Below, piece by piece: positions 1 through 64,000 of a stretch of 64,000 nt of DNA. Every line of letters begins with the position of its first letter. Position 1 is the first letter of the stretch. Under the pieces are notes generated by a model. The model had not been told where the DNA came from and made no database searches. It saw only the letters and a program-made list of their open reading frames with translations. The DNA comes from Opitutus sp. GAS368 (GTDB taxonomy: Bacteria; Verrucomicrobiota; Verrucomicrobiia; Opitutales; Opitutaceae), in assembly GCA_945906965.1 (NCBI GenBank), contig CAMDRP010000005.1:1-64000 (forward strand). Reading direction: 5' to 3'. The translations under genes and the position numbers were made by a program.

Positions 1-1847
1 AAAAGTTTAGCGGGAGAATCCTGATTGCGCAGCTGATCTAGTTTTTGGAGAGGCATCGCGAGGGAGGGATCGGCGTCCGCGTCGGCGGGTTTTTTGTCGG
101 GATTGCCACCGACTTGTTGGGTGTCGCCCTCGGGCGGCTGCGGCGGTGGCGGGGGTTGGTCTTTCATGTCGCCGAAGGCTTTCTGGCCTTGCTTGCCATC
201 TTGCGGTTTGGCCTCGGGCGAATCCTTGGCATCGTTTTTCTGGTCTTCGGAATTTTGCTGGTCTTGTTGCTGCTGCGACGGATCGGATTTGTCGGAGGAC
301 TTGCTCTTGTCGTCTTTGTTTTGCTGCTGGTCTTTATCCTGCTGCTGATTTTTGTCCTGTTGGTTTTGTTGGTCCTGATCTTGTTTTTGATCATCCTTTT
401 TTTGGTCTTCGTCGGGCTTTTTCAGCAAGGCATTGAGTTCGTCGCGCAGCTTGGACCAATCGGCGGCTTTGGCGTCTAGGGCGGCGCCGGCTTCGGCGGC
501 CGCGAGTGCGTCTTGGACCGGTCCGGGAGCGACGGGTTGTTGTTCGGATTGGAGGCGTTGGCCCCAAGCGACGGTCTCGCGGGCGAGCTCGGCCCAGTCT
601 TGGCCGGAATGCGTGGGTGCGGCGGCAAGTCGGGTAACGGTTTGGGTGAGGGCGGCGGAGGGCGGAGGCGCGGCGGGCGGGGGGGCATCGCTCTCGGCGA
701 CGCTGCGTGCCGGAATTTTGGCGGCGGCAGCGCTGAGGGCGGCGGGCACGAGAGATAGCGTGAGGGCGATAAACAACAGCGCGACGGTGCCAGCGGCGAC
801 GGGCATACGCGTGGGCGTGCGGAGCGCGCGAGGTTTAGGGCGCACTGGGAACTCGCGCCAGAAGCTAAGAACCAGGCAAAACAGCGCGGCGGCGAGCGGC
901 CATTGGTATCGCTCGACGAGTCGGATGGAGTTTTTCTCGAGGAACTCACCTTTTTGGCCGGCTTCCACGGTGGCTTGGATGAGGGAGGCGAGATCGACCC
1001 AGGTTGAGGCATCGCGGTAAACGCCGCCGGTCATATTGGTGAGTTCGCGGAGCGTGTTGGGTTCAAGTTTGGAAAGGACGACGGCGCCGCGGTCGTCTTT
1101 GACGAAGCCGTTGGCCCCGTCAGGAATCATCGCACCGGCGGCGGTGCCGATGCCGAGCGCGAGGACGCGGATGTTTTTCTTTTTCAATTCCTCGGCGGTC
1201 GTTTTCCAGGTGTCGTCGGTGGCTTCACCGTCGGAGAGAATGATGAGAAAACGATCGGCCGAACCGCTTTGCTTGAACGCTGCGAGCGCGGTCGTGACGA
1301 GGGCGCTGTAATTGGTGCCGCCTTCGGGCAAATAGTCGGGGCCGAGGTTGGGCAAAAACTCGCGTAAAATTTCGTAATCGGCGCTGAGCGGAGATTGCAG
1401 AAACGCGGTGCCGGAGAACACGACGAGACCGATGCGCTCTCCGGCGAGACGCTCGAGCAATGATTGGATGAGGAGCTTGGCGCGCTCGAGGCGCGACGGT
1501 TTTACGTCGGGTGCGAGCATCGAGCGTGAGAGATCGACGGCGAGGAGGATTTCCCGGGATTGATCGAAGACGGGCTCGTCGATGCGGCCGTATTGCGGGC
1601 GGGCGAGTGCGGCGACTGCGAGCGTGAGACCGAAAAATAACCACAGGCGGGGCCGGCGACGAGCGGGCTTAGCGTCGGCGCGCTGGGCGTTGAAAGAGGA
1701 GAGTTGCAGCGAATCGCCGCCGGCTTCGGCGCGGAGGATTTTGGGTTGGGCGAGAGCGCCGGCGCGACGCGCGCGGGTGAGTTCCCAAACGAGCACGGCG
1801 AGCGGGATGAAGAGTAACCAGAGCAATTGGGGCGTCGCGAAGGTCAT
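1..1847 (-). CDS. BatB-like VWA domain membrane protein with C-terminal Gln/Asp/Lys-rich tail; 3' end truncated by window edge
   Basis: Manual reverse-strand translation from ATG at 1847 (ATGA overlap with the upstream gene) stays open to base 1. It contains MTFATPQLLWLLFIPLAVLVWEL, AVDLSRSML, FSGTAFLQSPLSADY and LSDGE (VWA/MIDAS features), then a QQDQQNKDDKSK-type low-complexity region. It is absent from the ORF track because it has no stop inside the window. Confidence 0.85.
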   Translation of the reverse strand, partial: MTFATPQLLWLLFIPLAVLVWELTRARRAGALAQPKILRAEAGGDSLQLSSFNAQRADAKPARRRPRLWLFFGLTLAVAALARPQYGRIDEPVFDQSREILLAVDLSRSMLAPDVKPSRLERAKLLIQSLLERLAGERIGLVVFSGTAFLQSPLSADYEILREFLPNLGPDYLPEGGTNYSALVTTALAAFKQSGSADRFLIILSDGEATDDTWKTTAEELKKKNIRVLALGIGTAAGAMIPDGANGFVKDDRGAVVLSKLEPNTLRELTNMTGGVYRDASTWVDLASLIQATVEAGQKGEFLEKNSIRLVERYQWPLAAALFCLVLSFWREFPVRPKPRALRTPTRMPVAAGTVALLFIALTLSLVPAALSAAAAKIPARSVAESDAPPPAAPPPSAALTQTVTRLAAAPTHSGQDWAELARETVAWGQRLQSEQQPVAPGPVQDALAAAEAGAALDAKAADWSKLRDELNALLKKPDEDQKKDDQKQDQDQQNQQDKNQQQDKDQQQNKDDKSKSSDKSDPSQQQQDQQNSEDQKNDAKDSPEAKPQDGKQGQKAFGDMKDQPPPPPQPPEGDTQQVGGNPDKKPADADADPSLAMPLQKLDQLRNQDSPAKL

Positions 1848-2857
1848 GCGGTGGAGCGCGCGGCGGGGCGCGCGAGGAGGGCGGCGGCGAGAAGCAACGT
1901 GAGACCGGGGATAGCGACCCACGGAAAAAGCTCCGTCGTGAGCAAGTAGCTCTTGGATTGAAATTCGATCTTCTGGGCGCGATCAATCGCCTTGAACGCG
2001 GATTCGGCGGCGCCGGTGTCAAAGGCACGGAAAAAATCCCCGCCCGTGTTTTCAGCGAGGTCGCGCAGGGCGCCTTCATCGAGGTCGGACATCATCCGGC
2101 GGTAGCCGACTTTGTTGCCTTTGTCGTCGAAGACCGGGAACGGCACGATGCCGTCTTTGCCGGCACCGATAGCGTAGATGGGGATGTTGCGTGATTTGGC
2201 GAGATCGGCGGCTTGCGTGGGCGAAAGTGCGCCGCGGTTATTGGCGCCGTCGGTCATGAGAATGACAAAGGCCCCTTGGCGCTTGCCGGCGGTTTCACGT
2301 TTGGCTTGCTCGAGGCGGGTGAGCGCGACGCCGAGACCGTCGCCGATCGCAGTGCCGTCTTCGATGAGGCCAATTTTCACGCGCTCGAGTTGGGCCGCGA
2401 GCCAATCGTGGTCGGTCGTGAGGGGGGCCATCGTATAAGCGCGGCCGGAGAAGAGCACGATGCCGATACGGTCAGAGGGGCGTTTTTCAATAAACGCTTG
2501 GATGACGGGCTTGATCGCTTGCAGACGGTTGATGCGTTCGCTGCCGCGCTCGTAATCTTCGGCAAGCATCGAGGAGGAAAGATCGATGGCCAACATGATG
2601 TCGTAGCCTTCTGAGCGCACTTCGCGTTTGTCCTCGATCTGCTGTGGACGCGCGAGGCCGGCGACGACGAGGATCAGGCCCGCGACGGCGAGGCCCGTCG
2701 GCCAACGTGACGCCGATGCCAGCGAGGGGCGATGCCACGCGGCCGCGAAGGGTACGAGCAACACCGGTACGCGCCGACGTCCGCGCAGCCAGAGGCTCAA
2801 GGGTAAGAGCGCCAGGGCGAGAAACCAAAGAGGATCGTGGAGCGTGTAGTTGGGCAT
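1844..2857 (-). CDS. BatA-like VWA domain membrane protein
   Basis: MPNYTLHDPLWFLALALLPLSLWLRG start; DLSSSM MIDAS; LFSGRAYTMAPLTTD; MTDGANNRG. Start trimmed from the ORF start at 2908 to ATG at 2857. Confidence 0.88.
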   Translation of the reverse strand: MPNYTLHDPLWFLALALLPLSLWLRGRRRVPVLLVPFAAAWHRPSLASASRWPTGLAVAGLILVVAGLARPQQIEDKREVRSEGYDIMLAIDLSSSMLAEDYERGSERINRLQAIKPVIQAFIEKRPSDRIGIVLFSGRAYTMAPLTTDHDWLAAQLERVKIGLIEDGTAIGDGLGVALTRLEQAKRETAGKRQGAFVILMTDGANNRGALSPTQAADLAKSRNIPIYAIGAGKDGIVPFPVFDDKGNKVGYRRMMSDLDEGALRDLAENTGGDFFRAFDTGAAESAFKAIDRAQKIEFQSKSYLLTTELFPWVAIPGLTLLLAAALLARPAARSTA

Positions 2858-2861
2858 CGCT

Positions 2862-3803
2862 TCAACGGATCGAGCCGGCGCGCATGCGGGCGTGGAAAAA
2901 GCGTACAAGCGCGTCGAGGCGGTTTTGGCTCGTGCTCACGACGAGACGGCTGAGGACATCGGGAAAGAGCGCGGTCCATGTGGCTTCGCGGAGGTTGCGC
3001 CACTCGGCGTGCGCGGCGCGTTCGGCGGCGGAATTTTCAATCGTCACCAGTTGTCCCGCCGTCGGGTCGTACGCGGCGAATTGGCCCTGATCGGGCAAGG
3101 TACGTTCCCATGGATCATCGACGCGGAAGCCCATCATCTGATAACGACGGCGCAACACCGCCCAGCCTTCCGGCTCGGGTCGCGGCGCGAAATCTCCGAG
3201 CCACAACATCACGCTGTGCTTCGGCGCGGCGCGGGATAATAAACGCCAGGGAATGCCCGAATCGGCGGCGGGGTCGGCGCTGAGCGCGGATAAACTCGGC
3301 GCCGGACATGCGAGTAAGCTCGCCGCTGCGTGCATGATCGCGCCGCGACCGCGCACGGGTTCACGAAAAAGATAATCGCCGCCGGGCGTCGCGTGCACGA
3401 AGCCGACGCGGTCGCGGTTCACCGCGCCAAGCAACATCACCAGCCCGGCCAACTCCAGCAGCGCCTCGCGTTTTGATTGCGCGCCCGAGCCAAATTGAAG
3501 ACTCGGCGTGTCCTCAAACACCACGAGCAACGTGACCTCGCGTTCTTCGACGAACTTCTTGCGGTACGGCTCGCCGAGGCGCGCGGTGACGTTCCAGTCG
3601 ATGTCGCGCACGTCATCGCCGAAGGTGTATTTGACGACCTGGTCGAACTCCATGCCGCGGCCGCGGAAGGCCGAGCGGTACTCGCCGCTCAGCTGGTTTT
3701 CCACGGCGTGGCGCACGCGCCACTCGAGTTGGCGGAGCAAGGCCAAGGGCGACGCAGGGGCATCGCCGATGGACGTGGCGTAGACTGGAGGTTGATAAGC
3801 CAA
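2862..3803 (-). CDS. DUF58 domain-containing protein
   Basis: Contains GEYRSAFRGRGMEFDQVVKYTFGDDVRDIDWNVTARLGEPYRKKFVEERE, the DUF58 core signature; neighbours moxR and bat genes. Confidence 0.92.
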   Translation of the reverse strand: MAYQPPVYATSIGDAPASPLALLRQLEWRVRHAVENQLSGEYRSAFRGRGMEFDQVVKYTFGDDVRDIDWNVTARLGEPYRKKFVEEREVTLLVVFEDTPSLQFGSGAQSKREALLELAGLVMLLGAVNRDRVGFVHATPGGDYLFREPVRGRGAIMHAAASLLACPAPSLSALSADPAADSGIPWRLLSRAAPKHSVMLWLGDFAPRPEPEGWAVLRRRYQMMGFRVDDPWERTLPDQGQFAAYDPTAGQLVTIENSAAERAAHAEWRNLREATWTALFPDVLSRLVVSTSQNRLDALVRFFHARMRAGSIR

Positions 3804-3823
3804 AGCGACGAGCCGGGCGAAAC

Positions 3824-4783
3824 TCAGGCGGCGGGAATCGGGGTCGTCGCGATGACTTGGGCGACGATTTTATCGGCGGTAATTTCTTTCGCCTCGGCCT
3901 CATAGGTCAGGCCGATGCGGTGACGCAGAACATCGGGGGCGATTTCTTGGACGAGCGCGGGCGAGACGAAATCGAGGCCGCGCAACCAAGCGAGGGCACG
4001 GGTGGCTTGGTAAAGCGCGAGCGAGGCGCGGGGCGAAGCGCCGAAGGTGAGGAGACGTTGCGCCGCCGCTCCCTCGGTGAGCGCGCGCGTCGCTCGGACG
4101 AGCGCGAGGATGTAATTGTGCACCGCCGGCGAGACGTGGATTTGGTCGACCTGCGCGCGCAGCTCGAGGAGTTCTTCCCCGCTGGAGGCAGGAACGAGCG
4201 CGGGCTGTTTGGTGACCTGGCCCCAGCGCAACACCATCGTGGATTCCTCGGCCGCCGACGGGTAATCGACGATGAGCTTGAAGAGAAAACGATCCGTCTG
4301 CGCCTCGGGCAACGGGTACGTGCCTTCTTGCTCCACGGGATTTTGGGTGGCCATCACAAAGAACGGCTTCGGCAACGGATGCGTTTGGCCGCCGATGGTG
4401 ACTTGGCGCTCCTGCATGGCTTCGAGCAGGGCGGACTGGACCTTGGCGGGGGCGCGGTTGATTTCGTCGGCGAGGACAAGGTTAGCAAAGATCGGCCCAC
4501 GGTGAGCGGTGAACTCGCCGTTCTTGGGCGAGAAAATCATCGTGCCGACGACATCGCTCGGGAGCAGATCGGGCGTGAATTGCACGCGCTCAAATTGGAC
4601 GCCGAGGGCCGTACCGAGGGATTTGATGAGCAGCGTCTTGGCGAGGCCGGGCATGCCTTCAAGCAAGACGTGGCCGTTGGCGAGGAGCGCAACGAGCAGG
4701 CGTTCGACGACGGCATCCTGGCCGATGACGGCTTTGGCGATTTCAGTGCGGAGTTTCTGGGACCAAGCGGGACCGTTGAGCAT
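3824..4783 (-). CDS. MoxR family AAA+ ATPase
   Basis: GMPGLAKT Walker A, LADEINRAPAKVQSALLEAMQERQVT, ATQNPVEQEGTYPLPEAQTDRF. Confidence 0.95.
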   Translation of the reverse strand: MLNGPAWSQKLRTEIAKAVIGQDAVVERLLVALLANGHVLLEGMPGLAKTLLIKSLGTALGVQFERVQFTPDLLPSDVVGTMIFSPKNGEFTAHRGPIFANLVLADEINRAPAKVQSALLEAMQERQVTIGGQTHPLPKPFFVMATQNPVEQEGTYPLPEAQTDRFLFKLIVDYPSAAEESTMVLRWGQVTKQPALVPASSGEELLELRAQVDQIHVSPAVHNYILALVRATRALTEGAAAQRLLTFGASPRASLALYQATRALAWLRGLDFVSPALVQEIAPDVLRHRIGLTYEAEAKEITADKIVAQVIATTPIPAA

Positions 4784-4901
4784 GAGCGGTGGGTAGGTTT
4801 AAAAAAGAAAAAGGAAGCGAATGATAAAAAGTACTTCAGCAGGACGGAGGTCTATTTGACTCGGCGCCCGGCAAAGAGTTTCCATTAGAAAACGGACTGC
4901 T

Positions 4902-5297
4902 ATGACCTTGCCATCCCAAATCTTGGAAAAACTGGCCGCCCTTGGGGTGCGGCTAGCCGACGTCGAGGAGCGTTTTGTCCGTGGTACCGGGCCCGGCGGG
5001 CAGAAAATCAATAAAACCAGTTCGACCGTCTGCCTGCGGCACGGGCCGACGGGCCTCGAAGTGCGCTGTCAGCGGGAACGCTCGCAAGGCGCGAATCGCG
5101 AAGTCGCGTGGGCGGAACTCGTGGCGAAGTTACAGGAACGCAAAACGCGCGCGCTCGCGGCGGTTGTCGATGCGCGCGAAGCAGAACGGCGTCGCACTCG
5201 ACAAAAATCGCGGCGTCAAAAAGTCCGGATGATTCAGTCCAAGAAGCACCGCGCGAAACATAAGGCTCGGCGCGGCCGCGTCGGCGGCGACGACTAA
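4902..5297 (+). CDS. Stand-alone peptide chain release factor-like protein (RF-1 GGQ domain) with basic tail
   Basis: GTGPGGQKINKTSSTVCLRHGPTGLEVRCQRERSQGANR followed by a Lys/Arg-rich C-terminus; no codon-recognition domain. Confidence 0.9.
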   Translation: MTLPSQILEKLAALGVRLADVEERFVRGTGPGGQKINKTSSTVCLRHGPTGLEVRCQRERSQGANREVAWAELVAKLQERKTRALAAVVDAREAERRRTRQKSRRQKVRMIQSKKHRAKHKARRGRVGGDD

Positions 5298-5315
5298 ATT
5301 GCAGCGGGCGTGGTG

Positions 5316-7538
5316 TTATTGGCCGGGGTGGTAGGTGCGCTTAGCGTTTTTCTCGATGTCGTCGCAATAAAACCAGGCGTCCTTGAATTTACCGGCGGCG
5401 TAGCGCGCGGCTTGGTCGTTGAAATGAGGCGACGCCGGGTCGCCACTCATGCCTCCGGCGAGGAGCGTTTTGGCTTGGAGGCGCGGGCCGAATTCGACGA
5501 CGGCGACGAAGCTGTTGCCGCGGTTGCCGTAGATGCGCTTCGTCGTCTGCGGCGGGCCAGAAACGCCGAAGGCCGGTAGCGATCCCCAATCACTCGGGGC
5601 GTAGGCGATCGGCAGGCTCGGCGCGGCGTCGTCGAACTTGGAATTGAGGTCGCCGGAAGGGCGTTGAAAACGGTTGATCTCGCCCCAAGGCGTCTGCCAC
5701 GTGCCAAAATCGCGGGTGAGCCGGGCGGTGACCTGCGCGAGGGCGTCGAGGCATTGCGGCGCAGTGAGTGAAGCGACGAGGTGATCGACGAGGACAAGCT
5801 CGCGGTTTTTCGCTTCGCTGATGATGGGGCCGAAGGATTGCGCCCAGAGAATCGCGAGCGTGGTCGGGATCGAATCGACGCTGGTGCGATAGTCCCAGCC
5901 ACGCAGCGCGGCGATCGGCGCAGCGAGGGCGGTGCGGCGTGGATCCGCAGTGGACAGCGCATCGAAGGCGCGCAAGAGCAGGGGCAGGAGCGTTTCAAAC
6001 GCCGGGAGCGCGGGGTCGTAGGCGGCGGTAATGAGGCTATCGAGCGTGAAGGATTTCGCGCTCGAGAGCACGCGAACGGCGTTGAGCCCGCGGGCGTTTT
6101 CAGGATTGGACCAGAGGTAGGCGGGGTAATCCGCGAGTTTGGGGCTGGCGGGGCCGGCGGCGGAGAAGGGCCAGTTGTTGGTGTTTTGAATCCAGCCGCT
6201 CGCGGGATTGAGCAGGTGGATCGTTTCCGCTACAGCATGGAGGCCGCGCCATTCGGTCGCGGGGTCGCTGCCGTCGACGGGGAGTTTCCAGTTGAAACGC
6301 GGGTCGCGGCGCGGGGCGAAGTTGCCGTGGAAGTAGGCGATGTTACCGTCGGCGTCGGCGTAAACGGTGTTGTTGGACGTGTTGGTGCGCAGCTCCATCA
6401 CGCGGGTGAATTCAGCGTAGGTGCGCGCCTTGGTGCGTTGGTAAGATTGAGTGAGCGCGGGCACGGGGTCGTTCATCATTTTAACCGCGATCCATTGGCC
6501 GTCGGCGGCGCGCACGATCGGGCCGTGGTGGCTGAAATACGTCGTGACGATGCGCTCGGAAAGCGGCGAGCCGGCGGGACCGGTGCGGTAGCGGAGCGTG
6601 ATTTTTTTGGCGAGAAATGGGCGAGTTGCGTCGCCGTAGCGATAGGTGGGGCCGGCGGGGGTGGGGACAACGATTTCGCGGTATTCGTCGATGACGTCGG
6701 CGCCGTTGGACGTGTGCATCCAGCCGAGGCGGTCGTTGAAACCCTGATACACGAAGAACTGGCCCCAGGTCGCGGCACCGTAGGCGTTGAGGCCCTCGGC
6801 GCTCACGGCGTGCACTTCAGGGCGAAAATAAAACGAGGTGTGCGGGTTGATGAGCAACAGCGCGTGACCGGAAGCGCTTTTGGCCGGAGCGATGGCGAAG
6901 CCGTTGGAGCCCTGCGCCTCGGGGGGCGCGGGCGCAGTGGCTGCGTCGGAGGCGGCGCGGTCGGGTGCGGTGAAAGCGAGCGCGGGGCGAGAACCGTAGA
7001 AGGCTTCGAGGTTTTTGAGCGAAACCGATTCGATGTCGCCGCCGATGCTGCCCTCGGTGAAGGCGAGGGCCATCCACGGCTCAAAATGAGTGATCAATTT
7101 CGGACGCACCCCGGGGTGCGTGTGGAGATAAAAATTCAGGCCGTCGGCAAAGGCGTCCATGAGCGCGCGGAGCCATGCGGGGCTGGTGGCGTATTGGGCT
7201 CGGAGTTCGACGGGGTCGATGAAGAGCTTCATGCGCAGGTCCCGGTAGAGTTCTTTTTCACCTTCGATCTCGGCGAGGCGGCCGAGGGCGTTGACGTAAT
7301 TGAGTTCGATGCGGTTGAAGTCGTCCTCGGCTTGAGCGTAGAGCAGGCCGAAGACCGTGTTGGCGTCAGTTTGGCCAAAAACATGAGCGATGCCCCAGGT
7401 GTCGCGAATGATGGTGACCTTGCGCGCGTGCTCTTGCCAGCGGGCGAGATCAGCGGGCGTCGGTGCTGCTACGGTGGCGTTGAGGGCGATGGCGGTAACG
7501 CCGAACTTGAGGATAAAACGAAACAGGAAAAAACGCAT
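5316..7538 (-). CDS. Penicillin acylase family protein (Ntn hydrolase)
   Basis: RDTWGIAHVFGQTDANTVFGLLYAQAEDDFNRIE near the N-terminus; GSNGFAIAP (predicted beta-chain Ser); NPHTSFYFRPE. Start trimmed to MRFFLFRF (signal-like) at 7538. Confidence 0.9.
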   Translation of the reverse strand: MRFFLFRFILKFGVTAIALNATVAAPTPADLARWQEHARKVTIIRDTWGIAHVFGQTDANTVFGLLYAQAEDDFNRIELNYVNALGRLAEIEGEKELYRDLRMKLFIDPVELRAQYATSPAWLRALMDAFADGLNFYLHTHPGVRPKLITHFEPWMALAFTEGSIGGDIESVSLKNLEAFYGSRPALAFTAPDRAASDAATAPAPPEAQGSNGFAIAPAKSASGHALLLINPHTSFYFRPEVHAVSAEGLNAYGAATWGQFFVYQGFNDRLGWMHTSNGADVIDEYREIVVPTPAGPTYRYGDATRPFLAKKITLRYRTGPAGSPLSERIVTTYFSHHGPIVRAADGQWIAVKMMNDPVPALTQSYQRTKARTYAEFTRVMELRTNTSNNTVYADADGNIAYFHGNFAPRRDPRFNWKLPVDGSDPATEWRGLHAVAETIHLLNPASGWIQNTNNWPFSAAGPASPKLADYPAYLWSNPENARGLNAVRVLSSAKSFTLDSLITAAYDPALPAFETLLPLLLRAFDALSTADPRRTALAAPIAALRGWDYRTSVDSIPTTLAILWAQSFGPIISEAKNRELVLVDHLVASLTAPQCLDALAQVTARLTRDFGTWQTPWGEINRFQRPSGDLNSKFDDAAPSLPIAYAPSDWGSLPAFGVSGPPQTTKRIYGNRGNSFVAVVEFGPRLQAKTLLAGGMSGDPASPHFNDQAARYAAGKFKDAWFYCDDIEKNAKRTYHPGQ

Positions 7539-7561
7539 GGCGACGGGCTGGGATCTATTTT

Positions 7562-8383
7562 TCAGAGAATCGTGAGGGTGTTTCCGAGACGTAGGACGCC
7601 GGATTTGGTTTCGTGGATGAGGTTTTGGCCGAAGTTGACCGACGTGGATTGAACTGAGTCGCGGCGATAGGTGGCGAGCGTTTGGAGCGGTTCGGGGCCG
7701 TCGAGCTGGCCGGTGGCTTGGTCGGTCGTTGTGACGGAGCAACGCGCACAGGGGCCGCCGGCGCGAAAGGTGATTTCGCCGATTCGAAAACGAGGCCAAG
7801 TGTCTTCGGCGTAGGCGGGCGTATCGGCGAGGATGAGGTTGGGGCGGAATCGATTCATCGGCAGGGCCTCGGCGCCGCGGGCGATGAGGCGGTCGTTGAG
7901 ATCGGCGAGCGAGGATTCGCCGATGACCAGCAAGGGGTAAGCGTCGGCAAAGGTCACCGTGTCGCCGGGGTGCGCGTTGGCTTTAGGAATCGGGCGGTGG
8001 AAAGCGGGGCCGAGGCGAACGAGGCGGCAACGCGTACCGAGAAAGGCGGAGAGCAACGCGGCAGAGGTTTCACCGCAGTCTTCGGCAAGGAGGTTTTCAC
8101 TTTTCCAGACGCTCACGGTGCGGAGCGGGGCGGCGGGATCGGAAGCGAGGGGAACGCGGAGCGAGGCCGATTGGGGCGGGGTAAGAGTGAGGTGGGTCGC
8201 GTCGAGAGCGGTGGCGATGAGGGCCATCCGCGGCAGGGTGCGCTGAGTCAGAAACCGGCCGGTTTCGTCGATGACAAGAAACCGGCGGTCACCCACGAGG
8301 CCGTGGGCATCAATTCGAGCGGAGGAAACCGCGCAACCGCCGAGAGATTTAACCGGGTAGAGAAAAAGGCCGCTGAGGCGCAT
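7562..8383 (-). CDS. MOSC domain-containing protein
   Basis: LSGLFLYPVKSLGGCAVSSARID N-terminal beta-barrel start; MNRFRPNLIL; GGPCARCSVTTTDQATG. Confidence 0.9.
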   Translation of the reverse strand: MRLSGLFLYPVKSLGGCAVSSARIDAHGLVGDRRFLVIDETGRFLTQRTLPRMALIATALDATHLTLTPPQSASLRVPLASDPAAPLRTVSVWKSENLLAEDCGETSAALLSAFLGTRCRLVRLGPAFHRPIPKANAHPGDTVTFADAYPLLVIGESSLADLNDRLIARGAEALPMNRFRPNLILADTPAYAEDTWPRFRIGEITFRAGGPCARCSVTTTDQATGQLDGPEPLQTLATYRRDSVQSTSVNFGQNLIHETKSGVLRLGNTLTIL

Positions 8384-8532
8384 GCAAGAAACTCAGCGCG
8401 CGCCGCGAAGTTTGGCAATCATGGGCTCCGGCGTGTGCGTTCATCATCCGTGTTTTTTTAGCGGATCGGATCAGGCGCGCAGGTTGAGGGCATCATGTAA
8501 TCTTAAAGCGACTCATTCTCCGGTCTCTTGAC

Positions 8533-8552
8533 TTAGCTAATAGCTTAGCTAA
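8533..8552. promoter_or_regulatory. Two TTAGCTAA palindromes (12-bp period) upstream of the antitoxin gene; candidate autoregulatory operator
   Basis: TTAGCTAA at 8533-8540 and 8545-8552; ends 10 bp before the ATG at 8563; TTGACT at 8528-8533 resembles a -35 element. Confidence 0.5.
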
Positions 8553-8562
8553 TCAATTTATT

Positions 8563-8907
8563 ATGTCCGTAATCCTCAAGCGTAAAGCCGCTCACCGCGC
8601 CGTTCGCCCGTCGCGCGTGGCCTCCGCCCCGATCAAGCTGCCCTCCATTGTTAACGTCCACGAAGCCAAGACTCAGCTCTCTCGTCTCCTCGCTCGCGTG
8701 GAGGCCGGCGAAGAAATCACCATCGCTCGCGCCGGCCAGCCATTCGCTCGGCTCGTGCCGCTGGAGGCGCCTGTTTTGTCACCCCGTGTGCCCGGTCGCT
8801 ACAAAGGTCTTTTTGGGCCACTCGGCGCGGCCGAGGCTTTAGCTCCATTGCCAGAGGAGTTTTCTGGGCTGACGGCCAGTCTCAGCGACCCGCTCGATCT
8901 ACCGTGA
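8563..8907 (+). CDS. Phd/YefM-family type II antitoxin
   Basis: IVNVHEAKTQLSRLLARVEAGEEITIARAGQPFARLVP; overlaps the PIN-domain ORF by 4 nt. Confidence 0.92.
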   Translation: MSVILKRKAAHRAVRPSRVASAPIKLPSIVNVHEAKTQLSRLLARVEAGEEITIARAGQPFARLVPLEAPVLSPRVPGRYKGLFGPLGAAEALAPLPEEFSGLTASLSDPLDLP

Positions 8908-9290
8908 AGCTGCTGCTAGATACCCACGCTGTCCTGTGGTGGTTGGATGATCATCCCTCGCTCAGCGCTAAGGCCCGCTGGTTGATCGCGGACCCGGGCA
9001 ATGAGTGTTGGCTGAGCGCCGTGTCGGTTTTTGAAATCACCACCAAGCATCGGCTCGGAAAACTCCGTCTGCCGCCGTCACTTTTACAGGGTTGGAGCCT
9101 GACGGTGAAGCAGGAGAACTGGCGATGGTTGCCCGTATCTCAGGATCATGCCGCTTACGCCGGAGCGCATCCCTCGCTGCATGGTGATCCCTTCGACCGT
9201 ATTTTGGCTGCCCAAGCTAAAATCGAAGCTCTTACGCTGGTTACCGTCGATCCGGCTTTTGTAAACTTCGCCTCGTCTACCGTTTGGTAG
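8904..9290 (+). CDS. PIN domain toxin (VapC-like)
   Basis: LLLDTHAVLWWLDDHPSLS, SAVSVFEITTKHRLGKL, HGDPFDRILAAQA. Confidence 0.93.
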   Translation: MKLLLDTHAVLWWLDDHPSLSAKARWLIADPGNECWLSAVSVFEITTKHRLGKLRLPPSLLQGWSLTVKQENWRWLPVSQDHAAYAGAHPSLHGDPFDRILAAQAKIEALTLVTVDPAFVNFASSTVW

Positions 9291-9489
9291 TAAAGTGACC
9301 TAGTTTTGAGGGTTTTTCTGTCGTATGAACGCGCTCACAAAACCTGTCGCGATATCCGCCTCTAAATCGATTTTATTTTCTTCAACTTTAAAATAAAGTG
9401 CCGCGCAGGCTCGTGATGAACCCATTGCGCTATAGTCACCTAGATTGACAAAATTTGTTTTAACTCAACATTTAAAAATGTTTTTCACG

Positions 9490-9882
9490 TCACAATTTAC
9501 GCCGATAGGTGACGAGATAGAGTTGGGAACCGGCCGGGCTCGCGAAGACGACGGGGATGGTGCCATCTAGGCCATAGCAAATGCGGAGGAGTTCGCCCTT
9601 GCGTTGGAAAATAGCGGGGATGGCTCGGCCAGCGTTGGGCCCGTGGGTGCCGCGGAGGGTCAGGAGGTTTTGCGGATCGCCCAGTTTAAATGTAAAGGTG
9701 TAATGGCCGCGGTCGGCAATCTCGCCGCTGTAGAAAACGGAGTAACAATCCAGCGTGAGTTGGAGGGTCGTGTTATCTACGAGGAGTGGGTGCGCGGGCT
9801 CGCCGGCGAGTTCGGCACGGACCATTTTCCAAGTGCCGTGGAGCGGATGATCGAAAGGGGCGGAGTTAGCAGATTCGTCCAT
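9490..9882 (-). CDS. TIGR03067-like small protein
   Basis: HPLHGTWKMVRAELAGEPAHP...GHYTFTFKLGDPQNLLTLRGTHGPNAGRAIPAIFQRKGELLRICYG resembles the lipocalin-like TIGR03067 pattern. Confidence 0.65.
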   Translation of the reverse strand: MDESANSAPFDHPLHGTWKMVRAELAGEPAHPLLVDNTTLQLTLDCYSVFYSGEIADRGHYTFTFKLGDPQNLLTLRGTHGPNAGRAIPAIFQRKGELLRICYGLDGTIPVVFASPAGSQLYLVTYRRKL

Positions 9883-9884
9883 GA

Positions 9885-11174
9885 TCAGGCGCGTTTGGTG
9901 ATTTCGCGGGGGGTGGATTCGACGAGGTTGGGTGGGCTGAGGTCCTTAGCGCCCTTGGCGCCGAGTTCGGCGAACTTGCGCGCCCCGGGGAGGACGGTGC
10001 CTTCAAAGGAACCGACGGCGGTATTGTATCCGCGGACGGCGGCGTCGAGGCCGCGGCCAACTTTTTCGAGGTTCTCGGCGAAGGCGGCGATGCGGTCGTA
10101 GAGTTGGCGGCCGAGGGCGCTGATCTCGTCGGCGTTTTTGGAGACGGCTTCCTGGCGCCAACCGTAGGCGGCGGCTTTGAGCAGGGCAATGAGAGTGGTG
10201 GGAGTGGCTAGGAGGACGCGGCGGGTGAGGGCGCGGTCCATGAGGCTGGAGTCGGCGGTGAGGGCGGCGGTAAGGAAGTGGTCGCCGGGTAGAAACAGAA
10301 CAACGAACTCGGGGGCGGGTTGAAATTGCTCCCAGTAATTTTTCGCGCCGAGGGCGTCGATGTGACCGCGGACCTTTTGGGCGTGGTCGTCGAGGCGTGC
10401 GGCGCGGGTGGATTCGTCGGTGGTATCGACCGCGGCGCGGTAGGATTCGAGCGGGGCTTTGGCGTCGACGACGATGCGTTGGCCACCGGGGAGGCGCACA
10501 ACGAGATCGGCGCGGAAGCCGCCAGCCGAAGCGGTTTCCTGCTCGGAGAAATCGCAGTAGGGCAGCATGTCGGCCATCTCGACGACGCGGCGGAGTTGGA
10601 GTTCGCCCCAGCTGCCGGCGAAGGATGTGGAACGAAGAGCGGTGGAGAGTTTGTTGGCCTCGGCTTGGAGCTGAAGTTGGGCCGTACCGAGGGTTTTGAG
10701 CTGTTCTCCGAGCGCGCCATAAGCGGTGGCGCGGGCTTTTTCGATTTCGGCGATCTTGCCATCGACTTTTTCGAGGGACTCGCGGAGTGGTTTGACGAGG
10801 GCGTCGATGGCGAGTTGGCGTTTCTCGAGGTCGCCGGCAGATTGAGTCTGAAGTTGGGCGAAGGATTGTTGGGCTTGCGCGAGAAAATCGGCGCGGTTGG
10901 CGCGGAGGGCGTCGGCGGAGAGGGCTTTGAACTCAGCGACGAGGCGTTCGTGGGCGGATTTCTCGGCAGTGAGCTCGGTGGCGTGCTGGGTGACGAGCGT
11001 CGAGAGCCGCTGCGTCTCGGTGCGTTGCTCGGCAAGTTCTTGGGCAAGCCGAGAGTTTTCCTGGGCGAGGGCGCGGGTGCGCTCGGTGAGTGTGGCGGCG
11101 CGGCCGCGCCAATAAAACCAGACGATCAGCGCGCTGAGTCCGGCGGCGAGGAGGGCGGTGATAAAAAGCGACAT
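9885..11174 (-). CDS. rmuC: DNA recombination protein RmuC
   Basis: GSWGELQLRRVVEMADML, RADLVVRLPGGQRIVVDAKAPLESY, EFVVLFLPGDHFLTAAL, ATPTTLIALLKAAAYGWRQE. Confidence 0.95.
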   Translation of the reverse strand: MSLFITALLAAGLSALIVWFYWRGRAATLTERTRALAQENSRLAQELAEQRTETQRLSTLVTQHATELTAEKSAHERLVAEFKALSADALRANRADFLAQAQQSFAQLQTQSAGDLEKRQLAIDALVKPLRESLEKVDGKIAEIEKARATAYGALGEQLKTLGTAQLQLQAEANKLSTALRSTSFAGSWGELQLRRVVEMADMLPYCDFSEQETASAGGFRADLVVRLPGGQRIVVDAKAPLESYRAAVDTTDESTRAARLDDHAQKVRGHIDALGAKNYWEQFQPAPEFVVLFLPGDHFLTAALTADSSLMDRALTRRVLLATPTTLIALLKAAAYGWRQEAVSKNADEISALGRQLYDRIAAFAENLEKVGRGLDAAVRGYNTAVGSFEGTVLPGARKFAELGAKGAKDLSPPNLVESTPREITKRA

Positions 11175-11182
11175 GGAGAAAA

Positions 11183-11596
11183 TCAGGCGAGAGCGTCGGG
11201 GCCGAAGGCGCCGGGGAGCAAGCGATCGAGGGTGGTTTCATGGCGCGCGGTGGACGCGCAGACGCTGATGACGAGAGCCGTTGGACCGAATTCGTTGATG
11301 ACTTGGCGGCAAGCACCGCAGGGGCTCGTGGGCTGGGCAGTGGGCGTGAAAACGGCGACGGCAAGAATGCGGCGCTCTCCGGCGGCGGCGGCGGTAAAGA
11401 TCGCGGTACGTTCGGCGCAGTTGCAAAGACCGTAGGAGGCGTTCTCGACGTTGCAGCCGACGTAGATTTGGCCCGAGGCGGCGAGGACGGCGGCACCGAC
11501 GGGAAATTCGGAATACGGTGAGTACGATTGCTTGGCGGCAGCGCGGGCGGCTTTTTCGAGCTGGCGGCAAACGAGGGAGGAGATTTTTTTAGCCAT
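11183..11596 (-). CDS. cdd: Cytidine deaminase
   Basis: YSEFPVGAAVLAASGQIYVGCNVENASYGLCNCAERTAIF and SPCGACRQVINEF zinc motifs; start trimmed to MAKKISS at 11596. Confidence 0.95.
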   Translation of the reverse strand: MAKKISSLVCRQLEKAARAAAKQSYSPYSEFPVGAAVLAASGQIYVGCNVENASYGLCNCAERTAIFTAAAAGERRILAVAVFTPTAQPTSPCGACRQVINEFGPTALVISVCASTARHETTLDRLLPGAFGPDALA

Positions 11597-11606
11597 GGGG
11601 AAAGAA

Positions 11607-12797
11607 TCAGAGGCCGAGTTCGGTTTTGGTGGTGGCGAAGGCGTTGATGGCAAACTCGAGGTCGGCACGCGTGTGGGCGGCGCTGACTTGGGTGCGGATG
11701 CGGGCGGCTCCTTGGGGTACGACCGGATAGAAAAAACCGACGACGTACACGCTTTTTTCGAGCATGCGCGCGGCAAATCGCTGCGAGAGCGCAGCGTCGC
11801 CGAGCATCACGGGAACAATCGGATGCGAGCCGGGTTTGAGCGTGAGGCCGGCGGCAGTGAGACCGGCGCGAAAAAATTTCGTGTTGTCTTCGAGGCGATC
11901 GCGCAAAGCCGTCGAGGTGCTGATGAGATCGAGGGCGGCGAGGGACGAGGCGACGATGGCGGGCGCGAGCGAGTTGGAAAACAGGTACGGGCGGGAGCGC
12001 TGGCGGAGTAGGGCGATGATTTCTTTTTTACCACTGAGGTAGCCGCCGCTGGCGCCGCCGAGGGCTTTGCCGAGCGTGCCCGAAATGAGGTCGATGCGAC
12101 CCATCACACCGCAGTGCTCGGGCGTGCCGCGGCCGGTCTTGCCCATGAAGCCGACGGCGTGGCTGTCGTCGACCATCACGAGGGCACCATAGCGTTCGGC
12201 GAGTTCGCAGATCTCGCGCAGGGGCGCGATGAAACCGTCCATTGAAAACACGCCGTCGGTCACGACGAGTTTGAAGCGAGCCTTGGCGGCGTCGGCGGCT
12301 TGGAGTTGGGCCTCGAGATCGGCGAGGTTGCAGTTTTTGTAGCGGAAGCGCTGGGCCTTGCAGAGGCGGATGCCGTCGATGATCGAGGCGTGATTTAATT
12401 CATCGCTGATGACGGCGTCCTCCGCGGTGAGAAGCGTTTCAAAAGCGCCGCCGTTGGCGTCGAAACAGGAGGAATAAAGAATGGTATCTTCTACGCCGAG
12501 GAAGGCGCTCAGGCGTTGCTCGAGTTCGCGGTGGATTTCTTGCGTGCCGCAGATGAAACGCACCGAGGCGAGGCCGTAACCCCAACGATCGAGCGCGGCG
12601 TGGGCGGCGGTGATGAGCGCGGGGTGATTGGCGAGACCAAGGTAGTTGTTGGCGCAGAAATTCAGCACCTCGCGGCCGCCGGCGACGGCGATGTGTGCGG
12701 ATTGCGCGGTGGCGATGAGGCGTTCGCGTTTGGTGAGACCGGCGACGTCAATTTCGCTGAGGGTTTTTTCGAGGTGCGCGAGATAGGCGGGCGTCAT
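11607..12797 (-). CDS. kbl: Glycine C-acetyltransferase (2-amino-3-ketobutyrate CoA ligase)
   Basis: [66 protein letters not shown]; adjacent to tdh. Confidence 0.96.
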
Positions 12798-12800
12798 AGG

Positions 12801-13841
12801 TCAGTCCCAGTTCAGGATGATTTTCCCGCTGCGACCGGAGCGCATGAGATCGAAGCCTTTTTGGAAATCGGTGTAATCAAAACGATGCGTAATGACCGGC
12901 GAGATATCGAGGCCACGTTGGATGAGAGAGGTCATCTTGTACCAGGTCTCATACATCTCGCGGCCGTAGATGCCGCGGATCGTGAGCATATTAAATACGA
13001 CTTTATTCCAATCCACGGCAGCGGCGCCGGGCATGATGCCAAGGAGGGCGATACGGCCGCCGTGGGCCATGTTGTCGATCATGGTGTTGAGCGCGATGGG
13101 ATTGCCGGACATTTCGAGGCCAACATCGAAACCCTCCTTCATGCCAATCTCGCGTTGGACGTCGGCGAGATTTTCTTTGGAAACATCGACTGTACGCGTG
13201 GCGCCCATGCGGGCGGCGAGGGCGAGGCGGTCGGGGTTCACGTCGGTGACGACGACCTTGCGCGCGCCCGCTTGTTGGGCGATGGCGGTGGCCATGCAAC
13301 CGATGGGGCCGGCGCCGGTGATGAGCACGTCCTCGCCGACGAGATCATATTGAAGGGCGGTGTGCGTGGCGTTGCCGAGCGGGTCGAAGCACGACAGTAC
13401 GTCCAGAGGAATGGCGGGATCGACGTGCACGGCGTTGGTGGCGGGGATGCAGAGGTATTCGGCGAACGCGCCGTCGCGGTTCACGCCCACGCCTTTGGTG
13501 GCTTTGCAAAGGTGGCGCCGGCCGGCGAGGCAGTTGCGGCAGAGGCCACAAACGATGTGACCCTCGCCGTCGACCAGATCACCCGGCGAGAAGCCGATGA
13601 CGTTGGCGCCGACGGCTTCGATGGTGCCAACGAATTCGTGGCCGACCACCATTGGCGGCTTGATGGTTTTTTCCGCCCACGCATCCCAGTTGTAGATGTG
13701 AACATCGGTGCCGCAGATGGAGGTTTTTTTGACCTTGATGAGGACGTCATTGACACCGGGCTTGGGCACGGGGACATCCGTGAGCGAGAGGCCGGGGCCA
13801 GCTTGGAGTTTGGCGATGGCGCGCATAGTGGAAGCGGGCAT
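12801..13841 (-). CDS. tdh: L-threonine 3-dehydrogenase
   Basis: [66 protein letters not shown]. Confidence 0.96.
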
Positions 13842-14034
13842 GGGATTTTTGATTGGTCCGGAGTTTAGCGATGGGGGCGGGCGGGAAACAATGGTGAACG
13901 CTCGCCCATGACACAGATTTACCGCGCGGACCGAAATTTCATTTCTAGGTAACTCACGGAAAGCGCGGCGCCTGCGGCGGTGCGATATGGGTTTGCCTCT
14001 GCGGTGGGGAGCGGGTGCGCTGGGCGTTCAGCCG

Positions 14035-15303
14035 ATGATGAACCGATTTTATACCGACTTCGACGCAGAGACATACGGCGCGGCTCGCAAGACCGATTAC
14101 CGTAACGCGTTTCAAATTGACCGCGACCGGATCATCCACGCGCACGCGTTTCGGAAACTGCAGTCGAAGACGCAAGTGTTTCTCTCGGGTGAATACGATT
14201 TTTACCGCACGCGGCTCACGCACTCGATGGAAGTTGCGCAGATCGGGCGCTCGATTTGCCTCTATTTACAGACGCAGGGCGGAGCGTTGGCGGATGATTT
14301 TTTTATCGATGGAGATTTGGTCGAGGCGGTGTGTCTCGCGCACGATCTCGGGCATCCGCCGTTTGGGCATTCGGGCGAACGCACCTTGCAGGAGTTGATG
14401 TTGCCTTGGGGCGGTTTCGAGGGGAACGCGCAGACGTTGCATCTGCTCACGGAGACGATGTTTCAAAACGAATCGGGCGTGCGCGGCATGCAGGCGACGC
14501 GCGCACTACTCGACGGTGTGTTGAAGTACAAAAAATTGTTCGCGGAGTTTCCCGCGCCCCCGGCGAATCATTTTCTCTACGATCCGCAGGGTGCGGTACG
14601 GACGTTTGTTTTTGGCGCGGCGACGATACCTGCGGAGTTGCACGCTGAGGAAACACTGAACGCGTTTAAAAGTGTGGAGTGTCAGATCATGGATTGGGCG
14701 GACGATGCGGCGTACTCGCTTAACGATATCGTGGACGGCGTGAAGGCGGGCTTTTTGACGATCGAGCGGATCGAGGCTTGGGCGGCGAGCGAGGCGATTG
14801 ATGCGGAGCGACAGAGCTGGCTCGACGCGTTATTTGCGGCCATTCGGGCGGATCGACTGGAAAATGTGTTTTCGGCCAAGATCGGGGTGTTCATCACGGC
14901 GTGCCGGTTGCGGGAGCGAAAAAATTTCATGAGCGCGGCGACGAACCGTTACCGTTTCGAACTCGTGTTGGCACCGTCAGCGGGGCGGGAGGCGATGTTT
15001 TATAAAAAGATGGCCAACGACATCATCTTTGAGAGTCCGCAACTCCAACAGATGGAGCACAAGGCGCAGAAGGTGATGTTTGAACTCTGGGATTCGGCGT
15101 GGAAAAACTACGTCGCGCGCTCGGGCCGCATCATTCACATCTTGCCGCCGCGGGTCGGTAAATTGATTGCCGCAGAAACGACCGAAGCCGGGAAAGCGCG
15201 CCAAATCTGTGATTGGTTGGCGGGGCTCACGGACGGAATGATCGTGCGGACTTACCAGCGGCTGTTTGATCCGGAGCTAGGATCGATCCGGGATTTGAGT
15301 TAA
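14035..15303 (+). CDS. dgt: Deoxyguanosinetriphosphate triphosphohydrolase (HD domain)
   Basis: FQIDRDRIIHAHAFRKLQSKTQVFLSGEYDFYRTRLTHSMEVAQIGRS; AHDLGHPPFGHSGE; MDWADDAAYSLNDIVDG. Confidence 0.93.
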   Translation: MMNRFYTDFDAETYGAARKTDYRNAFQIDRDRIIHAHAFRKLQSKTQVFLSGEYDFYRTRLTHSMEVAQIGRSICLYLQTQGGALADDFFIDGDLVEAVCLAHDLGHPPFGHSGERTLQELMLPWGGFEGNAQTLHLLTETMFQNESGVRGMQATRALLDGVLKYKKLFAEFPAPPANHFLYDPQGAVRTFVFGAATIPAELHAEETLNAFKSVECQIMDWADDAAYSLNDIVDGVKAGFLTIERIEAWAASEAIDAERQSWLDALFAAIRADRLENVFSAKIGVFITACRLRERKNFMSAATNRYRFELVLAPSAGREAMFYKKMANDIIFESPQLQQMEHKAQKVMFELWDSAWKNYVARSGRIIHILPPRVGKLIAAETTEAGKARQICDWLAGLTDGMIVRTYQRLFDPELGSIRDLS

Positions 15304-15309
15304 GTTTTT

Positions 15310-15912
15310 TTAGGCCAAGAGATGACCGTCGCGGACGGCTCGGGCGACCATAGCTTGAGCGTAGGCCCAGAGATCGGCGCTGCCCTCGGCGATATGGGCG
15401 TTGCGGGCGAGAACGCGGTCGGAGGTGATGCCGTGTTTTTTCCACGCGGCGCCTTCGGTCGAGCAATTCAGTAACATCGGGTGAAAGCGGTCCACGGCGG
15501 CGGCGAATTTAGCTTCGGGGGTTTGGCGGGCTTCAAACTCATCCCAGAGCGCGCGAAACTCGGCGGATTGACCGGGCGGCAAGAGCCCAAAAATGCGGTC
15601 AGCGGCGAGGCACTCGCGCGCGTGTTGGTCAGCCATGTTTTTCGTGTCGTAGGCGAACGTGTCGCCTGCGTCGATTTCGACGAGGTCGTGGATGATCACC
15701 ATCTTGAGCGCGCGGAGCACGTCGAGGTGCGGGACGTTGGCGTGCTCGGCGAGGGTGATCACCAGCAAACAGAGACCCCAGGAGTGTTCGGCGTCGTTTT
15801 CGGCGCGACGGCTGACGGTGTTCACCGTCTGCCGGAAAATATTTTTGAGCTGATCGACCTCGACGATGAAGGCGATCTGGCGCGAGAGACGTTCGAGCGG
15901 AGTGGCGCTCAC
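15310..15912 (-). CDS. HD domain hydrolase, YfbR/5'-deoxynucleotidase-like
   Basis: ENDAEHSWGLCLLVITLAEH...IIHDLVEIDAGDTFAYD HD motif; GTG start at 15912 overlaps the upstream stop. Confidence 0.85.
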   Translation of the reverse strand: MSATPLERLSRQIAFIVEVDQLKNIFRQTVNTVSRRAENDAEHSWGLCLLVITLAEHANVPHLDVLRALKMVIIHDLVEIDAGDTFAYDTKNMADQHARECLAADRIFGLLPPGQSAEFRALWDEFEARQTPEAKFAAAVDRFHPMLLNCSTEGAAWKKHGITSDRVLARNAHIAEGSADLWAYAQAMVARAVRDGHLLA

Positions 15913-16583
15913 GGTTTCAGGTAAGGGGCGAGGACTCGGGTCCAGATCGCGTAGCCGGCCGGTTGCATGTGGAGTTGATCGGCGATGAAAAGTTCGGGGC
16001 GGGTTTTGCCAGCGGCATCGAGCATTGGCGTGGCGACATCCACAAAAGTGCGGCGCGGATCTTGGGCGCATTCGGCGGCGATGAGTTGGTTGGCGAGCAG
16101 GACTTTGTCGCGGATTTTGGCTCGAGAAGGACTTTCTTTGACGGCGAGGAAGATGATTTTCGTCTTCGGGAGCGCGGGGTGGATTTTGGCGCAGAATGCT
16201 TGGAAATCGGCCAGCAAGGCTTCGGCGGATTTGCCGGCTTGGAGGTCGTTTTCACCCGCGTAAACGACGACGAGGCGCGGCACGTAGGGGATGACGACGC
16301 GGTCCGCGTAGAACACGCTGTCAGAAAGCTCTGAGCCACCGAAGCCGCGGTTGAGCGTGGTGATGCCAGGGAAATCGGCGGCTAGGCTCGTCCAACGGCG
16401 GATGGAAGAACTACCCACAAATACTACGGCATCGCGGGTGGGTGCTTTGATCGCGTCGGCTTGGGTGTATTTATTGATTTCGGCGGCCCATTTTTCGGGC
16501 GCGGCAAAGACGCTGGCACTTAGAAGCAGCGCGCTGGTGATGAGGGGGCAAAAAAGAAGGGGAAGGGAGCGAAGACAGCGCAT
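15909..16583 (-). CDS. SGNH/GDSL-type hydrolase, secreted
   Basis: VFVGSSSIRRWTSLAADFPGITTLNRGFGGSEL, VVYAGENDL, DQLHMQPAGYAIW; signal peptide from ATG at 16583. Confidence 0.88.
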   Translation of the reverse strand: MRCLRSLPLLFCPLITSALLLSASVFAAPEKWAAEINKYTQADAIKAPTRDAVVFVGSSSIRRWTSLAADFPGITTLNRGFGGSELSDSVFYADRVVIPYVPRLVVVYAGENDLQAGKSAEALLADFQAFCAKIHPALPKTKIIFLAVKESPSRAKIRDKVLLANQLIAAECAQDPRRTFVDVATPMLDAAGKTRPELFIADQLHMQPAGYAIWTRVLAPYLKP

Positions 16584-16687
16584 AAGTATTAGCAAACACC
16601 GCACTGCACCGTCGGCAATACGAGAGCGCGAGAGTTTTTTCACGCGCAGGGTTGCGCGGATGGCTTATCCGGCTGAAACGTGGTGCG

Positions 16688-17743
16688 ATGTCTTCGTTGC
16701 ACGACTCTCTCCGCCTCGGCGCTTTAATGCTACCGAACCGTATTATTATGGCCCCGCTCACGCGTTGCCGCGCTTTCGTCGGTCGCGTGCCGAATTCAAT
16801 GATGGCGAACTACTACGCTCAACGGGCGTCTGCCGGCTTGATCCTGAGTGAGGCAACCGCCGTCGATCCGATGGGGGTGGGTTATCCCGACACGCCGGGC
16901 ATCTGGTCGCCGGAGCACGTCGCGGGTTGGAAAATAATCACCGCCGCCGTCCACGCCGCAGGTGGGCGGATTTTTCTGCAACTTTGGCATGTGGGTCGGA
17001 TTTCCGACCCCGTTTATCTGGGCGGTGCGTTGCCCGTAGCCCCCAGCGCGATCGCGGCGTCGGGCCACGTGAGCCTGATCCGGCCGGAGAAGGCGTTTGT
17101 GACGCCGCGCGCCCTCGAGCGTACTGAGTTACCCGGAGTCGTGGCGGCGTTTCGGCTTGGAGCCGAGAACGCGCAGCGCGCGGGCTTTGATGGCGTCGAA
17201 ATCCATGGCGCGAACGGTTACTTGCTCGATCAATTTTTGCAGGATTCCTCCAACCAACGCACGGATGAGTACGGCGGCTCCATCGAGAATCGCGCGCGGC
17301 TGCCGCTGGAAGTCACCGATGCCGTCATCAGCGTATGGGGCGCAGATCGCGTGGGCTACCACTTGGCTCCGCGGGGCGATGCGCACGGCGTCGGCGATTC
17401 CAATCTCGCGGCGACATTCGGTTACCTCGCGACGCACTTGGGTAAACGTAAACTGGCGTTTCTGTGCGCACGCGAAGGTTTGGCCGAGCCACGTCTCGGG
17501 CCGACCTTGAAACAAAATTTTGGTGGCGTGTTTATCGCCAACCAAGGTTTCACGGCTGCAGACGCCTCGGCGGAGATCGCCGCGGGGCGCGCGGATGCCG
17601 TGGCTTGGGGGAAAGCTTTTATTGCGAATCCAGATTTGCCCCGACGGCTGCGTGAAGGTGCCCCGTTAAATGCGCCCGTGCCGGAGTCTTTTTATGGCGG
17701 CGATGAGCGTGGTTACACAGATTATTCTCCGCTCGCTTCCTGA
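16688..17743 (+). CDS. Old Yellow Enzyme family alkene reductase
   Basis: RIIMAPLTRCRA, NYYAQRASAGLILSEATAVDPMG, GFDGVEIHGANGYLLDQFLQDSSNQRTDEYGGSIENRAR. Confidence 0.93.
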   Translation: MSSLHDSLRLGALMLPNRIIMAPLTRCRAFVGRVPNSMMANYYAQRASAGLILSEATAVDPMGVGYPDTPGIWSPEHVAGWKIITAAVHAAGGRIFLQLWHVGRISDPVYLGGALPVAPSAIAASGHVSLIRPEKAFVTPRALERTELPGVVAAFRLGAENAQRAGFDGVEIHGANGYLLDQFLQDSSNQRTDEYGGSIENRARLPLEVTDAVISVWGADRVGYHLAPRGDAHGVGDSNLAATFGYLATHLGKRKLAFLCAREGLAEPRLGPTLKQNFGGVFIANQGFTAADASAEIAAGRADAVAWGKAFIANPDLPRRLREGAPLNAPVPESFYGGDERGYTDYSPLAS

Positions 17744-17771
17744 TTTTTAACGCTCTCAATTTTAAAAAATT

Positions 17772-18500
17772 ATGTCTTCCAAAATTGCTCTCATTACCGG
17801 TGCCAATAAGGGGATCGGTCTCGAAACGGCCCGTCAGCTCGGGCTTCAGGGTATCTTTATTCTGGTCGGTGCGCGCGATGCGCAGCGCGGTGCCGGCGCG
17901 GTGGCGTTACTGAAATCCGAAGGGATTGAGGCGCGCGTGGTGCCCTTGAACGTGACCGATGAAGCCTCGATCCGCACCGCCGCGGCGTGGGTCGAAAAAG
18001 AATTCGGCCGACTCGATATCCTCGTGAACAACGCGGGCGTGCTCGACTACGCGACGGAGACGGGGCCGGCGACCGTTTCGCAGGTCTCACTGCGCGCGAC
18101 CTTTGACACGAATTTCTTCGGGCTCGTCGCCGTGACGCAGGCGTTTTTGCCGTTGCTGAAAAAATCACCGGCGGGACGCATTGTGAATCTCTCCTCCATT
18201 CTCGGCTCAATCGCGGAACACGCCGATGTGAACTCGCCGATTTATCCGGCGCGGCTGCTCGGTTACGACGCATCGAAGGCGGCGGTAAATATGTTCACGG
18301 TCGAACTGGCGCAGGAGTTGAAGGGCACTCCGCTCAAGGTGAATTCGGCGCATCCCGGCTGGGTTAAAACAGAAATGGGTGGCGACGGTGCGCCGATGGA
18401 AATCGTGGATGGCGCAAAGACCAGCGTAGCCCTCGCGACCTTGCCGCCCGAAGGCCCGAGTGGCGGCTATTTTCATCTCGGCGTGCACATGCGCTGGTGA
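17772..18500 (+). CDS. SDR family NAD(P)-dependent oxidoreductase
   Basis: ALITGANKGIGLETARQLG, LVNNAGVLDY, YDASKAAVNMFTVELA. Confidence 0.94.
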   Translation: MSSKIALITGANKGIGLETARQLGLQGIFILVGARDAQRGAGAVALLKSEGIEARVVPLNVTDEASIRTAAAWVEKEFGRLDILVNNAGVLDYATETGPATVSQVSLRATFDTNFFGLVAVTQAFLPLLKKSPAGRIVNLSSILGSIAEHADVNSPIYPARLLGYDASKAAVNMFTVELAQELKGTPLKVNSAHPGWVKTEMGGDGAPMEIVDGAKTSVALATLPPEGPSGGYFHLGVHMRW

Positions 18501-18518
18501 TGGAAGCGAAAGCTTCCA
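18501..18518 (+). promoter_or_regulatory. Perfect 7-bp hairpin with GAAA tetraloop over the putative RBS of the MFS gene
   Basis: TGGAAGC-GAAA-GCTTCCA directly after the SDR stop (18498-18500) and before ATG at 18523. Confidence 0.5.
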
Positions 18519-18522
18519 ACGC

Positions 18523-19806
18523 ATGAACCTATCCACGCCTGCGCCGTCTCCGCGCCTCCACTACGCTTGGGTCGTCGCGGGGGTGACGTTTCTGACGCTA
18601 TTAGCGGCGGCGGGGGCGCGCTCGGCCCCGGGCGTGATGCTGTTGCCGCTTGGCAATGAGTTTCAATGGAGCCGCGCGACGGTGTCGTCGGTGGTGGCGA
18701 TTAATATTTTTATTTTTGGCCTGATCGGGCCGTTTGCGGCCGCGCTTTATGTGCGGCTGGGGTTGCGGCAGACGATGATGCTGGGGATGGCGTTGCTGGC
18801 GCTCGGATACGGCTCGACCGTGTTTTTGCGCACCTATGCGCAGTTCGTGGTGTTGTGGGGCTTGGTGGTCGGCGCGGGCTCAGGTATGGCGGCGACGGTG
18901 CTCGGGGCGGCGGTCGCGAATCGCTGGTTCACGAAACATCGCGGGCTGGTGATGGGGATGTTGACGGCGAGCACAGCTACCGGACAGCTCGTGTTTTTAC
19001 CGTGGTTTGCATCGCTGGTGACGACGTCGGGTTGGCGGAGTGCGCCGCTGGTCGTTACCTGCGTGGCTTTGGGGATGATTCCGGTGATTTGGTTTTTTAT
19101 GCGCGACGAGCCGCGCGATCTCGGACTGCGGCCCTACGGAGAAACGGGCGCACCGGATACGGCGCAACGCGCGGGGGGAAACCCGGCGAAGCTGGCGATT
19201 ACGACCTTGCTGGAAGCGGCGCGCACGCGAGATTTCTGGTTATTGGCGGGATCGTTTTTTATTTGTGGCGCGAGTACCAACGGCTTGATCGGGACGCACC
19301 TGATTCCGGCAGCGTTTGACTGCGGAATTCCCGAAGTGCGGGCGGCGGGATTGTTGGCGATGATGGGGCTTTTCGACCTCGCGGGCACAACGCTCTCGGG
19401 CTGGCTTTCGGATCGCTATAACAACCGCGCGTTGCTCTTCGGTTACTACGGGTTGCGCGGCCTGTCGTTGTTGTTTTTGCCCACGGCGTTGCTCGGGCCG
19501 GTGGCGGGATTGGCGGTGTTTGCCGTTTTTTACGGACTGGACTGGATCGCGACGGTGCCGCCGACGGTGCGGCTGACGGGCGATATATTCGGGCGCGAAC
19601 GCGCCAGCATCGTTTTCGGCTGGATCGTGGCGGCGCATCAAGTCGGCGCGGCGTGCGCAGCTTATGGCGCGGGCGCGGTGCGGACGGCGCTGGGGAGTTA
19701 CGCGTGGGCGTTTACCGGCGCGGGCTTGCTGTGCGTGATCGCGGCCATGGGTGTGTTGTCCATCGGTCGCGGGGTGAAGCCGGCGCTGAAAACGGCGGCG
19801 GCTTGA
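18523..19806 (+). CDS. MFS transporter
   Basis: 12-TM-like profile; HYAWVVAGVTFLTLLAAAGARSAPGVMLLPL; GSGMAATVLGAAVANRWFTKHRGLVMG; start MNLSTPAP. Confidence 0.9.
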   Translation: MNLSTPAPSPRLHYAWVVAGVTFLTLLAAAGARSAPGVMLLPLGNEFQWSRATVSSVVAINIFIFGLIGPFAAALYVRLGLRQTMMLGMALLALGYGSTVFLRTYAQFVVLWGLVVGAGSGMAATVLGAAVANRWFTKHRGLVMGMLTASTATGQLVFLPWFASLVTTSGWRSAPLVVTCVALGMIPVIWFFMRDEPRDLGLRPYGETGAPDTAQRAGGNPAKLAITTLLEAARTRDFWLLAGSFFICGASTNGLIGTHLIPAAFDCGIPEVRAAGLLAMMGLFDLAGTTLSGWLSDRYNNRALLFGYYGLRGLSLLFLPTALLGPVAGLAVFAVFYGLDWIATVPPTVRLTGDIFGRERASIVFGWIVAAHQVGAACAAYGAGAVRTALGSYAWAFTGAGLLCVIAAMGVLSIGRGVKPALKTAAA

Positions 19807-19844
19807 GCAGGGGGCGCAGGCGCAAGGCGGCCCCAGAGGGGAGG

Positions 19845-20930
19845 TTATTTCTTCGCCGGGACGGGCAGCAACGGCTCGACGATGAGGCCTTCGGTGAGGG
19901 TGTCGTTGGGATTGGCGGCGACGCGGACGCCATCGGTAAGTCCGGAAACGATCTCGATCTGGGCGCCGAAATCGCGGCCGATTTTTACTTTTTGATAACG
20001 GATCGTTTGGGCGGCATCGACGGTGGCGACTTGAGGGCCGTCGGCGCGGATGATGACGGCGTTGGACGGGAGCACGATCGCGGGTTCGGCGGGTTTGAGA
20101 CGGAAACGAATTTGGACGAACATGCCGGGGAGTAGTTCGCTTTTGGCGTTGGGTAGTTGGATCTCGGTGGTGAGCGTGCGAGTGACGGGATCGAGGGCGC
20201 CGGCGACGCGCACGACGGAGGCGTTGAAAGTCCGGCCGGGGAATTCGTTGATGAGGACTTCGACTTCGAGGCCCGGGCGGATGGAGCGGAGGTAAGATTG
20301 AGGGACGCTGGCGAAGACGCGCAGTGGAGTGACGGCGGCCATGCGGAAGAGTTCACGGCGGCTGGAGTCGGTGGTGATCAAGGCGCCGATCTCGGCGCCG
20401 CGGAAGGTGATGACGCCGGCGAAAGGGGCGACGATCGTCTGGAGGGATTTGAGTTGAGTGAGGCGGGCGACGTTGGCTTCGGCGGCTTGGACATCGGCGG
20501 CGCGAGCTTGGGCGGCGGCGTTTTTTTCGTCGGCTTCTTGTTTGGAGACGGCGTTGCGCGCGGCGAGTTCGCTCCAGCGGGCGGCGGTTGCGCGGGTGAG
20601 TTCGGCGTTGGCCTTGGCTTGGGCGAGGGCGGCGCGGGATTGGTTGAGTTCTTGATCGAGCTCAGGACCGTCGATGTGGGCGAGGGTTTGGCCGGCGGTG
20701 ACTTGGTCACCGAGGTCGACGAACCATTTTGCTAGGTAGCCCCCGGTCCGAGCGTAGATGGAAGCTTCTTGGAAGGCTTGGAGGCTGGCGGGAAGGACGA
20801 GTTCAATAGCCGCGCTGGAGCGAGCGGCGAGGACGACGTTGACCGTCGGTGGAGCCTTGCTGACGGGGGTGGAGGCGACGCTGAGGGCGGCGGTACCGAG
20901 ACAGAGAAAGAAGCGGAGGGCGGACTTCAT
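19845..20930 (-). CDS. RND efflux periplasmic adaptor subunit (MFP)
   Basis: GYLAKWFVDLGDQVTAGQTLAHIDGPELDQEL; VAPFAGVITFRGAEIGALI; LPGMFVQIRFRL. Confidence 0.92.
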   Translation of the reverse strand: MKSALRFFLCLGTAALSVASTPVSKAPPTVNVVLAARSSAAIELVLPASLQAFQEASIYARTGGYLAKWFVDLGDQVTAGQTLAHIDGPELDQELNQSRAALAQAKANAELTRATAARWSELAARNAVSKQEADEKNAAAQARAADVQAAEANVARLTQLKSLQTIVAPFAGVITFRGAEIGALITTDSSRRELFRMAAVTPLRVFASVPQSYLRSIRPGLEVEVLINEFPGRTFNASVVRVAGALDPVTRTLTTEIQLPNAKSELLPGMFVQIRFRLKPAEPAIVLPSNAVIIRADGPQVATVDAAQTIRYQKVKIGRDFGAQIEIVSGLTDGVRVAANPNDTLTEGLIVEPLLPVPAKK

Positions 20931-20939
20931 GACGGAAAA

Positions 20940-23900
20940 TTATTTGGACTGTGCGGAATCGGCGGCGGCTTCCTCGAGGAGTTCTTCTTCGGGGGTGTGG
21001 GGTCCGCGCTTGCGGAGAGTGGCGTACACGACGGGTACGAGGAACAGGGTGGCGAGCGTGGCGAAAAGCAGCCCGCCGATGACGGCGCGACCCAGGGGGG
21101 CGTTTTGTTCGCCGCCTTCGCCGAGGCCGAGCGACATGGGCAACATGCCGATGATCATCGCCAGTGCGGTCATGAGCACGGGTCGCAGACGCGTGTGGCC
21201 GGCCTCTAGGGCGGCGGCGCGGGCGTCACGACCCTCGCGGCGGACGTCGTTGGCGAAGGTGACAAGCAAGATGGAATTAGCGGTGGCGACACCGACGCCC
21301 ATGATGGCGCCCATGAGTGAGGGGACGCTGAGGCTGGTGCGCGTAAGAAAGAGAATCCAGATGATGCCGCAGAGTGCACCGGGCAGCGCCATGATGATGA
21401 TGAACGGGTCGAGCCAGCTCTGGAAATTTACGACCAAGAGCAGGTAGACGAGTACGATCGCAGCGAGGACGCCCAGGCCGAGACCGAGGAAGGAGGCGTC
21501 CATGCTTTGGGCTTGGCCGCGCATGGTGATGAAGCTGCCGCGCGGGAGTTTTTTCTCGAATTCGGGGAGAAGTTTTTTAACGGCGTCGGCGACGGAGCCG
21601 AGGTCACTGCGATCGACGTTGGCGAAGACATCGAAGACGGGTTGGACGTTATAGTGACTGACGACGGATTGCGTTGTGGTGCGCTCGAAGGTGGCGACGT
21701 TGCCAAAAATCTGGGGTGGGGCACCGCGGCTCGTCGGCAGTGGGGTGGCGAGGATGGCCTCAATGGAATTGAGTTTCGCGGGCGGAGTTTGGGTGGCGAC
21801 GACGTATTGGACGCCGTTTTGCGGGCTCAGCCAAAAATTGGGCGCGGACTGGGCGGAGCCGGAGAGCGAGATTAGGACGTTGGAGGCGATGTCGCGCTGG
21901 GTGAGGCCGAGTTGTTGGGCGCGGGAGCGGTCGACATTGAAACGCAGGGCGGGGGCGTTGGTGACTTGTTGGACGTGAACGTCGACGGCGCCGGGAATGA
22001 GGGCGATCCGGGCGGAGAGTTCGAGGGCGAGGGCGTAGTTGGTTTTGACGTCGCGGCCGGCGATTTGGACGTCGATGGGGGCGGCGAGGCCGAAGTTGAG
22101 AATTTGGCCGATGATATCGGAAGGTTGGGTGAAGAAGACGCAGTCGGGGAATTCACGGTTGAGGCGCTGGCGCAGGGTGCGGACGTAGTCCCAAGTGGGG
22201 CCGTGTTTTTCGGGGTTGAGAGCGACGAGGATTTCGCCGTCGGCGGCCCCGATGGTGGCGGAGTCGCTGAAGGCGAGGTTCACGCCGCCGGTGGGCAGGC
22301 CGATATTGTCGAGGATGGTGACCAATTCATCGGCAGGAATGACTTCGCGGATGACGTTTTCAACTTTAGTGAAAATACGCTCGGTCTCCTCGATGCGCGT
22401 GCCGGAGGGGGCGCGGACGTGGAGGCGGAATTGGCCGGCGTCGACGAGCGGGAAGAAATCGCGTCCGAGAAACGGTATTAGGGCCGCACTCGCGAGGACG
22501 CTGACTATGGAGATCGTCGCGGTGGCTTTGCGATGGTTTAGACACCAGGTCAGCGCGCTGGTATAGCGGGTGCGGAAGCGTTCAAAGTGGCGATTGAAGC
22601 GAACGTGGATGCGCCAGAAAATATCGCCGCGGGGCGAGGGTTCACCGGGACCCGCGTCGTGGAGGATCGGTTGGCCGCGCAGAAGAAAGTGGACGAAAGT
22701 CGGGACGACGGTACGGGAGAGAAAATAGGACGCGAGCATCGCGAAGATGACGGCCATCGCGAGGGGGCCGAAGAGATATTTCGCAGTGCCCTCGAGAAAG
22801 AAGATCGGGATGAAGACGATGCAAATGCACAGCGTGGAGACGAAGGCGGGCATCGCGATCTGCTCGGCGCCGTCGAGGATGGATTGGAGGAGGGTTTTTT
22901 TGAGGCCGAGGTTACGGTCGATGTTTTCAATGGTGACTGTGGCGTCATCGACGAGGATGCCGACGGCGAGGGCGAGGCCGCCGAGGGTCATGGCGTTGAT
23001 CGTCTGGCCTAAGGCCGCTAGACAGAGAATGGAGCAGAAAATTGAGAGCGGAATGGAGAGGGCGACGACGAGAGTGTTACGCCAAGTGCCGAGGAAAAGT
23101 AGAATCATCGCGGCGGTGAGGGTGGCGGCGAGGGCGCCTTCAAACAGCACCCCGTTGAGGGCGGCGCGGACGAAGACGGATTGATCGAAGAGCGGGCGGA
23201 GTTCGAGTTCGGGTGGGACGACGGCTTGGATGCGGGGGAGCACGGCTTTGACGCGTTCGATGATCTCGAGCGTGGAGGCGCCGCCGGTTTTTAAGATACT
23301 GAGGAGGGCGCCGCGGGTGCCATCTTGGCGGACGATGCTAGCTTGGGTGGCGAAGCCGTCGCGGACTTGGGCGACGTCGCGGATGTAGATCGTAGTGCCG
23401 TTGACGATCCGAATGGGAAGGTTGCCGAGGTCTTCGATCGTGTCGGGACTGCTGTTGAGGAACACGCCATACTCGCGGTCGCCGATTTTGGCGGTACCCG
23501 AGGGAAGGGTGAGATTTTGGGCGTTGATGGCGTTGCTGACGTCGGCGGCGGTGAGGCCTTTAGCGAGGAGGGCTGCGGGGTCGAGATCGACTTGGATTTG
23601 GCGGACCTTGCCCCCAAGCGGCAGCGGTACGGAGGCTCCTTGGACGGTGGCGAGTTGGAGGCGGACCGAGTTGAGGCCGATGTCGTAGAGGGCTTGTTCA
23701 GAGAGGGTTTTGCTGCCGAGGCCGAGTTGGAGGATGGGCACGTTGGAAGCGCTGTAGCGGATAACTAGGGGCGGCGTGGTGCCGGGCGGCATGATGCGCG
23801 TGATCGTCTGGCTGATGGCGGTGATTTGGGCGACGGCCGCGTCGACGCTGGCGCCGGGTTGGAAGAAGACTTTGATGACCCCAACGCCGGCGAGGGACTG

Positions 23901-24149
23901 GGATTCGATGTGCTCGATGTCGTTAACGGTAGTGGTGAGGGCGCGCTCGGAGAGGGTAACGATGCGTTTCTCCATTTCCTCGGGCTTGAGGCCGTTGTAG
24001 GTCCAGATTAGGCTGACGACGGGGATGTCGATGGACGGGAAAATATCCTTCGCCATGCGCCGAGCCGTGATGAGGCCGAGAATAACAATTAACAGGGCCA
24101 TCACGGTAAACGTGTAGGGCCGACGAAGGGCGAGACGTACTATCCACAT
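20940..24149 (-). CDS. RND efflux transporter permease
   Basis: 1069 aa; ARRMAKDIFPSIDIPVVSLIW; LGGLALAVGILVDDATVTIENI; GAIMGVGVATANSILLVTFAND. Confidence 0.94.
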   Translation of the reverse strand: MWIVRLALRRPYTFTVMALLIVILGLITARRMAKDIFPSIDIPVVSLIWTYNGLKPEEMEKRIVTLSERALTTTVNDIEHIESQSLAGVGVIKVFFQPGASVDAAVAQITAISQTITRIMPPGTTPPLVIRYSASNVPILQLGLGSKTLSEQALYDIGLNSVRLQLATVQGASVPLPLGGKVRQIQVDLDPAALLAKGLTAADVSNAINAQNLTLPSGTAKIGDREYGVFLNSSPDTIEDLGNLPIRIVNGTTIYIRDVAQVRDGFATQASIVRQDGTRGALLSILKTGGASTLEIIERVKAVLPRIQAVVPPELELRPLFDQSVFVRAALNGVLFEGALAATLTAAMILLFLGTWRNTLVVALSIPLSIFCSILCLAALGQTINAMTLGGLALAVGILVDDATVTIENIDRNLGLKKTLLQSILDGAEQIAMPAFVSTLCICIVFIPIFFLEGTAKYLFGPLAMAVIFAMLASYFLSRTVVPTFVHFLLRGQPILHDAGPGEPSPRGDIFWRIHVRFNRHFERFRTRYTSALTWCLNHRKATATISIVSVLASAALIPFLGRDFFPLVDAGQFRLHVRAPSGTRIEETERIFTKVENVIREVIPADELVTILDNIGLPTGGVNLAFSDSATIGAADGEILVALNPEKHGPTWDYVRTLRQRLNREFPDCVFFTQPSDIIGQILNFGLAAPIDVQIAGRDVKTNYALALELSARIALIPGAVDVHVQQVTNAPALRFNVDRSRAQQLGLTQRDIASNVLISLSGSAQSAPNFWLSPQNGVQYVVATQTPPAKLNSIEAILATPLPTSRGAPPQIFGNVATFERTTTQSVVSHYNVQPVFDVFANVDRSDLGSVADAVKKLLPEFEKKLPRGSFITMRGQAQSMDASFLGLGLGVLAAIVLVYLLLVVNFQSWLDPFIIIMALPGALCGIIWILFLTRTSLSVPSLMGAIMGVGVATANSILLVTFANDVRREGRDARAAALEAGHTRLRPVLMTALAMIIGMLPMSLGLGEGGEQNAPLGRAVIGGLLFATLATLFLVPVVYATLRKRGPHTPEEELLEEAAADSAQSK

Positions 24150-24238
24150 AGCTTTAAAGACGACGCTCTACGACGAGTCCGGCAGCAAGCGAGGGTTGGC
24201 CCACGCTAGCGAAGGCGACGGTTCGGAACGCAAGAGGT

Positions 24239-27200
24239 TTAGCGGGCGGGCGCGGCCGAAGGAGAGGGGGCGGTGGCTGGGGGCGCGGCATCCTCAAGTT
24301 CGAAGACGGGCTTCGGTGAGAGGTGTTTGGTGAAACGCTCCATAAATAGATAAAACACCGGCGTGATGTAGAGTGTAAGGATTTGAGATACGAGCAGGCC
24401 GCCGACGACGGCGAGCCCGAGACTGCGGCGGGCATCGGCGCCGGCGCCCCAACCGAGGGCGATGGGCAAGGTGCCGGCGATAGCGGCGAGGGTCGTCATC
24501 ATGATCGGGCGGAAGCGCACGATACACGCTTCGAAGATCGCGGCTTCGGCGGTTTTGCCGTGGTGGCGTTGGGCATCGAGGGCGAAGTCGATCATCATGA
24601 TGGCGTTCTTTTTTACGATGCCGATCAGCATGATCAGACCGACGTAACCATACATGTTAAGTTCTTGGCCAAAGATAATCAGGGTGAGAAGCGCACCAAA
24701 CGTCGCGGCGGGCAGGCCGGAGAGAATCGTGATGGGGTGCACAAAATCTTCGTAGAGAATGCCGAGCACCAAGTAGATCACGAGCACGGCGATGAGTAGC
24801 GTAAGACCGAGACCTTGGAGGGAACTGGTGAAAGCGGCGGCGGTGCCTTGGAACGTACCACTGACGGTGGCAGGGAGTAGTTCGCCGGCGATTTTTTCAA
24901 TTTGCTCGGTGGCTTCGCTGAGGGCGAGTTCGGCCTTGAGGTTGAAGCTGATGGTGACGGCGGGAACTTGGCCAAGGTGCGCGACGGTGAGCGGGCCGAC
25001 GGAGGGCCGGAGTTTGGCGACGCTTTCTAGCGGGATGAGTTTGCCCTCGCGGTTGCGCAAATAAAGCAACGAAAGGGAGGCGGGATCGCGCAGGTATTTT
25101 TCGGCGAGCTCTAGGATGACGGCATATTGATTGGTCGAAGTGTAGATGGTGGAAACCTGGCGGGCGCCAAAGGCGCTGTAGAGGGTATCTTCGACTTGTT
25201 GCGCGTTGAGGCCGAGGGATGAAGTCTTGTCGCGGTCGATGTCGATGATGAGCTGCGGGCTGGTGATCTGGAGATCGGAGCTCACATCGATGAGGCCGGG
25301 GACTTCGCGGATGCGTTCCAGGAGGGTTGGGGTGACGCGATAGAGTTCCTGTAGATCGGTGCCGTAGAGGGTGTATTGATACACCGAGGAGGAGCCGCGT
25401 GAGCCGAGGCGGATGCTCGGGGGAACCGTGGGGAATACACGCACGCCAGGAATGCCGGCGGTCTCGGTGCGCAGCATTTGGGCGACTTGGTTGGCGTTGG
25501 GGCGTTTACCTTCGATCAGAGAGACAAACATGCGACTGGTGTTACTGGTGCCGCCGCTCCGGCCCATGGAGCCGACGAAAACGACGCTGTCTTTGACGTA
25601 AGGATTGCGCCGGATCGTAGCGGTGACGGTGCGTTGATAAGCGGCCATCGCTTCGAAGGAGGTGTCTTGCGCGGCTTCGACCATGACTTGGATGCGGCCG
25701 GTGTCTTCGGTGGGAATGAAGCCTTTGGGGGTGATGACCAATAGCCAGAGCGTGAAGCCGATGGTCGCGAGGGCTATGCCCATGATGGTTTTGCGCCACT
25801 GCAGTGAAAGGCGCAGGGTGCGTTCGTAGAGGTTTACGCTGCTCTGAAATAGGCGCTCGGTTAAAACATAGAAGCGGCCGTGCTTGGCGTGGGGATTGAT
25901 CGGCTTGAGAAACCGGCTGCACAACATCGGGGTCAGCGTGAGCGAGACAAAACCCGAGACGAGAATAGCCGCCGAAATCGTGACGGCAAATTCGTGCAGC
26001 AAGCGACCGAGCACCCCGCCCATGAACAGCACGGGGATGAATACGGCGACCAGCGAGATCGTCATCGAAAGAATGGTGAAACCGATTTCACGGGAGCCGC
26101 GCAGGGAAGCGGCCATGACGCTTTCGCCCTTCTCGATGTGGCGAACGATGTTTTCCAGCATTACGATCGCATCGTCGACGACGAAGCCGACTGAGAGGGT
26201 GAGCGCGAGTAGCGAGATGTTATCGATGCTGAAATTGAAAAAATACATCACCGCAAACGTGCCGAGGACCGCGATGGGCATCGCGATACTCGGGATGATG
26301 GTGGCCGAGAGCGAACGCAGGAACAGGAAGATCACGAGCACGACTAGAATGATGGCGAGCACGAGGGTGAATTTCACATCGTGCACGGATTCGCGGATGC
26401 TGATCGAGCGGTCTACGACGGTATCGAGCTCGATGGTGGCAGGCAGTTGCGCGCGGAAGGCCGGAAGCAGGGCTTTGACGCCGTCGACGACCTTGATGGT
26501 GTTGGTGCCGGGTTGGCGTTGGATGGAGAGGATGATGGAGCGCGTCTCCTTGGTGCCGGCGGCATACGCGGGGTCTTCGACGCCATCTTTAAAACGGTAG
26601 TCGAACCAACTGAACGATTTTTCGTTTTCAACGCTGTCGGTGACTTTCGCGACATCGGACAAACGCACGGGAGCGCCGTTGCGGTAAGTGACCATGACGT
26701 TACCGAAACTACTGGCGCTTTTGAGTTGGCCCGTGGCGATGAGGGTGGTGGCCTTGGTGGCGCCGTCGATCACGCCGGCGGGGAGGTTGACGTTGTTGGT
26801 ATCCAGCGCGGAGCGGACTTCGTCGATGCCGATGCCGCGGGAGGCGAGGGCGCGGGGGTCGAGGCGCACGCGAACGGCATATTTTTGAGAGCCGAAGACG
26901 TTGACCTGGGCGACGCCATCGACCGTGGAGATGCGTTGGGCGAGGACCGTCTCGGCGTATTCGTTGACCTCGGAGAGGGCGAGAGTCTTGGAAGAGAGCG
27001 CGATCAGTAAGATCGAGTCGTCGTTGGGGTTGGATTTACGAAACGACGGCGGATTGGGCATATCGCGCGGGAGCCGGCGTTGGACGGCGGCGATGGCGGA
27101 TTGCACGTCTTGGGCGGCGCCGTCGATGTTGCGATCGAGGCTGAATTGCATCGTGATCGAGGTGCCACCGAGTGAACTGGTGGAGGACATCGATTCGATG

Positions 27201-27427
27201 CCGGCGATGCTGGAGAATTGTTGTTCGAGTGGGGTGGCGACGGAGGCGGCCATCGTTTCCGGGCTCGCGCCGGGCAGGCTGGCGGAGACCGAGATGGTGG
27301 GGAAATCGACGTTGGGCAAATCGCTAACAGGGAGGCGTTCGTAGGCCATCCAGCCGAAGAGGGTGATGGCAGCGGTGACGAGGGTCGTCATCACCGGGCG
27401 GCGGATAAACTGTTCGGGAATGTTCAT
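24239..27427 (-). CDS. RND (HAE1-type) efflux transporter permease
   Basis: 1062 aa; MNIPEQFIRRPVMTTLVTAAITLFGWMAYERLPVSDLPNVDFPTISV; LTLSVGFVVDDAIVMLENIVRH; GLIMLIGIVKKNAIMMIDFAL. Confidence 0.95.
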   Translation of the reverse strand: MNIPEQFIRRPVMTTLVTAAITLFGWMAYERLPVSDLPNVDFPTISVSASLPGASPETMAASVATPLEQQFSSIAGIESMSSTSSLGGTSITMQFSLDRNIDGAAQDVQSAIAAVQRRLPRDMPNPPSFRKSNPNDDSILLIALSSKTLALSEVNEYAETVLAQRISTVDGVAQVNVFGSQKYAVRVRLDPRALASRGIGIDEVRSALDTNNVNLPAGVIDGATKATTLIATGQLKSASSFGNVMVTYRNGAPVRLSDVAKVTDSVENEKSFSWFDYRFKDGVEDPAYAAGTKETRSIILSIQRQPGTNTIKVVDGVKALLPAFRAQLPATIELDTVVDRSISIRESVHDVKFTLVLAIILVVLVIFLFLRSLSATIIPSIAMPIAVLGTFAVMYFFNFSIDNISLLALTLSVGFVVDDAIVMLENIVRHIEKGESVMAASLRGSREIGFTILSMTISLVAVFIPVLFMGGVLGRLLHEFAVTISAAILVSGFVSLTLTPMLCSRFLKPINPHAKHGRFYVLTERLFQSSVNLYERTLRLSLQWRKTIMGIALATIGFTLWLLVITPKGFIPTEDTGRIQVMVEAAQDTSFEAMAAYQRTVTATIRRNPYVKDSVVFVGSMGRSGGTSNTSRMFVSLIEGKRPNANQVAQMLRTETAGIPGVRVFPTVPPSIRLGSRGSSSVYQYTLYGTDLQELYRVTPTLLERIREVPGLIDVSSDLQITSPQLIIDIDRDKTSSLGLNAQQVEDTLYSAFGARQVSTIYTSTNQYAVILELAEKYLRDPASLSLLYLRNREGKLIPLESVAKLRPSVGPLTVAHLGQVPAVTISFNLKAELALSEATEQIEKIAGELLPATVSGTFQGTAAAFTSSLQGLGLTLLIAVLVIYLVLGILYEDFVHPITILSGLPAATFGALLTLIIFGQELNMYGYVGLIMLIGIVKKNAIMMIDFALDAQRHHGKTAEAAIFEACIVRFRPIMMTTLAAIAGTLPIALGWGAGADARRSLGLAVVGGLLVSQILTLYITPVFYLFMERFTKHLSPKPVFELEDAAPPATAPSPSAAPAR

Positions 27428-27439
27428 GGCGCCGGCGTG

Positions 27440-28663
27440 TTACTTGGACGTGTCGGGACTGGTTTTTTTGCTTTTGGCTTTATCGCCGCCGGCCTTGGAG
27501 CGTTTGCCATCCGCCGCGCCGCTGCTGCCGTCGGCGGTTTTGATTTCAACGGGTCTGCCGGGGATCACGCGGAGTTGACCGTCGATGACTATGGTCTCGC
27601 CCTCGCTGAGGCCTTTGGCGATGACGGCGAGGGGACCGGCGAAACGTTCGACGGTGACGGGCCGTAGCTCGGCGGTTTTATCGGGTAGGATGACGTAAAC
27701 GTGTTGGCCGGCTTGGGAAGTTTGGAGGGCGCTGCTGGCGACGGTGAGGGCTTCGGGGGCGGCCAAAGTGACGGTGACCGTGGCGAATTGGCCGGGCCAG
27801 AGACGGTGTTGGGGGTTGGGGAAGGCGGCCTTGAGTTTCAGGGTGCCGGTAGAGGGATCGACGGTGTTGTCCATGAAGATGAGCTCGCCTTCCTCGGCTT
27901 GTTCGTCGGTGCCGGGCGGGATGACTTTCACCTTGATGGCACCGGATGCGCGGTAGCGCACGAGGGCGCCGAAGTATTGTTGGGGGACACTGAAGGTGAC
28001 GTTGATGGGGCTGAGTTGGTGGACGGATACGAGTTGGCCGCCGGATTCGTTGACGCGGACAAGGTCGCCCTCGTGGACGGGGATGTTGCCGGTGCGGCCT
28101 GTAAGAGGGGCGCGGATGGTGCAGTAATCGAGTTGGAGGCGGGCGTTGGCGGCGGCGGCTTCGCTGGCGAGTTGCTGGGATTGGAGGGCGCGGGCCGAGT
28201 CAGAGATGGCTTGAAACTGTTCTTGGGAGACAAGGGCGCTGTCACTAAGGGCGCGGTAGCGGTCGACTTGGGCGAGGGCGGTGCCGAGTTGGACCTTGAT
28301 GCGTTGAAGGTCGGCTTCGGCAGAGCGCAGGCTGTTTTGGAAGGGGCGGGGGTCGATCTGGAAGAGGATGTCGCCCTGGCTGACATCTTTGCCTTCGGTG
28401 AAATTGATTTTTATGAGTGTGCCGGTGACTTGGGAGCGCACGGAGGCAGTGCGGCTGGGTTCCACGGCGCCGACGGCCTCGAGGTTGAGAGGGACGACCT
28501 TGCGTTCGACCTTACCCGCGATCACGGGGGCAGCACTACCGGCCCCGCGGCCGCCTCGGCCAGCGGATTTATCAGCACAACCGCTTAGGCTCATCACGAC
28601 GGCTACGCTGATAATGCTGAGCAGTCGGACGTACGTCGGGAGCAATGAGATCTGGGGCAGCAT
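27440..28663 (-). CDS. RND efflux periplasmic adaptor subunit (lipoprotein MFP)
   Basis: MSLSGCADK lipobox; VRSQVTGTLIKINFTEGKDVSQGDILFQIDPRPF; IRAPLTGRTGNIPVHEGDLV. Confidence 0.94.
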   Translation of the reverse strand: MLPQISLLPTYVRLLSIISVAVVMSLSGCADKSAGRGGRGAGSAAPVIAGKVERKVVPLNLEAVGAVEPSRTASVRSQVTGTLIKINFTEGKDVSQGDILFQIDPRPFQNSLRSAEADLQRIKVQLGTALAQVDRYRALSDSALVSQEQFQAISDSARALQSQQLASEAAAANARLQLDYCTIRAPLTGRTGNIPVHEGDLVRVNESGGQLVSVHQLSPINVTFSVPQQYFGALVRYRASGAIKVKVIPPGTDEQAEEGELIFMDNTVDPSTGTLKLKAAFPNPQHRLWPGQFATVTVTLAAPEALTVASSALQTSQAGQHVYVILPDKTAELRPVTVERFAGPLAVIAKGLSEGETIVIDGQLRVIPGRPVEIKTADGSSGAADGKRSKAGGDKAKSKKTSPDTSK

Positions 28664-28830
28664 GGGGATAAAAAGAGATTAAAGTCTTAAATTTGAGTCC
28701 GCTTGGGGTGAATTCTTAAAGACGCAGGATTAAGGAAAGGGATTCGAGGACAATTAATGGGTAAGATACGTGCCATGGTCACGCCTGTAACTTCCATCTT
28801 ATTAATAACCTTTTCCTTGCTTGGCCGAGG

Positions 28831-28862
28831 AAGGGAGATTTCCCTTACGGGACCTTTGTCCC
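28831..28862 (+). promoter_or_regulatory. Two tandem hairpins in the serA leader, abutting the start codon
   Basis: AAGGGA-GATT-TCCCTT (28831-28846) and GGGAC-CTTT-GTCCC (28849-28862); ATG at 28864; alternative TCCC-TTAC-GGGA pairing is possible. Confidence 0.45.
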
Positions 28863-28863
28863 T

Positions 28864-30453
28864 ATGAAAGTTCTCGTTGCTGATAAGATCTCACCTAAAG
28901 GAGTCGCCTTTCTGCGCACGCAGCCAGGCCTCGAAGTCATTGAGGCTTACGGCTCCTCGCTGGAAAAAATCCTCGAGCTGGTGAAGGACGTGCACGCCAT
29001 CGCCGTACGCTCCGAGACTAAAATCACCGCCGCCGTGTTTGCCGCGGCGCCCTTGCTCAAAGTCGTGGGCCGCGCCGGCGTCGGCGTGGATAACGTCGAT
29101 GTCGATGCCGCCACCGAACGCGGCGTGATCGTCATGAACACCCCCTCGGGCAACACCGTGGCGACCGCCGAGCTCACGTTTACCCACATTCTCTGCGGCG
29201 CGCGGCCTGTGCCCCAAGCCGCCGCCTCCATGAAAGCTGGCCAATGGGACCGGAAAAGTTTCTCTGGCATCGAGCTGTTTAAAAAGACCCTCGGTATCGT
29301 CGGTCTCGGCCGCATCGGCGGCGAAGTCGCCAAGCGCGCCCAAGCCTTCGGCATGCGCGTACTCGCCTACGACCCTTACCTCGCCCCCAGCCGCGCCAAG
29401 GCCATGCAGATTGAGGGCGTCTCGCTCGACGAACTCCTCGCCCAATCCGATTATATCACCGTCCACATGCCCCTGACGGAAGACACCCATTATATGATCG
29501 ACGAAGCGGCGTTCGCCAAGGCCAAGAAGGGCCTGCGCATCTTCAACTGCGCCCGCGGGGGCATCATCAAAGAAAGCGCGCTCATCGCCGCGCTGAAATC
29601 TGGCCAAGTCGCCGCTGCCGGTCTGGACGTATTTGAAGAAGAGCCCCTTGCCAAAGACAGCGAGCTGCGCAGCTTGCCCAACGTCACGCTCACGCCCCAC
29701 CTCGGCGCCTCCACGGCCGAAGCGCAGGACGCCGTCGGCGTCGAAGTCGCCGAGCAGATCGCCGATGTCCTCCTCAACGGTGCCGTACGCAACGCCGTGA
29801 ATCTCCCCTCTGTCGACGCCGCCACCGCCAAGATCCTTGGGCCTTATCTCGATCTCGGCGCCAAACTCGGCACGCTCGTCCAGCAACTCGCCCCGGCCGC
29901 CGTCGCCAAATTGCGCATTACCTATTTCGGTAAAATCGTCGACCTCGACGCCAACGCCATCACGCGTTCCATCCAGCGCGGCTACCTCACGCGCATCAGC
30001 GGCGAGGGCGTCAACGTCGTCAACGCCCCCATCATGCTCGAGCGTCTCGGCTTGCGCAGCGAGATCATCAAATCCTCCGACGACTCCGATTACACGGAGC
30101 TGATCCTCGTTGAAGCCGTCGACGCCGACGGTTCCGCCCGGAGCGCCGCGGGTACCTTGGTCACCAAGGCCAACAGCCCGCGCATCGTCGCCGTCAACGG
30201 CCGCGACGTCGAAGTGATCGCCACCGGCAAGCTCCTGATCATCGAAAATCAAGACGCACCCGGCATGATCGGTTACGTCGGCACACTCCTTGGCAAAGAT
30301 AAGGTCAATATCGCCAACATGTCCCTCAGTCGCCAACAGGCCGGCGAGACTGCGCTCATGGTGATCAACCTCGACAGCGAACCCAGCGCCGCCGCCCGTG
30401 TTGAATTGAAGGCCCACCCGGCCATCAAGCTCGCAAAATTCGTCCAACTTTAA
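28864..30453 (+). CDS. serA: D-3-phosphoglycerate dehydrogenase
   Basis: GRAGVGVDNVDVDAATERGVIVMNTPSGNTVATAELT; LGIVGLGRIGGEVAKRAQAFGMRVLAYDPY; C-terminal ACT domain (DAPGMIGYVGTLLGKDKVNIANM). Confidence 0.97.
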   Translation: MKVLVADKISPKGVAFLRTQPGLEVIEAYGSSLEKILELVKDVHAIAVRSETKITAAVFAAAPLLKVVGRAGVGVDNVDVDAATERGVIVMNTPSGNTVATAELTFTHILCGARPVPQAAASMKAGQWDRKSFSGIELFKKTLGIVGLGRIGGEVAKRAQAFGMRVLAYDPYLAPSRAKAMQIEGVSLDELLAQSDYITVHMPLTEDTHYMIDEAAFAKAKKGLRIFNCARGGIIKESALIAALKSGQVAAAGLDVFEEEPLAKDSELRSLPNVTLTPHLGASTAEAQDAVGVEVAEQIADVLLNGAVRNAVNLPSVDAATAKILGPYLDLGAKLGTLVQQLAPAAVAKLRITYFGKIVDLDANAITRSIQRGYLTRISGEGVNVVNAPIMLERLGLRSEIIKSSDDSDYTELILVEAVDADGSARSAAGTLVTKANSPRIVAVNGRDVEVIATGKLLIIENQDAPGMIGYVGTLLGKDKVNIANMSLSRQQAGETALMVINLDSEPSAAARVELKAHPAIKLAKFVQL

Positions 30454-30494
30454 TCCCGTTTAACCCCCCCGCGCGTTTTCTACCGCCTTCTCCC

Positions 30495-31166
30495 GTGCTC
30501 ACCGCCCTCATCTTCACCGCTCTCGTCGGCTACCTATTGGGCGCTTTGCCCTTCGGGTATCTGGTCGCGCGGGCTAAGGGTGTGAACATCTTTGAAGTCG
30601 GCAGTAAAAATCCCGGCGCCACCAACGTGCGCCGCGTGCTCGGTCCTGGCCCGGGCAACCTCGTCTTCGCGCTCGATGCGGCCAAGGGCGCGTTGGCCGC
30701 AGCGTGGGCCTTTGGCGCCATTAGCACCAAGATCACGATCGATCTCTCGGCCCCGTTATCGTTGCTCAACGGCACCTATGTGGGCGCCGATTGGGTCAAT
30801 ATGGGAATGGCTGGTCTAGTGGGCGCGATGCTCGGCCACAGTTTTTCCTGCTTCACGGGTTTCCGTGGAGGCAAAGGCGTCGCCACGGCCGCCGGCGGTT
30901 GTCTCGTGCTCATGCCTCTGGGGGCGCTCGTCGCCGCAGCAATTTGGGTCGCGACGTTTTATGCCAGCCGCTATGTCTCGCTCGCTTCGATCCTCTCGGC
31001 GGTGGCGCTACCAATCACGGTGTTTCTTCAGGGCCAGCCGAAACCGCTCCTCGTGTTTTCCAGCCTCGCCTCGCTCTTTGTGATCGTGCGGCACCGCGCC
31101 AACATCACGCGTCTCGTTAATGGTACGGAAAGTCGTTTTGTGAAAAAACCTGCCGCCACGCCATGA
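30495..31166 (+). CDS. plsY: Glycerol-3-phosphate 1-O-acyltransferase PlsY
   Basis: GYLLGALPFGYLVARAKGVNIFEVGSKNPGATNVRRVLG; GHSFSCFTGFRGGKGVATAAG; GTG start. Confidence 0.95.
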   Translation: MLTALIFTALVGYLLGALPFGYLVARAKGVNIFEVGSKNPGATNVRRVLGPGPGNLVFALDAAKGALAAAWAFGAISTKITIDLSAPLSLLNGTYVGADWVNMGMAGLVGAMLGHSFSCFTGFRGGKGVATAAGGCLVLMPLGALVAAAIWVATFYASRYVSLASILSAVALPITVFLQGQPKPLLVFSSLASLFVIVRHRANITRLVNGTESRFVKKPAATP

Positions 31167-32485
31167 GCTCGCCCCTGACTATCACAATCGGCATCTGTGG
31201 CTTTGGCACCGTGGGCCAAGGCGTCTGGAAACACCTCGAGCGCTCGCGTGCATTGCTCGAGACTCGTCTCGGCGCCAAGCTCGTGCTCGCGCGCGCCTCC
31301 GCCCGCGATCTTAAGAAAAAGCGCCCGGTTAAAATCGCCGCCGCCAAGCTCACCGACGATCCCCTCGCCATCGCGACCGATCCCAAGATAGACATTGTTT
31401 GCGAACTCATGGGCGGCACCGGCCTCGCTCGCCAAGTGACGCTCGCCGCCCTCACTCGCGGCAAAATCGTCGTTTCCGCTAACAAAGCCCTCATCTGCGC
31501 GCACGGCGCCGAGATTTTTGCGACGGCGCGCAAGCACGGCGGGCATTTCTTTTTTGAAGCCAGCGTCGCCGGCGGCATCCCGCTCATCAAAGCCCTGCGC
31601 GAAGGCCTCGTCGCCAATCGTTTTACCCGCATTTACGGAATTCTCAACGGCACGTGTAACTACATTCTCACGCAGATGGAGGAGCGTGACGCACCTTACG
31701 CCGACGTCCTCGCCGATGCCAAACGCCTCGGCTACGCCGAGGCCGATGAATCCCTCGACGTCGATGGTTGGGACACTGCTCACAAAGCCTCGGTCCTCGC
31801 CTGGCTTGCTCACGGCATGTGGATCAAGCCCGACCGCATGCTCGTCGAAGGCATCAGCCGCATCACGCCCGCCGATTTTAAGACCGCCGCCACCCTCGGC
31901 TACGGCATCAAGCTGCTCGCGGTTATCACCCGCGATTTCACGACCAACGAAATCAGCGTTCGCGTGCAACCCACGCTGCTGCCCGAGGGCAACGTCCTTG
32001 CCAACGTCAGCGGCGTCTTCAACGCCATTTCTGTCACCGGCGATATCGTCGGCACCACGCTTTATATCGGCCGCGGCGCCGGCCAAGACGCCACCGCCAG
32101 CGCCGTCATTAGCGACATCGCTGATGCGGTCGCGCTGCTCCGTCACGGCAAAGGCGCGCACCACATGGACGACGACGTGCCCGCCCCGTGCGCCGATTGC
32201 CGCCTCGCTCCGCCCGAGCGCATACGCAGCCGCTACTACGTTCGCCTTTCCGTAAAGGACCAACCCGGCGTCCTCGCCCGCGTCGCCTCCGTGATGGCCA
32301 AACACCACGTTAGCATCGCTAGCGTCATTCAAAATCCCTCCGACCGCATCGGTGCCGCCTCGCTCGTACTTACGACGCACGAGAGCGACGAACGCGCCAT
32401 CGGCGCCACCCTCAAACACCTCGCCGGATTGAGCAGCGTGCTCGAACAACCCGTGCTGCTCCGCATTGGCGATTTCAACGACTGA
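31163..32485 (+). CDS. hom: Homoserine dehydrogenase with C-terminal ACT domain
   Basis: IGICGFGTVGQGVWKHLE; VSANKALICAHGAEIFATARKHGGHFFFEASVAGGIPLIKALREGL; GILNGTCNYILTQM; ACT-like LSVKDQPGVLARVASVMAKHHVSIASV. Confidence 0.97.
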   Translation: MSSPLTITIGICGFGTVGQGVWKHLERSRALLETRLGAKLVLARASARDLKKKRPVKIAAAKLTDDPLAIATDPKIDIVCELMGGTGLARQVTLAALTRGKIVVSANKALICAHGAEIFATARKHGGHFFFEASVAGGIPLIKALREGLVANRFTRIYGILNGTCNYILTQMEERDAPYADVLADAKRLGYAEADESLDVDGWDTAHKASVLAWLAHGMWIKPDRMLVEGISRITPADFKTAATLGYGIKLLAVITRDFTTNEISVRVQPTLLPEGNVLANVSGVFNAISVTGDIVGTTLYIGRGAGQDATASAVISDIADAVALLRHGKGAHHMDDDVPAPCADCRLAPPERIRSRYYVRLSVKDQPGVLARVASVMAKHHVSIASVIQNPSDRIGAASLVLTTHESDERAIGATLKHLAGLSSVLEQPVLLRIGDFND

Positions 32486-32502
32486 TTTTTTCAAACCAGA
32501 CC

Positions 32503-33720
32503 ATGGCCCGTATCGTCCAAAAATATGGCGGCACCTCCGTCGGTGACGTCGAACGTATCAAAAAAGTCGCCGAGCGCATCAAAGGCACCCGCGACGAAGG
32601 CAACGAGGTCGTCGTCGTCGTGTCCGCCCGCGCCGGTGTGACCAACGAGCTTATCGCTCGGGCCAAAGCCGTTTGCCCCGATCCCAGCGAACGCGAACTC
32701 GACCAGCTCCTCGCCATCGGCGAACAAGAAACCATCGCCCTCGTCGCCATGGCTCTCCAAGGCATCGGCGCCGACGCCGTCAGCTACACCGGCGCGCAAG
32801 CCGGCATCTTTACCGACAAGGTTCACACCAAAGCGAAGATCCAAGGCATCAATCCGAAGCCCATGGAGAAAGAGCTCAAAGCCGGTCGCATTATCATCGT
32901 CGCCGGCTTTCAAGGCGCCGACGACGAAGGCCGCATCACGACCCTCGGTCGTGGCGGCTCCGATCTCACCGCCATCGCGCTCGCCGCCGCCCTCAAGGCC
33001 GACAAATGCGAGATCTACACCGATGTTGATGGCGTTTACACCGCCGATCCCCGCGTGGTGAAAAACGCCAAGAAAATTCCCGAGATCAGCTACGACGAGA
33101 TGCTGGAACTCGCCTCGTCCGGCTCTAAGGTCATGCAGTCTCGCTCCGTCGAATTCGCGGCGAAGTACGACGTCGTTTTTGAAGTCCGCTCCTCCTTTAA
33201 CCACAATCCAGGAACCATCGTGAAAAAAGAAGTCGCCTACATGGAAAAAGTCGTCGTGCGCGGTGTCGCCGTCGATAAAGACCAGGCCAAGGTCATCGTT
33301 AGCAACATCGTCGATAAACCCGGCTCGGCCGCGAAGGTCTTCCGTGCCCTGGCGGATGCCTCTGTCCTCGTCGACATGATCGTGCAAAACGTCGGCCGCC
33401 ACGGCGTAGCCAACCTCACGTTCACCGTACCCCAGACCGACACGCGCAAAGCCGTCAAAGCCCTCGAGCCCGTGCTCGCCGCGATCGGCGGCGGTCAAGT
33501 TGCCGTCCACGAACACATCGCCAAACTCTCGGTCGTCGGCGTCGGCATGAAGACGCACAGCGGCGTCGCCGCGACGCTCTTCCAAGCGCTCGCCGAAGCC
33601 GGGATCAACATCGAGCTCATCAGCACCTCGGAGATTAAAATTTCCGTCGTGATCGATCTCGACCGCGTCGAAGAAGCCGCACGCGTCGCCCACGCCGCGT
33701 TTCACCTAGATCAAGCTTGA
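32503..33720 (+). CDS. lysC: Aspartate kinase
   Basis: MARIVQKYGGTSVGDVERIKKVA; TTLGRGGSDLTAIALAAALKADKCEIYTDVDGVYTADPR; two C-terminal ACT repeats. Confidence 0.97.
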   Translation: MARIVQKYGGTSVGDVERIKKVAERIKGTRDEGNEVVVVVSARAGVTNELIARAKAVCPDPSERELDQLLAIGEQETIALVAMALQGIGADAVSYTGAQAGIFTDKVHTKAKIQGINPKPMEKELKAGRIIIVAGFQGADDEGRITTLGRGGSDLTAIALAAALKADKCEIYTDVDGVYTADPRVVKNAKKIPEISYDEMLELASSGSKVMQSRSVEFAAKYDVVFEVRSSFNHNPGTIVKKEVAYMEKVVVRGVAVDKDQAKVIVSNIVDKPGSAAKVFRALADASVLVDMIVQNVGRHGVANLTFTVPQTDTRKAVKALEPVLAAIGGGQVAVHEHIAKLSVVGVGMKTHSGVAATLFQALAEAGINIELISTSEIKISVVIDLDRVEEAARVAHAAFHLDQA

Positions 33721-33796
33721 GGCGGAGCGGGTCAACTCAAGCCCGCCGCCTTAACTTGGCATTTTCTGGGCGATCACGTTCCGCGCCCTTTTTCTC

Positions 33797-35158
33797 ATGC
33801 GCTACCTTTCCACCCGCGGATTGACCGAGCCCGTCGGTTTTTCCGATGCCGTCGCCATCGGTTTGGCGCCCGACGGGGGATTGTATTTACCGGAGACACT
33901 CCCGCAGTTTTCTGCGCCCGACCTCCGCCGCTTTGAGACGCTCGGTTACGCCGAGCTCTGTTTCGAATTTCTGCGGCGCTTTGCGACGGATATTCCGCCG
34001 GAGACCCTGCGTGCGTTGGTTACGCAGTCTTACACGGCATTTTCCGATCCCCGCATCGCCCCGCTGAAAGAGCTCTCCAAAAACCTCCACGTCCTCGAGC
34101 TGTTTCACGGCCCGACGCTGGCATTTAAAGATTTCGCGCTGCAACTCCTCGGTAATCTCTACGGACACCAGTGCACGTTGCGCCGCGAATCGATCAACGT
34201 CCTCGGCGCCACTTCCGGCGACACGGGTGCGGCGGCGATCCACGGCCTGCTTGGTAAGCCTGGGGCGGCGATTTTTATTCTCTATCCCGACGGACGCGTG
34301 TCACCGCTCCAAGAGCGCCAGATGGCGTGCACCGGCGCGGCGAACGTTTTCGCCCTCGCCGTTGATGGCTCGTTTGACGATGCGCAGACGTCGTTGAAGG
34401 AAATTTTTGGCGACCAGAAATTCCGTCAACACCACCGCCTCTCGGCGGTGAATTCGGTGAACATCGCCCGCGTACTCGCGCAGTCGGTTTATTATTTGTA
34501 CGCCTTTTTGCGGCTGCCCGCGGCGACGCGCGCCGATACGGAGTTCGTGGTGCCGACGGGTAATTTCGGCAACGTGCTCGCGGGCTGGCTGCTCCAAAAA
34601 ATGGGCGTGCCGCTACGCAGCTTCAAAGTCGCGACCAATCAGAATGACATTCTCTACCGTCTGTTCACGACAGGCGATTACCGGGTCTCAGCCGTTGCGC
34701 CGAGTCTCGCTCCCTCGATGGATATTCAGGTATCGAGCAACTTTGAGCGTTTCTTGTATCTCAGTGTGGACGGCGATGCGGGCAAGGTGCGCGAAGTTAT
34801 GCAGACGTTCAAGGCGACCGGCGGGTACCAATTTGAGAATTTTGCTCGCGACACGCTGAGCGCATCGCGCTGCACGGATGCGCAGATTCCCGGGATCATC
34901 CGCTCCGTTTACGAGCGATTTGGTTACATCGTCGACCCGCACACCGCCTGTGGTTTTGTGGAGTTGGCGCAGGATCGCCCAAGCGTGGTGCTAGCGACGG
35001 CAAGCCCGGCGAAGTTTCCCGCTACGATTATTTCCGCTATCGGCATCGAACCCAAGGATCCGAGCTTGGAGGCGCTGAAGGCGCGGCCTGTGCAGAAATA
35101 TTTACTGAAAACCGACGTCGCCTCCATTCGCGGTTTTATCGAGCAACACGCGGTCTGA
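33797..35158 (+). CDS. thrC: Threonine synthase
   Basis: MRYLSTRG; LELFHGPTLAFKDFALQLLGNL; NVLGATSGDTGAAAIHGL; VPTGNFGNVLAGWLLQKMGVP. Confidence 0.97.
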   Translation: MRYLSTRGLTEPVGFSDAVAIGLAPDGGLYLPETLPQFSAPDLRRFETLGYAELCFEFLRRFATDIPPETLRALVTQSYTAFSDPRIAPLKELSKNLHVLELFHGPTLAFKDFALQLLGNLYGHQCTLRRESINVLGATSGDTGAAAIHGLLGKPGAAIFILYPDGRVSPLQERQMACTGAANVFALAVDGSFDDAQTSLKEIFGDQKFRQHHRLSAVNSVNIARVLAQSVYYLYAFLRLPAATRADTEFVVPTGNFGNVLAGWLLQKMGVPLRSFKVATNQNDILYRLFTTGDYRVSAVAPSLAPSMDIQVSSNFERFLYLSVDGDAGKVREVMQTFKATGGYQFENFARDTLSASRCTDAQIPGIIRSVYERFGYIVDPHTACGFVELAQDRPSVVLATASPAKFPATIISAIGIEPKDPSLEALKARPVQKYLLKTDVASIRGFIEQHAV

Positions 35159-35201
35159 TCACGCGACGGGCGGTCGGGTCGCGAGTTATTTCAACGACAT
35201 C

Positions 35202-35437
35202 ATGTATGCACCTTCCTGCGTGTCATCGGTTGGAGCGATTTGATCGTGGCGCACGATATCAAGTTAAACGCGCGACGGACAGTTCGTGCTGCTGTGCGCT
35301 GGGGTGGACTCGAGTGCGCTGAAGCCGATGCGTTGGACGGTGGCCAGCAGGACGATCCCCTCCGGCAGACGGCCGGGCGAAATTCTCGCGCAGGATGTTG
35401 TCAGTTGTAAAAGCTCCCTTGCCTCCGCGGGGGTAAG
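35202..35437 (+). promoter_or_regulatory. Structured leader upstream of cimA with candidate uORF and hairpins
   Basis: 301-nt thrC-cimA gap; possible 13-codon uORF 35202-35243; hairpins CCGGC-AGACG-GCCGG (35362-35376) and CTTGCCTC-CGCG-GGGGTAAG (35418-35437, two G-U pairs). Confidence 0.3.
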
Positions 35438-35458
35438 CAGCAACTTCCATCCTTTAGC

Positions 35459-37021
35459 ATGAGTACCGCAGTCAAAATCTACGACACGACGTTGCGTGAT
35501 GGCACGCAGGGTGAGGGCATCAGCTTTTCTGTGGCCGATAAGCTGAGGATTGCCGAGCGTTTGGACCAATTTGGCGTCGACTACATTGAGGGCGGGTTTC
35601 CTGGCTCTAATCCGCGGGACATTACGTTTTTCGCCGAGGCGAAACACCTCAAGCTGAAGCACGCGCGGCTGGCGGCTTTTGGTTCCACCCGTCGCGCCGG
35701 AGCGAAGGCGGACGAAGATCCGCAACTGCGCACGCTGATCGATAGCGGCATGCCCGTGATGACGATCGTAGGTAAAACCTGGACGCTTCACGTCACGGAA
35801 ATCCTGCGTACGACGCTTGAGGAAAACCTCGCGATGATCGAAGATTCTACGCGCTATCTGGTCGCGCAGGGGCGCGAAGTGGTCTATGATGCCGAGCATT
35901 TTTTCGACGGTTACAAGGCTGACCCTGAATACGCGATCCGCACCTTGGCGGCGGCGTTACGCGGTGGTGCGAGCAACCTCACGCTCTGTGATACCAATGG
36001 TGGGACGCTGGTGGATGATTTTAAAGGTATCGTCGCGCATGCGGTGCGAGAATTTGGCGGCGAAAAGATTGGCGTGCATTGCCACAACGACAGCGGCCTG
36101 GGCGTCGCGCTTACCCTTGCGGGCGTGACGGCGGGCGCACGCCTCGTCCAAGGCACGGCCAACGGCTACGGCGAACGCGTCGGGAATGCCAATCTCACTA
36201 CGGTCCTCGCGAATTTGTTTTTAAAGATGGATTGCACGGCGCGTTGCGCGACTAACTTGGCGCAACTGCGGGATCTCTCGCTGTTTTTCGACGAGCTCGC
36301 GAACCTGCGGCCCGATCCCAAGGCACCGTTTGTGGGTCAATCCGCCTTTGCCCATAAAGGCGGCTTGCATGCTAACGCGGCGCAAAAGGTCGCCCGGAGT
36401 TACGAACACATCGACCCCGCGCTCGTGGGCAACCGCACCCGCGTGCTCGTCTCGGATATGGCGGGTCGCAGCAGCCTCGCACTTAAGGCCAAAGAACTCG
36501 GACTCGAGTTGGATGAAAAACATCCCGAGATGAAGGTGTTGATCGAGCAACTCAAGGAGCGCGAATTCCGTGGCTACGAATACGAAGCGGCCGATGCCTC
36601 GTTTCGTCTCTTGATCAGCGCCGCGCTCGGGCAGCGGAAATCGTTTTTTGAAGTCGAGACCTATCGCGTGATCATCGAGCGTCACGGGGCTGATCTCTGG
36701 GCCGAAGCTACGGTCAAGATCCGCGTCGGCGGCGAATCGGTGCACACCGTGGCCGAATGTACGGGCCCGGTCGGGGCGCTCGATAAGGCGCTGCGTCTGG
36801 CGCTCGAAAAGACCTATCCTCAGCTGCGGGATTTAGTGTTGCGCGATTATAAGGTGCGTATCCTTGAGAGCGGCGCCGGTACCAATTCGCGCACCCGCGT
36901 TTTGATCGAAAGCGGCGACGGTCGCACGGTCTGGGGTACGGTCGGCGTGAGTGACAATATCATCGACGCCAGCTGGGAAGCGTTGCGGGACGCCGTGGAC
37001 TACAAGTTGTCTTTGGGCTAA
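35459..37021 (+). CDS. cimA: (R)-citramalate synthase
   Basis: KIYDTTLRDGTQGEGISFSVADKLRIAERLDQFGVDYIEGGFPGSNPRD; GVHCHNDSGLGVA; KGGLHANA; length and C-terminal LeuA-like dimer domain fit CimA. Confidence 0.93.
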   Translation: MSTAVKIYDTTLRDGTQGEGISFSVADKLRIAERLDQFGVDYIEGGFPGSNPRDITFFAEAKHLKLKHARLAAFGSTRRAGAKADEDPQLRTLIDSGMPVMTIVGKTWTLHVTEILRTTLEENLAMIEDSTRYLVAQGREVVYDAEHFFDGYKADPEYAIRTLAAALRGGASNLTLCDTNGGTLVDDFKGIVAHAVREFGGEKIGVHCHNDSGLGVALTLAGVTAGARLVQGTANGYGERVGNANLTTVLANLFLKMDCTARCATNLAQLRDLSLFFDELANLRPDPKAPFVGQSAFAHKGGLHANAAQKVARSYEHIDPALVGNRTRVLVSDMAGRSSLALKAKELGLELDEKHPEMKVLIEQLKEREFRGYEYEAADASFRLLISAALGQRKSFFEVETYRVIIERHGADLWAEATVKIRVGGESVHTVAECTGPVGALDKALRLALEKTYPQLRDLVLRDYKVRILESGAGTNSRTRVLIESGDGRTVWGTVGVSDNIIDASWEALRDAVDYKLSLG

Positions 37022-37044
37022 CCAACGCCGCGGCACGGCTGGTT
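37020..37044. terminator. Hairpin between convergent cimA and ClC genes; possible bidirectional terminator
   Basis: AACCA(AC)GCCG-CGGCA-CGGCTGGTT touching both stop codons; no long U tract. Confidence 0.35.
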
Positions 37045-38300
37045 TACCCTCGGACGTTGCGCGGGTAGAGCGTGGCCGATCCGCTGCAACGCTGCGCGAG
37101 CCAGCAAGCGACCGCAAAATACAACGCGTAGTGCGCGCCAAAAAGTTCCACGCCGAGCAGCGTGCACGCGAGGGGCGTCTTGGTCGCGCCCGCAAATACG
37201 GCGATCAGTCCCAAGCCTGCCAATAAATCCACGGGCGCGCCAAGGAGTAGCGCCAGCGCGTGACCGAGGGTGGCGCCGATGAAAAAAAGCGGCGTCACTT
37301 CGCCACCCTTAAACCCACTGGCGATCGTCACTACGGTAAAAATCAATTTCCAGGCCCAACTCCAAGGGCCGGCTCCACCCGCTTCGAAGGCGGAAAGCAA
37401 GGTGACGGCCGCGGGGTCGTTTGAACTTACCCCGAGGCCAAGATAATCCCGCGTCCCCACGAGATAGACGAGCGCGATCACGATGATGCCTCCGATCATG
37501 GGCCGCAGCGGCGCGTACGGCACAGAATGCTTAAAGGCTTCATTTAACCGATGACTGAGCGCAGTAAACACTCGACTCGCGCAGCCAAAAACTACGGCGG
37601 CGATCATGACTTTGCTCCATAACACAGGCTCGAAAAAATCGCTCAGCGTCGTACCGGTGCTACGGCTGATCTGAAAGATGGCATGCTGAATCCCCCAAGC
37701 TGAGCAGGTGAGGTCCCCGACCCAGCTCGCCACCAGTAGCGGCAGTAACATCCGGTACTGCGTGCGATCTCTTGCGATCACCTCTAGGGTGAAGACCGCA
37801 CCGGCTATCGGCGTGCCAAAAACAGATCCGAAACCTGCCGCTAAGCCCGTCATGAGCACGACGCGAATCGTATCCGGCGGCAGTTTAAACCGCCGGCCCA
37901 AAATGCTCGCGATACTTCCCCCCATTTGAACCGCGGTGCCTTCTCGCCCGGCGGACCCACCACACAAGTGGGTGATCAGCGTGCCGATTAGCACCAAGGG
38001 GGCGAGTCGGGCCGGTACGCCCGCGCTGGGGGTGTGGATTTGTTCGATAATTAAGTTCGTGCCGCCTTCGGCTTTTTGACCGATGCGGTGATAGATCCAG
38101 CCGACGCCGAAGCCCGCCGCCGGGAGGAACCACAGCAACCACGGGAAGGCTCCGCGGGTTTCGGTGGCGCGATCCAACGACCATAAAAACAGCGCACTTG
38201 CGCTGCCTGCCAGGAAGCCGACTGGGATCGCCCACTGACACCAGCCGGCCAGCGTCCTCAGCGGCATAGAGCAGGCGCAAGGCTTGGGCGGTTGGGTCAT
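37044..38300 (-). CDS. ClC-family chloride channel/antiporter
   Basis: GGSAGREGTAVQMGGSIASILGRRF; ATLGHALALLLGAP; GLIAVFAGATKTPLACTLLGVELFG. Confidence 0.9.
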   Translation of the reverse strand: MTQPPKPCACSMPLRTLAGWCQWAIPVGFLAGSASALFLWSLDRATETRGAFPWLLWFLPAAGFGVGWIYHRIGQKAEGGTNLIIEQIHTPSAGVPARLAPLVLIGTLITHLCGGSAGREGTAVQMGGSIASILGRRFKLPPDTIRVVLMTGLAAGFGSVFGTPIAGAVFTLEVIARDRTQYRMLLPLLVASWVGDLTCSAWGIQHAIFQISRSTGTTLSDFFEPVLWSKVMIAAVVFGCASRVFTALSHRLNEAFKHSVPYAPLRPMIGGIIVIALVYLVGTRDYLGLGVSSNDPAAVTLLSAFEAGGAGPWSWAWKLIFTVVTIASGFKGGEVTPLFFIGATLGHALALLLGAPVDLLAGLGLIAVFAGATKTPLACTLLGVELFGAHYALYFAVACWLAQRCSGSATLYPRNVRG

Positions 38301-38459
38301 AGAGCGCGGGGTGATCGGGTTAGGAATCGGGCGGGGTAGGCAGAGTCAACCCAAGGGTGGCCACGGCGAACAGAGTAAGATTAAGCCGTGGAAAAAGAGT
38401 TCGCGCTTTTGTTTTGGAAAAAGTTTCTCAGGGTGCATGTTTCACGTCTTTTCATCCTT

Positions 38460-39278
38460 GTGAGCGCACCCGAAGATTCTCCTTACGAACAGCCGAACCC
38501 CGAACCGGCGCCCGATCCCCGTGAAAAACCGATGGGTTTTTTCGATCATCTCGAGGAAATGCGTTGGACGATCATCAAATGTGCAGCGACGTTTCTGGTT
38601 TTCGCGTGTTTGATCGGTGTTTTTCTAAAAGAATTTAACGGTGTCCTGCTTTGGCCGTTGAATTCAGTCACGGCGGATTACCCCGATCTCAAATTGGAGC
38701 TCGGCACGACGACGATCATGGAGGGATTCAATGTCGTGATTCAGATGTGTTTGATGGGCGGCCTGATTCTATCGATGCCTTTCTTCCTGTTTTTTATCGG
38801 TCAATTTGTGGCGCCGGCGCTCACGGAAAAAGAATTAAAGGGCGTTTTGCCGATGTGTATTTCGGCCACGTTTCTTTTCATCATCGGAGCGACTTTTGCG
38901 TTTTTGTTCCTCATGCCGAGTACGGTGCGGGTATCGCTCGAGTTGAATCAATTTTTCGGGTACGCTACGCGGTGGACGCCGGGGGCGTATTACAGTTTGT
39001 TGACGTGGTTTGTGCTCGGAGTGGGTGCTTCGTTTGAATTCCCGCTCGTGATCGTGCTGCTGGTTTGGCTCGGCCTGATGACGACGGCGTTTCTCAAAAA
39101 ATACCGCCGGCACGCGATCGTGATCATTTTTGTCATCGCGGCGGTGGTGACGCCCACGCCAGATCCCTTTGTGCAGTCGATGTTCGCGCTCCCGCTCTAT
39201 CTGCTATTTGAAATTGCGATTTTCGCTTCGTCGCGGGTGGAAAAGCGCAAAAATGGCTTCCGCCTGGGGAAGAGCTGA
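38460..39278 (+). CDS. tatC: Sec-independent protein translocase TatC
   Basis: GFFDHLEEMRWTIIKCAATFLVFA; six-TM profile; GVGASFEFPLVIVLLVWLGLMTTAFLKKYRRHAIVIIFVIAAVVTPTPDPFVQ. GTG start at 38460 is tentative. Confidence 0.92.
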   Translation: MSAPEDSPYEQPNPEPAPDPREKPMGFFDHLEEMRWTIIKCAATFLVFACLIGVFLKEFNGVLLWPLNSVTADYPDLKLELGTTTIMEGFNVVIQMCLMGGLILSMPFFLFFIGQFVAPALTEKELKGVLPMCISATFLFIIGATFAFLFLMPSTVRVSLELNQFFGYATRWTPGAYYSLLTWFVLGVGASFEFPLVIVLLVWLGLMTTAFLKKYRRHAIVIIFVIAAVVTPTPDPFVQSMFALPLYLLFEIAIFASSRVEKRKNGFRLGKS

Positions 39279-39294
39279 GCCGCTGAGCCGTTGG

Positions 39295-39320
39295 CCGGTC
39301 CGAGTTGGAGCTCGGGCCGG
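39295..39320. terminator. Strong GC hairpin between convergent tatC and the FAD protein gene
   Basis: CCGGTCCGAG-TTGGAG-CTCGGGCCGG, 10-bp stem with one G-U; no U tract. Confidence 0.4.
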
Positions 39321-39337
39321 GTGATGAGAGCTTACGC

Positions 39338-40783
39338 TTAAATGCAATATTCGATAACGGCGGCTTCGACTGCGGCAGAGTTGGGGGCGGCGGCCAGCAA
39401 GGTCTGGGCGACGCGCAGGGCTTGGCCGCGGAGTTCGGGTACGGCGATGGTTTCCCAGAGCGTACCGCGGAGCAGCGGACCGAGCGCGAGCAGGTGCGGC
39501 GAGGGTTGCTCGTCTTTTTGAATCACCGTGAAATCAGCCGCGATTTTGAGGCCCATGTCAGAGGCATCGGTTTGAGCGAGACCGCGTTTTAGCAAAGCGC
39601 GCAATAAGGGTGAACGGGTGGCGCTGAAGCGGGTCTGTGGACCGGTGCCGTTGATGACCAGATCGGCGGTGAGGCTCGACGGAGTTCCGTCGGAGGATTC
39701 GAGGTCGACGGCGATTTTCGGGCCTGCGGTGCGGAGCCCGGTAATGCTGGCGGCGGTGAGCGCGACGCGGCCGTTAGCGACGGCGGCGGTGATGTTTTGA
39801 TGGATCGAGGGGGCGATGCGGTGGCGGATGACATTCCAGCGCGCGGCGTAGCGAGTGATGAATTCCTGGCGCTCCTGATCAGAAAATGCCTGCCAGATGC
39901 GTTGGGTGTGGGGCCGGAGTTTATCCACGATGATGGCGGGATTGGCGCCGAGGCCTCGGAGCCGTGCGCAGTGCTGCTCCATCAGTGCGATCAACTCCGT
40001 GAGTCCCAAGCTCGCTAGATCGACCTCGGGCGGGGGGAAATCGGGCACATCGACGCCCTTGAAATGAGACTGAGGCAAAAGTCCATGACGGGAAACCGCA
40101 TGGATGTGTCCGCGCCAATCCAGCGTGAGTAAGGTGAGAATCGCATCGACGGTGGTGAGACCGGTACCGAGGAGCACGATGGTCCCACCGGGGGGAGGGA
40201 GTTTGCTTTCCCAGTCGATCCAGGGGTTGGCGCACCAAGCGGGGTGCTCGGAGAGTGCGCCGGTGCCGGTGAGATCGGCCGGTGGTTCATTACCCGTGGC
40301 TAGGACGACACGATCCGCCAGTAGGGTGGTGCCGTCGGCGAGGATAAGTCGCGCTCCTTGCGCTTCAGAAATGAGATCCACGACTTCGCTGGGGATAGTT
40401 TTTATTTCTACGCTCGAACGTGAGTTCAGTGGGTCGGAATAGTGCCACGCGAGGCTGCGCAGATAGTCGCCGTAAACGCGCCGCGGCATGAATGTCTCGC
40501 GTAGTTCGGTTTCAGGTATGTTGGCGTACTCGGTACGCGTGAGCAGCCAATCGACAAAGTGGCTGGGGTATTCGGGTAGCGCCGACATATTGCGAGCGGC
40601 GACGTTAAGTAAATGCTCAGGGCGACGCGTGCTGTACGCGATGCCGCGTCCGGCGGGATAAGCGCAATTAAGAACGCTGATCCGAAGCGGAGCAGTGCTC
40701 AGGCGGGCAAGATTTACCGCCGTGAGGGTTCCGCTAAAGCCGCCACCGATGATGGCAACGTGTTGGAGTTGGGGCCGGATCAT
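39338..40783 (-). CDS. FAD/NAD(P)-binding protein
   Basis: HVAIIGGGFSGTLTAVNLAR; RGIAYSTRRPEHLLNVAARNMSALPEYPSHFVDWL; GTGLTTVDAILTL. Start trimmed to ATG at 40783 because the longer ORF crosses a terminator. Confidence 0.88.
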   Translation of the reverse strand: MIRPQLQHVAIIGGGFSGTLTAVNLARLSTAPLRISVLNCAYPAGRGIAYSTRRPEHLLNVAARNMSALPEYPSHFVDWLLTRTEYANIPETELRETFMPRRVYGDYLRSLAWHYSDPLNSRSSVEIKTIPSEVVDLISEAQGARLILADGTTLLADRVVLATGNEPPADLTGTGALSEHPAWCANPWIDWESKLPPPGGTIVLLGTGLTTVDAILTLLTLDWRGHIHAVSRHGLLPQSHFKGVDVPDFPPPEVDLASLGLTELIALMEQHCARLRGLGANPAIIVDKLRPHTQRIWQAFSDQERQEFITRYAARWNVIRHRIAPSIHQNITAAVANGRVALTAASITGLRTAGPKIAVDLESSDGTPSSLTADLVINGTGPQTRFSATRSPLLRALLKRGLAQTDASDMGLKIAADFTVIQKDEQPSPHLLALGPLLRGTLWETIAVPELRGQALRVAQTLLAAAPNSAAVEAAVIEYCI

Positions 40784-40833
40784 GTGCCGTGATGCAAAAA
40801 AAGACGCCGCGGACGCTTGGGAGTGGGGCGGAA

Positions 40834-40864
40834 AATAAAAAAGCGCGTTGATCATCAACGCGCT
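40834..40864 (-). terminator. Rho-independent terminator
   Basis: Reverse strand AGCGCGTTGAT-G-ATCAACGCGCT followed by TTTTTTATTTT; 28 bp past the stop of the small membrane protein gene. Confidence 0.8.
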
Positions 40865-40892
40865 AAAAGTGAGAGCCGCGATGGTGGCGGGT

Positions 40893-41132
40893 TTATTTCT
40901 TCTTAGCTGCGAGTTGGGCCTTTAGCACGACGCGGAACATTTGGATCGCGAGCCAAAATACGCCCGACATGCAGGCGGAGGTTAGGCCACCCCAAAGCAG
41001 TACCATTTTCGGATCGCGCGTGGGGACATGCGATGCCACCAGCGAGTAGATAAAGAGAAAAAAGCCGATCACGAGCACGGCATCGACGACGAGGCTGAAT
41101 GGCGTGGTGAGTTTTCCGAGAGGCGTAGACAT
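40893..41132 (-). CDS. Small two-TM protein of unknown function
   Basis: MSTPLGKLTTPFSLVVDAVLVIGFFLFIYSLVASHVPTRDPKMVLLWGGLTSACMSGVFWLAIQMFRVVLKAQLAAKKK; own downstream terminator. Confidence 0.65.
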   Translation of the reverse strand: MSTPLGKLTTPFSLVVDAVLVIGFFLFIYSLVASHVPTRDPKMVLLWGGLTSACMSGVFWLAIQMFRVVLKAQLAAKKK

Positions 41133-41247
41133 ACCAAAATGAGAGATTAAGAAGATGGGCTTTGTCCACGGAAATTTTACTTGTATCTGGGGTGTGCATA
41201 ATTTGTTCGGCTTGCAGCTAGCGGATTCGTTCATATCCTCCGGACTA

Positions 41248-42159
41248 ATGCCTATGGTCGATTGCGCCGCTCAACGTAGTCGCTCAGTTGTGGAGCAACT
41301 CCGGCGCTCTGACATTTTCAGAGATTATCAGCAGGCCTTTCGGGAGACCACGGGTTTGCCGATTAATCTACGTCCAATCGAGGCATTTGACCTGCCTCAT
41401 CATAAGGATCCGAAGCAGGCGCCGTTTTGCGCGTTGCTAGCTCAGAGCAACAAATCCTGTGCGGCCTGTCTGCAGTTGCAAAAAAGAGTAGAAGAAGAGG
41501 CGAAGCTGGAGCCAAAAACACTCAAGTGCTTTGCGGGCCTGTGTGATTCATCGGTACCGGTGCGCGTGGGCGAAAATCTCGTGGCATTTTTGCAAACTGG
41601 GCAGGTCTTGTTGCATCAGCCCTCGAAGATCGAATTCGCCAAGACGACGCGGCAACTCGTCCAATGGGGATCCGAAGTGGACCTTAAAAAATTAGAAGAG
41701 GCGTATTTTCAGACGCGCGTCGTCTCGAGAAAACAATACGAATCTATCCTGCGGTTGCTCACGATTTTCGCGCAACATCTAGCAACGGTGAGCAATCAAC
41801 TCAGCGTGCGGCAAAGCACGAGCGAGGCTCCCGCCGTGACGCGGGCCCGGATTTATATCGCCGAGCATCAAACGGAAGAAATCGCCCTAAAGGACGTAGC
41901 CGGGGCGGTGAATATGAGTGCATTTTATTTCTGCAAAACCTTCAAAAAGGCCACGGGTATGACGTTCACTGATTATCTAGCCCGGGTCCGGGTGGAGAAA
42001 GTGAAGAACCTGCTGCTGAATCCGCACAAGCGCGTGAGCGAGGCCGCTTATGAAGCAGGATTTCAATCCTTGTCGCAGTTCAACCGAGTTTTCCTGCGGA
42101 TAGCGGGACAATCACCCTCGGTTTACCGCGATCACGTGCATAACACTTCGAGGTCCTAA
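41248..42159 (+). CDS. AraC-family regulator with N-terminal PocR-like ligand-binding domain
   Basis: PFCALLAQSNKSCAACLQLQ...KCFAGLCDSSVPVRVGENLVAFLQTGQV (PocR-like Cys pattern) plus C-terminal AraC HTH (DVAGAVNMSAFYFCKTFKKATGMTFTDYLARVRVEKVKNLL...VSEAAYEAGFQSLSQFNRVF). Confidence 0.92.
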   Translation: MPMVDCAAQRSRSVVEQLRRSDIFRDYQQAFRETTGLPINLRPIEAFDLPHHKDPKQAPFCALLAQSNKSCAACLQLQKRVEEEAKLEPKTLKCFAGLCDSSVPVRVGENLVAFLQTGQVLLHQPSKIEFAKTTRQLVQWGSEVDLKKLEEAYFQTRVVSRKQYESILRLLTIFAQHLATVSNQLSVRQSTSEAPAVTRARIYIAEHQTEEIALKDVAGAVNMSAFYFCKTFKKATGMTFTDYLARVRVEKVKNLLLNPHKRVSEAAYEAGFQSLSQFNRVFLRIAGQSPSVYRDHVHNTSRS

Positions 42160-42165
42160 TGGGCC

Positions 42166-42633
42166 TTAAGTGAGCGCTGCGGCCTTCGCGGTGCTCAGGG
42201 CTGCGTCCCGATATTGGCAGATCGAGCAAAGGGCCTCGACCTCAGTCCGCGCTACGGTGCGGATGACGATTAGTAATTCAGCCACCGCTTGATCACGCAC
42301 CACGGCCTCAAGTTTGGGCATAGCGACTTGGGTAAACACCAGCGCTTCGAGCCAGGCTTGCTCGCCGGCGATAAAAAAATAGAGGTAGGGATTGCGACCG
42401 CAGGGACAATCCGGACGTGTGTCGCTGGCCCGCAACACTGCGGGGGTCTTGCGTTTTGCGGTTAGTTCCAGAGCTCGGATGATCGAGTCAACGGTCCAAT
42501 CCAGTAAGTGAATCAACGTGTCGGGATGGGCCAGAGCGGTATTCGCCCGCTCAATATTGAGGAGTGCGGTCCATCGAGCGCAGATTTGCGACCGTCGACT
42601 AAGCAGTGCTTGCACCAATTCTCTCTGCATCAC
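42166..42633 (-). CDS. Uncharacterised Cys-containing mostly helical protein
   Basis: 155 aa, divergent from the cbb3-side genes; PDCPCGRNPYLYFFIAGEQAWLEAL and ALCSICQYRD; no family recognised. Confidence 0.7.
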   Translation of the reverse strand: MMQRELVQALLSRRSQICARWTALLNIERANTALAHPDTLIHLLDWTVDSIIRALELTAKRKTPAVLRASDTRPDCPCGRNPYLYFFIAGEQAWLEALVFTQVAMPKLEAVVRDQAVAELLIVIRTVARTEVEALCSICQYRDAALSTAKAAALT

Positions 42634-42685
42634 GAGAGACTACCAATTCGGTCTAATGCTTACTCCGCGCGCGTTGCCAAAAATT

Positions 42686-42700
42686 AGGCATTCTTTGCCT
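42686..42700. repeat. 15-bp inverted repeat AGGCA-TTCTT-TGCCT
   Basis: Perfect 5-5-5 inverted repeat in the divergent intergenic region upstream of the cbb3 cluster. Confidence 0.45.
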
Positions 42701-42726
42701 CGGTAAAATCATCCCTGGACAAAAAA

Positions 42727-42757
42727 TGCACAGTCTCAGGCAAGGCCTGCACAGACT
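42727..42757. promoter_or_regulatory. Candidate AraC-type operator: direct repeats 21 bp apart
   Basis: TGCACAGTCT (42727-42736) and TGCACAGACT (42748-42757), with CAGGC-AAG-GCCTG between them; AraC gene adjacent. Confidence 0.5.
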
Positions 42758-42807
42758 GATCGCGTAAAGTCGTTTAGATTTAAGGCCACGCACCAACCCA
42801 TCCCCCT

Positions 42808-43014
42808 ATGAAAATCAACGCCTCTCACGCCCTCGCCTCACCCGAACCGACCGAAGCCCAAATTCAACATCAGGCTTATCTGCTTTGGCAGGCTGCCGGA
42901 TGCCAAGAGGGCCGAGAGCTCGAAGACTGGCTTCATGCGCGAGAACTGCTGCGCCATCATCAGGGGTACCCCAACCAGAAGCCGCGGGCTCGAGCGCCGA
43001 AGCGTGCGGCCTAA
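42808..43014 (+). CDS. DUF2934 domain-containing small protein
   Basis: EAQIQHQAYLLWQAAGCQEGRELEDWLHARELL resembles the DUF2934 core. Confidence 0.75.
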   Translation: MKINASHALASPEPTEAQIQHQAYLLWQAAGCQEGRELEDWLHARELLRHHQGYPNQKPRARAPKRAA

Positions 43015-43044
43015 TAAGCCATAATTTCCACCTAGCTGCTACTT

Positions 43045-43332
43045 ATGTCTGTTGTGCCGCTTACGCTTACGATCAGTCTCTGTTTGGTTTTCACCTTCAT
43101 CGTTTTTTTTCTACGGGAACATGCCCGCAGCGGTATCAGTAGTGCCGAGCGCGATTCGTTGCTACCCTTGGCGGAAGAGACTCCGCACCTGACTGAGCCG
43201 AAGCATTTAAAGTCCGAGTCAGACCACGACCATGCTGCTGCGTTAGCGGCCGACGGCGCCGAATGCGGTTGTCGTAGTGGTCGTCATGACGCGTGTGCGG
43301 GGTGTCTCAAGCGTCCGGCTGTTCACAGCTGA
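43045..43332 (+). CDS. Small single-TM protein with Cys/His-rich tail, CcoS-like N-terminus, cbb3-associated
   Basis: MSVVPLTLTISLCLVFTFIVFFLREHARSGISSAERDSLLPLAEE...SDHDHAAALAADGAECGCRSGRHDACAGC; directly upstream of ccoNO. Confidence 0.65.
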   Translation: MSVVPLTLTISLCLVFTFIVFFLREHARSGISSAERDSLLPLAEETPHLTEPKHLKSESDHDHAAALAADGAECGCRSGRHDACAGCLKRPAVHS

Positions 43333-43361
43333 ATTGCATCCAACCGATAAATTTTTTCGCC

Positions 43362-45677
43362 ATGTCCGACCAAAAAATAACCATCGAATTCAACGACAAG
43401 GTCGTCCGTCAATTTCTGCTCGCCTCTGTGATTTGGGGCGCCGTGGGCATGGTGGTCGGCACGCTCGTTGCCGCGCAGCTCAATTACTGGCAGGTAAATT
43501 TCAATCTGCCTTGGCTCACGTTTGGGCGGCTGCGTCCGCTGCACACCAATGCCGTGATTTTTGCGTTTGTGGGCAACATGATGTTTGCCGGCATCTATTA
43601 TTCGACCCAGCGCCTCGTGAAGGCTCGTTTGGCGAGTGATTTTCTCTCTCAGCTGCATTTCTGGGGTTGGCAGCTCATCATCGTGGCGGCTGCGATCACG
43701 CTCCCGTTGGGGTTTTCACGCGGCAAGGAGTACGCGGAGCTCATTTGGCCGATCAATATCGCCGTCACACTGATCTGGGTGGTATTTGCTGTTAACTTTT
43801 TTTGGACGTTAGCGAAACGTCGTGAGCCGAGCCTCTACGTGGCGATCTGGTTTTACATCGCGACGATCATCACGGTGGCGATGCTCTACATCGTTAATCA
43901 CCTCTCCATTCCGACGAACTGGCTGCACAGTTATCCGGTCTTCGGTGGCGTGCAGGATGCGCTCGTGCAATGGTGGTACGGACACAACGCCGTCGCGTTT
44001 TTCCTTACCACGCCTATCCTCGGGGTGATGTATTATTTTCTGCCGAAAGCGGCAGAGCGTCCGGTCTATTCGTATCGATTGTCGGTCATTCATTTTTGGT
44101 CGCTCGTCTTTGTTTATATTTGGGCTGGTCCGCATCATCTGTTGAACAGCGCTTTGCCCGGCTGGCTGCAGAACCTCGGCATGACTTTTTCGTTGATGCT
44201 CTGGGCCCCATCATGGGGCGGCATGCTCAACGGTCTGCTCACGCTACGCGGCGCCTGGGACAAACTGCGGACTGATCCCGTGCTCAAGTTTTTCGCCGCA
44301 GCTGTCACGTTTTACGGCATGTGTACCTTTGAAGGGCCGTTGCTTTCCATCAAATCGGTCAACGCGCTCGGCCATTACACGGATTGGATCATCGGCCATG
44401 TTCACGGCGGCACCCTCGGCTGGAATGGTTTCATGGCTGCTGGCATGATTTATTGGTTACTCCCGCGGTTATGGAGCCGGCCGTTGCACTCGGTTTCCCT
44501 CGCCAATCTTCATTTTTGGCTCGGGATGGTTGGTATTCTCCTCTACGTCGGCGCGATGTGGACGAGCGGGATCACCCAAGGCGTCATGCTCAACGCCACG
44601 ACCGAGGGTGGCACGCTCTTGGCCTATCCAAATTTTATCGATACGCTCAATACGATCCGACCGATGATGTTGATGCGCGTGATCGGTGGTTCGCTGTATC
44701 TGGTCGGTTGGTTTCTGCTCATGTATAATCTGTGGAAAACCATCGCCACGGCGCGGCCCGTCAATGGCACCATCGAAGTCTTTGCCGACGAAGGTGCTAT
44801 CGTCCACGAAGATAAAATCACACTGGTCGGTACGTTTCTTAATCCCCCAGTAGCCTTCTCGATTTTTGGCGTGGGCTTCTCCTGCGCGTGGATGTTTGGC
44901 GGCGACTTTTTGAGTATCGCTGGAATGTTCGGCTTATTGCTCTGCGTGGTGTTGGCCTACGCGCACTTCGAGTCGCGTGGTAAAAGATGGGCCACGTGGT
45001 ATGATCGCCTGCTGGTTAACTCAGCGCCGTTTACGATTCTCGTCATCATCGCCGTCGCGGTCGGCGGACTGGTTCAAATTATTCCAACGGTGCTGGTGAA
45101 TCGCGCGGCCAACGTCGAAGACCGCCGCCAGCTGCCTTACACGCCACTCGAACTGGCCGGGCGCGATATTTTTGTGAGCGAGGGCTGTTACAACTGCCAT
45201 TCGCAGATGATCCGTACGCTTGTGCCTGATGTACTCCGCTATGGTGATTACTCGCGCCTTGGTGAATCCATCTACGACCATCCGTTTCAATGGGGCTCCA
45301 AACGCACCGGTCCGGATCTGGCCCGCGTCGGTACGAAATATCCCAACATCTGGCACCTGCGCCACATGGAAGACCCGCGCGCCATTTCCGTCGGATCCAA
45401 TATGCCCAACTATCCTTGGTTGTTCACCACCGCCACGGATGCCGCGGCGCTCCCCGCAAAAATCGCCGCGCAACGCCAGCTTGGCGTGCCTTATCCCGCA
45501 TGGACCGATGCGCAGATCACCGCCGACTTTGACCGCCAAGCTAAAGCTCTCGCCGAAGATCTACAAACGGCCGGCGGGGTGATCGCGCCCGACAAACAGA
45601 TCGTCGCTCTGATCGCCTACCTTCAGAAGCTCGGAAAATACGAGACCGTGGCCCCGCAATCCAGTGCTACCCGTTAA
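43362..45677 (+). CDS. ccoNO: cbb3-type cytochrome c oxidase fused subunit I+II (CcoN-CcoO)
   Basis: CcoN TM region with HWWYGHNAVAFFLTTP-like and GHVHGGTLGWNGFMAAGMIYWLLPRLW motifs, then a CcoO-like region with EGCYNCHSQMIRTLVPDVLRYGDYSR heme c site; one continuous ORF. Confidence 0.96.
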   Translation: MSDQKITIEFNDKVVRQFLLASVIWGAVGMVVGTLVAAQLNYWQVNFNLPWLTFGRLRPLHTNAVIFAFVGNMMFAGIYYSTQRLVKARLASDFLSQLHFWGWQLIIVAAAITLPLGFSRGKEYAELIWPINIAVTLIWVVFAVNFFWTLAKRREPSLYVAIWFYIATIITVAMLYIVNHLSIPTNWLHSYPVFGGVQDALVQWWYGHNAVAFFLTTPILGVMYYFLPKAAERPVYSYRLSVIHFWSLVFVYIWAGPHHLLNSALPGWLQNLGMTFSLMLWAPSWGGMLNGLLTLRGAWDKLRTDPVLKFFAAAVTFYGMCTFEGPLLSIKSVNALGHYTDWIIGHVHGGTLGWNGFMAAGMIYWLLPRLWSRPLHSVSLANLHFWLGMVGILLYVGAMWTSGITQGVMLNATTEGGTLLAYPNFIDTLNTIRPMMLMRVIGGSLYLVGWFLLMYNLWKTIATARPVNGTIEVFADEGAIVHEDKITLVGTFLNPPVAFSIFGVGFSCAWMFGGDFLSIAGMFGLLLCVVLAYAHFESRGKRWATWYDRLLVNSAPFTILVIIAVAVGGLVQIIPTVLVNRAANVEDRRQLPYTPLELAGRDIFVSEGCYNCHSQMIRTLVPDVLRYGDYSRLGESIYDHPFQWGSKRTGPDLARVGTKYPNIWHLRHMEDPRAISVGSNMPNYPWLFTTATDAAALPAKIAAQRQLGVPYPAWTDAQITADFDRQAKALAEDLQTAGGVIAPDKQIVALIAYLQKLGKYETVAPQSSATR

Positions 45678-45718
45678 ACCTTTCGTTCTACAACACGCAC
45701 CCGCCTGAGTTTATTTCT

Positions 45719-45913
45719 ATGTTCCGCCGCCTCATTTTTGCCGACTCCGCTACTCTGTTCACCCTCGTGGCGTTCATCACCGCTGTCTCCATTTTCGCCT
45801 CCATCAGTTGGCGTGCCTTACGTATGAAACGCGCCCAACTCGCCCAGTTCGAAAATCTGCCCTTCACCACGCCCACTCCTTCTGCTCGCCATGACACCGA
45901 TCCCACCGCCTGA
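45719..45913 (+). CDS. ccoQ: CcoQ-like small cbb3 subunit
   Basis: 64-aa single-TM protein between ccoNO and ccoP. Confidence 0.7.
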   Translation: MFRRLIFADSATLFTLVAFITAVSIFASISWRALRMKRAQLAQFENLPFTTPTPSARHDTDPTA

Positions 45914-46463
45914 AGACGAGACTCTCCGTCACCATTCCTTCGACGGCATCCAAGAATTCGACAAACGCCTACCCAACTGGTGGCTATTGACGCTCTACGG
46001 CGCGATCATCTTCTGGGTCGGATATTGGGCCTATTATCAATGGTTTCACGTCGGTCTAGACGGCCCCCAGGAAGTAACGCGCGAGATGATCAAAATCGAG
46101 GCCGCGCGGCTAGTTGCTGCGCCAACCGCCGACAACGCCAGTCTCTGGAAAATGAGTCGCAACCCCGTTTTCGTTGAAGCTGGTCGCACTACGTTCAACA
46201 CGCTGTGCGCGAGCTGCCACACCGAGAAAATGACCGGAGCGATCGGCCCCAATCTTGTGGACCAACTCTGGATTCACGGTGGTACGCCCACGGAAATTTA
46301 CGCGACCTTGGAGAAAGGGGTGCTCGCCAAAGGCATGCCCGCGTGGGTGCCCGTGATCGGCGCCAAGAAATCCGCGGAGGCGGTCGCCTACATGCTCAGT
46401 TTTCACAAAGAAGGTGAGCCCATTGAGGTGCAGGTCGCCTGGATTCCCCAAGCACCCAAATAA
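45891..46463 (+). CDS. ccoP: cbb3-type cytochrome c oxidase subunit III (CcoP), single heme motif
   Basis: HHSFDGIQEFDKRLPNWWLLTLYGAIIFWVGYWAYYQWFH CcoP N-terminus; only one CXXCH (CASCH). Confidence 0.92.
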   Translation: MTPIPPPEDETLRHHSFDGIQEFDKRLPNWWLLTLYGAIIFWVGYWAYYQWFHVGLDGPQEVTREMIKIEAARLVAAPTADNASLWKMSRNPVFVEAGRTTFNTLCASCHTEKMTGAIGPNLVDQLWIHGGTPTEIYATLEKGVLAKGMPAWVPVIGAKKSAEAVAYMLSFHKEGEPIEVQVAWIPQAPK

Positions 46464-46466
46464 TTA

Positions 46467-47891
46467 ATGCCCCTGCCTCCGCTGCAACCTAACCGGGATT
46501 CGGTCACCACCATCCGCGATGATGGGTCACGTGCTTTTTTGTATCCGGCCGATACGCACGGACGATTTGGTCAGGCGCGGCGCTGGTCGGCCGCGTTTCT
46601 GATCGTTTTTTATCTCTCGCTGCCGTGGATTAAAATCAACGGCTACCCGGCGGTTTTTCTCGATCTCAAAGAGCGTCATTTTCATCTCTTTGGTCTCACC
46701 TTTGCCGCACAAGATTTGTGGCTAATCTTTTTCCTGATTACGGGCCTTGGTTTCTCGCTGTTTTTTATCACGGCGCTGCTCGGGCGCATCTGGTGTGGTT
46801 GGGCCTGTCCGCACACTGTTTTTCTGGATCACGTTTATCGCCGGATTGAGCGCTGGATTGATGGCGACGCGGTACAACGTCGCGCCTTAACTGAAGCGCC
46901 GCTGAATGGCGCTAAATTTTTAAAGCGGCTCCTGAAACATACGCTCTACGTGCTGGTTTCGGCGGTGATCACTCACTTGTTTTTTGCTTATTTTGTGTCG
47001 TTGCCCGCGGTCTGGGCGATGATGAAGGAAGCTCCGGCAGAGCACTGGGCGGCGTTTGGATTTATGGGGGTTTACACCGCCGGGCTCTATTTTAACTTTG
47101 CGTGGTTCCGCGAGCAGCTCTGCATCGTTATTTGCCCCTACGGGCGCATGCAATCGGCGTTGATCGACAGTCATTCGCTGGTGGTCGGCTACGATGCGCA
47201 ACGCGGCGAGCCGCGGGGTAAGCTGGGTATCTCAGGCGTGGGTGATTGTATTTCATGTAGCCGCTGCGTCCACGTTTGCCCCACGGGCATCGATATCCGG
47301 CAGGGGCTCCAGATGGAGTGCATCGGTTGCACCGCGTGTATTGATGCGTGCGATGCGGTTATGACCAAACTCAAACGCCCTGCCGGTCTGATTCGCTACG
47401 ATTCTCAGGCTGCGTTTGCCGGCAAAACCACGCGTTGGTTACGCCCGCGTACATTTCTTTATGGTGCGCTCCTCGCGGCGGGTGTGAGCGTCGCACTTTG
47501 GGCCATTTCCACGATTCGGCCGGCCAATCTCGGCATCACGCGCATGACGGGTGCGCCCTACATTATGAGTGAGGATTTTGTGCGTAATCAGTTTCTCGTG
47601 CGCGTCGTTAACAAACGGAACCAAGCGGTGCGCTATGTCTTGCATTTAAATCGAGCTCCGGTCGGTCTGCAGCAGACGGGGCTCACGACGATCTTTGCGG
47701 TTCCTGCGCTGTCGGAAACGGTGCAACCGTTGGTGCTGCAGTTGCCAAAAAAAAATTACCACGGCCCGTTTATTTTTGAAGTATGGGTCGAAGATGAAGC
47801 CGCGCGCTTTCACCTCGAGCGCAATGTAGAATTTCTTGGCCCCGACTCGAACCGGTCTTTTGAGGAAAAAAAAGGTAAACGTGAGCACTAA
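46467..47891 (+). CDS. ccoG: Cytochrome c oxidase accessory protein CcoG (FixG/RdxA)
   Basis: GRIWCGWACPHTVFLDHVYRRIERWIDGD; CISCSRCVHVCPTGIDIRQGLQMECIGCTACIDACDAVM. Confidence 0.96.
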   Translation: MPLPPLQPNRDSVTTIRDDGSRAFLYPADTHGRFGQARRWSAAFLIVFYLSLPWIKINGYPAVFLDLKERHFHLFGLTFAAQDLWLIFFLITGLGFSLFFITALLGRIWCGWACPHTVFLDHVYRRIERWIDGDAVQRRALTEAPLNGAKFLKRLLKHTLYVLVSAVITHLFFAYFVSLPAVWAMMKEAPAEHWAAFGFMGVYTAGLYFNFAWFREQLCIVICPYGRMQSALIDSHSLVVGYDAQRGEPRGKLGISGVGDCISCSRCVHVCPTGIDIRQGLQMECIGCTACIDACDAVMTKLKRPAGLIRYDSQAAFAGKTTRWLRPRTFLYGALLAAGVSVALWAISTIRPANLGITRMTGAPYIMSEDFVRNQFLVRVVNKRNQAVRYVLHLNRAPVGLQQTGLTTIFAVPALSETVQPLVLQLPKKNYHGPFIFEVWVEDEAARFHLERNVEFLGPDSNRSFEEKKGKREH

Positions 47892-48039
47892 GCCCTCTAG
47901 CAGGCCTGATTCCAGAAATTCACAGCTGATCTGGATCGTGGTCGCCGTCTTTGCGGTGCAGATCGCCATCTGGGCCGCATGGATTACATTTGCTGCGAAG
48001 CACAAGGTTGCCGATGTGCCGCTCGCCACAGCCCGCTGA
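47881..48039 (+). CDS. 52-aa single-TM protein in cbb3 operon
   Basis: GTG start overlapping the ccoG end; STKPSSRPDSRNSQLIWIVVAVFAVQIAIWAAWITFAAKHKVADVPLATAR. Confidence 0.6.
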   Translation: MSTKPSSRPDSRNSQLIWIVVAVFAVQIAIWAAWITFAAKHKVADVPLATAR

Positions 48040-48043
48040 GTAT

Positions 48044-48739
48044 ATGGAATTCGCTGCCATTAGTTCGCCGGCCTCCGCTCTTGTGGCCGGATTAGTGACG
48101 AGTCTCCACTGTGCTGGCATGTGCGGACCGTTGGCCTGTTCGCTCATGCCCGTGCGCGGCGATCGCGCCGACTTCCAGACAGTGAGTACGGTTTATCATC
48201 TTTCGCGGCTAACCAGTTATGCGTTACTCGGGGCTTTGGCCGGTGGCCTCGGTCGCGTGCCACTGACGTGGATCTCAAGCTCTGCGCTGCGCTGGTTGCC
48301 CTGGATCATGGTCGTATTTTTCATCGCGCTGGCCCTACGTTGGGATCGTTTCATTCCACGAATTGCTGGGCTGGGGCGCTGGATTTTTCAGCTCCAAGGC
48401 TGGCTGCGGACTTGGCCGCGGACTCAAGCCGCCGCCGCGCTCGGATTGGCGACGCCTTTGCTCCCTTGTGGACCACTTTATTTTCTCATCGCTCTTGCGA
48501 CCTTGTCGGGCTCGGCGTTGCGCGGGGTGGAGTTCATGATCGCGTTTGGGCTCGGTACTGTGCCGCTGCTGTGGCTCGCGCAAAGTCAGTTTCAATGGGT
48601 GCGCACAAAATTATCGCCGCTCTGGCTGGCGCGCACGCGCGCCGTGCTCGCGTTGATCGCGGCGGCCGTCGTGGGTTGGCGGCTGCGGGCCACGATCGGT
48701 TTCCCCGGACCCGATCCGTCGTCGCTGATCTGTTTTTGA
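48044..48739 (+). CDS. Sulfite exporter TauE/SafE family protein
   Basis: ALVAGLVTSLHCAGMCGPLACSL; YHLSRLTSYALLGALAGGLG; ATPLLPCGPLYFLIALATLSGSALRGVEFMIAFGLGTVPLL. Confidence 0.92.
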   Translation: MEFAAISSPASALVAGLVTSLHCAGMCGPLACSLMPVRGDRADFQTVSTVYHLSRLTSYALLGALAGGLGRVPLTWISSSALRWLPWIMVVFFIALALRWDRFIPRIAGLGRWIFQLQGWLRTWPRTQAAAALGLATPLLPCGPLYFLIALATLSGSALRGVEFMIAFGLGTVPLLWLAQSQFQWVRTKLSPLWLARTRAVLALIAAAVVGWRLRATIGFPGPDPSSLICF

Positions 48740-48741
48740 AC

Positions 48742-51147
48742 ATGAACGTGGACCTTCGCACCGAGTTGATCGTACCGCCGTTGGCTGACGTCGCTGCGGT
48801 TGCCCAGACGCGAGGTAAGCCGTTGTGCCGGCATTGTGGCGCGCCCTTAATCGACGCTCGGATGGTGGAGTCGGGCTTTTGTTGCGCAGGCTGCAGTTAC
48901 GTCTTTCGCCTGGTACACGAGCATGGTTTGGCGGGTTATTATCGAATCAAGGATCAGATTACGGTGCCGGCGGATGTGGCGGTGTTTCAGAGTCGCGATT
49001 ACGTGTGGTTGGAAGCGGCGCAACGTGCGGCGGAGTTGGCGGTGGCGGACTCGGGCCGTCCACCGGAGTTGGTTTTGGATTTGCAAGGTGTGTCGTGTGC
49101 GGGGTGCGTGTGGTTGATCGAACGCTTGTTCGCCCAGCAGGCCGGCGCGCGCGATATCGTGGCCAACGCGCAACTCGGAACGGTGCGCTGGCGCTGGATC
49201 ATCGGAGCTTTCGACGGCGTGGGGTTTGCGCGGATGTTGCAGGCGTTTGGTTATTTGGTGGGGCCGTTGGGCGAGACGCGCGTGGAGCCGGAGAGTCGCG
49301 GATTGGCTAAACGCATCGGCTTGTGTTCGGCATTCGCGATGAACGTGATGTTGTTCACGTTCCCGATTTATTTCGGAATGGACCCTTCCTTTGAATATGC
49401 GCGCTTGTTCGGATTGTTGTCGCTGGCGTTTGCTTCACTGAGTTTTTTGGTGGGTGGAATTTATTTTTTGGCGCGGGCCGTGCGCGCGTTGCGCGCCGGG
49501 GCTATACACATCGATCTGCCAATCGGGCTCGGGATCGTGGGGGCTTATGCGGGTTCGCTCTACGGGTGGTTCGCGGGTGAAGAGCGCTTTGTGTACTTTG
49601 ATTTTGTGAGTGGGTTTATACTGCTGATGCTGATCGGACGTTGGGCGCAGGTCGCGGCCGTAGAGCGGAATCAACGGCGCTTGCTCGCGTTGCAGCCGAA
49701 GCCGTCGCGGGTGTTGACGGAGGACGCGGGCGAGGTCGCGTCGGAGGCGTTGCGGGTCGGTCAGGTGTACGCGTTGCACCCGGGCCAGACAAATCCGGTA
49801 GAGGCGCAACTTGGCGCGGAAGGTGCGAGTGTTTCGCTAGCCTCGATCAATGGCGAGGCGGAGCCGCGATTTTTAGCTCCAGGCGCGCGGGTGCCGGCGG
49901 GCGCAGTCCATATCGGGCTCGCACCGCTGCGGCTCACGGCGAAGCAGACGTGGCGGGAATCGTTGCTCGCGCAGTTGTTGGAGACGCCGGAGCGCGCTGG
50001 GCCACGAGATCCTTGGATCGAAAAAATTGTGCGTGGTTACATTGGCGGAATTCTTGGAATCGCGCTGTTGGCGGGCGTGGGTTGGTGGTGGGCTACGGGG
50101 GACGGGTTGCGCACGTGGGCGGTGGTGACGGCGGTACTCGTCGTTTCGTGTCCGTGCGCGGTGGCGTTGGCCTTTCCTCTGGCAGATGAGCTCGCGACGG
50201 TGGCGTTGCGGCGGCGTGGAGTTTTTGTGCGCGAAGAGGCACTTTGGACAAAGCTCGGTCGCGTGCGGCAGATCGTATTCGATAAAACGGGGACGCTGAC
50301 GCTGGAGATGCCGGTGTTGCAGAATCCCGAGGCTTTGCAGGCGATGGAGCCCTCGGCGCGGGCGGCCTTGTACGCGTTGGTGCGGGATAATCCACATCCG
50401 ATGAGTCAGGCGCTTTTGGGAAATATTTTAGCTATGGGAACACCTAAAGTACTTGCAGGAGAGGTGACGGAAGTCGTTGGTTGTGGCGTAGAGATTGGCG
50501 TGTGGTCGTTGGGCCGCGCGGGTTGGCGCGGGGCGCCGGAACGGGAGGGTGCTACCGTGTTGGCGCGAGCGGGTACCGTGGTGGCGGAATTTGTTTTTAC
50601 GGACAAAGTGCGGGCCGATGCCCGCGTGGAAGTGGCGGCCTTGCGGCGGCGTGGGTTGGTGGTGCAGATTTTGAGCGGAGATCGGCGGGAGAAAGTGGCT
50701 GCGTTGGTGGAGGAGTTGGGGCTGCCCGCGAGTTGTGGTTTTGGGGAGCTCTCGCCGCAGGAAAAGGCGGCGTGGTTTAGCGGGGATCGTGCAACGAATA
50801 CGATGATGCTCGGCGATGGCGCGAATGACAGCCTAGCGTTTGATCGCGCGTGGTGTCGTGGGACGCCGGTGATTCACTGCGGGTTACTCGAGCAGAAGGC
50901 GGATTTTTATTATCTCGGTCGTGGGATCGGCGGAATCCGAGCGCTCTTTGAAGTGGATGCGGTGCGCCGACGCACGCAGACAGTGATTTTGGTTTTCTCT
51001 ATTTTTTACAACGTACTCGCCGTCGGGCTCGCGGTGGCGGGAGAAATGAATCCGCTGATCGCGGCGATTTTAATGCCAGTAAATTCGCTAGCGACGCTCG
51101 CGATCGTGACAGGCGGGATGCGTCGGGTGTTTCTCGTGGCGCGTTAG
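48742..51147 (+). CDS. ccoI: Heavy-metal (copper) P-type ATPase, CcoI-like
   Basis: N-terminal CRHCGAP...GFCCAGC; CAGCVWLIERLF; SCPCAVALAFPLADE; FDKTGTLTLE; MLGDGANDSLAF. Start trimmed to ATG at 48742. Confidence 0.94.
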   Translation: MNVDLRTELIVPPLADVAAVAQTRGKPLCRHCGAPLIDARMVESGFCCAGCSYVFRLVHEHGLAGYYRIKDQITVPADVAVFQSRDYVWLEAAQRAAELAVADSGRPPELVLDLQGVSCAGCVWLIERLFAQQAGARDIVANAQLGTVRWRWIIGAFDGVGFARMLQAFGYLVGPLGETRVEPESRGLAKRIGLCSAFAMNVMLFTFPIYFGMDPSFEYARLFGLLSLAFASLSFLVGGIYFLARAVRALRAGAIHIDLPIGLGIVGAYAGSLYGWFAGEERFVYFDFVSGFILLMLIGRWAQVAAVERNQRRLLALQPKPSRVLTEDAGEVASEALRVGQVYALHPGQTNPVEAQLGAEGASVSLASINGEAEPRFLAPGARVPAGAVHIGLAPLRLTAKQTWRESLLAQLLETPERAGPRDPWIEKIVRGYIGGILGIALLAGVGWWWATGDGLRTWAVVTAVLVVSCPCAVALAFPLADELATVALRRRGVFVREEALWTKLGRVRQIVFDKTGTLTLEMPVLQNPEALQAMEPSARAALYALVRDNPHPMSQALLGNILAMGTPKVLAGEVTEVVGCGVEIGVWSLGRAGWRGAPEREGATVLARAGTVVAEFVFTDKVRADARVEVAALRRRGLVVQILSGDRREKVAALVEELGLPASCGFGELSPQEKAAWFSGDRATNTMMLGDGANDSLAFDRAWCRGTPVIHCGLLEQKADFYYLGRGIGGIRALFEVDAVRRRTQTVILVFSIFYNVLAVGLAVAGEMNPLIAAILMPVNSLATLAIVTGGMRRVFLVAR

Positions 51148-52412
51148 AGTGTTTTGGGGATTTCGGCGGTTAGGTTCTCGGGGGCGCCGCTGGTGACGAG
51201 GATGTTGTCTTCGATGCGCACGCCACCTAAGTGCTGGTAAGAGTCGACGAGTGGCCAGTTGACGCAGTCGTGGTACGTCGCACGTCGCGCGGGGTCTTGG
51301 AGCAGTGGCGGAATAAAATAGAGGCCGGGTTCGATGGTGACGACGTAGCCGGGCTCGAGGGGGAGATCCATGCGCAACGTGCGGAGCGAGGGTCGGGGGT
51401 TTTTGGTGCGACCGGGAAGGAGGCCGCTGCCGTCGCGCACGCCGAGGCCGACCATGTGGCCGAGGCCGTGGGGGAAAAAAAGCGTCTGAGCTTCTTGTTC
51501 GACGAGCGAGGTCGGCGAGCCGCGCATGACGCCCATAGCGACGAGGCCCGCGACCATTTCGACGGCGCAGGCGAGGTGGAGGTGAGTCCACTCGGCGCCA
51601 GCGATGCAACGGCTGATCGCGCGTTCTTGAGCGTGGAGGACGATTTGATAGAGGTCGCGTTGAAATGGGTCGGGCTGATCGACCACGTAGGTGCGGGTGA
51701 CATCGGCGGTGTAGCGACCAATCGCGGCGCCGGCGTCCACGAGGACAAATTCGCCGCTGCGTGTACGACGGTCGGATGGAGAAAAATGAAGGACCGCCGA
51801 GTTGGAACCGGTCCCGACGATGGTGCCGTAGCCGGGACGGGTTCCGCCGGCACGAAAAAATTCGGCTTCGAGTTCGATTTGAATCGCGCGCTCAGAGGTA
51901 TCGGGGCGGATCAGTTGGGGGAGTTTGGCGTAGCCGATGGCCGTGGCGGAACAGGCGGCGCGCAACAGTGCGAGCTCATGGTTATCTTTGGGGCGGCGGG
52001 CGTGGTGAAAGTGGTCGCGGATGCGGGCGTTGAGCGCAGCATCAAGCGGAATATCGGGACGTGGTACGCCGAGTTGGGCGACGGGGCGACCGGCGCGGGC
52101 GGCGAGCCAGGGCGCGAACTCAGCTAGCGGAAGACCGGGAAGTTGGGCGCTGCCTTCCCAAACGCGTTCGGCTTCGGTCACGGCGGGGACAAATGAAAGC
52201 CATGCGCCTTCGCGGGGATCGTACGCGACGACGCCGTCGATGCATTCGAGTTCAGTCAGATAGAAATATTCAGCATGACTTTGGAACGGGTAGGTCTGGT
52301 CGCTGTTTTCGGGGAGTGGGACGGGGCGGCCAGCGCCGACGACGAGCAGGGCGTCATCCAGAGGGAGGCTGGCGGCGACGCGGTGGCGGCGAGGGGAAAG
52401 GAAATCGCTCAT
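51144..52412 (-). CDS. M24B family Xaa-Pro aminopeptidase
   Basis: VLVDAGAAIGRYTADVTRTY; FPHGLGHMVGLGVRD; VTIEPGLYFIP; GVRIEDNILVT; N-terminal aminopeptidase P domain. Confidence 0.94.
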   Translation of the reverse strand: MSDFLSPRRHRVAASLPLDDALLVVGAGRPVPLPENSDQTYPFQSHAEYFYLTELECIDGVVAYDPREGAWLSFVPAVTEAERVWEGSAQLPGLPLAEFAPWLAARAGRPVAQLGVPRPDIPLDAALNARIRDHFHHARRPKDNHELALLRAACSATAIGYAKLPQLIRPDTSERAIQIELEAEFFRAGGTRPGYGTIVGTGSNSAVLHFSPSDRRTRSGEFVLVDAGAAIGRYTADVTRTYVVDQPDPFQRDLYQIVLHAQERAISRCIAGAEWTHLHLACAVEMVAGLVAMGVMRGSPTSLVEQEAQTLFFPHGLGHMVGLGVRDGSGLLPGRTKNPRPSLRTLRMDLPLEPGYVVTIEPGLYFIPPLLQDPARRATYHDCVNWPLVDSYQHLGGVRIEDNILVTSGAPENLTAEIPKTL

Positions 52413-52519
52413 GAGGTGCGACGTTGGTAATTAGGTGCTTCAGCGGCAAGGCTGGGGCGGATTTAAGCGCTTACTGGGAGCTGGCTTTTTTGGCCGCGTT
52501 TGTTCAGGGTGCATGTGCT

Positions 52520-52762
52520 ATGCAAAAAATTACCTCCCAAAAGTTGATCACCCTCGTCAGCGCTCTCGCAGTGCTCGCGACCTTTGCTGCTCCGGCCCTC
52601 CGCGCCGAAGACGCTCCCAAGAAGAAAGAACCCTCCAAGAAGCAGCTCGAAATGTGGGACAAGAACCACGATGGTAAGCTCGACGAAGAAGAGACCGCCG
52701 CTATGCGCGCCGCCAAGAAAAAGAAGGATGGCGGCGAAGCGAAGAAAGAAGAGAAGAAGTAA
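52520..52762 (+). CDS. Small secreted EF-hand-like Lys/Glu-rich protein
   Basis: Signal peptide MQKITSQKLITLVSALAVLATFAAPALRA; EF-loop DKNHDGKLDEEE. Confidence 0.8.
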   Translation: MQKITSQKLITLVSALAVLATFAAPALRAEDAPKKKEPSKKQLEMWDKNHDGKLDEEETAAMRAAKKKKDGGEAKKEEKK

Positions 52763-52794
52763 GCGGTTCGCTCACTTTTAATCTTTTAATTTTC

Positions 52795-52822
52795 AAGCCC
52801 CGGCGTGAGTCGGGGCTTTTTC
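52795..52822 (+). terminator. Rho-independent terminator
   Basis: AAGCCCCG-GCGTGAGT-CGGGGCTT followed by TTTC, 33 bp past the stop. Confidence 0.85.
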
Positions 52823-52843
52823 GTGGCCGGTAGCGACGAGGCG

Positions 52844-53683
52844 TTACTTTTTTTCGATGAAGCCGCCGCTCCAATGCAGTTTGGTGCGGACGACGGCGAA
52901 GTGTTCGTAATCGAGGCTCTGAGCGAGGGAGAGTTTGAGCGGGGAAATCGTGATCTCAATCGGAGAATCGGCGCAGGAGATGAGGTTGCGTTGGCCGTCC
53001 ATGGCGACTAGTAGTGTGGAATCGATGTTGCGGCTGCGCACGCGGAGACGAACGTCATCGCGGAAGATGATCGAGCGGTTGCTCAGTGTGTGCGGGCAGA
53101 TGGGCGTCATCGCGATCACGCCGGCATCGGGCATGATGAGTGGTCCGCCGGCCGAGAGGTTGTAGGCGGTGGAGCCGGTGGGCGTAGAAAAAATCAGACC
53201 GTCGCAGGTGTATTCGGTGACGAGTTGCTCGTTGGCGTAGACTTCGAGGCGGGCGAGGCGGGAATTGAAAGGGTCTTTGATGAGGACGTCGTTAAGCGCG
53301 ATGTCGTGGTGGTTTTTTCCGGTGGTGCAGGAAAGCAGCGAGCGGTGCGCGATTTTGAATTGGCCGCGTAGGAGAGAGGCAAAGTGGGTGCGGGCTTCGT
53401 CGGCGGAAAACGTGGTGAGGAAGCCGAGGCTCCCGCGGTTGATGCCGATAATGGGGACTTGGGCGCGGGCGGCTTCGTGCGCGACGCCGAGGAGGGTGCC
53501 GTCGCCGCCAATGACACAGCAAGCATCGTAGCCTTTGAGCCAGCCGTGCGGAATGGTGCGTCGCGCGGTCTGTTGGGTGGCCAGACCTGCGGCTTTGGCG
53601 AGGGCGATGAGTTCGCGCGCGAGCTCAGGGGCGCCGGATTTATCGGCGTTGGTGACGAAGGCGAGCGAGCGGAGGGCTTTCAT
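52844..53683 (-). CDS. nadK: NAD(+) kinase
   Basis: VIGGDGTLLG; GINRGSLGFLTTF; NDVLIKD; DGLIFSTPTGSTAYNLSAGGPLIMPD. Confidence 0.95.
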   Translation of the reverse strand: MKALRSLAFVTNADKSGAPELARELIALAKAAGLATQQTARRTIPHGWLKGYDACCVIGGDGTLLGVAHEAARAQVPIIGINRGSLGFLTTFSADEARTHFASLLRGQFKIAHRSLLSCTTGKNHHDIALNDVLIKDPFNSRLARLEVYANEQLVTEYTCDGLIFSTPTGSTAYNLSAGGPLIMPDAGVIAMTPICPHTLSNRSIIFRDDVRLRVRSRNIDSTLLVAMDGQRNLISCADSPIEITISPLKLSLAQSLDYEHFAVVRTKLHWSGGFIEKK

Positions 53684-53730
53684 GCGCAAGGCAGATAGTG
53701 ACACGACGACGAAGCCGGGGCGAAACTTTT

Positions 53731-54489
53731 TTACGTAGTGCGGCGGAGGCCGAGGAGGAACTCGCGGTTGCCGTCGGTGCCAGTGATGGGGGAGTCGATG
53801 GTGCCGAGTAGCGTTGCGCCGCGCAGCAGGCCCAGAGAAAACGTGCGAATGTCGTCCAGGACGGCTTGCTGCACGGCAGGGTCGCGAATGATCCCGCGGC
53901 CTTTGTCGACTTCGGCTTTGCCGGCTTCAAACTGGGGTTTCACGAGCGCGATCAGCACGCCGCCGGGGCGCACAAATGGCCAGATCGCCGGGAGAACAAC
54001 TTTGAGGGAGATAAATGAGAGATCGGTGACGACGGCGTCGAATTCGTTACGGGGAAGATCGCCGACAGTAAGGTGGCGGGCGTTGATTTTCTCCAAATTG
54101 GTGACGCGGGGATCGGCGAGGAGTTTGGCGTGGAGTTGGGCGCGGCCGACGTCGACGCAAATGACATCGGCGGCGCCGGCTTGGAGGGCGCAGTCCGTAA
54201 AGCCACCCGTCGAAGCGCCGACGTCGAGGACGTGTACGCCGGTGAGATCGAGGGCGAAAGCGGTAAGGGCTGCGGAAAGTTTTTCGCCGCCGCGGCTGAC
54301 GAAGCGCGGGGGTTGCTCAACGGTGAGTTCGCAATCGGCGGGGAAATCGCGGCCGGGTTTGTCGAGGCGCTCAGTGCCGCTGCGGACGCGGCCGGCCATG
54401 ACGAGGGCTTTGGCTTGGGCGCGGGAGGCGGCGAGACCGCGGGCGACGAGGAGTTCGTCGAGGCGGATTTTTTTGGCAGGAGCGGACAT
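53731..54489 (-). CDS. TlyA family rRNA (cytidine-2'-O)-methyltransferase
   Basis: S4-domain start [59 protein letters not shown]. Confidence 0.94.
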
Positions 54490-54497
54490 GCGAGGGC

Positions 54498-55148
54498 TCA
54501 GGCTCCGATGGCGGAGAGAAAGGCGCGAGCGAGAATCGTGTGGCCGGTGGCGTTGGGGTGAATGCGGTCCCACGCGAGGGTCATCGGGTGCGTGTGAACG
54601 AGTACGGCATCAAAGGCGGCCTGGGTGTCGACGCAGCGGGCGTCGTGGCGGGCGGCAATTTTTTTTACGATGGCGCCGTATTCGTCCATGCGGCGGCGCA
54701 TGGGGTCGGCGCGGTTGGGCTCGATGAAGTAGGGCGTCATCAGAATGAGGCCGCGGACTTTGGGACGGGTTTGGCGCACGAGACGGGCCAGAGTGCGCTC
54801 GTAGAGATCGGGCGGGACGTGGGCTTCGGGGACGAGCGGTTGGTCGAATTGGCGCCAGACGTCGTTGATGCCAATCATGATGGAGAGCCAGTCAGGTTTG
54901 GCGCTGAGAACGTCGTTGGACCAGCGGGCGGCGAGATCTCTTACTGTGTGTCCGGAAATTCCGCGGTTGATGACGCGGATGGCGCGTGCGGGATGGACGG
55001 CGCCGAAGTGGCTGGCGACCTGTTCGACGTAGCCACGGCCGAGGCTGGTATTGAGATTCCAAGGCGTGGGGTTGCCGGTCAGGTCGCGGCCGCAGTCGGT
55101 GATCGAGTCGCCGATGAAAAGCAGGGTGGAGCGGTCGGAAATAAGCAT
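54498..55148 (-). CDS. SGNH/GDSL hydrolase family protein
   Basis: [55 protein letters not shown]. Confidence 0.92.
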
Positions 55149-55153
55149 GGGTA

Positions 55154-56014
55154 TCAGGCGTGGAGTTTTTGGCGGGTGGGGGACCAGCAGGAGGTGCGAC
55201 CCCCGATCTCAGCGCGGGCGAGGGTTTTATTGGTTTTGGGACAATGACCGCCTTTTTCCCAGCGGTGATTGAATAGCCAGGTGTCGGGGATGGCGATGTT
55301 GAGATCAGGCGGAAGTTCATCACCGCGGCCGGCGATGGTGTTGAGGGCGAGGCGGGCGACGGCGCGGCACTCGCGCCAGAGTTTTTTAACCTCGGCGGGG
55401 CTTAGCGTACCGGCGGGTTGCGCGGGGTGGATGGCGGCGCGCCAGAGGATTTCGTCGGCCATCCAGTTGCCGATGCCGGGGAAGCGTTCCTGCATGAGCA
55501 AGACGGCTTTGATCGGGGCGCGGGCGCGACGCTGCAGAAACGCCGCTACGACTTTGGCGCTGAAGGCGGTTGAAAGTAGGGCGGGGGCGATCTGGGTCCA
55601 CCAAGTTGGGGCGGTGGAGCCGAGGTGAAACTGGATGCGGCCGAACATGCGGGGATCGGAAAAGACCAGGGCGTGCGCGGCGGTGTAGAGGACGAGGTGG
55701 TCGTGTTTGCGCGGGGTGTGCGTGGGCGCGAAGACACTGAGCTCGCCGGTCATGCCGAGGTGAATACCGAGCCAGGCGTTGATGGCTGGAGTGTTGGCGG
55801 CGACAGGGCTTTGAAAACGGAAAAGAATCTGTTTCGCGGCGGCGGCGGAGTTGCAATAAACAGTATGAGTGAGCGCGGCGCGGAGGGTGGCGGCGGGGGC
55901 GGTGCGGAATAATTTTTTGGCGTCGTGGGTGTGGATGCGCAGGATCGCCGGCGAGCGGAGCGCGCATTGGTGCCAGCGCTTGCGGAAAAATTCGGCTTCA
56001 GCGAGTTCGGGCAT
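55154..56014 (-). CDS. Fpg/Nei family DNA glycosylase with non-canonical finger
   Basis: MPELAEAEFFRKRW; HLGMTGEL; DPRMFGRIQFH; LMQERFPGIGNWMADEILWRAAIHP; C-terminus HCPKTNKTLARAEIGGRTSCWSPTRQKL. Confidence 0.9.
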   Translation of the reverse strand: MPELAEAEFFRKRWHQCALRSPAILRIHTHDAKKLFRTAPAATLRAALTHTVYCNSAAAAKQILFRFQSPVAANTPAINAWLGIHLGMTGELSVFAPTHTPRKHDHLVLYTAAHALVFSDPRMFGRIQFHLGSTAPTWWTQIAPALLSTAFSAKVVAAFLQRRARAPIKAVLLMQERFPGIGNWMADEILWRAAIHPAQPAGTLSPAEVKKLWRECRAVARLALNTIAGRGDELPPDLNIAIPDTWLFNHRWEKGGHCPKTNKTLARAEIGGRTSCWSPTRQKLHA

Positions 56015-56084
56015 CGGGAGCGACGGGACTAAAAGAATGACGACGAACGAGGCGAACGTTGGGGAAAACCGTCCGCAGGAAAAA

Positions 56085-56615
56085 TCAAGTCAGCGTAGCG
56101 ACGAAGGCGGCGAGGTCGGCGTGGATTTCAACCCCGGGGAGCGCATGTTGACGCCAGGTTTCAGCCGTGTGTTCGCCGGTGCAAATCGCGATCGAGTGGA
56201 TACCAGCGTTGAGGCCGGCTTGGACGTCGCTCGGGCGATCTCCGATCATGGCGCATTGGGCGGGATCGAGGTGGTGCGCTGCGATCATTTCCTGGATGAA
56301 GCGCGGGGAGGGTTTGCGGTAGAGGGAGGGTTGGTCGGGCGCTTCGGGGGCGATGCAAAGGTCGGTGAAGAGCGGAGTGGGGAGGGCGAGCAGCGTCTCC
56401 ATGCGGGCGTTGACGAGGAGGGTATCGTCGAGCGTGTAAAGGCCGCGGCCGATGCCAGACTGGTTGGTGAAAAGAAACAGTTTGTAGCCGAGTGCACGGG
56501 CGCGTTGGAGCGCAGAACGGGCCCCGGGGATGAGTTCCACCCCGGCGGGGTCGGCGAGGTAGTGTTTGTCGACGATGATGGTGCCGTCGCGGTCGATGAA
56601 AAGAGCTTTGGACAT
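56085..56615 (-). CDS. gmhB: D-glycero-beta-D-manno-heptose 1,7-bisphosphate 7-phosphatase-like HAD
   Basis: ALFIDRDGTIIVDKHYLADPAGVELIPGARSALQRARALGYKLFLFTNQSGIGRGLY; MIGDRPSDVQAGLNAG. Confidence 0.85.
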   Translation of the reverse strand: MSKALFIDRDGTIIVDKHYLADPAGVELIPGARSALQRARALGYKLFLFTNQSGIGRGLYTLDDTLLVNARMETLLALPTPLFTDLCIAPEAPDQPSLYRKPSPRFIQEMIAAHHLDPAQCAMIGDRPSDVQAGLNAGIHSIAICTGEHTAETWRQHALPGVEIHADLAAFVATLT

Positions 56616-56630
56616 GAGACTCGGTGGCGA

Positions 56631-57605
56631 TCAGTGGCCGCGGACGTAGGCTTTGAGCTCGGCTGGGGTGACCGTGGCGGTGCCGAGTTTGCCGACGACG
56701 ACACCAGCGGCAGCGTTGGCGAAGTGGGCGGCGGTTTCGAGTTTGGCGCCGGCGGCAAGCGCGAGGACGAGGGCGGCGAGGGCGGTGTCACCGGCGCCGG
56801 AGACGTCGTAGACTTCGCGGGCGGCGGTGGGGATGGTTTTGAGGATTTTTCCGCCGGTGCTTAGCAGCATACCATCTTCACCGAGGGTGATGACGAGGTG
56901 TTTGGTGGCAAATTTCTCGTGAAGGCGGGCGCAGACGGCGGCGGCGGGAAAGGGCTCGTGCGGCGCGGGGTGGATGCCGGCCAGCTCGAGGGCTTCGCGT
57001 TTGTTTGGCGTGATGAGATCGAGTCCGTGAAAGGTGAGGGCGTGGCGGGGCTTGGGGTCGAGGGCGATGAATTTGCCGGCGGTGCGAGCGAGGCTGGTAA
57101 TGCGGGCGACGAGGGCGTCAGAGAGGATGCCTTTGGCGTAGTCGGAGAAGATGACGGCGTCGTGGCGGGCGATCGCGGTGCGCAGGAGTTTTTCTGCGTC
57201 GTCGGCGGTGACGGTGTAAGCGGAGGGAGGGGCTTCACGATCGAGGCGGCAGAGTTGTTGGCGTTGGACGAGGACGCGGGTTTTGACGATCGTCTGGGCC
57301 TTGCCGGGGGTGGACAGGGTGGCGATTTTTTTATCGGTGAGCGTAGCAGTGAGGGCTCGACCGGCTTCGTCGTCGCCGAAGTAGCCGACAACCGTGGATT
57401 GGGCGCCGAGGGAGGCGAGGTTAAGGGCGACGTTGGCCGCGCCGCCGGCTGTGGCGGTTTCACGTTGAATGTCTACGACGGGGACGGGCGCTTCAGGAGA
57501 GATGCGGGTGGCGTCGCCCCAGAAATAGCGGTCGAGCATCACATCGCCGATGACGAGGATGCGGAGGGCGGAGATTTTTTTAAGGAGGGAGGGGAGGTTT
57601 TTCAT
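56631..57605 (-). CDS. PfkB-family D-glycero-beta-D-manno-heptose-7-phosphate kinase
   Basis: VIGDVMLDRYFWGDATRISPEAPVPVVDIQRETATAGGAANVALNLASLGA; DVSGAGDTALAALVLALAAG. Confidence 0.93.
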   Translation of the reverse strand: MKNLPSLLKKISALRILVIGDVMLDRYFWGDATRISPEAPVPVVDIQRETATAGGAANVALNLASLGAQSTVVGYFGDDEAGRALTATLTDKKIATLSTPGKAQTIVKTRVLVQRQQLCRLDREAPPSAYTVTADDAEKLLRTAIARHDAVIFSDYAKGILSDALVARITSLARTAGKFIALDPKPRHALTFHGLDLITPNKREALELAGIHPAPHEPFPAAAVCARLHEKFATKHLVITLGEDGMLLSTGGKILKTIPTAAREVYDVSGAGDTALAALVLALAAGAKLETAAHFANAAAGVVVGKLGTATVTPAELKAYVRGH

Positions 57606-57617
57606 CGGAGCGGGCGA

Positions 57618-58814
57618 TCAGCGGAGTTCCCAAGTGTAGGGGGATTTTGAAAGGAGGTTATGGCCAGTGGCGGTGACTTGAACAACGTCTTCGATGCGGC
57701 AGGCGCCGAGGCCGGGATAATAGAGGCCGGGTTCGATCGTGACGACGGTACCACGGCGCAGAATGTTGTCGTAGCGCGAACTGACGCCAGGGGATTCGTG
57801 AACGGCGAGGCCGAGGCCGTGGCCGGTGCCGTGGAAGAAACCGGAAGAGCCTTTGGACGTGTGGCGCGTTTCGTAGCGACGGGCGGCGAAGGTCGCGACG
57901 ACAGCTTCGTGGACGGCACGGCCGGTGACGCCGGCGCGGACGGTTTTAAGCGCGGCGAGTTGGGCGGCGCGGACGGCGGCGACAAGGGCGCGCTGGGCAT
58001 CAGAGGCATGGCCGCGCAGGAAGGTGCGCGTCATGTCGCCATGGTAGCCGCTGGCGGTGACGCGCGGGAATACGTCGACGATAATCAATTCGTGCGGGCG
58101 GAGCGGGCCGGAGCCGCGTTCGTGGGGATCGCAGGCTTGGTCACCGCCGGCGGCGATAGTGTTGGCGGAGACGGCACCGGCAGCGAGGCAGGCGGACTCG
58201 ATGGCGAATTTCAGCCGTTCACTCGTGAGTGGTTTGCCTTGGTAGATGAGGGCGCGGCCGCGGATCGTGCTGGCGCGTAGCACGCGCGCGGCGGCGGCGA
58301 TGCCAACGGCGCTGCAGCGGTTACCTTCGCGCAGCGCGGCGATCTCGACGGGTGTTTTAATTTCGCGGGCGGGAAATAGCGGGCCGTTGGCTACGGTGAG
58401 ATCAAGGCCGAGCTTGAAAAGTTTTTCGTAAACGCCGCTAGGGAAATCCTCGGGGATAGTGAACGAAAGTTGGCGCAGCTCGCGGGCGAGGATGAAGATG
58501 ACCTCGGCGGCGCCGGGCTTGCGTTGGGGCCAGATCTCGCGGGCTTTGGCGAGGTAGGTCTCGAGCGGGAGGACGCGATCGAAGGCGGAGTCGCGGCGGA
58601 CGCGGCCAAACTCCAGCGCGCTGACGACGGCATATTTTTTCCCGTGCGCGGCGAGGGCTACAAAAGGATCAGGCACGCAGACGCGGCCGAAGTAGAGCGC
58701 GTCGGCGCTACGCTCGGTGTCGGCGTAGAGCAAGGGCGGTGGGGTGGGCGGTAGCGGCGAAGGAGGCACGTTGCGAGAGAGGAGTTGAATAACAGTTCGG
58801 GCATGATTAGCCAC
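57618..58814 (-). CDS. M24 family metallopeptidase (Xaa-Pro peptidase)
   Basis: IIVDVFPRVTASGYHGDMTRTFLRG; GTGHGLGLAVHESPG; VTIEPGLYYPGLGACRIEDVV. Start uncertain (GTG at 58814 proposed). Confidence 0.88.
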   Translation of the reverse strand: MANHARTVIQLLSRNVPPSPLPPTPPPLLYADTERSADALYFGRVCVPDPFVALAAHGKKYAVVSALEFGRVRRDSAFDRVLPLETYLAKAREIWPQRKPGAAEVIFILARELRQLSFTIPEDFPSGVYEKLFKLGLDLTVANGPLFPAREIKTPVEIAALREGNRCSAVGIAAAARVLRASTIRGRALIYQGKPLTSERLKFAIESACLAAGAVSANTIAAGGDQACDPHERGSGPLRPHELIIVDVFPRVTASGYHGDMTRTFLRGHASDAQRALVAAVRAAQLAALKTVRAGVTGRAVHEAVVATFAARRYETRHTSKGSSGFFHGTGHGLGLAVHESPGVSSRYDNILRRGTVVTIEPGLYYPGLGACRIEDVVQVTATGHNLLSKSPYTWELR

Positions 58815-58821
58815 GGAGCTG

Positions 58822-59370
58822 ATGAAGAACGCAAATCCGGTTTCATGCACGCTCAAGGTAGCGGCGGTCGCTTCGGCGCTGCTGTTTTCGGCGTGTGGCC
58901 AAGCGGAATCGGCCGCCGGAAAATCCGTCGTCGTAAAAGAACCGAAGTCCGTCGCGGACTGGTTTATGATTAACCTCGGTGGGAAAGTGCTGCGAATGCA
59001 GATGGCGGTGCGGCCGAACGAGCTCGAGCGTGGTTTGATGGATCGTCGCGATTTGGGAGCGGATGACGCCATGGTGTTTGTTTTCGAGCGCCCGCAACCG
59101 ATGAGTTTCTGGATGCGAAACACCCCGACGCCGCTGGATATCGCGTATCTCAGCCCAGAGGGGGCGTTGGTGGAATATTATCCCGCGTATCCTTTTGACG
59201 AGAAATCACTGGCGTCACGGAGCCAGCGGTTACAGTTCGTCGTCGAAACAAACCAAGGTTGGTTTCGTGCTAATGGAATTAAGCCCGGCGCGCAGCTCGA
59301 CCTGAAGGCGCTGAGCGCGGCGCTGACGGCGCGGGGTTTTGATCCGCGGAAATTTGGCCTCGAGCCCTGA
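58822..59370 (+). CDS. DUF192 domain-containing exported protein
   Basis: ERGLMDRRDLGADDAMVFVFERPQPMSFWMRNTPTPLDIAYLSPEG; lipoprotein-like N-terminus ALLFSACGQ. Confidence 0.92.
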   Translation: MKNANPVSCTLKVAAVASALLFSACGQAESAAGKSVVVKEPKSVADWFMINLGGKVLRMQMAVRPNELERGLMDRRDLGADDAMVFVFERPQPMSFWMRNTPTPLDIAYLSPEGALVEYYPAYPFDEKSLASRSQRLQFVVETNQGWFRANGIKPGAQLDLKALSAALTARGFDPRKFGLEP

Positions 59371-59378
59371 ATTACGCC

Positions 59379-61022
59379 TCAGTGCGACTCGAGCCAGACG
59401 TGTTTGTAGGGGTGGTGGTCGAGCACCGTCGAATTCCAGCCGCGCACGGACGGCTGAAGCAGAAACACATGGGTGTAGTGAAAAATCGGAATGATCGGAG
59501 AGGCGTTGAGTAGGATGCGCTCGGCCTGATTAAATAGTGCGTTGCGCGCGGCCACCTCGCTCGTGCGCGCGGCGGCGAAGAGCGCGGCATCGTAGGCGGA
59601 GTCGGCCCAGCCCGTGTAGTTGTTGCCGCTGGCGGTCGTGAAGATGGACAGAAACGAAGTAGGATCGGCGTAATCGGCCGTCCAAACGGAGCGAAGCATT
59701 TGGAAATCACCGGCGCGGCGGGCGGAGAGCGTGCTCTTGAGTTCTTGGTTGGTGAGGCGGACCTCGAGACCCAGTTCGCTCCGCCACATTTCTTGCACCG
59801 CTTCGGCGATGGTGCGGTGGATTTCGGAAGTGTTGAACAACAGGTCGAGCGGCGGGAGTCCGCGGCCGCCGGGATAGCCGGCTTCGGCCAGCAGAGCCGC
59901 GGCGGCGCCGGGAGCCGGTGCGGGTAGCGCGTCGATGGACGACGGTAGGAGTGCCGGCGGGACGAGGCGCGTAGCGGGTAGTTGGCCGCCGCGGAGGATT
60001 TTATCAACGATGGCGGTGCGGTCGAGGGCGAGGCTCAGGGCGAGGCGGATGCGTGGATCGGTGAGCGGGGGACGGTTGACGTTGAGGCGAAAAAAATAAG
60101 TACCCAGCAGCGGATCGATGCGGAGAAGTTCGGGTGAGGTTTTGCGGTAGCTGTCGATTTTTCCGGGCGGGACGGTTTCCGTAAGGTGGAGCTGGCCGGC
60201 ACGGAAGGCGCGCTCCTCGGTGTCGACCGACTCGATGGCGTGGAAGTGGATGGCGTTAAGGCGAACCTTAGTGACGTCCCAATACGTGGGCGATTTTTCC
60301 GCGATGATGACTTGGCCGGCGCGCCAGGTTTTAAGGTTAAACGGGCCGTTGCCGACGAAAGTGCCGGGTCGGGCCCAAGGGTTGCCGCGGGCCGTGGCGG
60401 AGCCGCTTTTTTCGATAGCGGGTAAATACACGGGGAAGAAAGCGGTGTGATTGAGCAGGGCGAGGAAGTGCGGCGCGGGATGCTCGAGGGTGACGCTGAA
60501 GGTGCGCGCATCGGGCGCGGCGAGGCCGACGGCGGACCACGGCGCAGTGGATTTGTGGAAGGCCTCGGCGCCTTGGATGATGTAGAGAAGATTAGCGGAA
60601 TCGGCGCCGAGTGTGGGCGTCAACATGCGGCGCCATGAGGCGACGAAATCTTCGGCGGTGACTGGAGCTCCGTTGGACCAACGGGCGTCGGAGCGCAGGT
60701 GAAACGTGTAGGTACGGCCGTCAGGCGAGATCGTCCAGGATTGGGCGACGCCCGGCACAGGGTGGAGATCCACGGGGTCTTCGGCGACGAGGCCCTCAAG
60801 CAGGGCGGAGAGCACGTTGTAGTCGGCGGCTTGCGTGGCGAGATGCGGATCGAGGTCGGCGAGGTCGTTACCGATGCCGCGATGGAGCGTCTGGGTGCTG
60901 TTGCCGGCGACGACCGGAGTTTCGCGGGGCGCACACCCGGTGAGGCCGAAGGCGAGAGACAACAGGATTAAAAATGGCCGAAGACCGACAAGAGCGCGGT
61001 GGCGTGAAGAAAAGGCGGACAT
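59379..61022 (-). CDS. Peptide ABC transporter substrate-binding lipoprotein (SBP_bac_5/OppA-like)
   Basis: LAFGLTGCAPRE lipobox; LHRGIGNDLADLDPHLATQAADYNVLSALLEGLV; WSNGAPVTAEDFVASWRR; start trimmed to ATG at 61022. Confidence 0.93.
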   Translation of the reverse strand: MSAFSSRHRALVGLRPFLILLSLAFGLTGCAPRETPVVAGNSTQTLHRGIGNDLADLDPHLATQAADYNVLSALLEGLVAEDPVDLHPVPGVAQSWTISPDGRTYTFHLRSDARWSNGAPVTAEDFVASWRRMLTPTLGADSANLLYIIQGAEAFHKSTAPWSAVGLAAPDARTFSVTLEHPAPHFLALLNHTAFFPVYLPAIEKSGSATARGNPWARPGTFVGNGPFNLKTWRAGQVIIAEKSPTYWDVTKVRLNAIHFHAIESVDTEERAFRAGQLHLTETVPPGKIDSYRKTSPELLRIDPLLGTYFFRLNVNRPPLTDPRIRLALSLALDRTAIVDKILRGGQLPATRLVPPALLPSSIDALPAPAPGAAAALLAEAGYPGGRGLPPLDLLFNTSEIHRTIAEAVQEMWRSELGLEVRLTNQELKSTLSARRAGDFQMLRSVWTADYADPTSFLSIFTTASGNNYTGWADSAYDAALFAAARTSEVAARNALFNQAERILLNASPIIPIFHYTHVFLLQPSVRGWNSTVLDHHPYKHVWLESH

Positions 61023-61051
61023 CAGGAAGGAACTAAAGGCGGATCTAAGTT

Positions 61052-61534
61052 TTAAGATTTTTTCTCGATCAGACATACGGCGTGGGCGGCGATAGCGAGG
61101 CCGCGGCCGAGGTCGCCGACCCCCTCATTGGTGGTGGCTTTAAGTCCGATGCAATCGATGGGGAGACCGGTGGAGGCAGAGAGGGCAGATTTCATCGCGG
61201 CGAGATAGGGCGCGATTTTGGGTTTCTCGGCGATGAGGGATGCGTCGATGTTGACGAGGGTGTAATGACGGGCGGCGAGTTCGCCAACGACGCGTCGCAG
61301 CAGAAGCTGTGAGTCGATGTTTTTAAAGGCGGCGTCGGTGTTGGGGAAAAAGTGGCCGATGTCGGGGAGGGCGGCGGCGCCTAGGAGCGCGTCGCAGATG
61401 GCGTGAGTTAGGCAATCGGCATCGCTATGGCCCTCAAGGCCATAGTCAGTGGCGAAGCGGACGCCGCCGAGAATGAGCGGGCGGCCGGGGACGAGGCGAT
61501 GGATGTCGTAGCCGTGGCCGATGCGGAGGTTCAT
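61052..61534 (-). CDS. ispF: 2-C-methyl-D-erythritol 2,4-cyclodiphosphate synthase
   Basis: RIGHGYDIHRLVPGRPLILGGVRF; GLEGHSDADCLTHAICDALLGAAALPDIGHFFPNTD; LKATTNEGVGDLGRGLAIAAHAV. Confidence 0.97.
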   Translation of the reverse strand: MNLRIGHGYDIHRLVPGRPLILGGVRFATDYGLEGHSDADCLTHAICDALLGAAALPDIGHFFPNTDAAFKNIDSQLLLRRVVGELAARHYTLVNIDASLIAEKPKIAPYLAAMKSALSASTGLPIDCIGLKATTNEGVGDLGRGLAIAAHAVCLIEKKS

Positions 61535-62250
61535 GCAGTAGTGCCGGAAGTATTACGCGGAAGCTGGGCCGACTCGGAAGTGCGCGCGAGCAGGAATTCG
61601 AGGTAGGCGAGGTCGCCGGGCGTCGTGATTTTGGGGTTGGGCGAGGTGTTTTCGAGCAGGGCGATCGGGTGATCGAGGGTTTCGACGGCTTGGGCGTCGT
61701 CGGTGATGCGGAGTTTTTTCTTGGTGACGCGGGCGTAGGCGCGGTCGAGGAGGTCGCGGGAGAAGACCTGCGGGGTTTCCATCGCCCAGAGGCGCTCGCG
61801 CTCGAGGGTGCGCAAACGGGCATCACCGCGGTGTTTTTTGATCGTGTCGGTGACGCGGTGAGCGAGTACCACGGCGTGTTCGCGGACGACGATTTTATGG
61901 AGGGCAACGAGTTGTTCGGGGCTTACGAGTGGGCGGGCACAATCGTGGATGAAGACGTAGGCGATGTCCGGCGGGAGCGCGGCGAGGGCAGCGGCGACGG
62001 AGTCTTGGCGCTCGGCGCCGCCTTTGACGAGGACGCAGGGCGTGGGCGTGTGCGCCGAGAGCGTGAGCATCTGGCGTTGATCGCGGTAAACGACGACGTA
62101 GAAATCGGCGACGCCACTGGCGGCAAAGGCGGCGGCGGAATGAGCGAAGACGGGCCGACCGGCCAGGGGGGCGAGGATTTTATCGGCGACGGCACCAGCC
62201 ATGCGCGTGCTGCTGCCGGCGGCGAGGAGGATGGCGGCGGTACGTGGCAT
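61531..62250 (-). CDS. ispD: 2-C-methyl-D-erythritol 4-phosphate cytidylyltransferase
   Basis: AAILLAAGSSTRMAGAVADKILAPLAGRPV; VFIHDCARPLV; ITDDAQAVE. Confidence 0.96.
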   Translation of the reverse strand: MPRTAAILLAAGSSTRMAGAVADKILAPLAGRPVFAHSAAAFAASGVADFYVVVYRDQRQMLTLSAHTPTPCVLVKGGAERQDSVAAALAALPPDIAYVFIHDCARPLVSPEQLVALHKIVVREHAVVLAHRVTDTIKKHRGDARLRTLERERLWAMETPQVFSRDLLDRAYARVTKKKLRITDDAQAVETLDHPIALLENTSPNPKITTPGDLAYLEFLLARTSESAQLPRNTSGTTA

Positions 62251-62280
62251 GGTAGATTTAGTTGGGTTGAAGACAGTTGT

Positions 62281-62976
62281 TTAGGTGCCGGCGAGCTCGG
62301 CCAGGATGGCGCGGGCGGCGGCAACGGGATCAGGGGCTTTAAAAATCGGTCGGCCGACGACGATGTGGCTGGCGCCCGCGCGGGCGGCTTCGGCGGGCGT
62401 CATGATACGCGATTGGTCGCCGGCATCGGCGCCACGAGGACGAATGCCGGGCGTGACGAGGGCAACATCGGCGGGGAGCGCGGCTCGCAGCGGGGTGAGC
62501 TCAAGCGGAGAGCAAACGAGGCCGCGAAGACCGGAATCGATGGCGAGTCGGCCGAGACGTACAACTTGATCTGCGGGGGCGGCACTGACGCCGGTTTCAG
62601 CCAAGCCGGGGGCATCCATAGAAGTGAGGACGGTCACGCCGAGTAGCAGCAAGTGAGGGGCGTGTTGTTGTTGGGCTTTGACGGCCCATTGCATCATCTC
62701 GCGGCCGCCGCAGGTGTGGAGCGTGAGCATCTTGATCGGAAGCGGGGCGACCGATTCGACGGCCTTGGCGACGGTGTTGGGGATGTCGTGGAGCTTGAGG
62801 TCGAGAAAGACCTCAAAGCCGAGGTCGGCGATTTCGCGGACGCAGTCGGGGCCGCAGGCGGTGAACATCTCGAGGCCGACTTTAACCCAGCGGACGGTGC
62901 CTTGAAGTTGGCGCAAAGCGGGGGCGACGGTGCGTGGGGATTGGGCGTCGAGTACGAGGATGAGTTCGGTGGCCAT
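62281..62976 (-). CDS. pyrF: Orotidine-5'-phosphate decarboxylase
   Basis: VKVGLEMFTACGPD; EVFLDLKLHDIPNTV; LTLHTCGG; VTPGIRPRGADAGDQSRIMTPAEAARAGASHIVVGRPI. Confidence 0.96.
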   Translation of the reverse strand: MATELILVLDAQSPRTVAPALRQLQGTVRWVKVGLEMFTACGPDCVREIADLGFEVFLDLKLHDIPNTVAKAVESVAPLPIKMLTLHTCGGREMMQWAVKAQQQHAPHLLLLGVTVLTSMDAPGLAETGVSAAPADQVVRLGRLAIDSGLRGLVCSPLELTPLRAALPADVALVTPGIRPRGADAGDQSRIMTPAEAARAGASHIVVGRPIFKAPDPVAAARAILAELAGT

Positions 62977-63072
62977 CGGTGTTGGAGGATCATTAAGGGG
63001 CAGTCTGCGCAACAAATCAAAAACCAAAAATGCGGCTCGCGGCTTGGCCACAGGGCGGTGTTGGATGGGTGG

Positions 63073-63972
63073 GTGAGCGCTATCGAGATTTTTGCCCCGG
63101 CGAAGTTGAACCTGTTTCTTGCCATCACGGGACGGCGGGCGGACGGGTTTCATGAATTGGTCTCGGTCGCGACCACGTTGGCGTTTGGCGATACCTTGCG
63201 CGCGGAGGCGATGCCGGGGGCGGAAGGGGCGGAGCGTTTTACGTTGGCGTGCGATAATCCGGCGGTCCCGGTGGATGAGACTAATTTGGTTCTGAAAGCT
63301 GCGCAGGCGTTTGCGGCGGCGAGCGGTTGGCGAGGTGGGGTGAAATTTTTTCTACAGAAACGCGTGCCAATGGGCGCGGGTCTGGGTGGCGGGAGCAGCG
63401 ATGCGGTGGCGGCGTTGAAGGCTATGGCGGTGCTTTCGGGTGTGCGGTTAGGCGACGAAAAACTCGCCGCGATCGCGGCGAGTTTGGGCTCGGATTGTCC
63501 TTTGTTTTTGAATGAGGGACCCGTGGTGATGCGCGGTCGCGGGGAGCGGATCACTCCGTTGCCGGCGGCGGCGAGTGCGCGCTTGCGGTGGCGCCGGGTG
63601 TTGGTGTTTAAGCCGGCGTTTGGGATCGCGACGGCTTGGGCTTATGCGCGGATGGCGAGTGGGGCGCCGGGGAGTTATCTGGCTTCGGCCGAGGCGGAGG
63701 CGAAGGTGGCGGCGTGGTGCGCTGATAGCGCGTTACCGGCAGAGGCGTTGCTTTTTAATAATATGGAGCGGGCGGCATTTGAGAAGTTTGTGGCGTTGCC
63801 GGCGCTGGCGGAAGAATTGCAAAAAAAGTTTGGGTTGGCGCCGCGGATGAGTGGCAGCGGGAGCGCGTGTTTTGCGTTTTTGACGGACGATGCGCCCGTC
63901 GCGGCGATTATCGAAGCGGTGCGCGCGGCGTGGGGGCCGACGTGTTTCGTGGTCGAGACGCGGATCGCGTGA
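63073..63972 (+). CDS. ispE: 4-diphosphocytidyl-2-C-methyl-D-erythritol kinase
   Basis: IFAPAKLNLFLAITGRRADGFHELVSV; VPMGAGLGGGSSDAVAAL; RMSGSGSACFAFL; GTG start at 63073. Confidence 0.95.
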   Translation: MSAIEIFAPAKLNLFLAITGRRADGFHELVSVATTLAFGDTLRAEAMPGAEGAERFTLACDNPAVPVDETNLVLKAAQAFAAASGWRGGVKFFLQKRVPMGAGLGGGSSDAVAALKAMAVLSGVRLGDEKLAAIAASLGSDCPLFLNEGPVVMRGRGERITPLPAAASARLRWRRVLVFKPAFGIATAWAYARMASGAPGSYLASAEAEAKVAAWCADSALPAEALLFNNMERAAFEKFVALPALAEELQKKFGLAPRMSGSGSACFAFLTDDAPVAAIIEAVRAAWGPTCFVVETRIA

Positions 63973-64000
63973 ATCAGCATTGACCCAGGCTCCTAGGCAA

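Follow-up and report, generated by a model that had tools for sequence, protein, structure and literature searches.

Analysis of a 64,000-nucleotide stretch of the Opitutus sp. GAS368 genome (hereafter the window) points to a PocR-AraC regulator that probably serves the Opitutaceae as a global activator of low-oxygen or redox-responsive genes. The regulator would act through a tandem site of 21-bp period and thereby stand in functionally for FNR. An earlier note on this DNA had drawn attention to two short repeats in front of a cbb3 oxidase cluster. The observation holds up, although its interpretation was too narrow: the note missed the CAA part of the half-sites, a divergent site facing the gene of a 155-aa protein, and a genome-wide predicted regulon. 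No published description of this PocR-AraC/tandem-site system was found in a literature search that covered few subscription papers.

The regulator gene (positions 41248..42159, plus strand) encodes a 303-aa protein with a PocR domain (Pfam PocR, 5.5e-26, aa 22-180) followed by an AraC-type double helix-turn-helix (HTH) domain (HTH_18, 3.1e-23, aa 204-295). Convergent with it, and divergent from the cbb3 cluster, lies the 155-aa protein gene (42166..42633, minus strand; probable start ATG 42630). The cluster itself runs on the plus strand and comprises a DUF2934 small protein gene (42808..43014; Pfam DUF2934, 2.1e-10), which is the first downstream gene in this genus; an open reading frame (ORF) for a CcoS-like small membrane protein (43045..43332); a fused ccoNO gene for oxidase subunits I and II (43365..45677; COX1 4.7e-111, FixO 7.4e-81, NF011053 1204 bits); ccoP (45891..46463; FixP_N 3e-14, Cytochrome_CBB3 4.5e-12); and a gene for a ccoG-like Fe-S protein (46467..47891; Fer4_18 6.7e-37, FixG_C 3.4e-12). 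The CcoS-like ORF had no Pfam match and is assigned by position and N-terminal sequence only; a homologous ORF sits between the site and ccoNO in relatives. Its cysteine- and histidine-rich C-terminal tail varies between species. DUF2934 heads the operon in this genus; several other genera have the ccoS-like gene immediately after the site. The 155-aa protein had no Pfam or NCBIfam match, and its all-helical model had no PDB fold match. It carries a near-invariant CxCGxNP...CxxC signature, with four near-invariant cysteines among 41 homologues, and is possibly a metal-binding or oxidase-maturation factor. Its gene accompanies cbb3 across Opitutaceae as a co-target of the same predicted site.

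The two decamers noticed earlier, TGCACAGTCT (42727-42736) and TGCACAGACT (42748-42757), start 21 bp apart and are the sole exact matches within the 64 kb; 50 bp separate the end of the second (42757) from the first downstream ORF (DUF2934, ATG 42808), as the earlier note had stated. Alignment of ten same-genus loci revealed that conservation reaches to the left of each TGCACAG, with variable letters that differ between species. Each TGCACAG forms the right-hand portion of a 14-bp half-site with the consensus CAA-N4-YGC-NN-AG. The predicted tandem operator of the cbb3 cluster thus spans 42720..42754 on the plus strand (half-sites 42720-42733 and 42741-42754, period 21, no mismatches). Read from the sequence, a -10 box, TAGATT (42775..42780, plus strand), starts 20 bp after it; the earlier placement of this box, with the proximal repeat over the -35 position, was verified, and TANNNT recurs at the same offset family-wide. 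A second predicted operator, the mirror image of the first, faces the 155-aa gene (42663..42697, minus strand; half-sites 42684-42697 and 42663-42676; one mismatch). It has its own -10 box, TAGTCT (42637..42642, minus strand), located 20 bp beyond the site, with ATG 42630 following 6 nt later. Consistent with what had been reported for this gap, no FNR-like TTGAT-N4-ATCAA with two or fewer mismatches was found within 42634-42807. Less fortunate was the proposal of a further site near the regulator's own start. The TGCACA there on the minus strand (41193-41198) stands alone, without a second copy in tandem; close relatives do not conserve it, and matrix scores were negative. No promoter-type score exceeded -1.6 in the 330 bp upstream of 12 orthologues, leaving an own-promoter site unsupported.

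In favor of mere chance, a window of this size should contain about three copies of the bare TGCACAGWCT core when one mismatch is allowed. Because a first promoter matrix had been trained partly on cbb3 and 155-aa loci, training was repeated on 75 sites outside both groups to give a held-out matrix. With this matrix the two sites of the window ranked 1 (35.1) and 2 (23.4) of about 128,000 positions, followed by a third-best score of 9.2 (window mean -50, sd 12.6). The full 35-bp pattern and its -10 box are, moreover, conserved across the family. Conservation refutes functionless chance repeats, the probability of which we regard as negligible. Another alternative is that the repeats act as RNA, folding into a hairpin or terminator-like element (CAGTCT...AGACTG), and not as a protein site; by inspection, CAGTCTCAGGC-AAG-GCCTGCACAGACTG can pair in the window. 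However, relatives such as G007 and G010 retain the direct-repeat positions and lose the pairing, and the pattern with its fixed -10 recurs before unrelated genes. With pairing not preserved in relatives, the hairpin was rejected as extremely improbable.

The motif search across relatives that the earlier note had proposed recovered the exact tandem pattern in 160 of 252 Opitutaceae genomes, versus about 5 matches for a reversed control. Only 35 bp was searched for, yet among 124 distinct sites position +22 was A in 102 and position +26 was T in 98. A complete TANNNT at exactly offset 20 followed 64 of the 124, although it was not part of the search pattern, and 31 of the 75 sites outside cbb3 and 155-aa loci. 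These promoters combine tandem direct half-sites, a 21-bp period and a proximal half-site at -35, the arrangement of class II AraC-type promoters. A -10 at offset 20 places the proximal half-site over -35, as in class II AraC activators, and this geometry makes it much more likely that the regulator acts here as an activator than as a repressor. In several 155-aa genes the ATG follows the -10 by 5-7 nt, and their transcripts are therefore probably leaderless. The start codon of the window's 155-aa gene lies 6 nt past its -10 (42628-42642), and similarly close spacing occurs at several other targets in relatives, which again suggests leaderless mRNAs.

Conservation at the cbb3 loci themselves is extensive. 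The 35-bp pattern was present in all same-genus cbb3 loci examined. Of the 21 genomes with a cbb3 locus, 14 have the exact site ahead of the oxidase genes and one more, G021, has it with a single mismatch. An equivalent of the second, 155-aa-facing site occurs at nearly every cbb3 locus that has retained a closely related PocR orthologue, and both sites recur across genera; where both sites occur, the promoter matrix scores 23 to 54 for the plus site and 25 to 48 for the minus site. Absence of the repeats from relatives keeping both loci had been named in the earlier note as evidence that would overturn its reading. Among 80 named GTDB loci, PocR and cco occurred together in 56; the site was present in 56/56 and the divergent pair in 42, compared with no match in 319 kb of shuffled sequence.

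Regulator and motif are also associated across genomes. At a threshold of E<=1e-50, PocR orthologues were found in 199 of the 252 genomes: 145 had both regulator and motif, 38 neither, 54 PocR only and 15 the motif only (Fisher p 5e-9, in a test that ignores phylogeny). The PocR-only class arises partly because the exact pattern is strict. No site was found at the cbb3 loci of three genomes without a PocR orthologue (G020, G024, G027). A natural control for the link is provided by G019, where a PocR protein lies beside cbb3 but is only 45% identical, has lost C99 and carries a changed recognition helix in its first HTH (MSAFYFCKTFKK to VSSIQLRKVFKS); despite this adjacent, diverged regulator, no site was found at its cbb3 locus. 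Conversely, G017 retains the cbb3 site though the regulator gene is about 2.2 Mb away. Gene order varies, from a regulator separated from cbb3 (G017, L040) to one divergent beside it (G026, L048). In G014 (L348) the regulator is present with C99 changed to Tyr, and no cbb3 match was found in the genome.

The site could belong to a PocR paralogue or to a different AraC protein, with the adjacent PocR-AraC gene a mere neighbor. The 15 motif-only genomes, some of them nearly complete (e.g., G057), fit such a scenario, as do the roughly 10 AraC-domain proteins per genome and the 2-3 PocR-AraC paralogues of some relatives, which might share the site. Against it, the window's genome encodes a single PocR-domain protein, PocR-cbb3 linkage is retained across genera, the recognition-helix residues vary little or not at all among orthologues, and the sites disappear in genomes that lack the orthologue or carry one with an altered first HTH. 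We judge control by another regulator quite improbable. Strong support for an AraC-type tandem activator site tied to the adjacent PocR-AraC gene, as originally suspected, comes from conservation, from the constant distance to the -10 box, from the joint occurrence of regulator and motif, and from the disappearance of the site when the regulator is absent or has a diverged first HTH. Direct control of both divergent promoters by the PocR-AraC protein or a close paralogue is very likely. Farther out in the order, several genomes of other families retain the gene with its five cysteines, and site-like sequences there are only degenerate.

The following mechanism can be envisaged. Two AraC-domain copies would bind the direct repeat of CAA-N4-YGC-NN-AG with its 21-bp period. 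Because the promoter-proximal half-site overlaps the -35 position, RNA polymerase would be recruited to the TANNNT 20 bp downstream by class II activation. Of the back-to-back promoters at the locus, one would drive the DUF2934-ccoS-ccoNO-ccoP cluster and the other the 155-aa CxCG protein. OmpW and UspA genes are predicted targets elsewhere in the same genome. In relatives, targets would include hemN, 2-oxoacid:ferredoxin oxidoreductases, PEP carboxykinase, multihaem cytochromes and cytochrome c biogenesis genes.

Of the 124 sites, about 36 precede cbb3 (a hemN site, L109, left out) and at least 8 precede the 155-aa gene. Other first genes scanned (n=59) included hemN (6), decahaem cytochromes (6), the 2-oxoacid:acceptor oxidoreductase alpha subunit (5), PckG (4), TonB (3), pyruvate:ferredoxin oxidoreductase (2), OmpW (2) and ResB (2). 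The Opitutus sp. GAS368 genome has further good sites in front of an OmpW gene (score 28.7) and a UspA-like gene (score 26.7). Some predicted targets are not obviously anaerobic, such as PckG, EF-G2, RecQ and adenylate kinase, and the sites before PdxH (G009) and in G023 (score 5.6) may be chance matches. Nonetheless, cbb3, hemN, 2-oxoacid:ferredoxin oxidoreductases, multihaem cytochromes, OmpW and UspA together make up a predicted FNR/Anr-like regulon, and a low-oxygen or redox role for it is well supported by this target content. OprG is itself an OmpW-family protein. Both hemN and oprG belong to the Anr core regulon of Pseudomonas, and boxes at ccoN are present in most species (PMC6588701); ompW is activated by E. 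coli FNR (PMC3688515).

Searching the window's genome with the HTH_Crp_2 profile yielded nothing above cut-off and one sub-cut-off HTH match; Crp/Fnr proteins above cut-off were likewise absent from the closest relatives (G002, G003, G006, G009, G010, G012). Crp-like proteins do occur in several other Opitutaceae; the ones inspected have no FNR-type N-terminal cysteines. Together with the FNR-like target list, this agrees with the earlier suggestion that PocR-AraC control is an alternative to FNR. By its domains, PocR plus AraC HTH, the regulator is not a member of the Crp/Fnr family. It scores as a PocR-domain AraC regulator (PF10114 91.7 bits, cut-off 23.9; HTH_18 82.3 bits) and falls short of the TransRegPocR equivalog (NF047788, 103.6 bits versus a 500-bit cut-off). 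It is best read as a PocR-AraC protein outside the PocR equivalog that would work like FNR without belonging to its family.

The several cysteines remarked upon in the earlier note form an array in the PocR domain, C-X9-C-X2-C-X19-C-X4-C. Four of the five, C61, C71, C74 and C94, do not vary among 33 orthologues down to 45% identity, and C99 is nearly as constant. We hypothesize that these cysteines are the sensor. The regulator model has a mean pLDDT of 76.6, with values below 50 around residues 88-99, and the geometry of any cofactor is unreadable because the cysteine region is of such low confidence. A sequence search found no solved structure of a PocR domain, and a fold search with the model matched essentially AraC DNA-binding domains. 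PocR domains are known small-molecule sensors: Salmonella PocR responds to 1,2-propanediol, and an R51A substitution abolishes the response (PMC11264322). By analogy, the PocR-AraC protein might control these promoters while sensing a metabolite (a short-chain diol, fermentation product or hydrocarbon) and not oxygen or redox. This we consider unlikely, as the targets are respiratory and anaerobic and do not make up one catabolic pathway, and four cysteines are invariant. On the preferred reading, what the PocR domain detects is probably oxygen or redox state, by means of a thiol, metal or Fe-S site, and not a hydrocarbon. More tentatively, and with slightly less than even confidence, we suggest that throughout the Opitutaceae, and perhaps in further families of the same order, the five-cysteine PocR with an Fe-S cluster or thiol switch is a global oxygen sensor that replaces FNR.

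Control of low-oxygen respiration is poorly known in bacteria without FNR, above all in the Verrucomicrobiota, a phylum abundant in soils, lakes and guts. A defined site and predicted regulon across about 160 genomes provide a testable system, with targets, including the 155-aa CxCG protein, that can be read straight from sequence. The PocR domain would gain a role beyond diol and hydrocarbon sensing. If our interpretation is true, the five-cysteine PocR would be a new molecular kind of oxygen/redox sensor governing high-affinity respiration.

XylS, AraC and other class II activators employ tandem half-sites with a 21-bp period, the proximal one over -35. The Opitutaceae promoters share this geometry with XylS/AraC and differ in half-site sequence, sensory domain and regulon. 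Salmonella PocR, the pdu/cob regulator, has the same order of PocR then AraC HTH, and the NF047788 match is nearly full length (103.6 bits). Unlike in Salmonella, however, the protein scores far below the 500-bit equivalog cut-off, its predicted targets are respiratory and not diol and B12 genes, and its signal is likely different. FNR/Anr of Proteobacteria resembles the system described here in its cbb3 oxidase, hemN and OmpW/OprG targets (PMC6588701, PMC3688515), in a cysteine-rich sensor and in an activator site next to -35; here, such targets are accompanied by PFOR-type enzymes and multihaem cytochromes. In contrast to FNR/Anr, the regulator belongs to the unrelated PocR-AraC family and has another cysteine pattern, and its predicted site is a direct repeat of 21-bp period where that of FNR/Anr is the palindrome TTGAT-N4-ATCAA.
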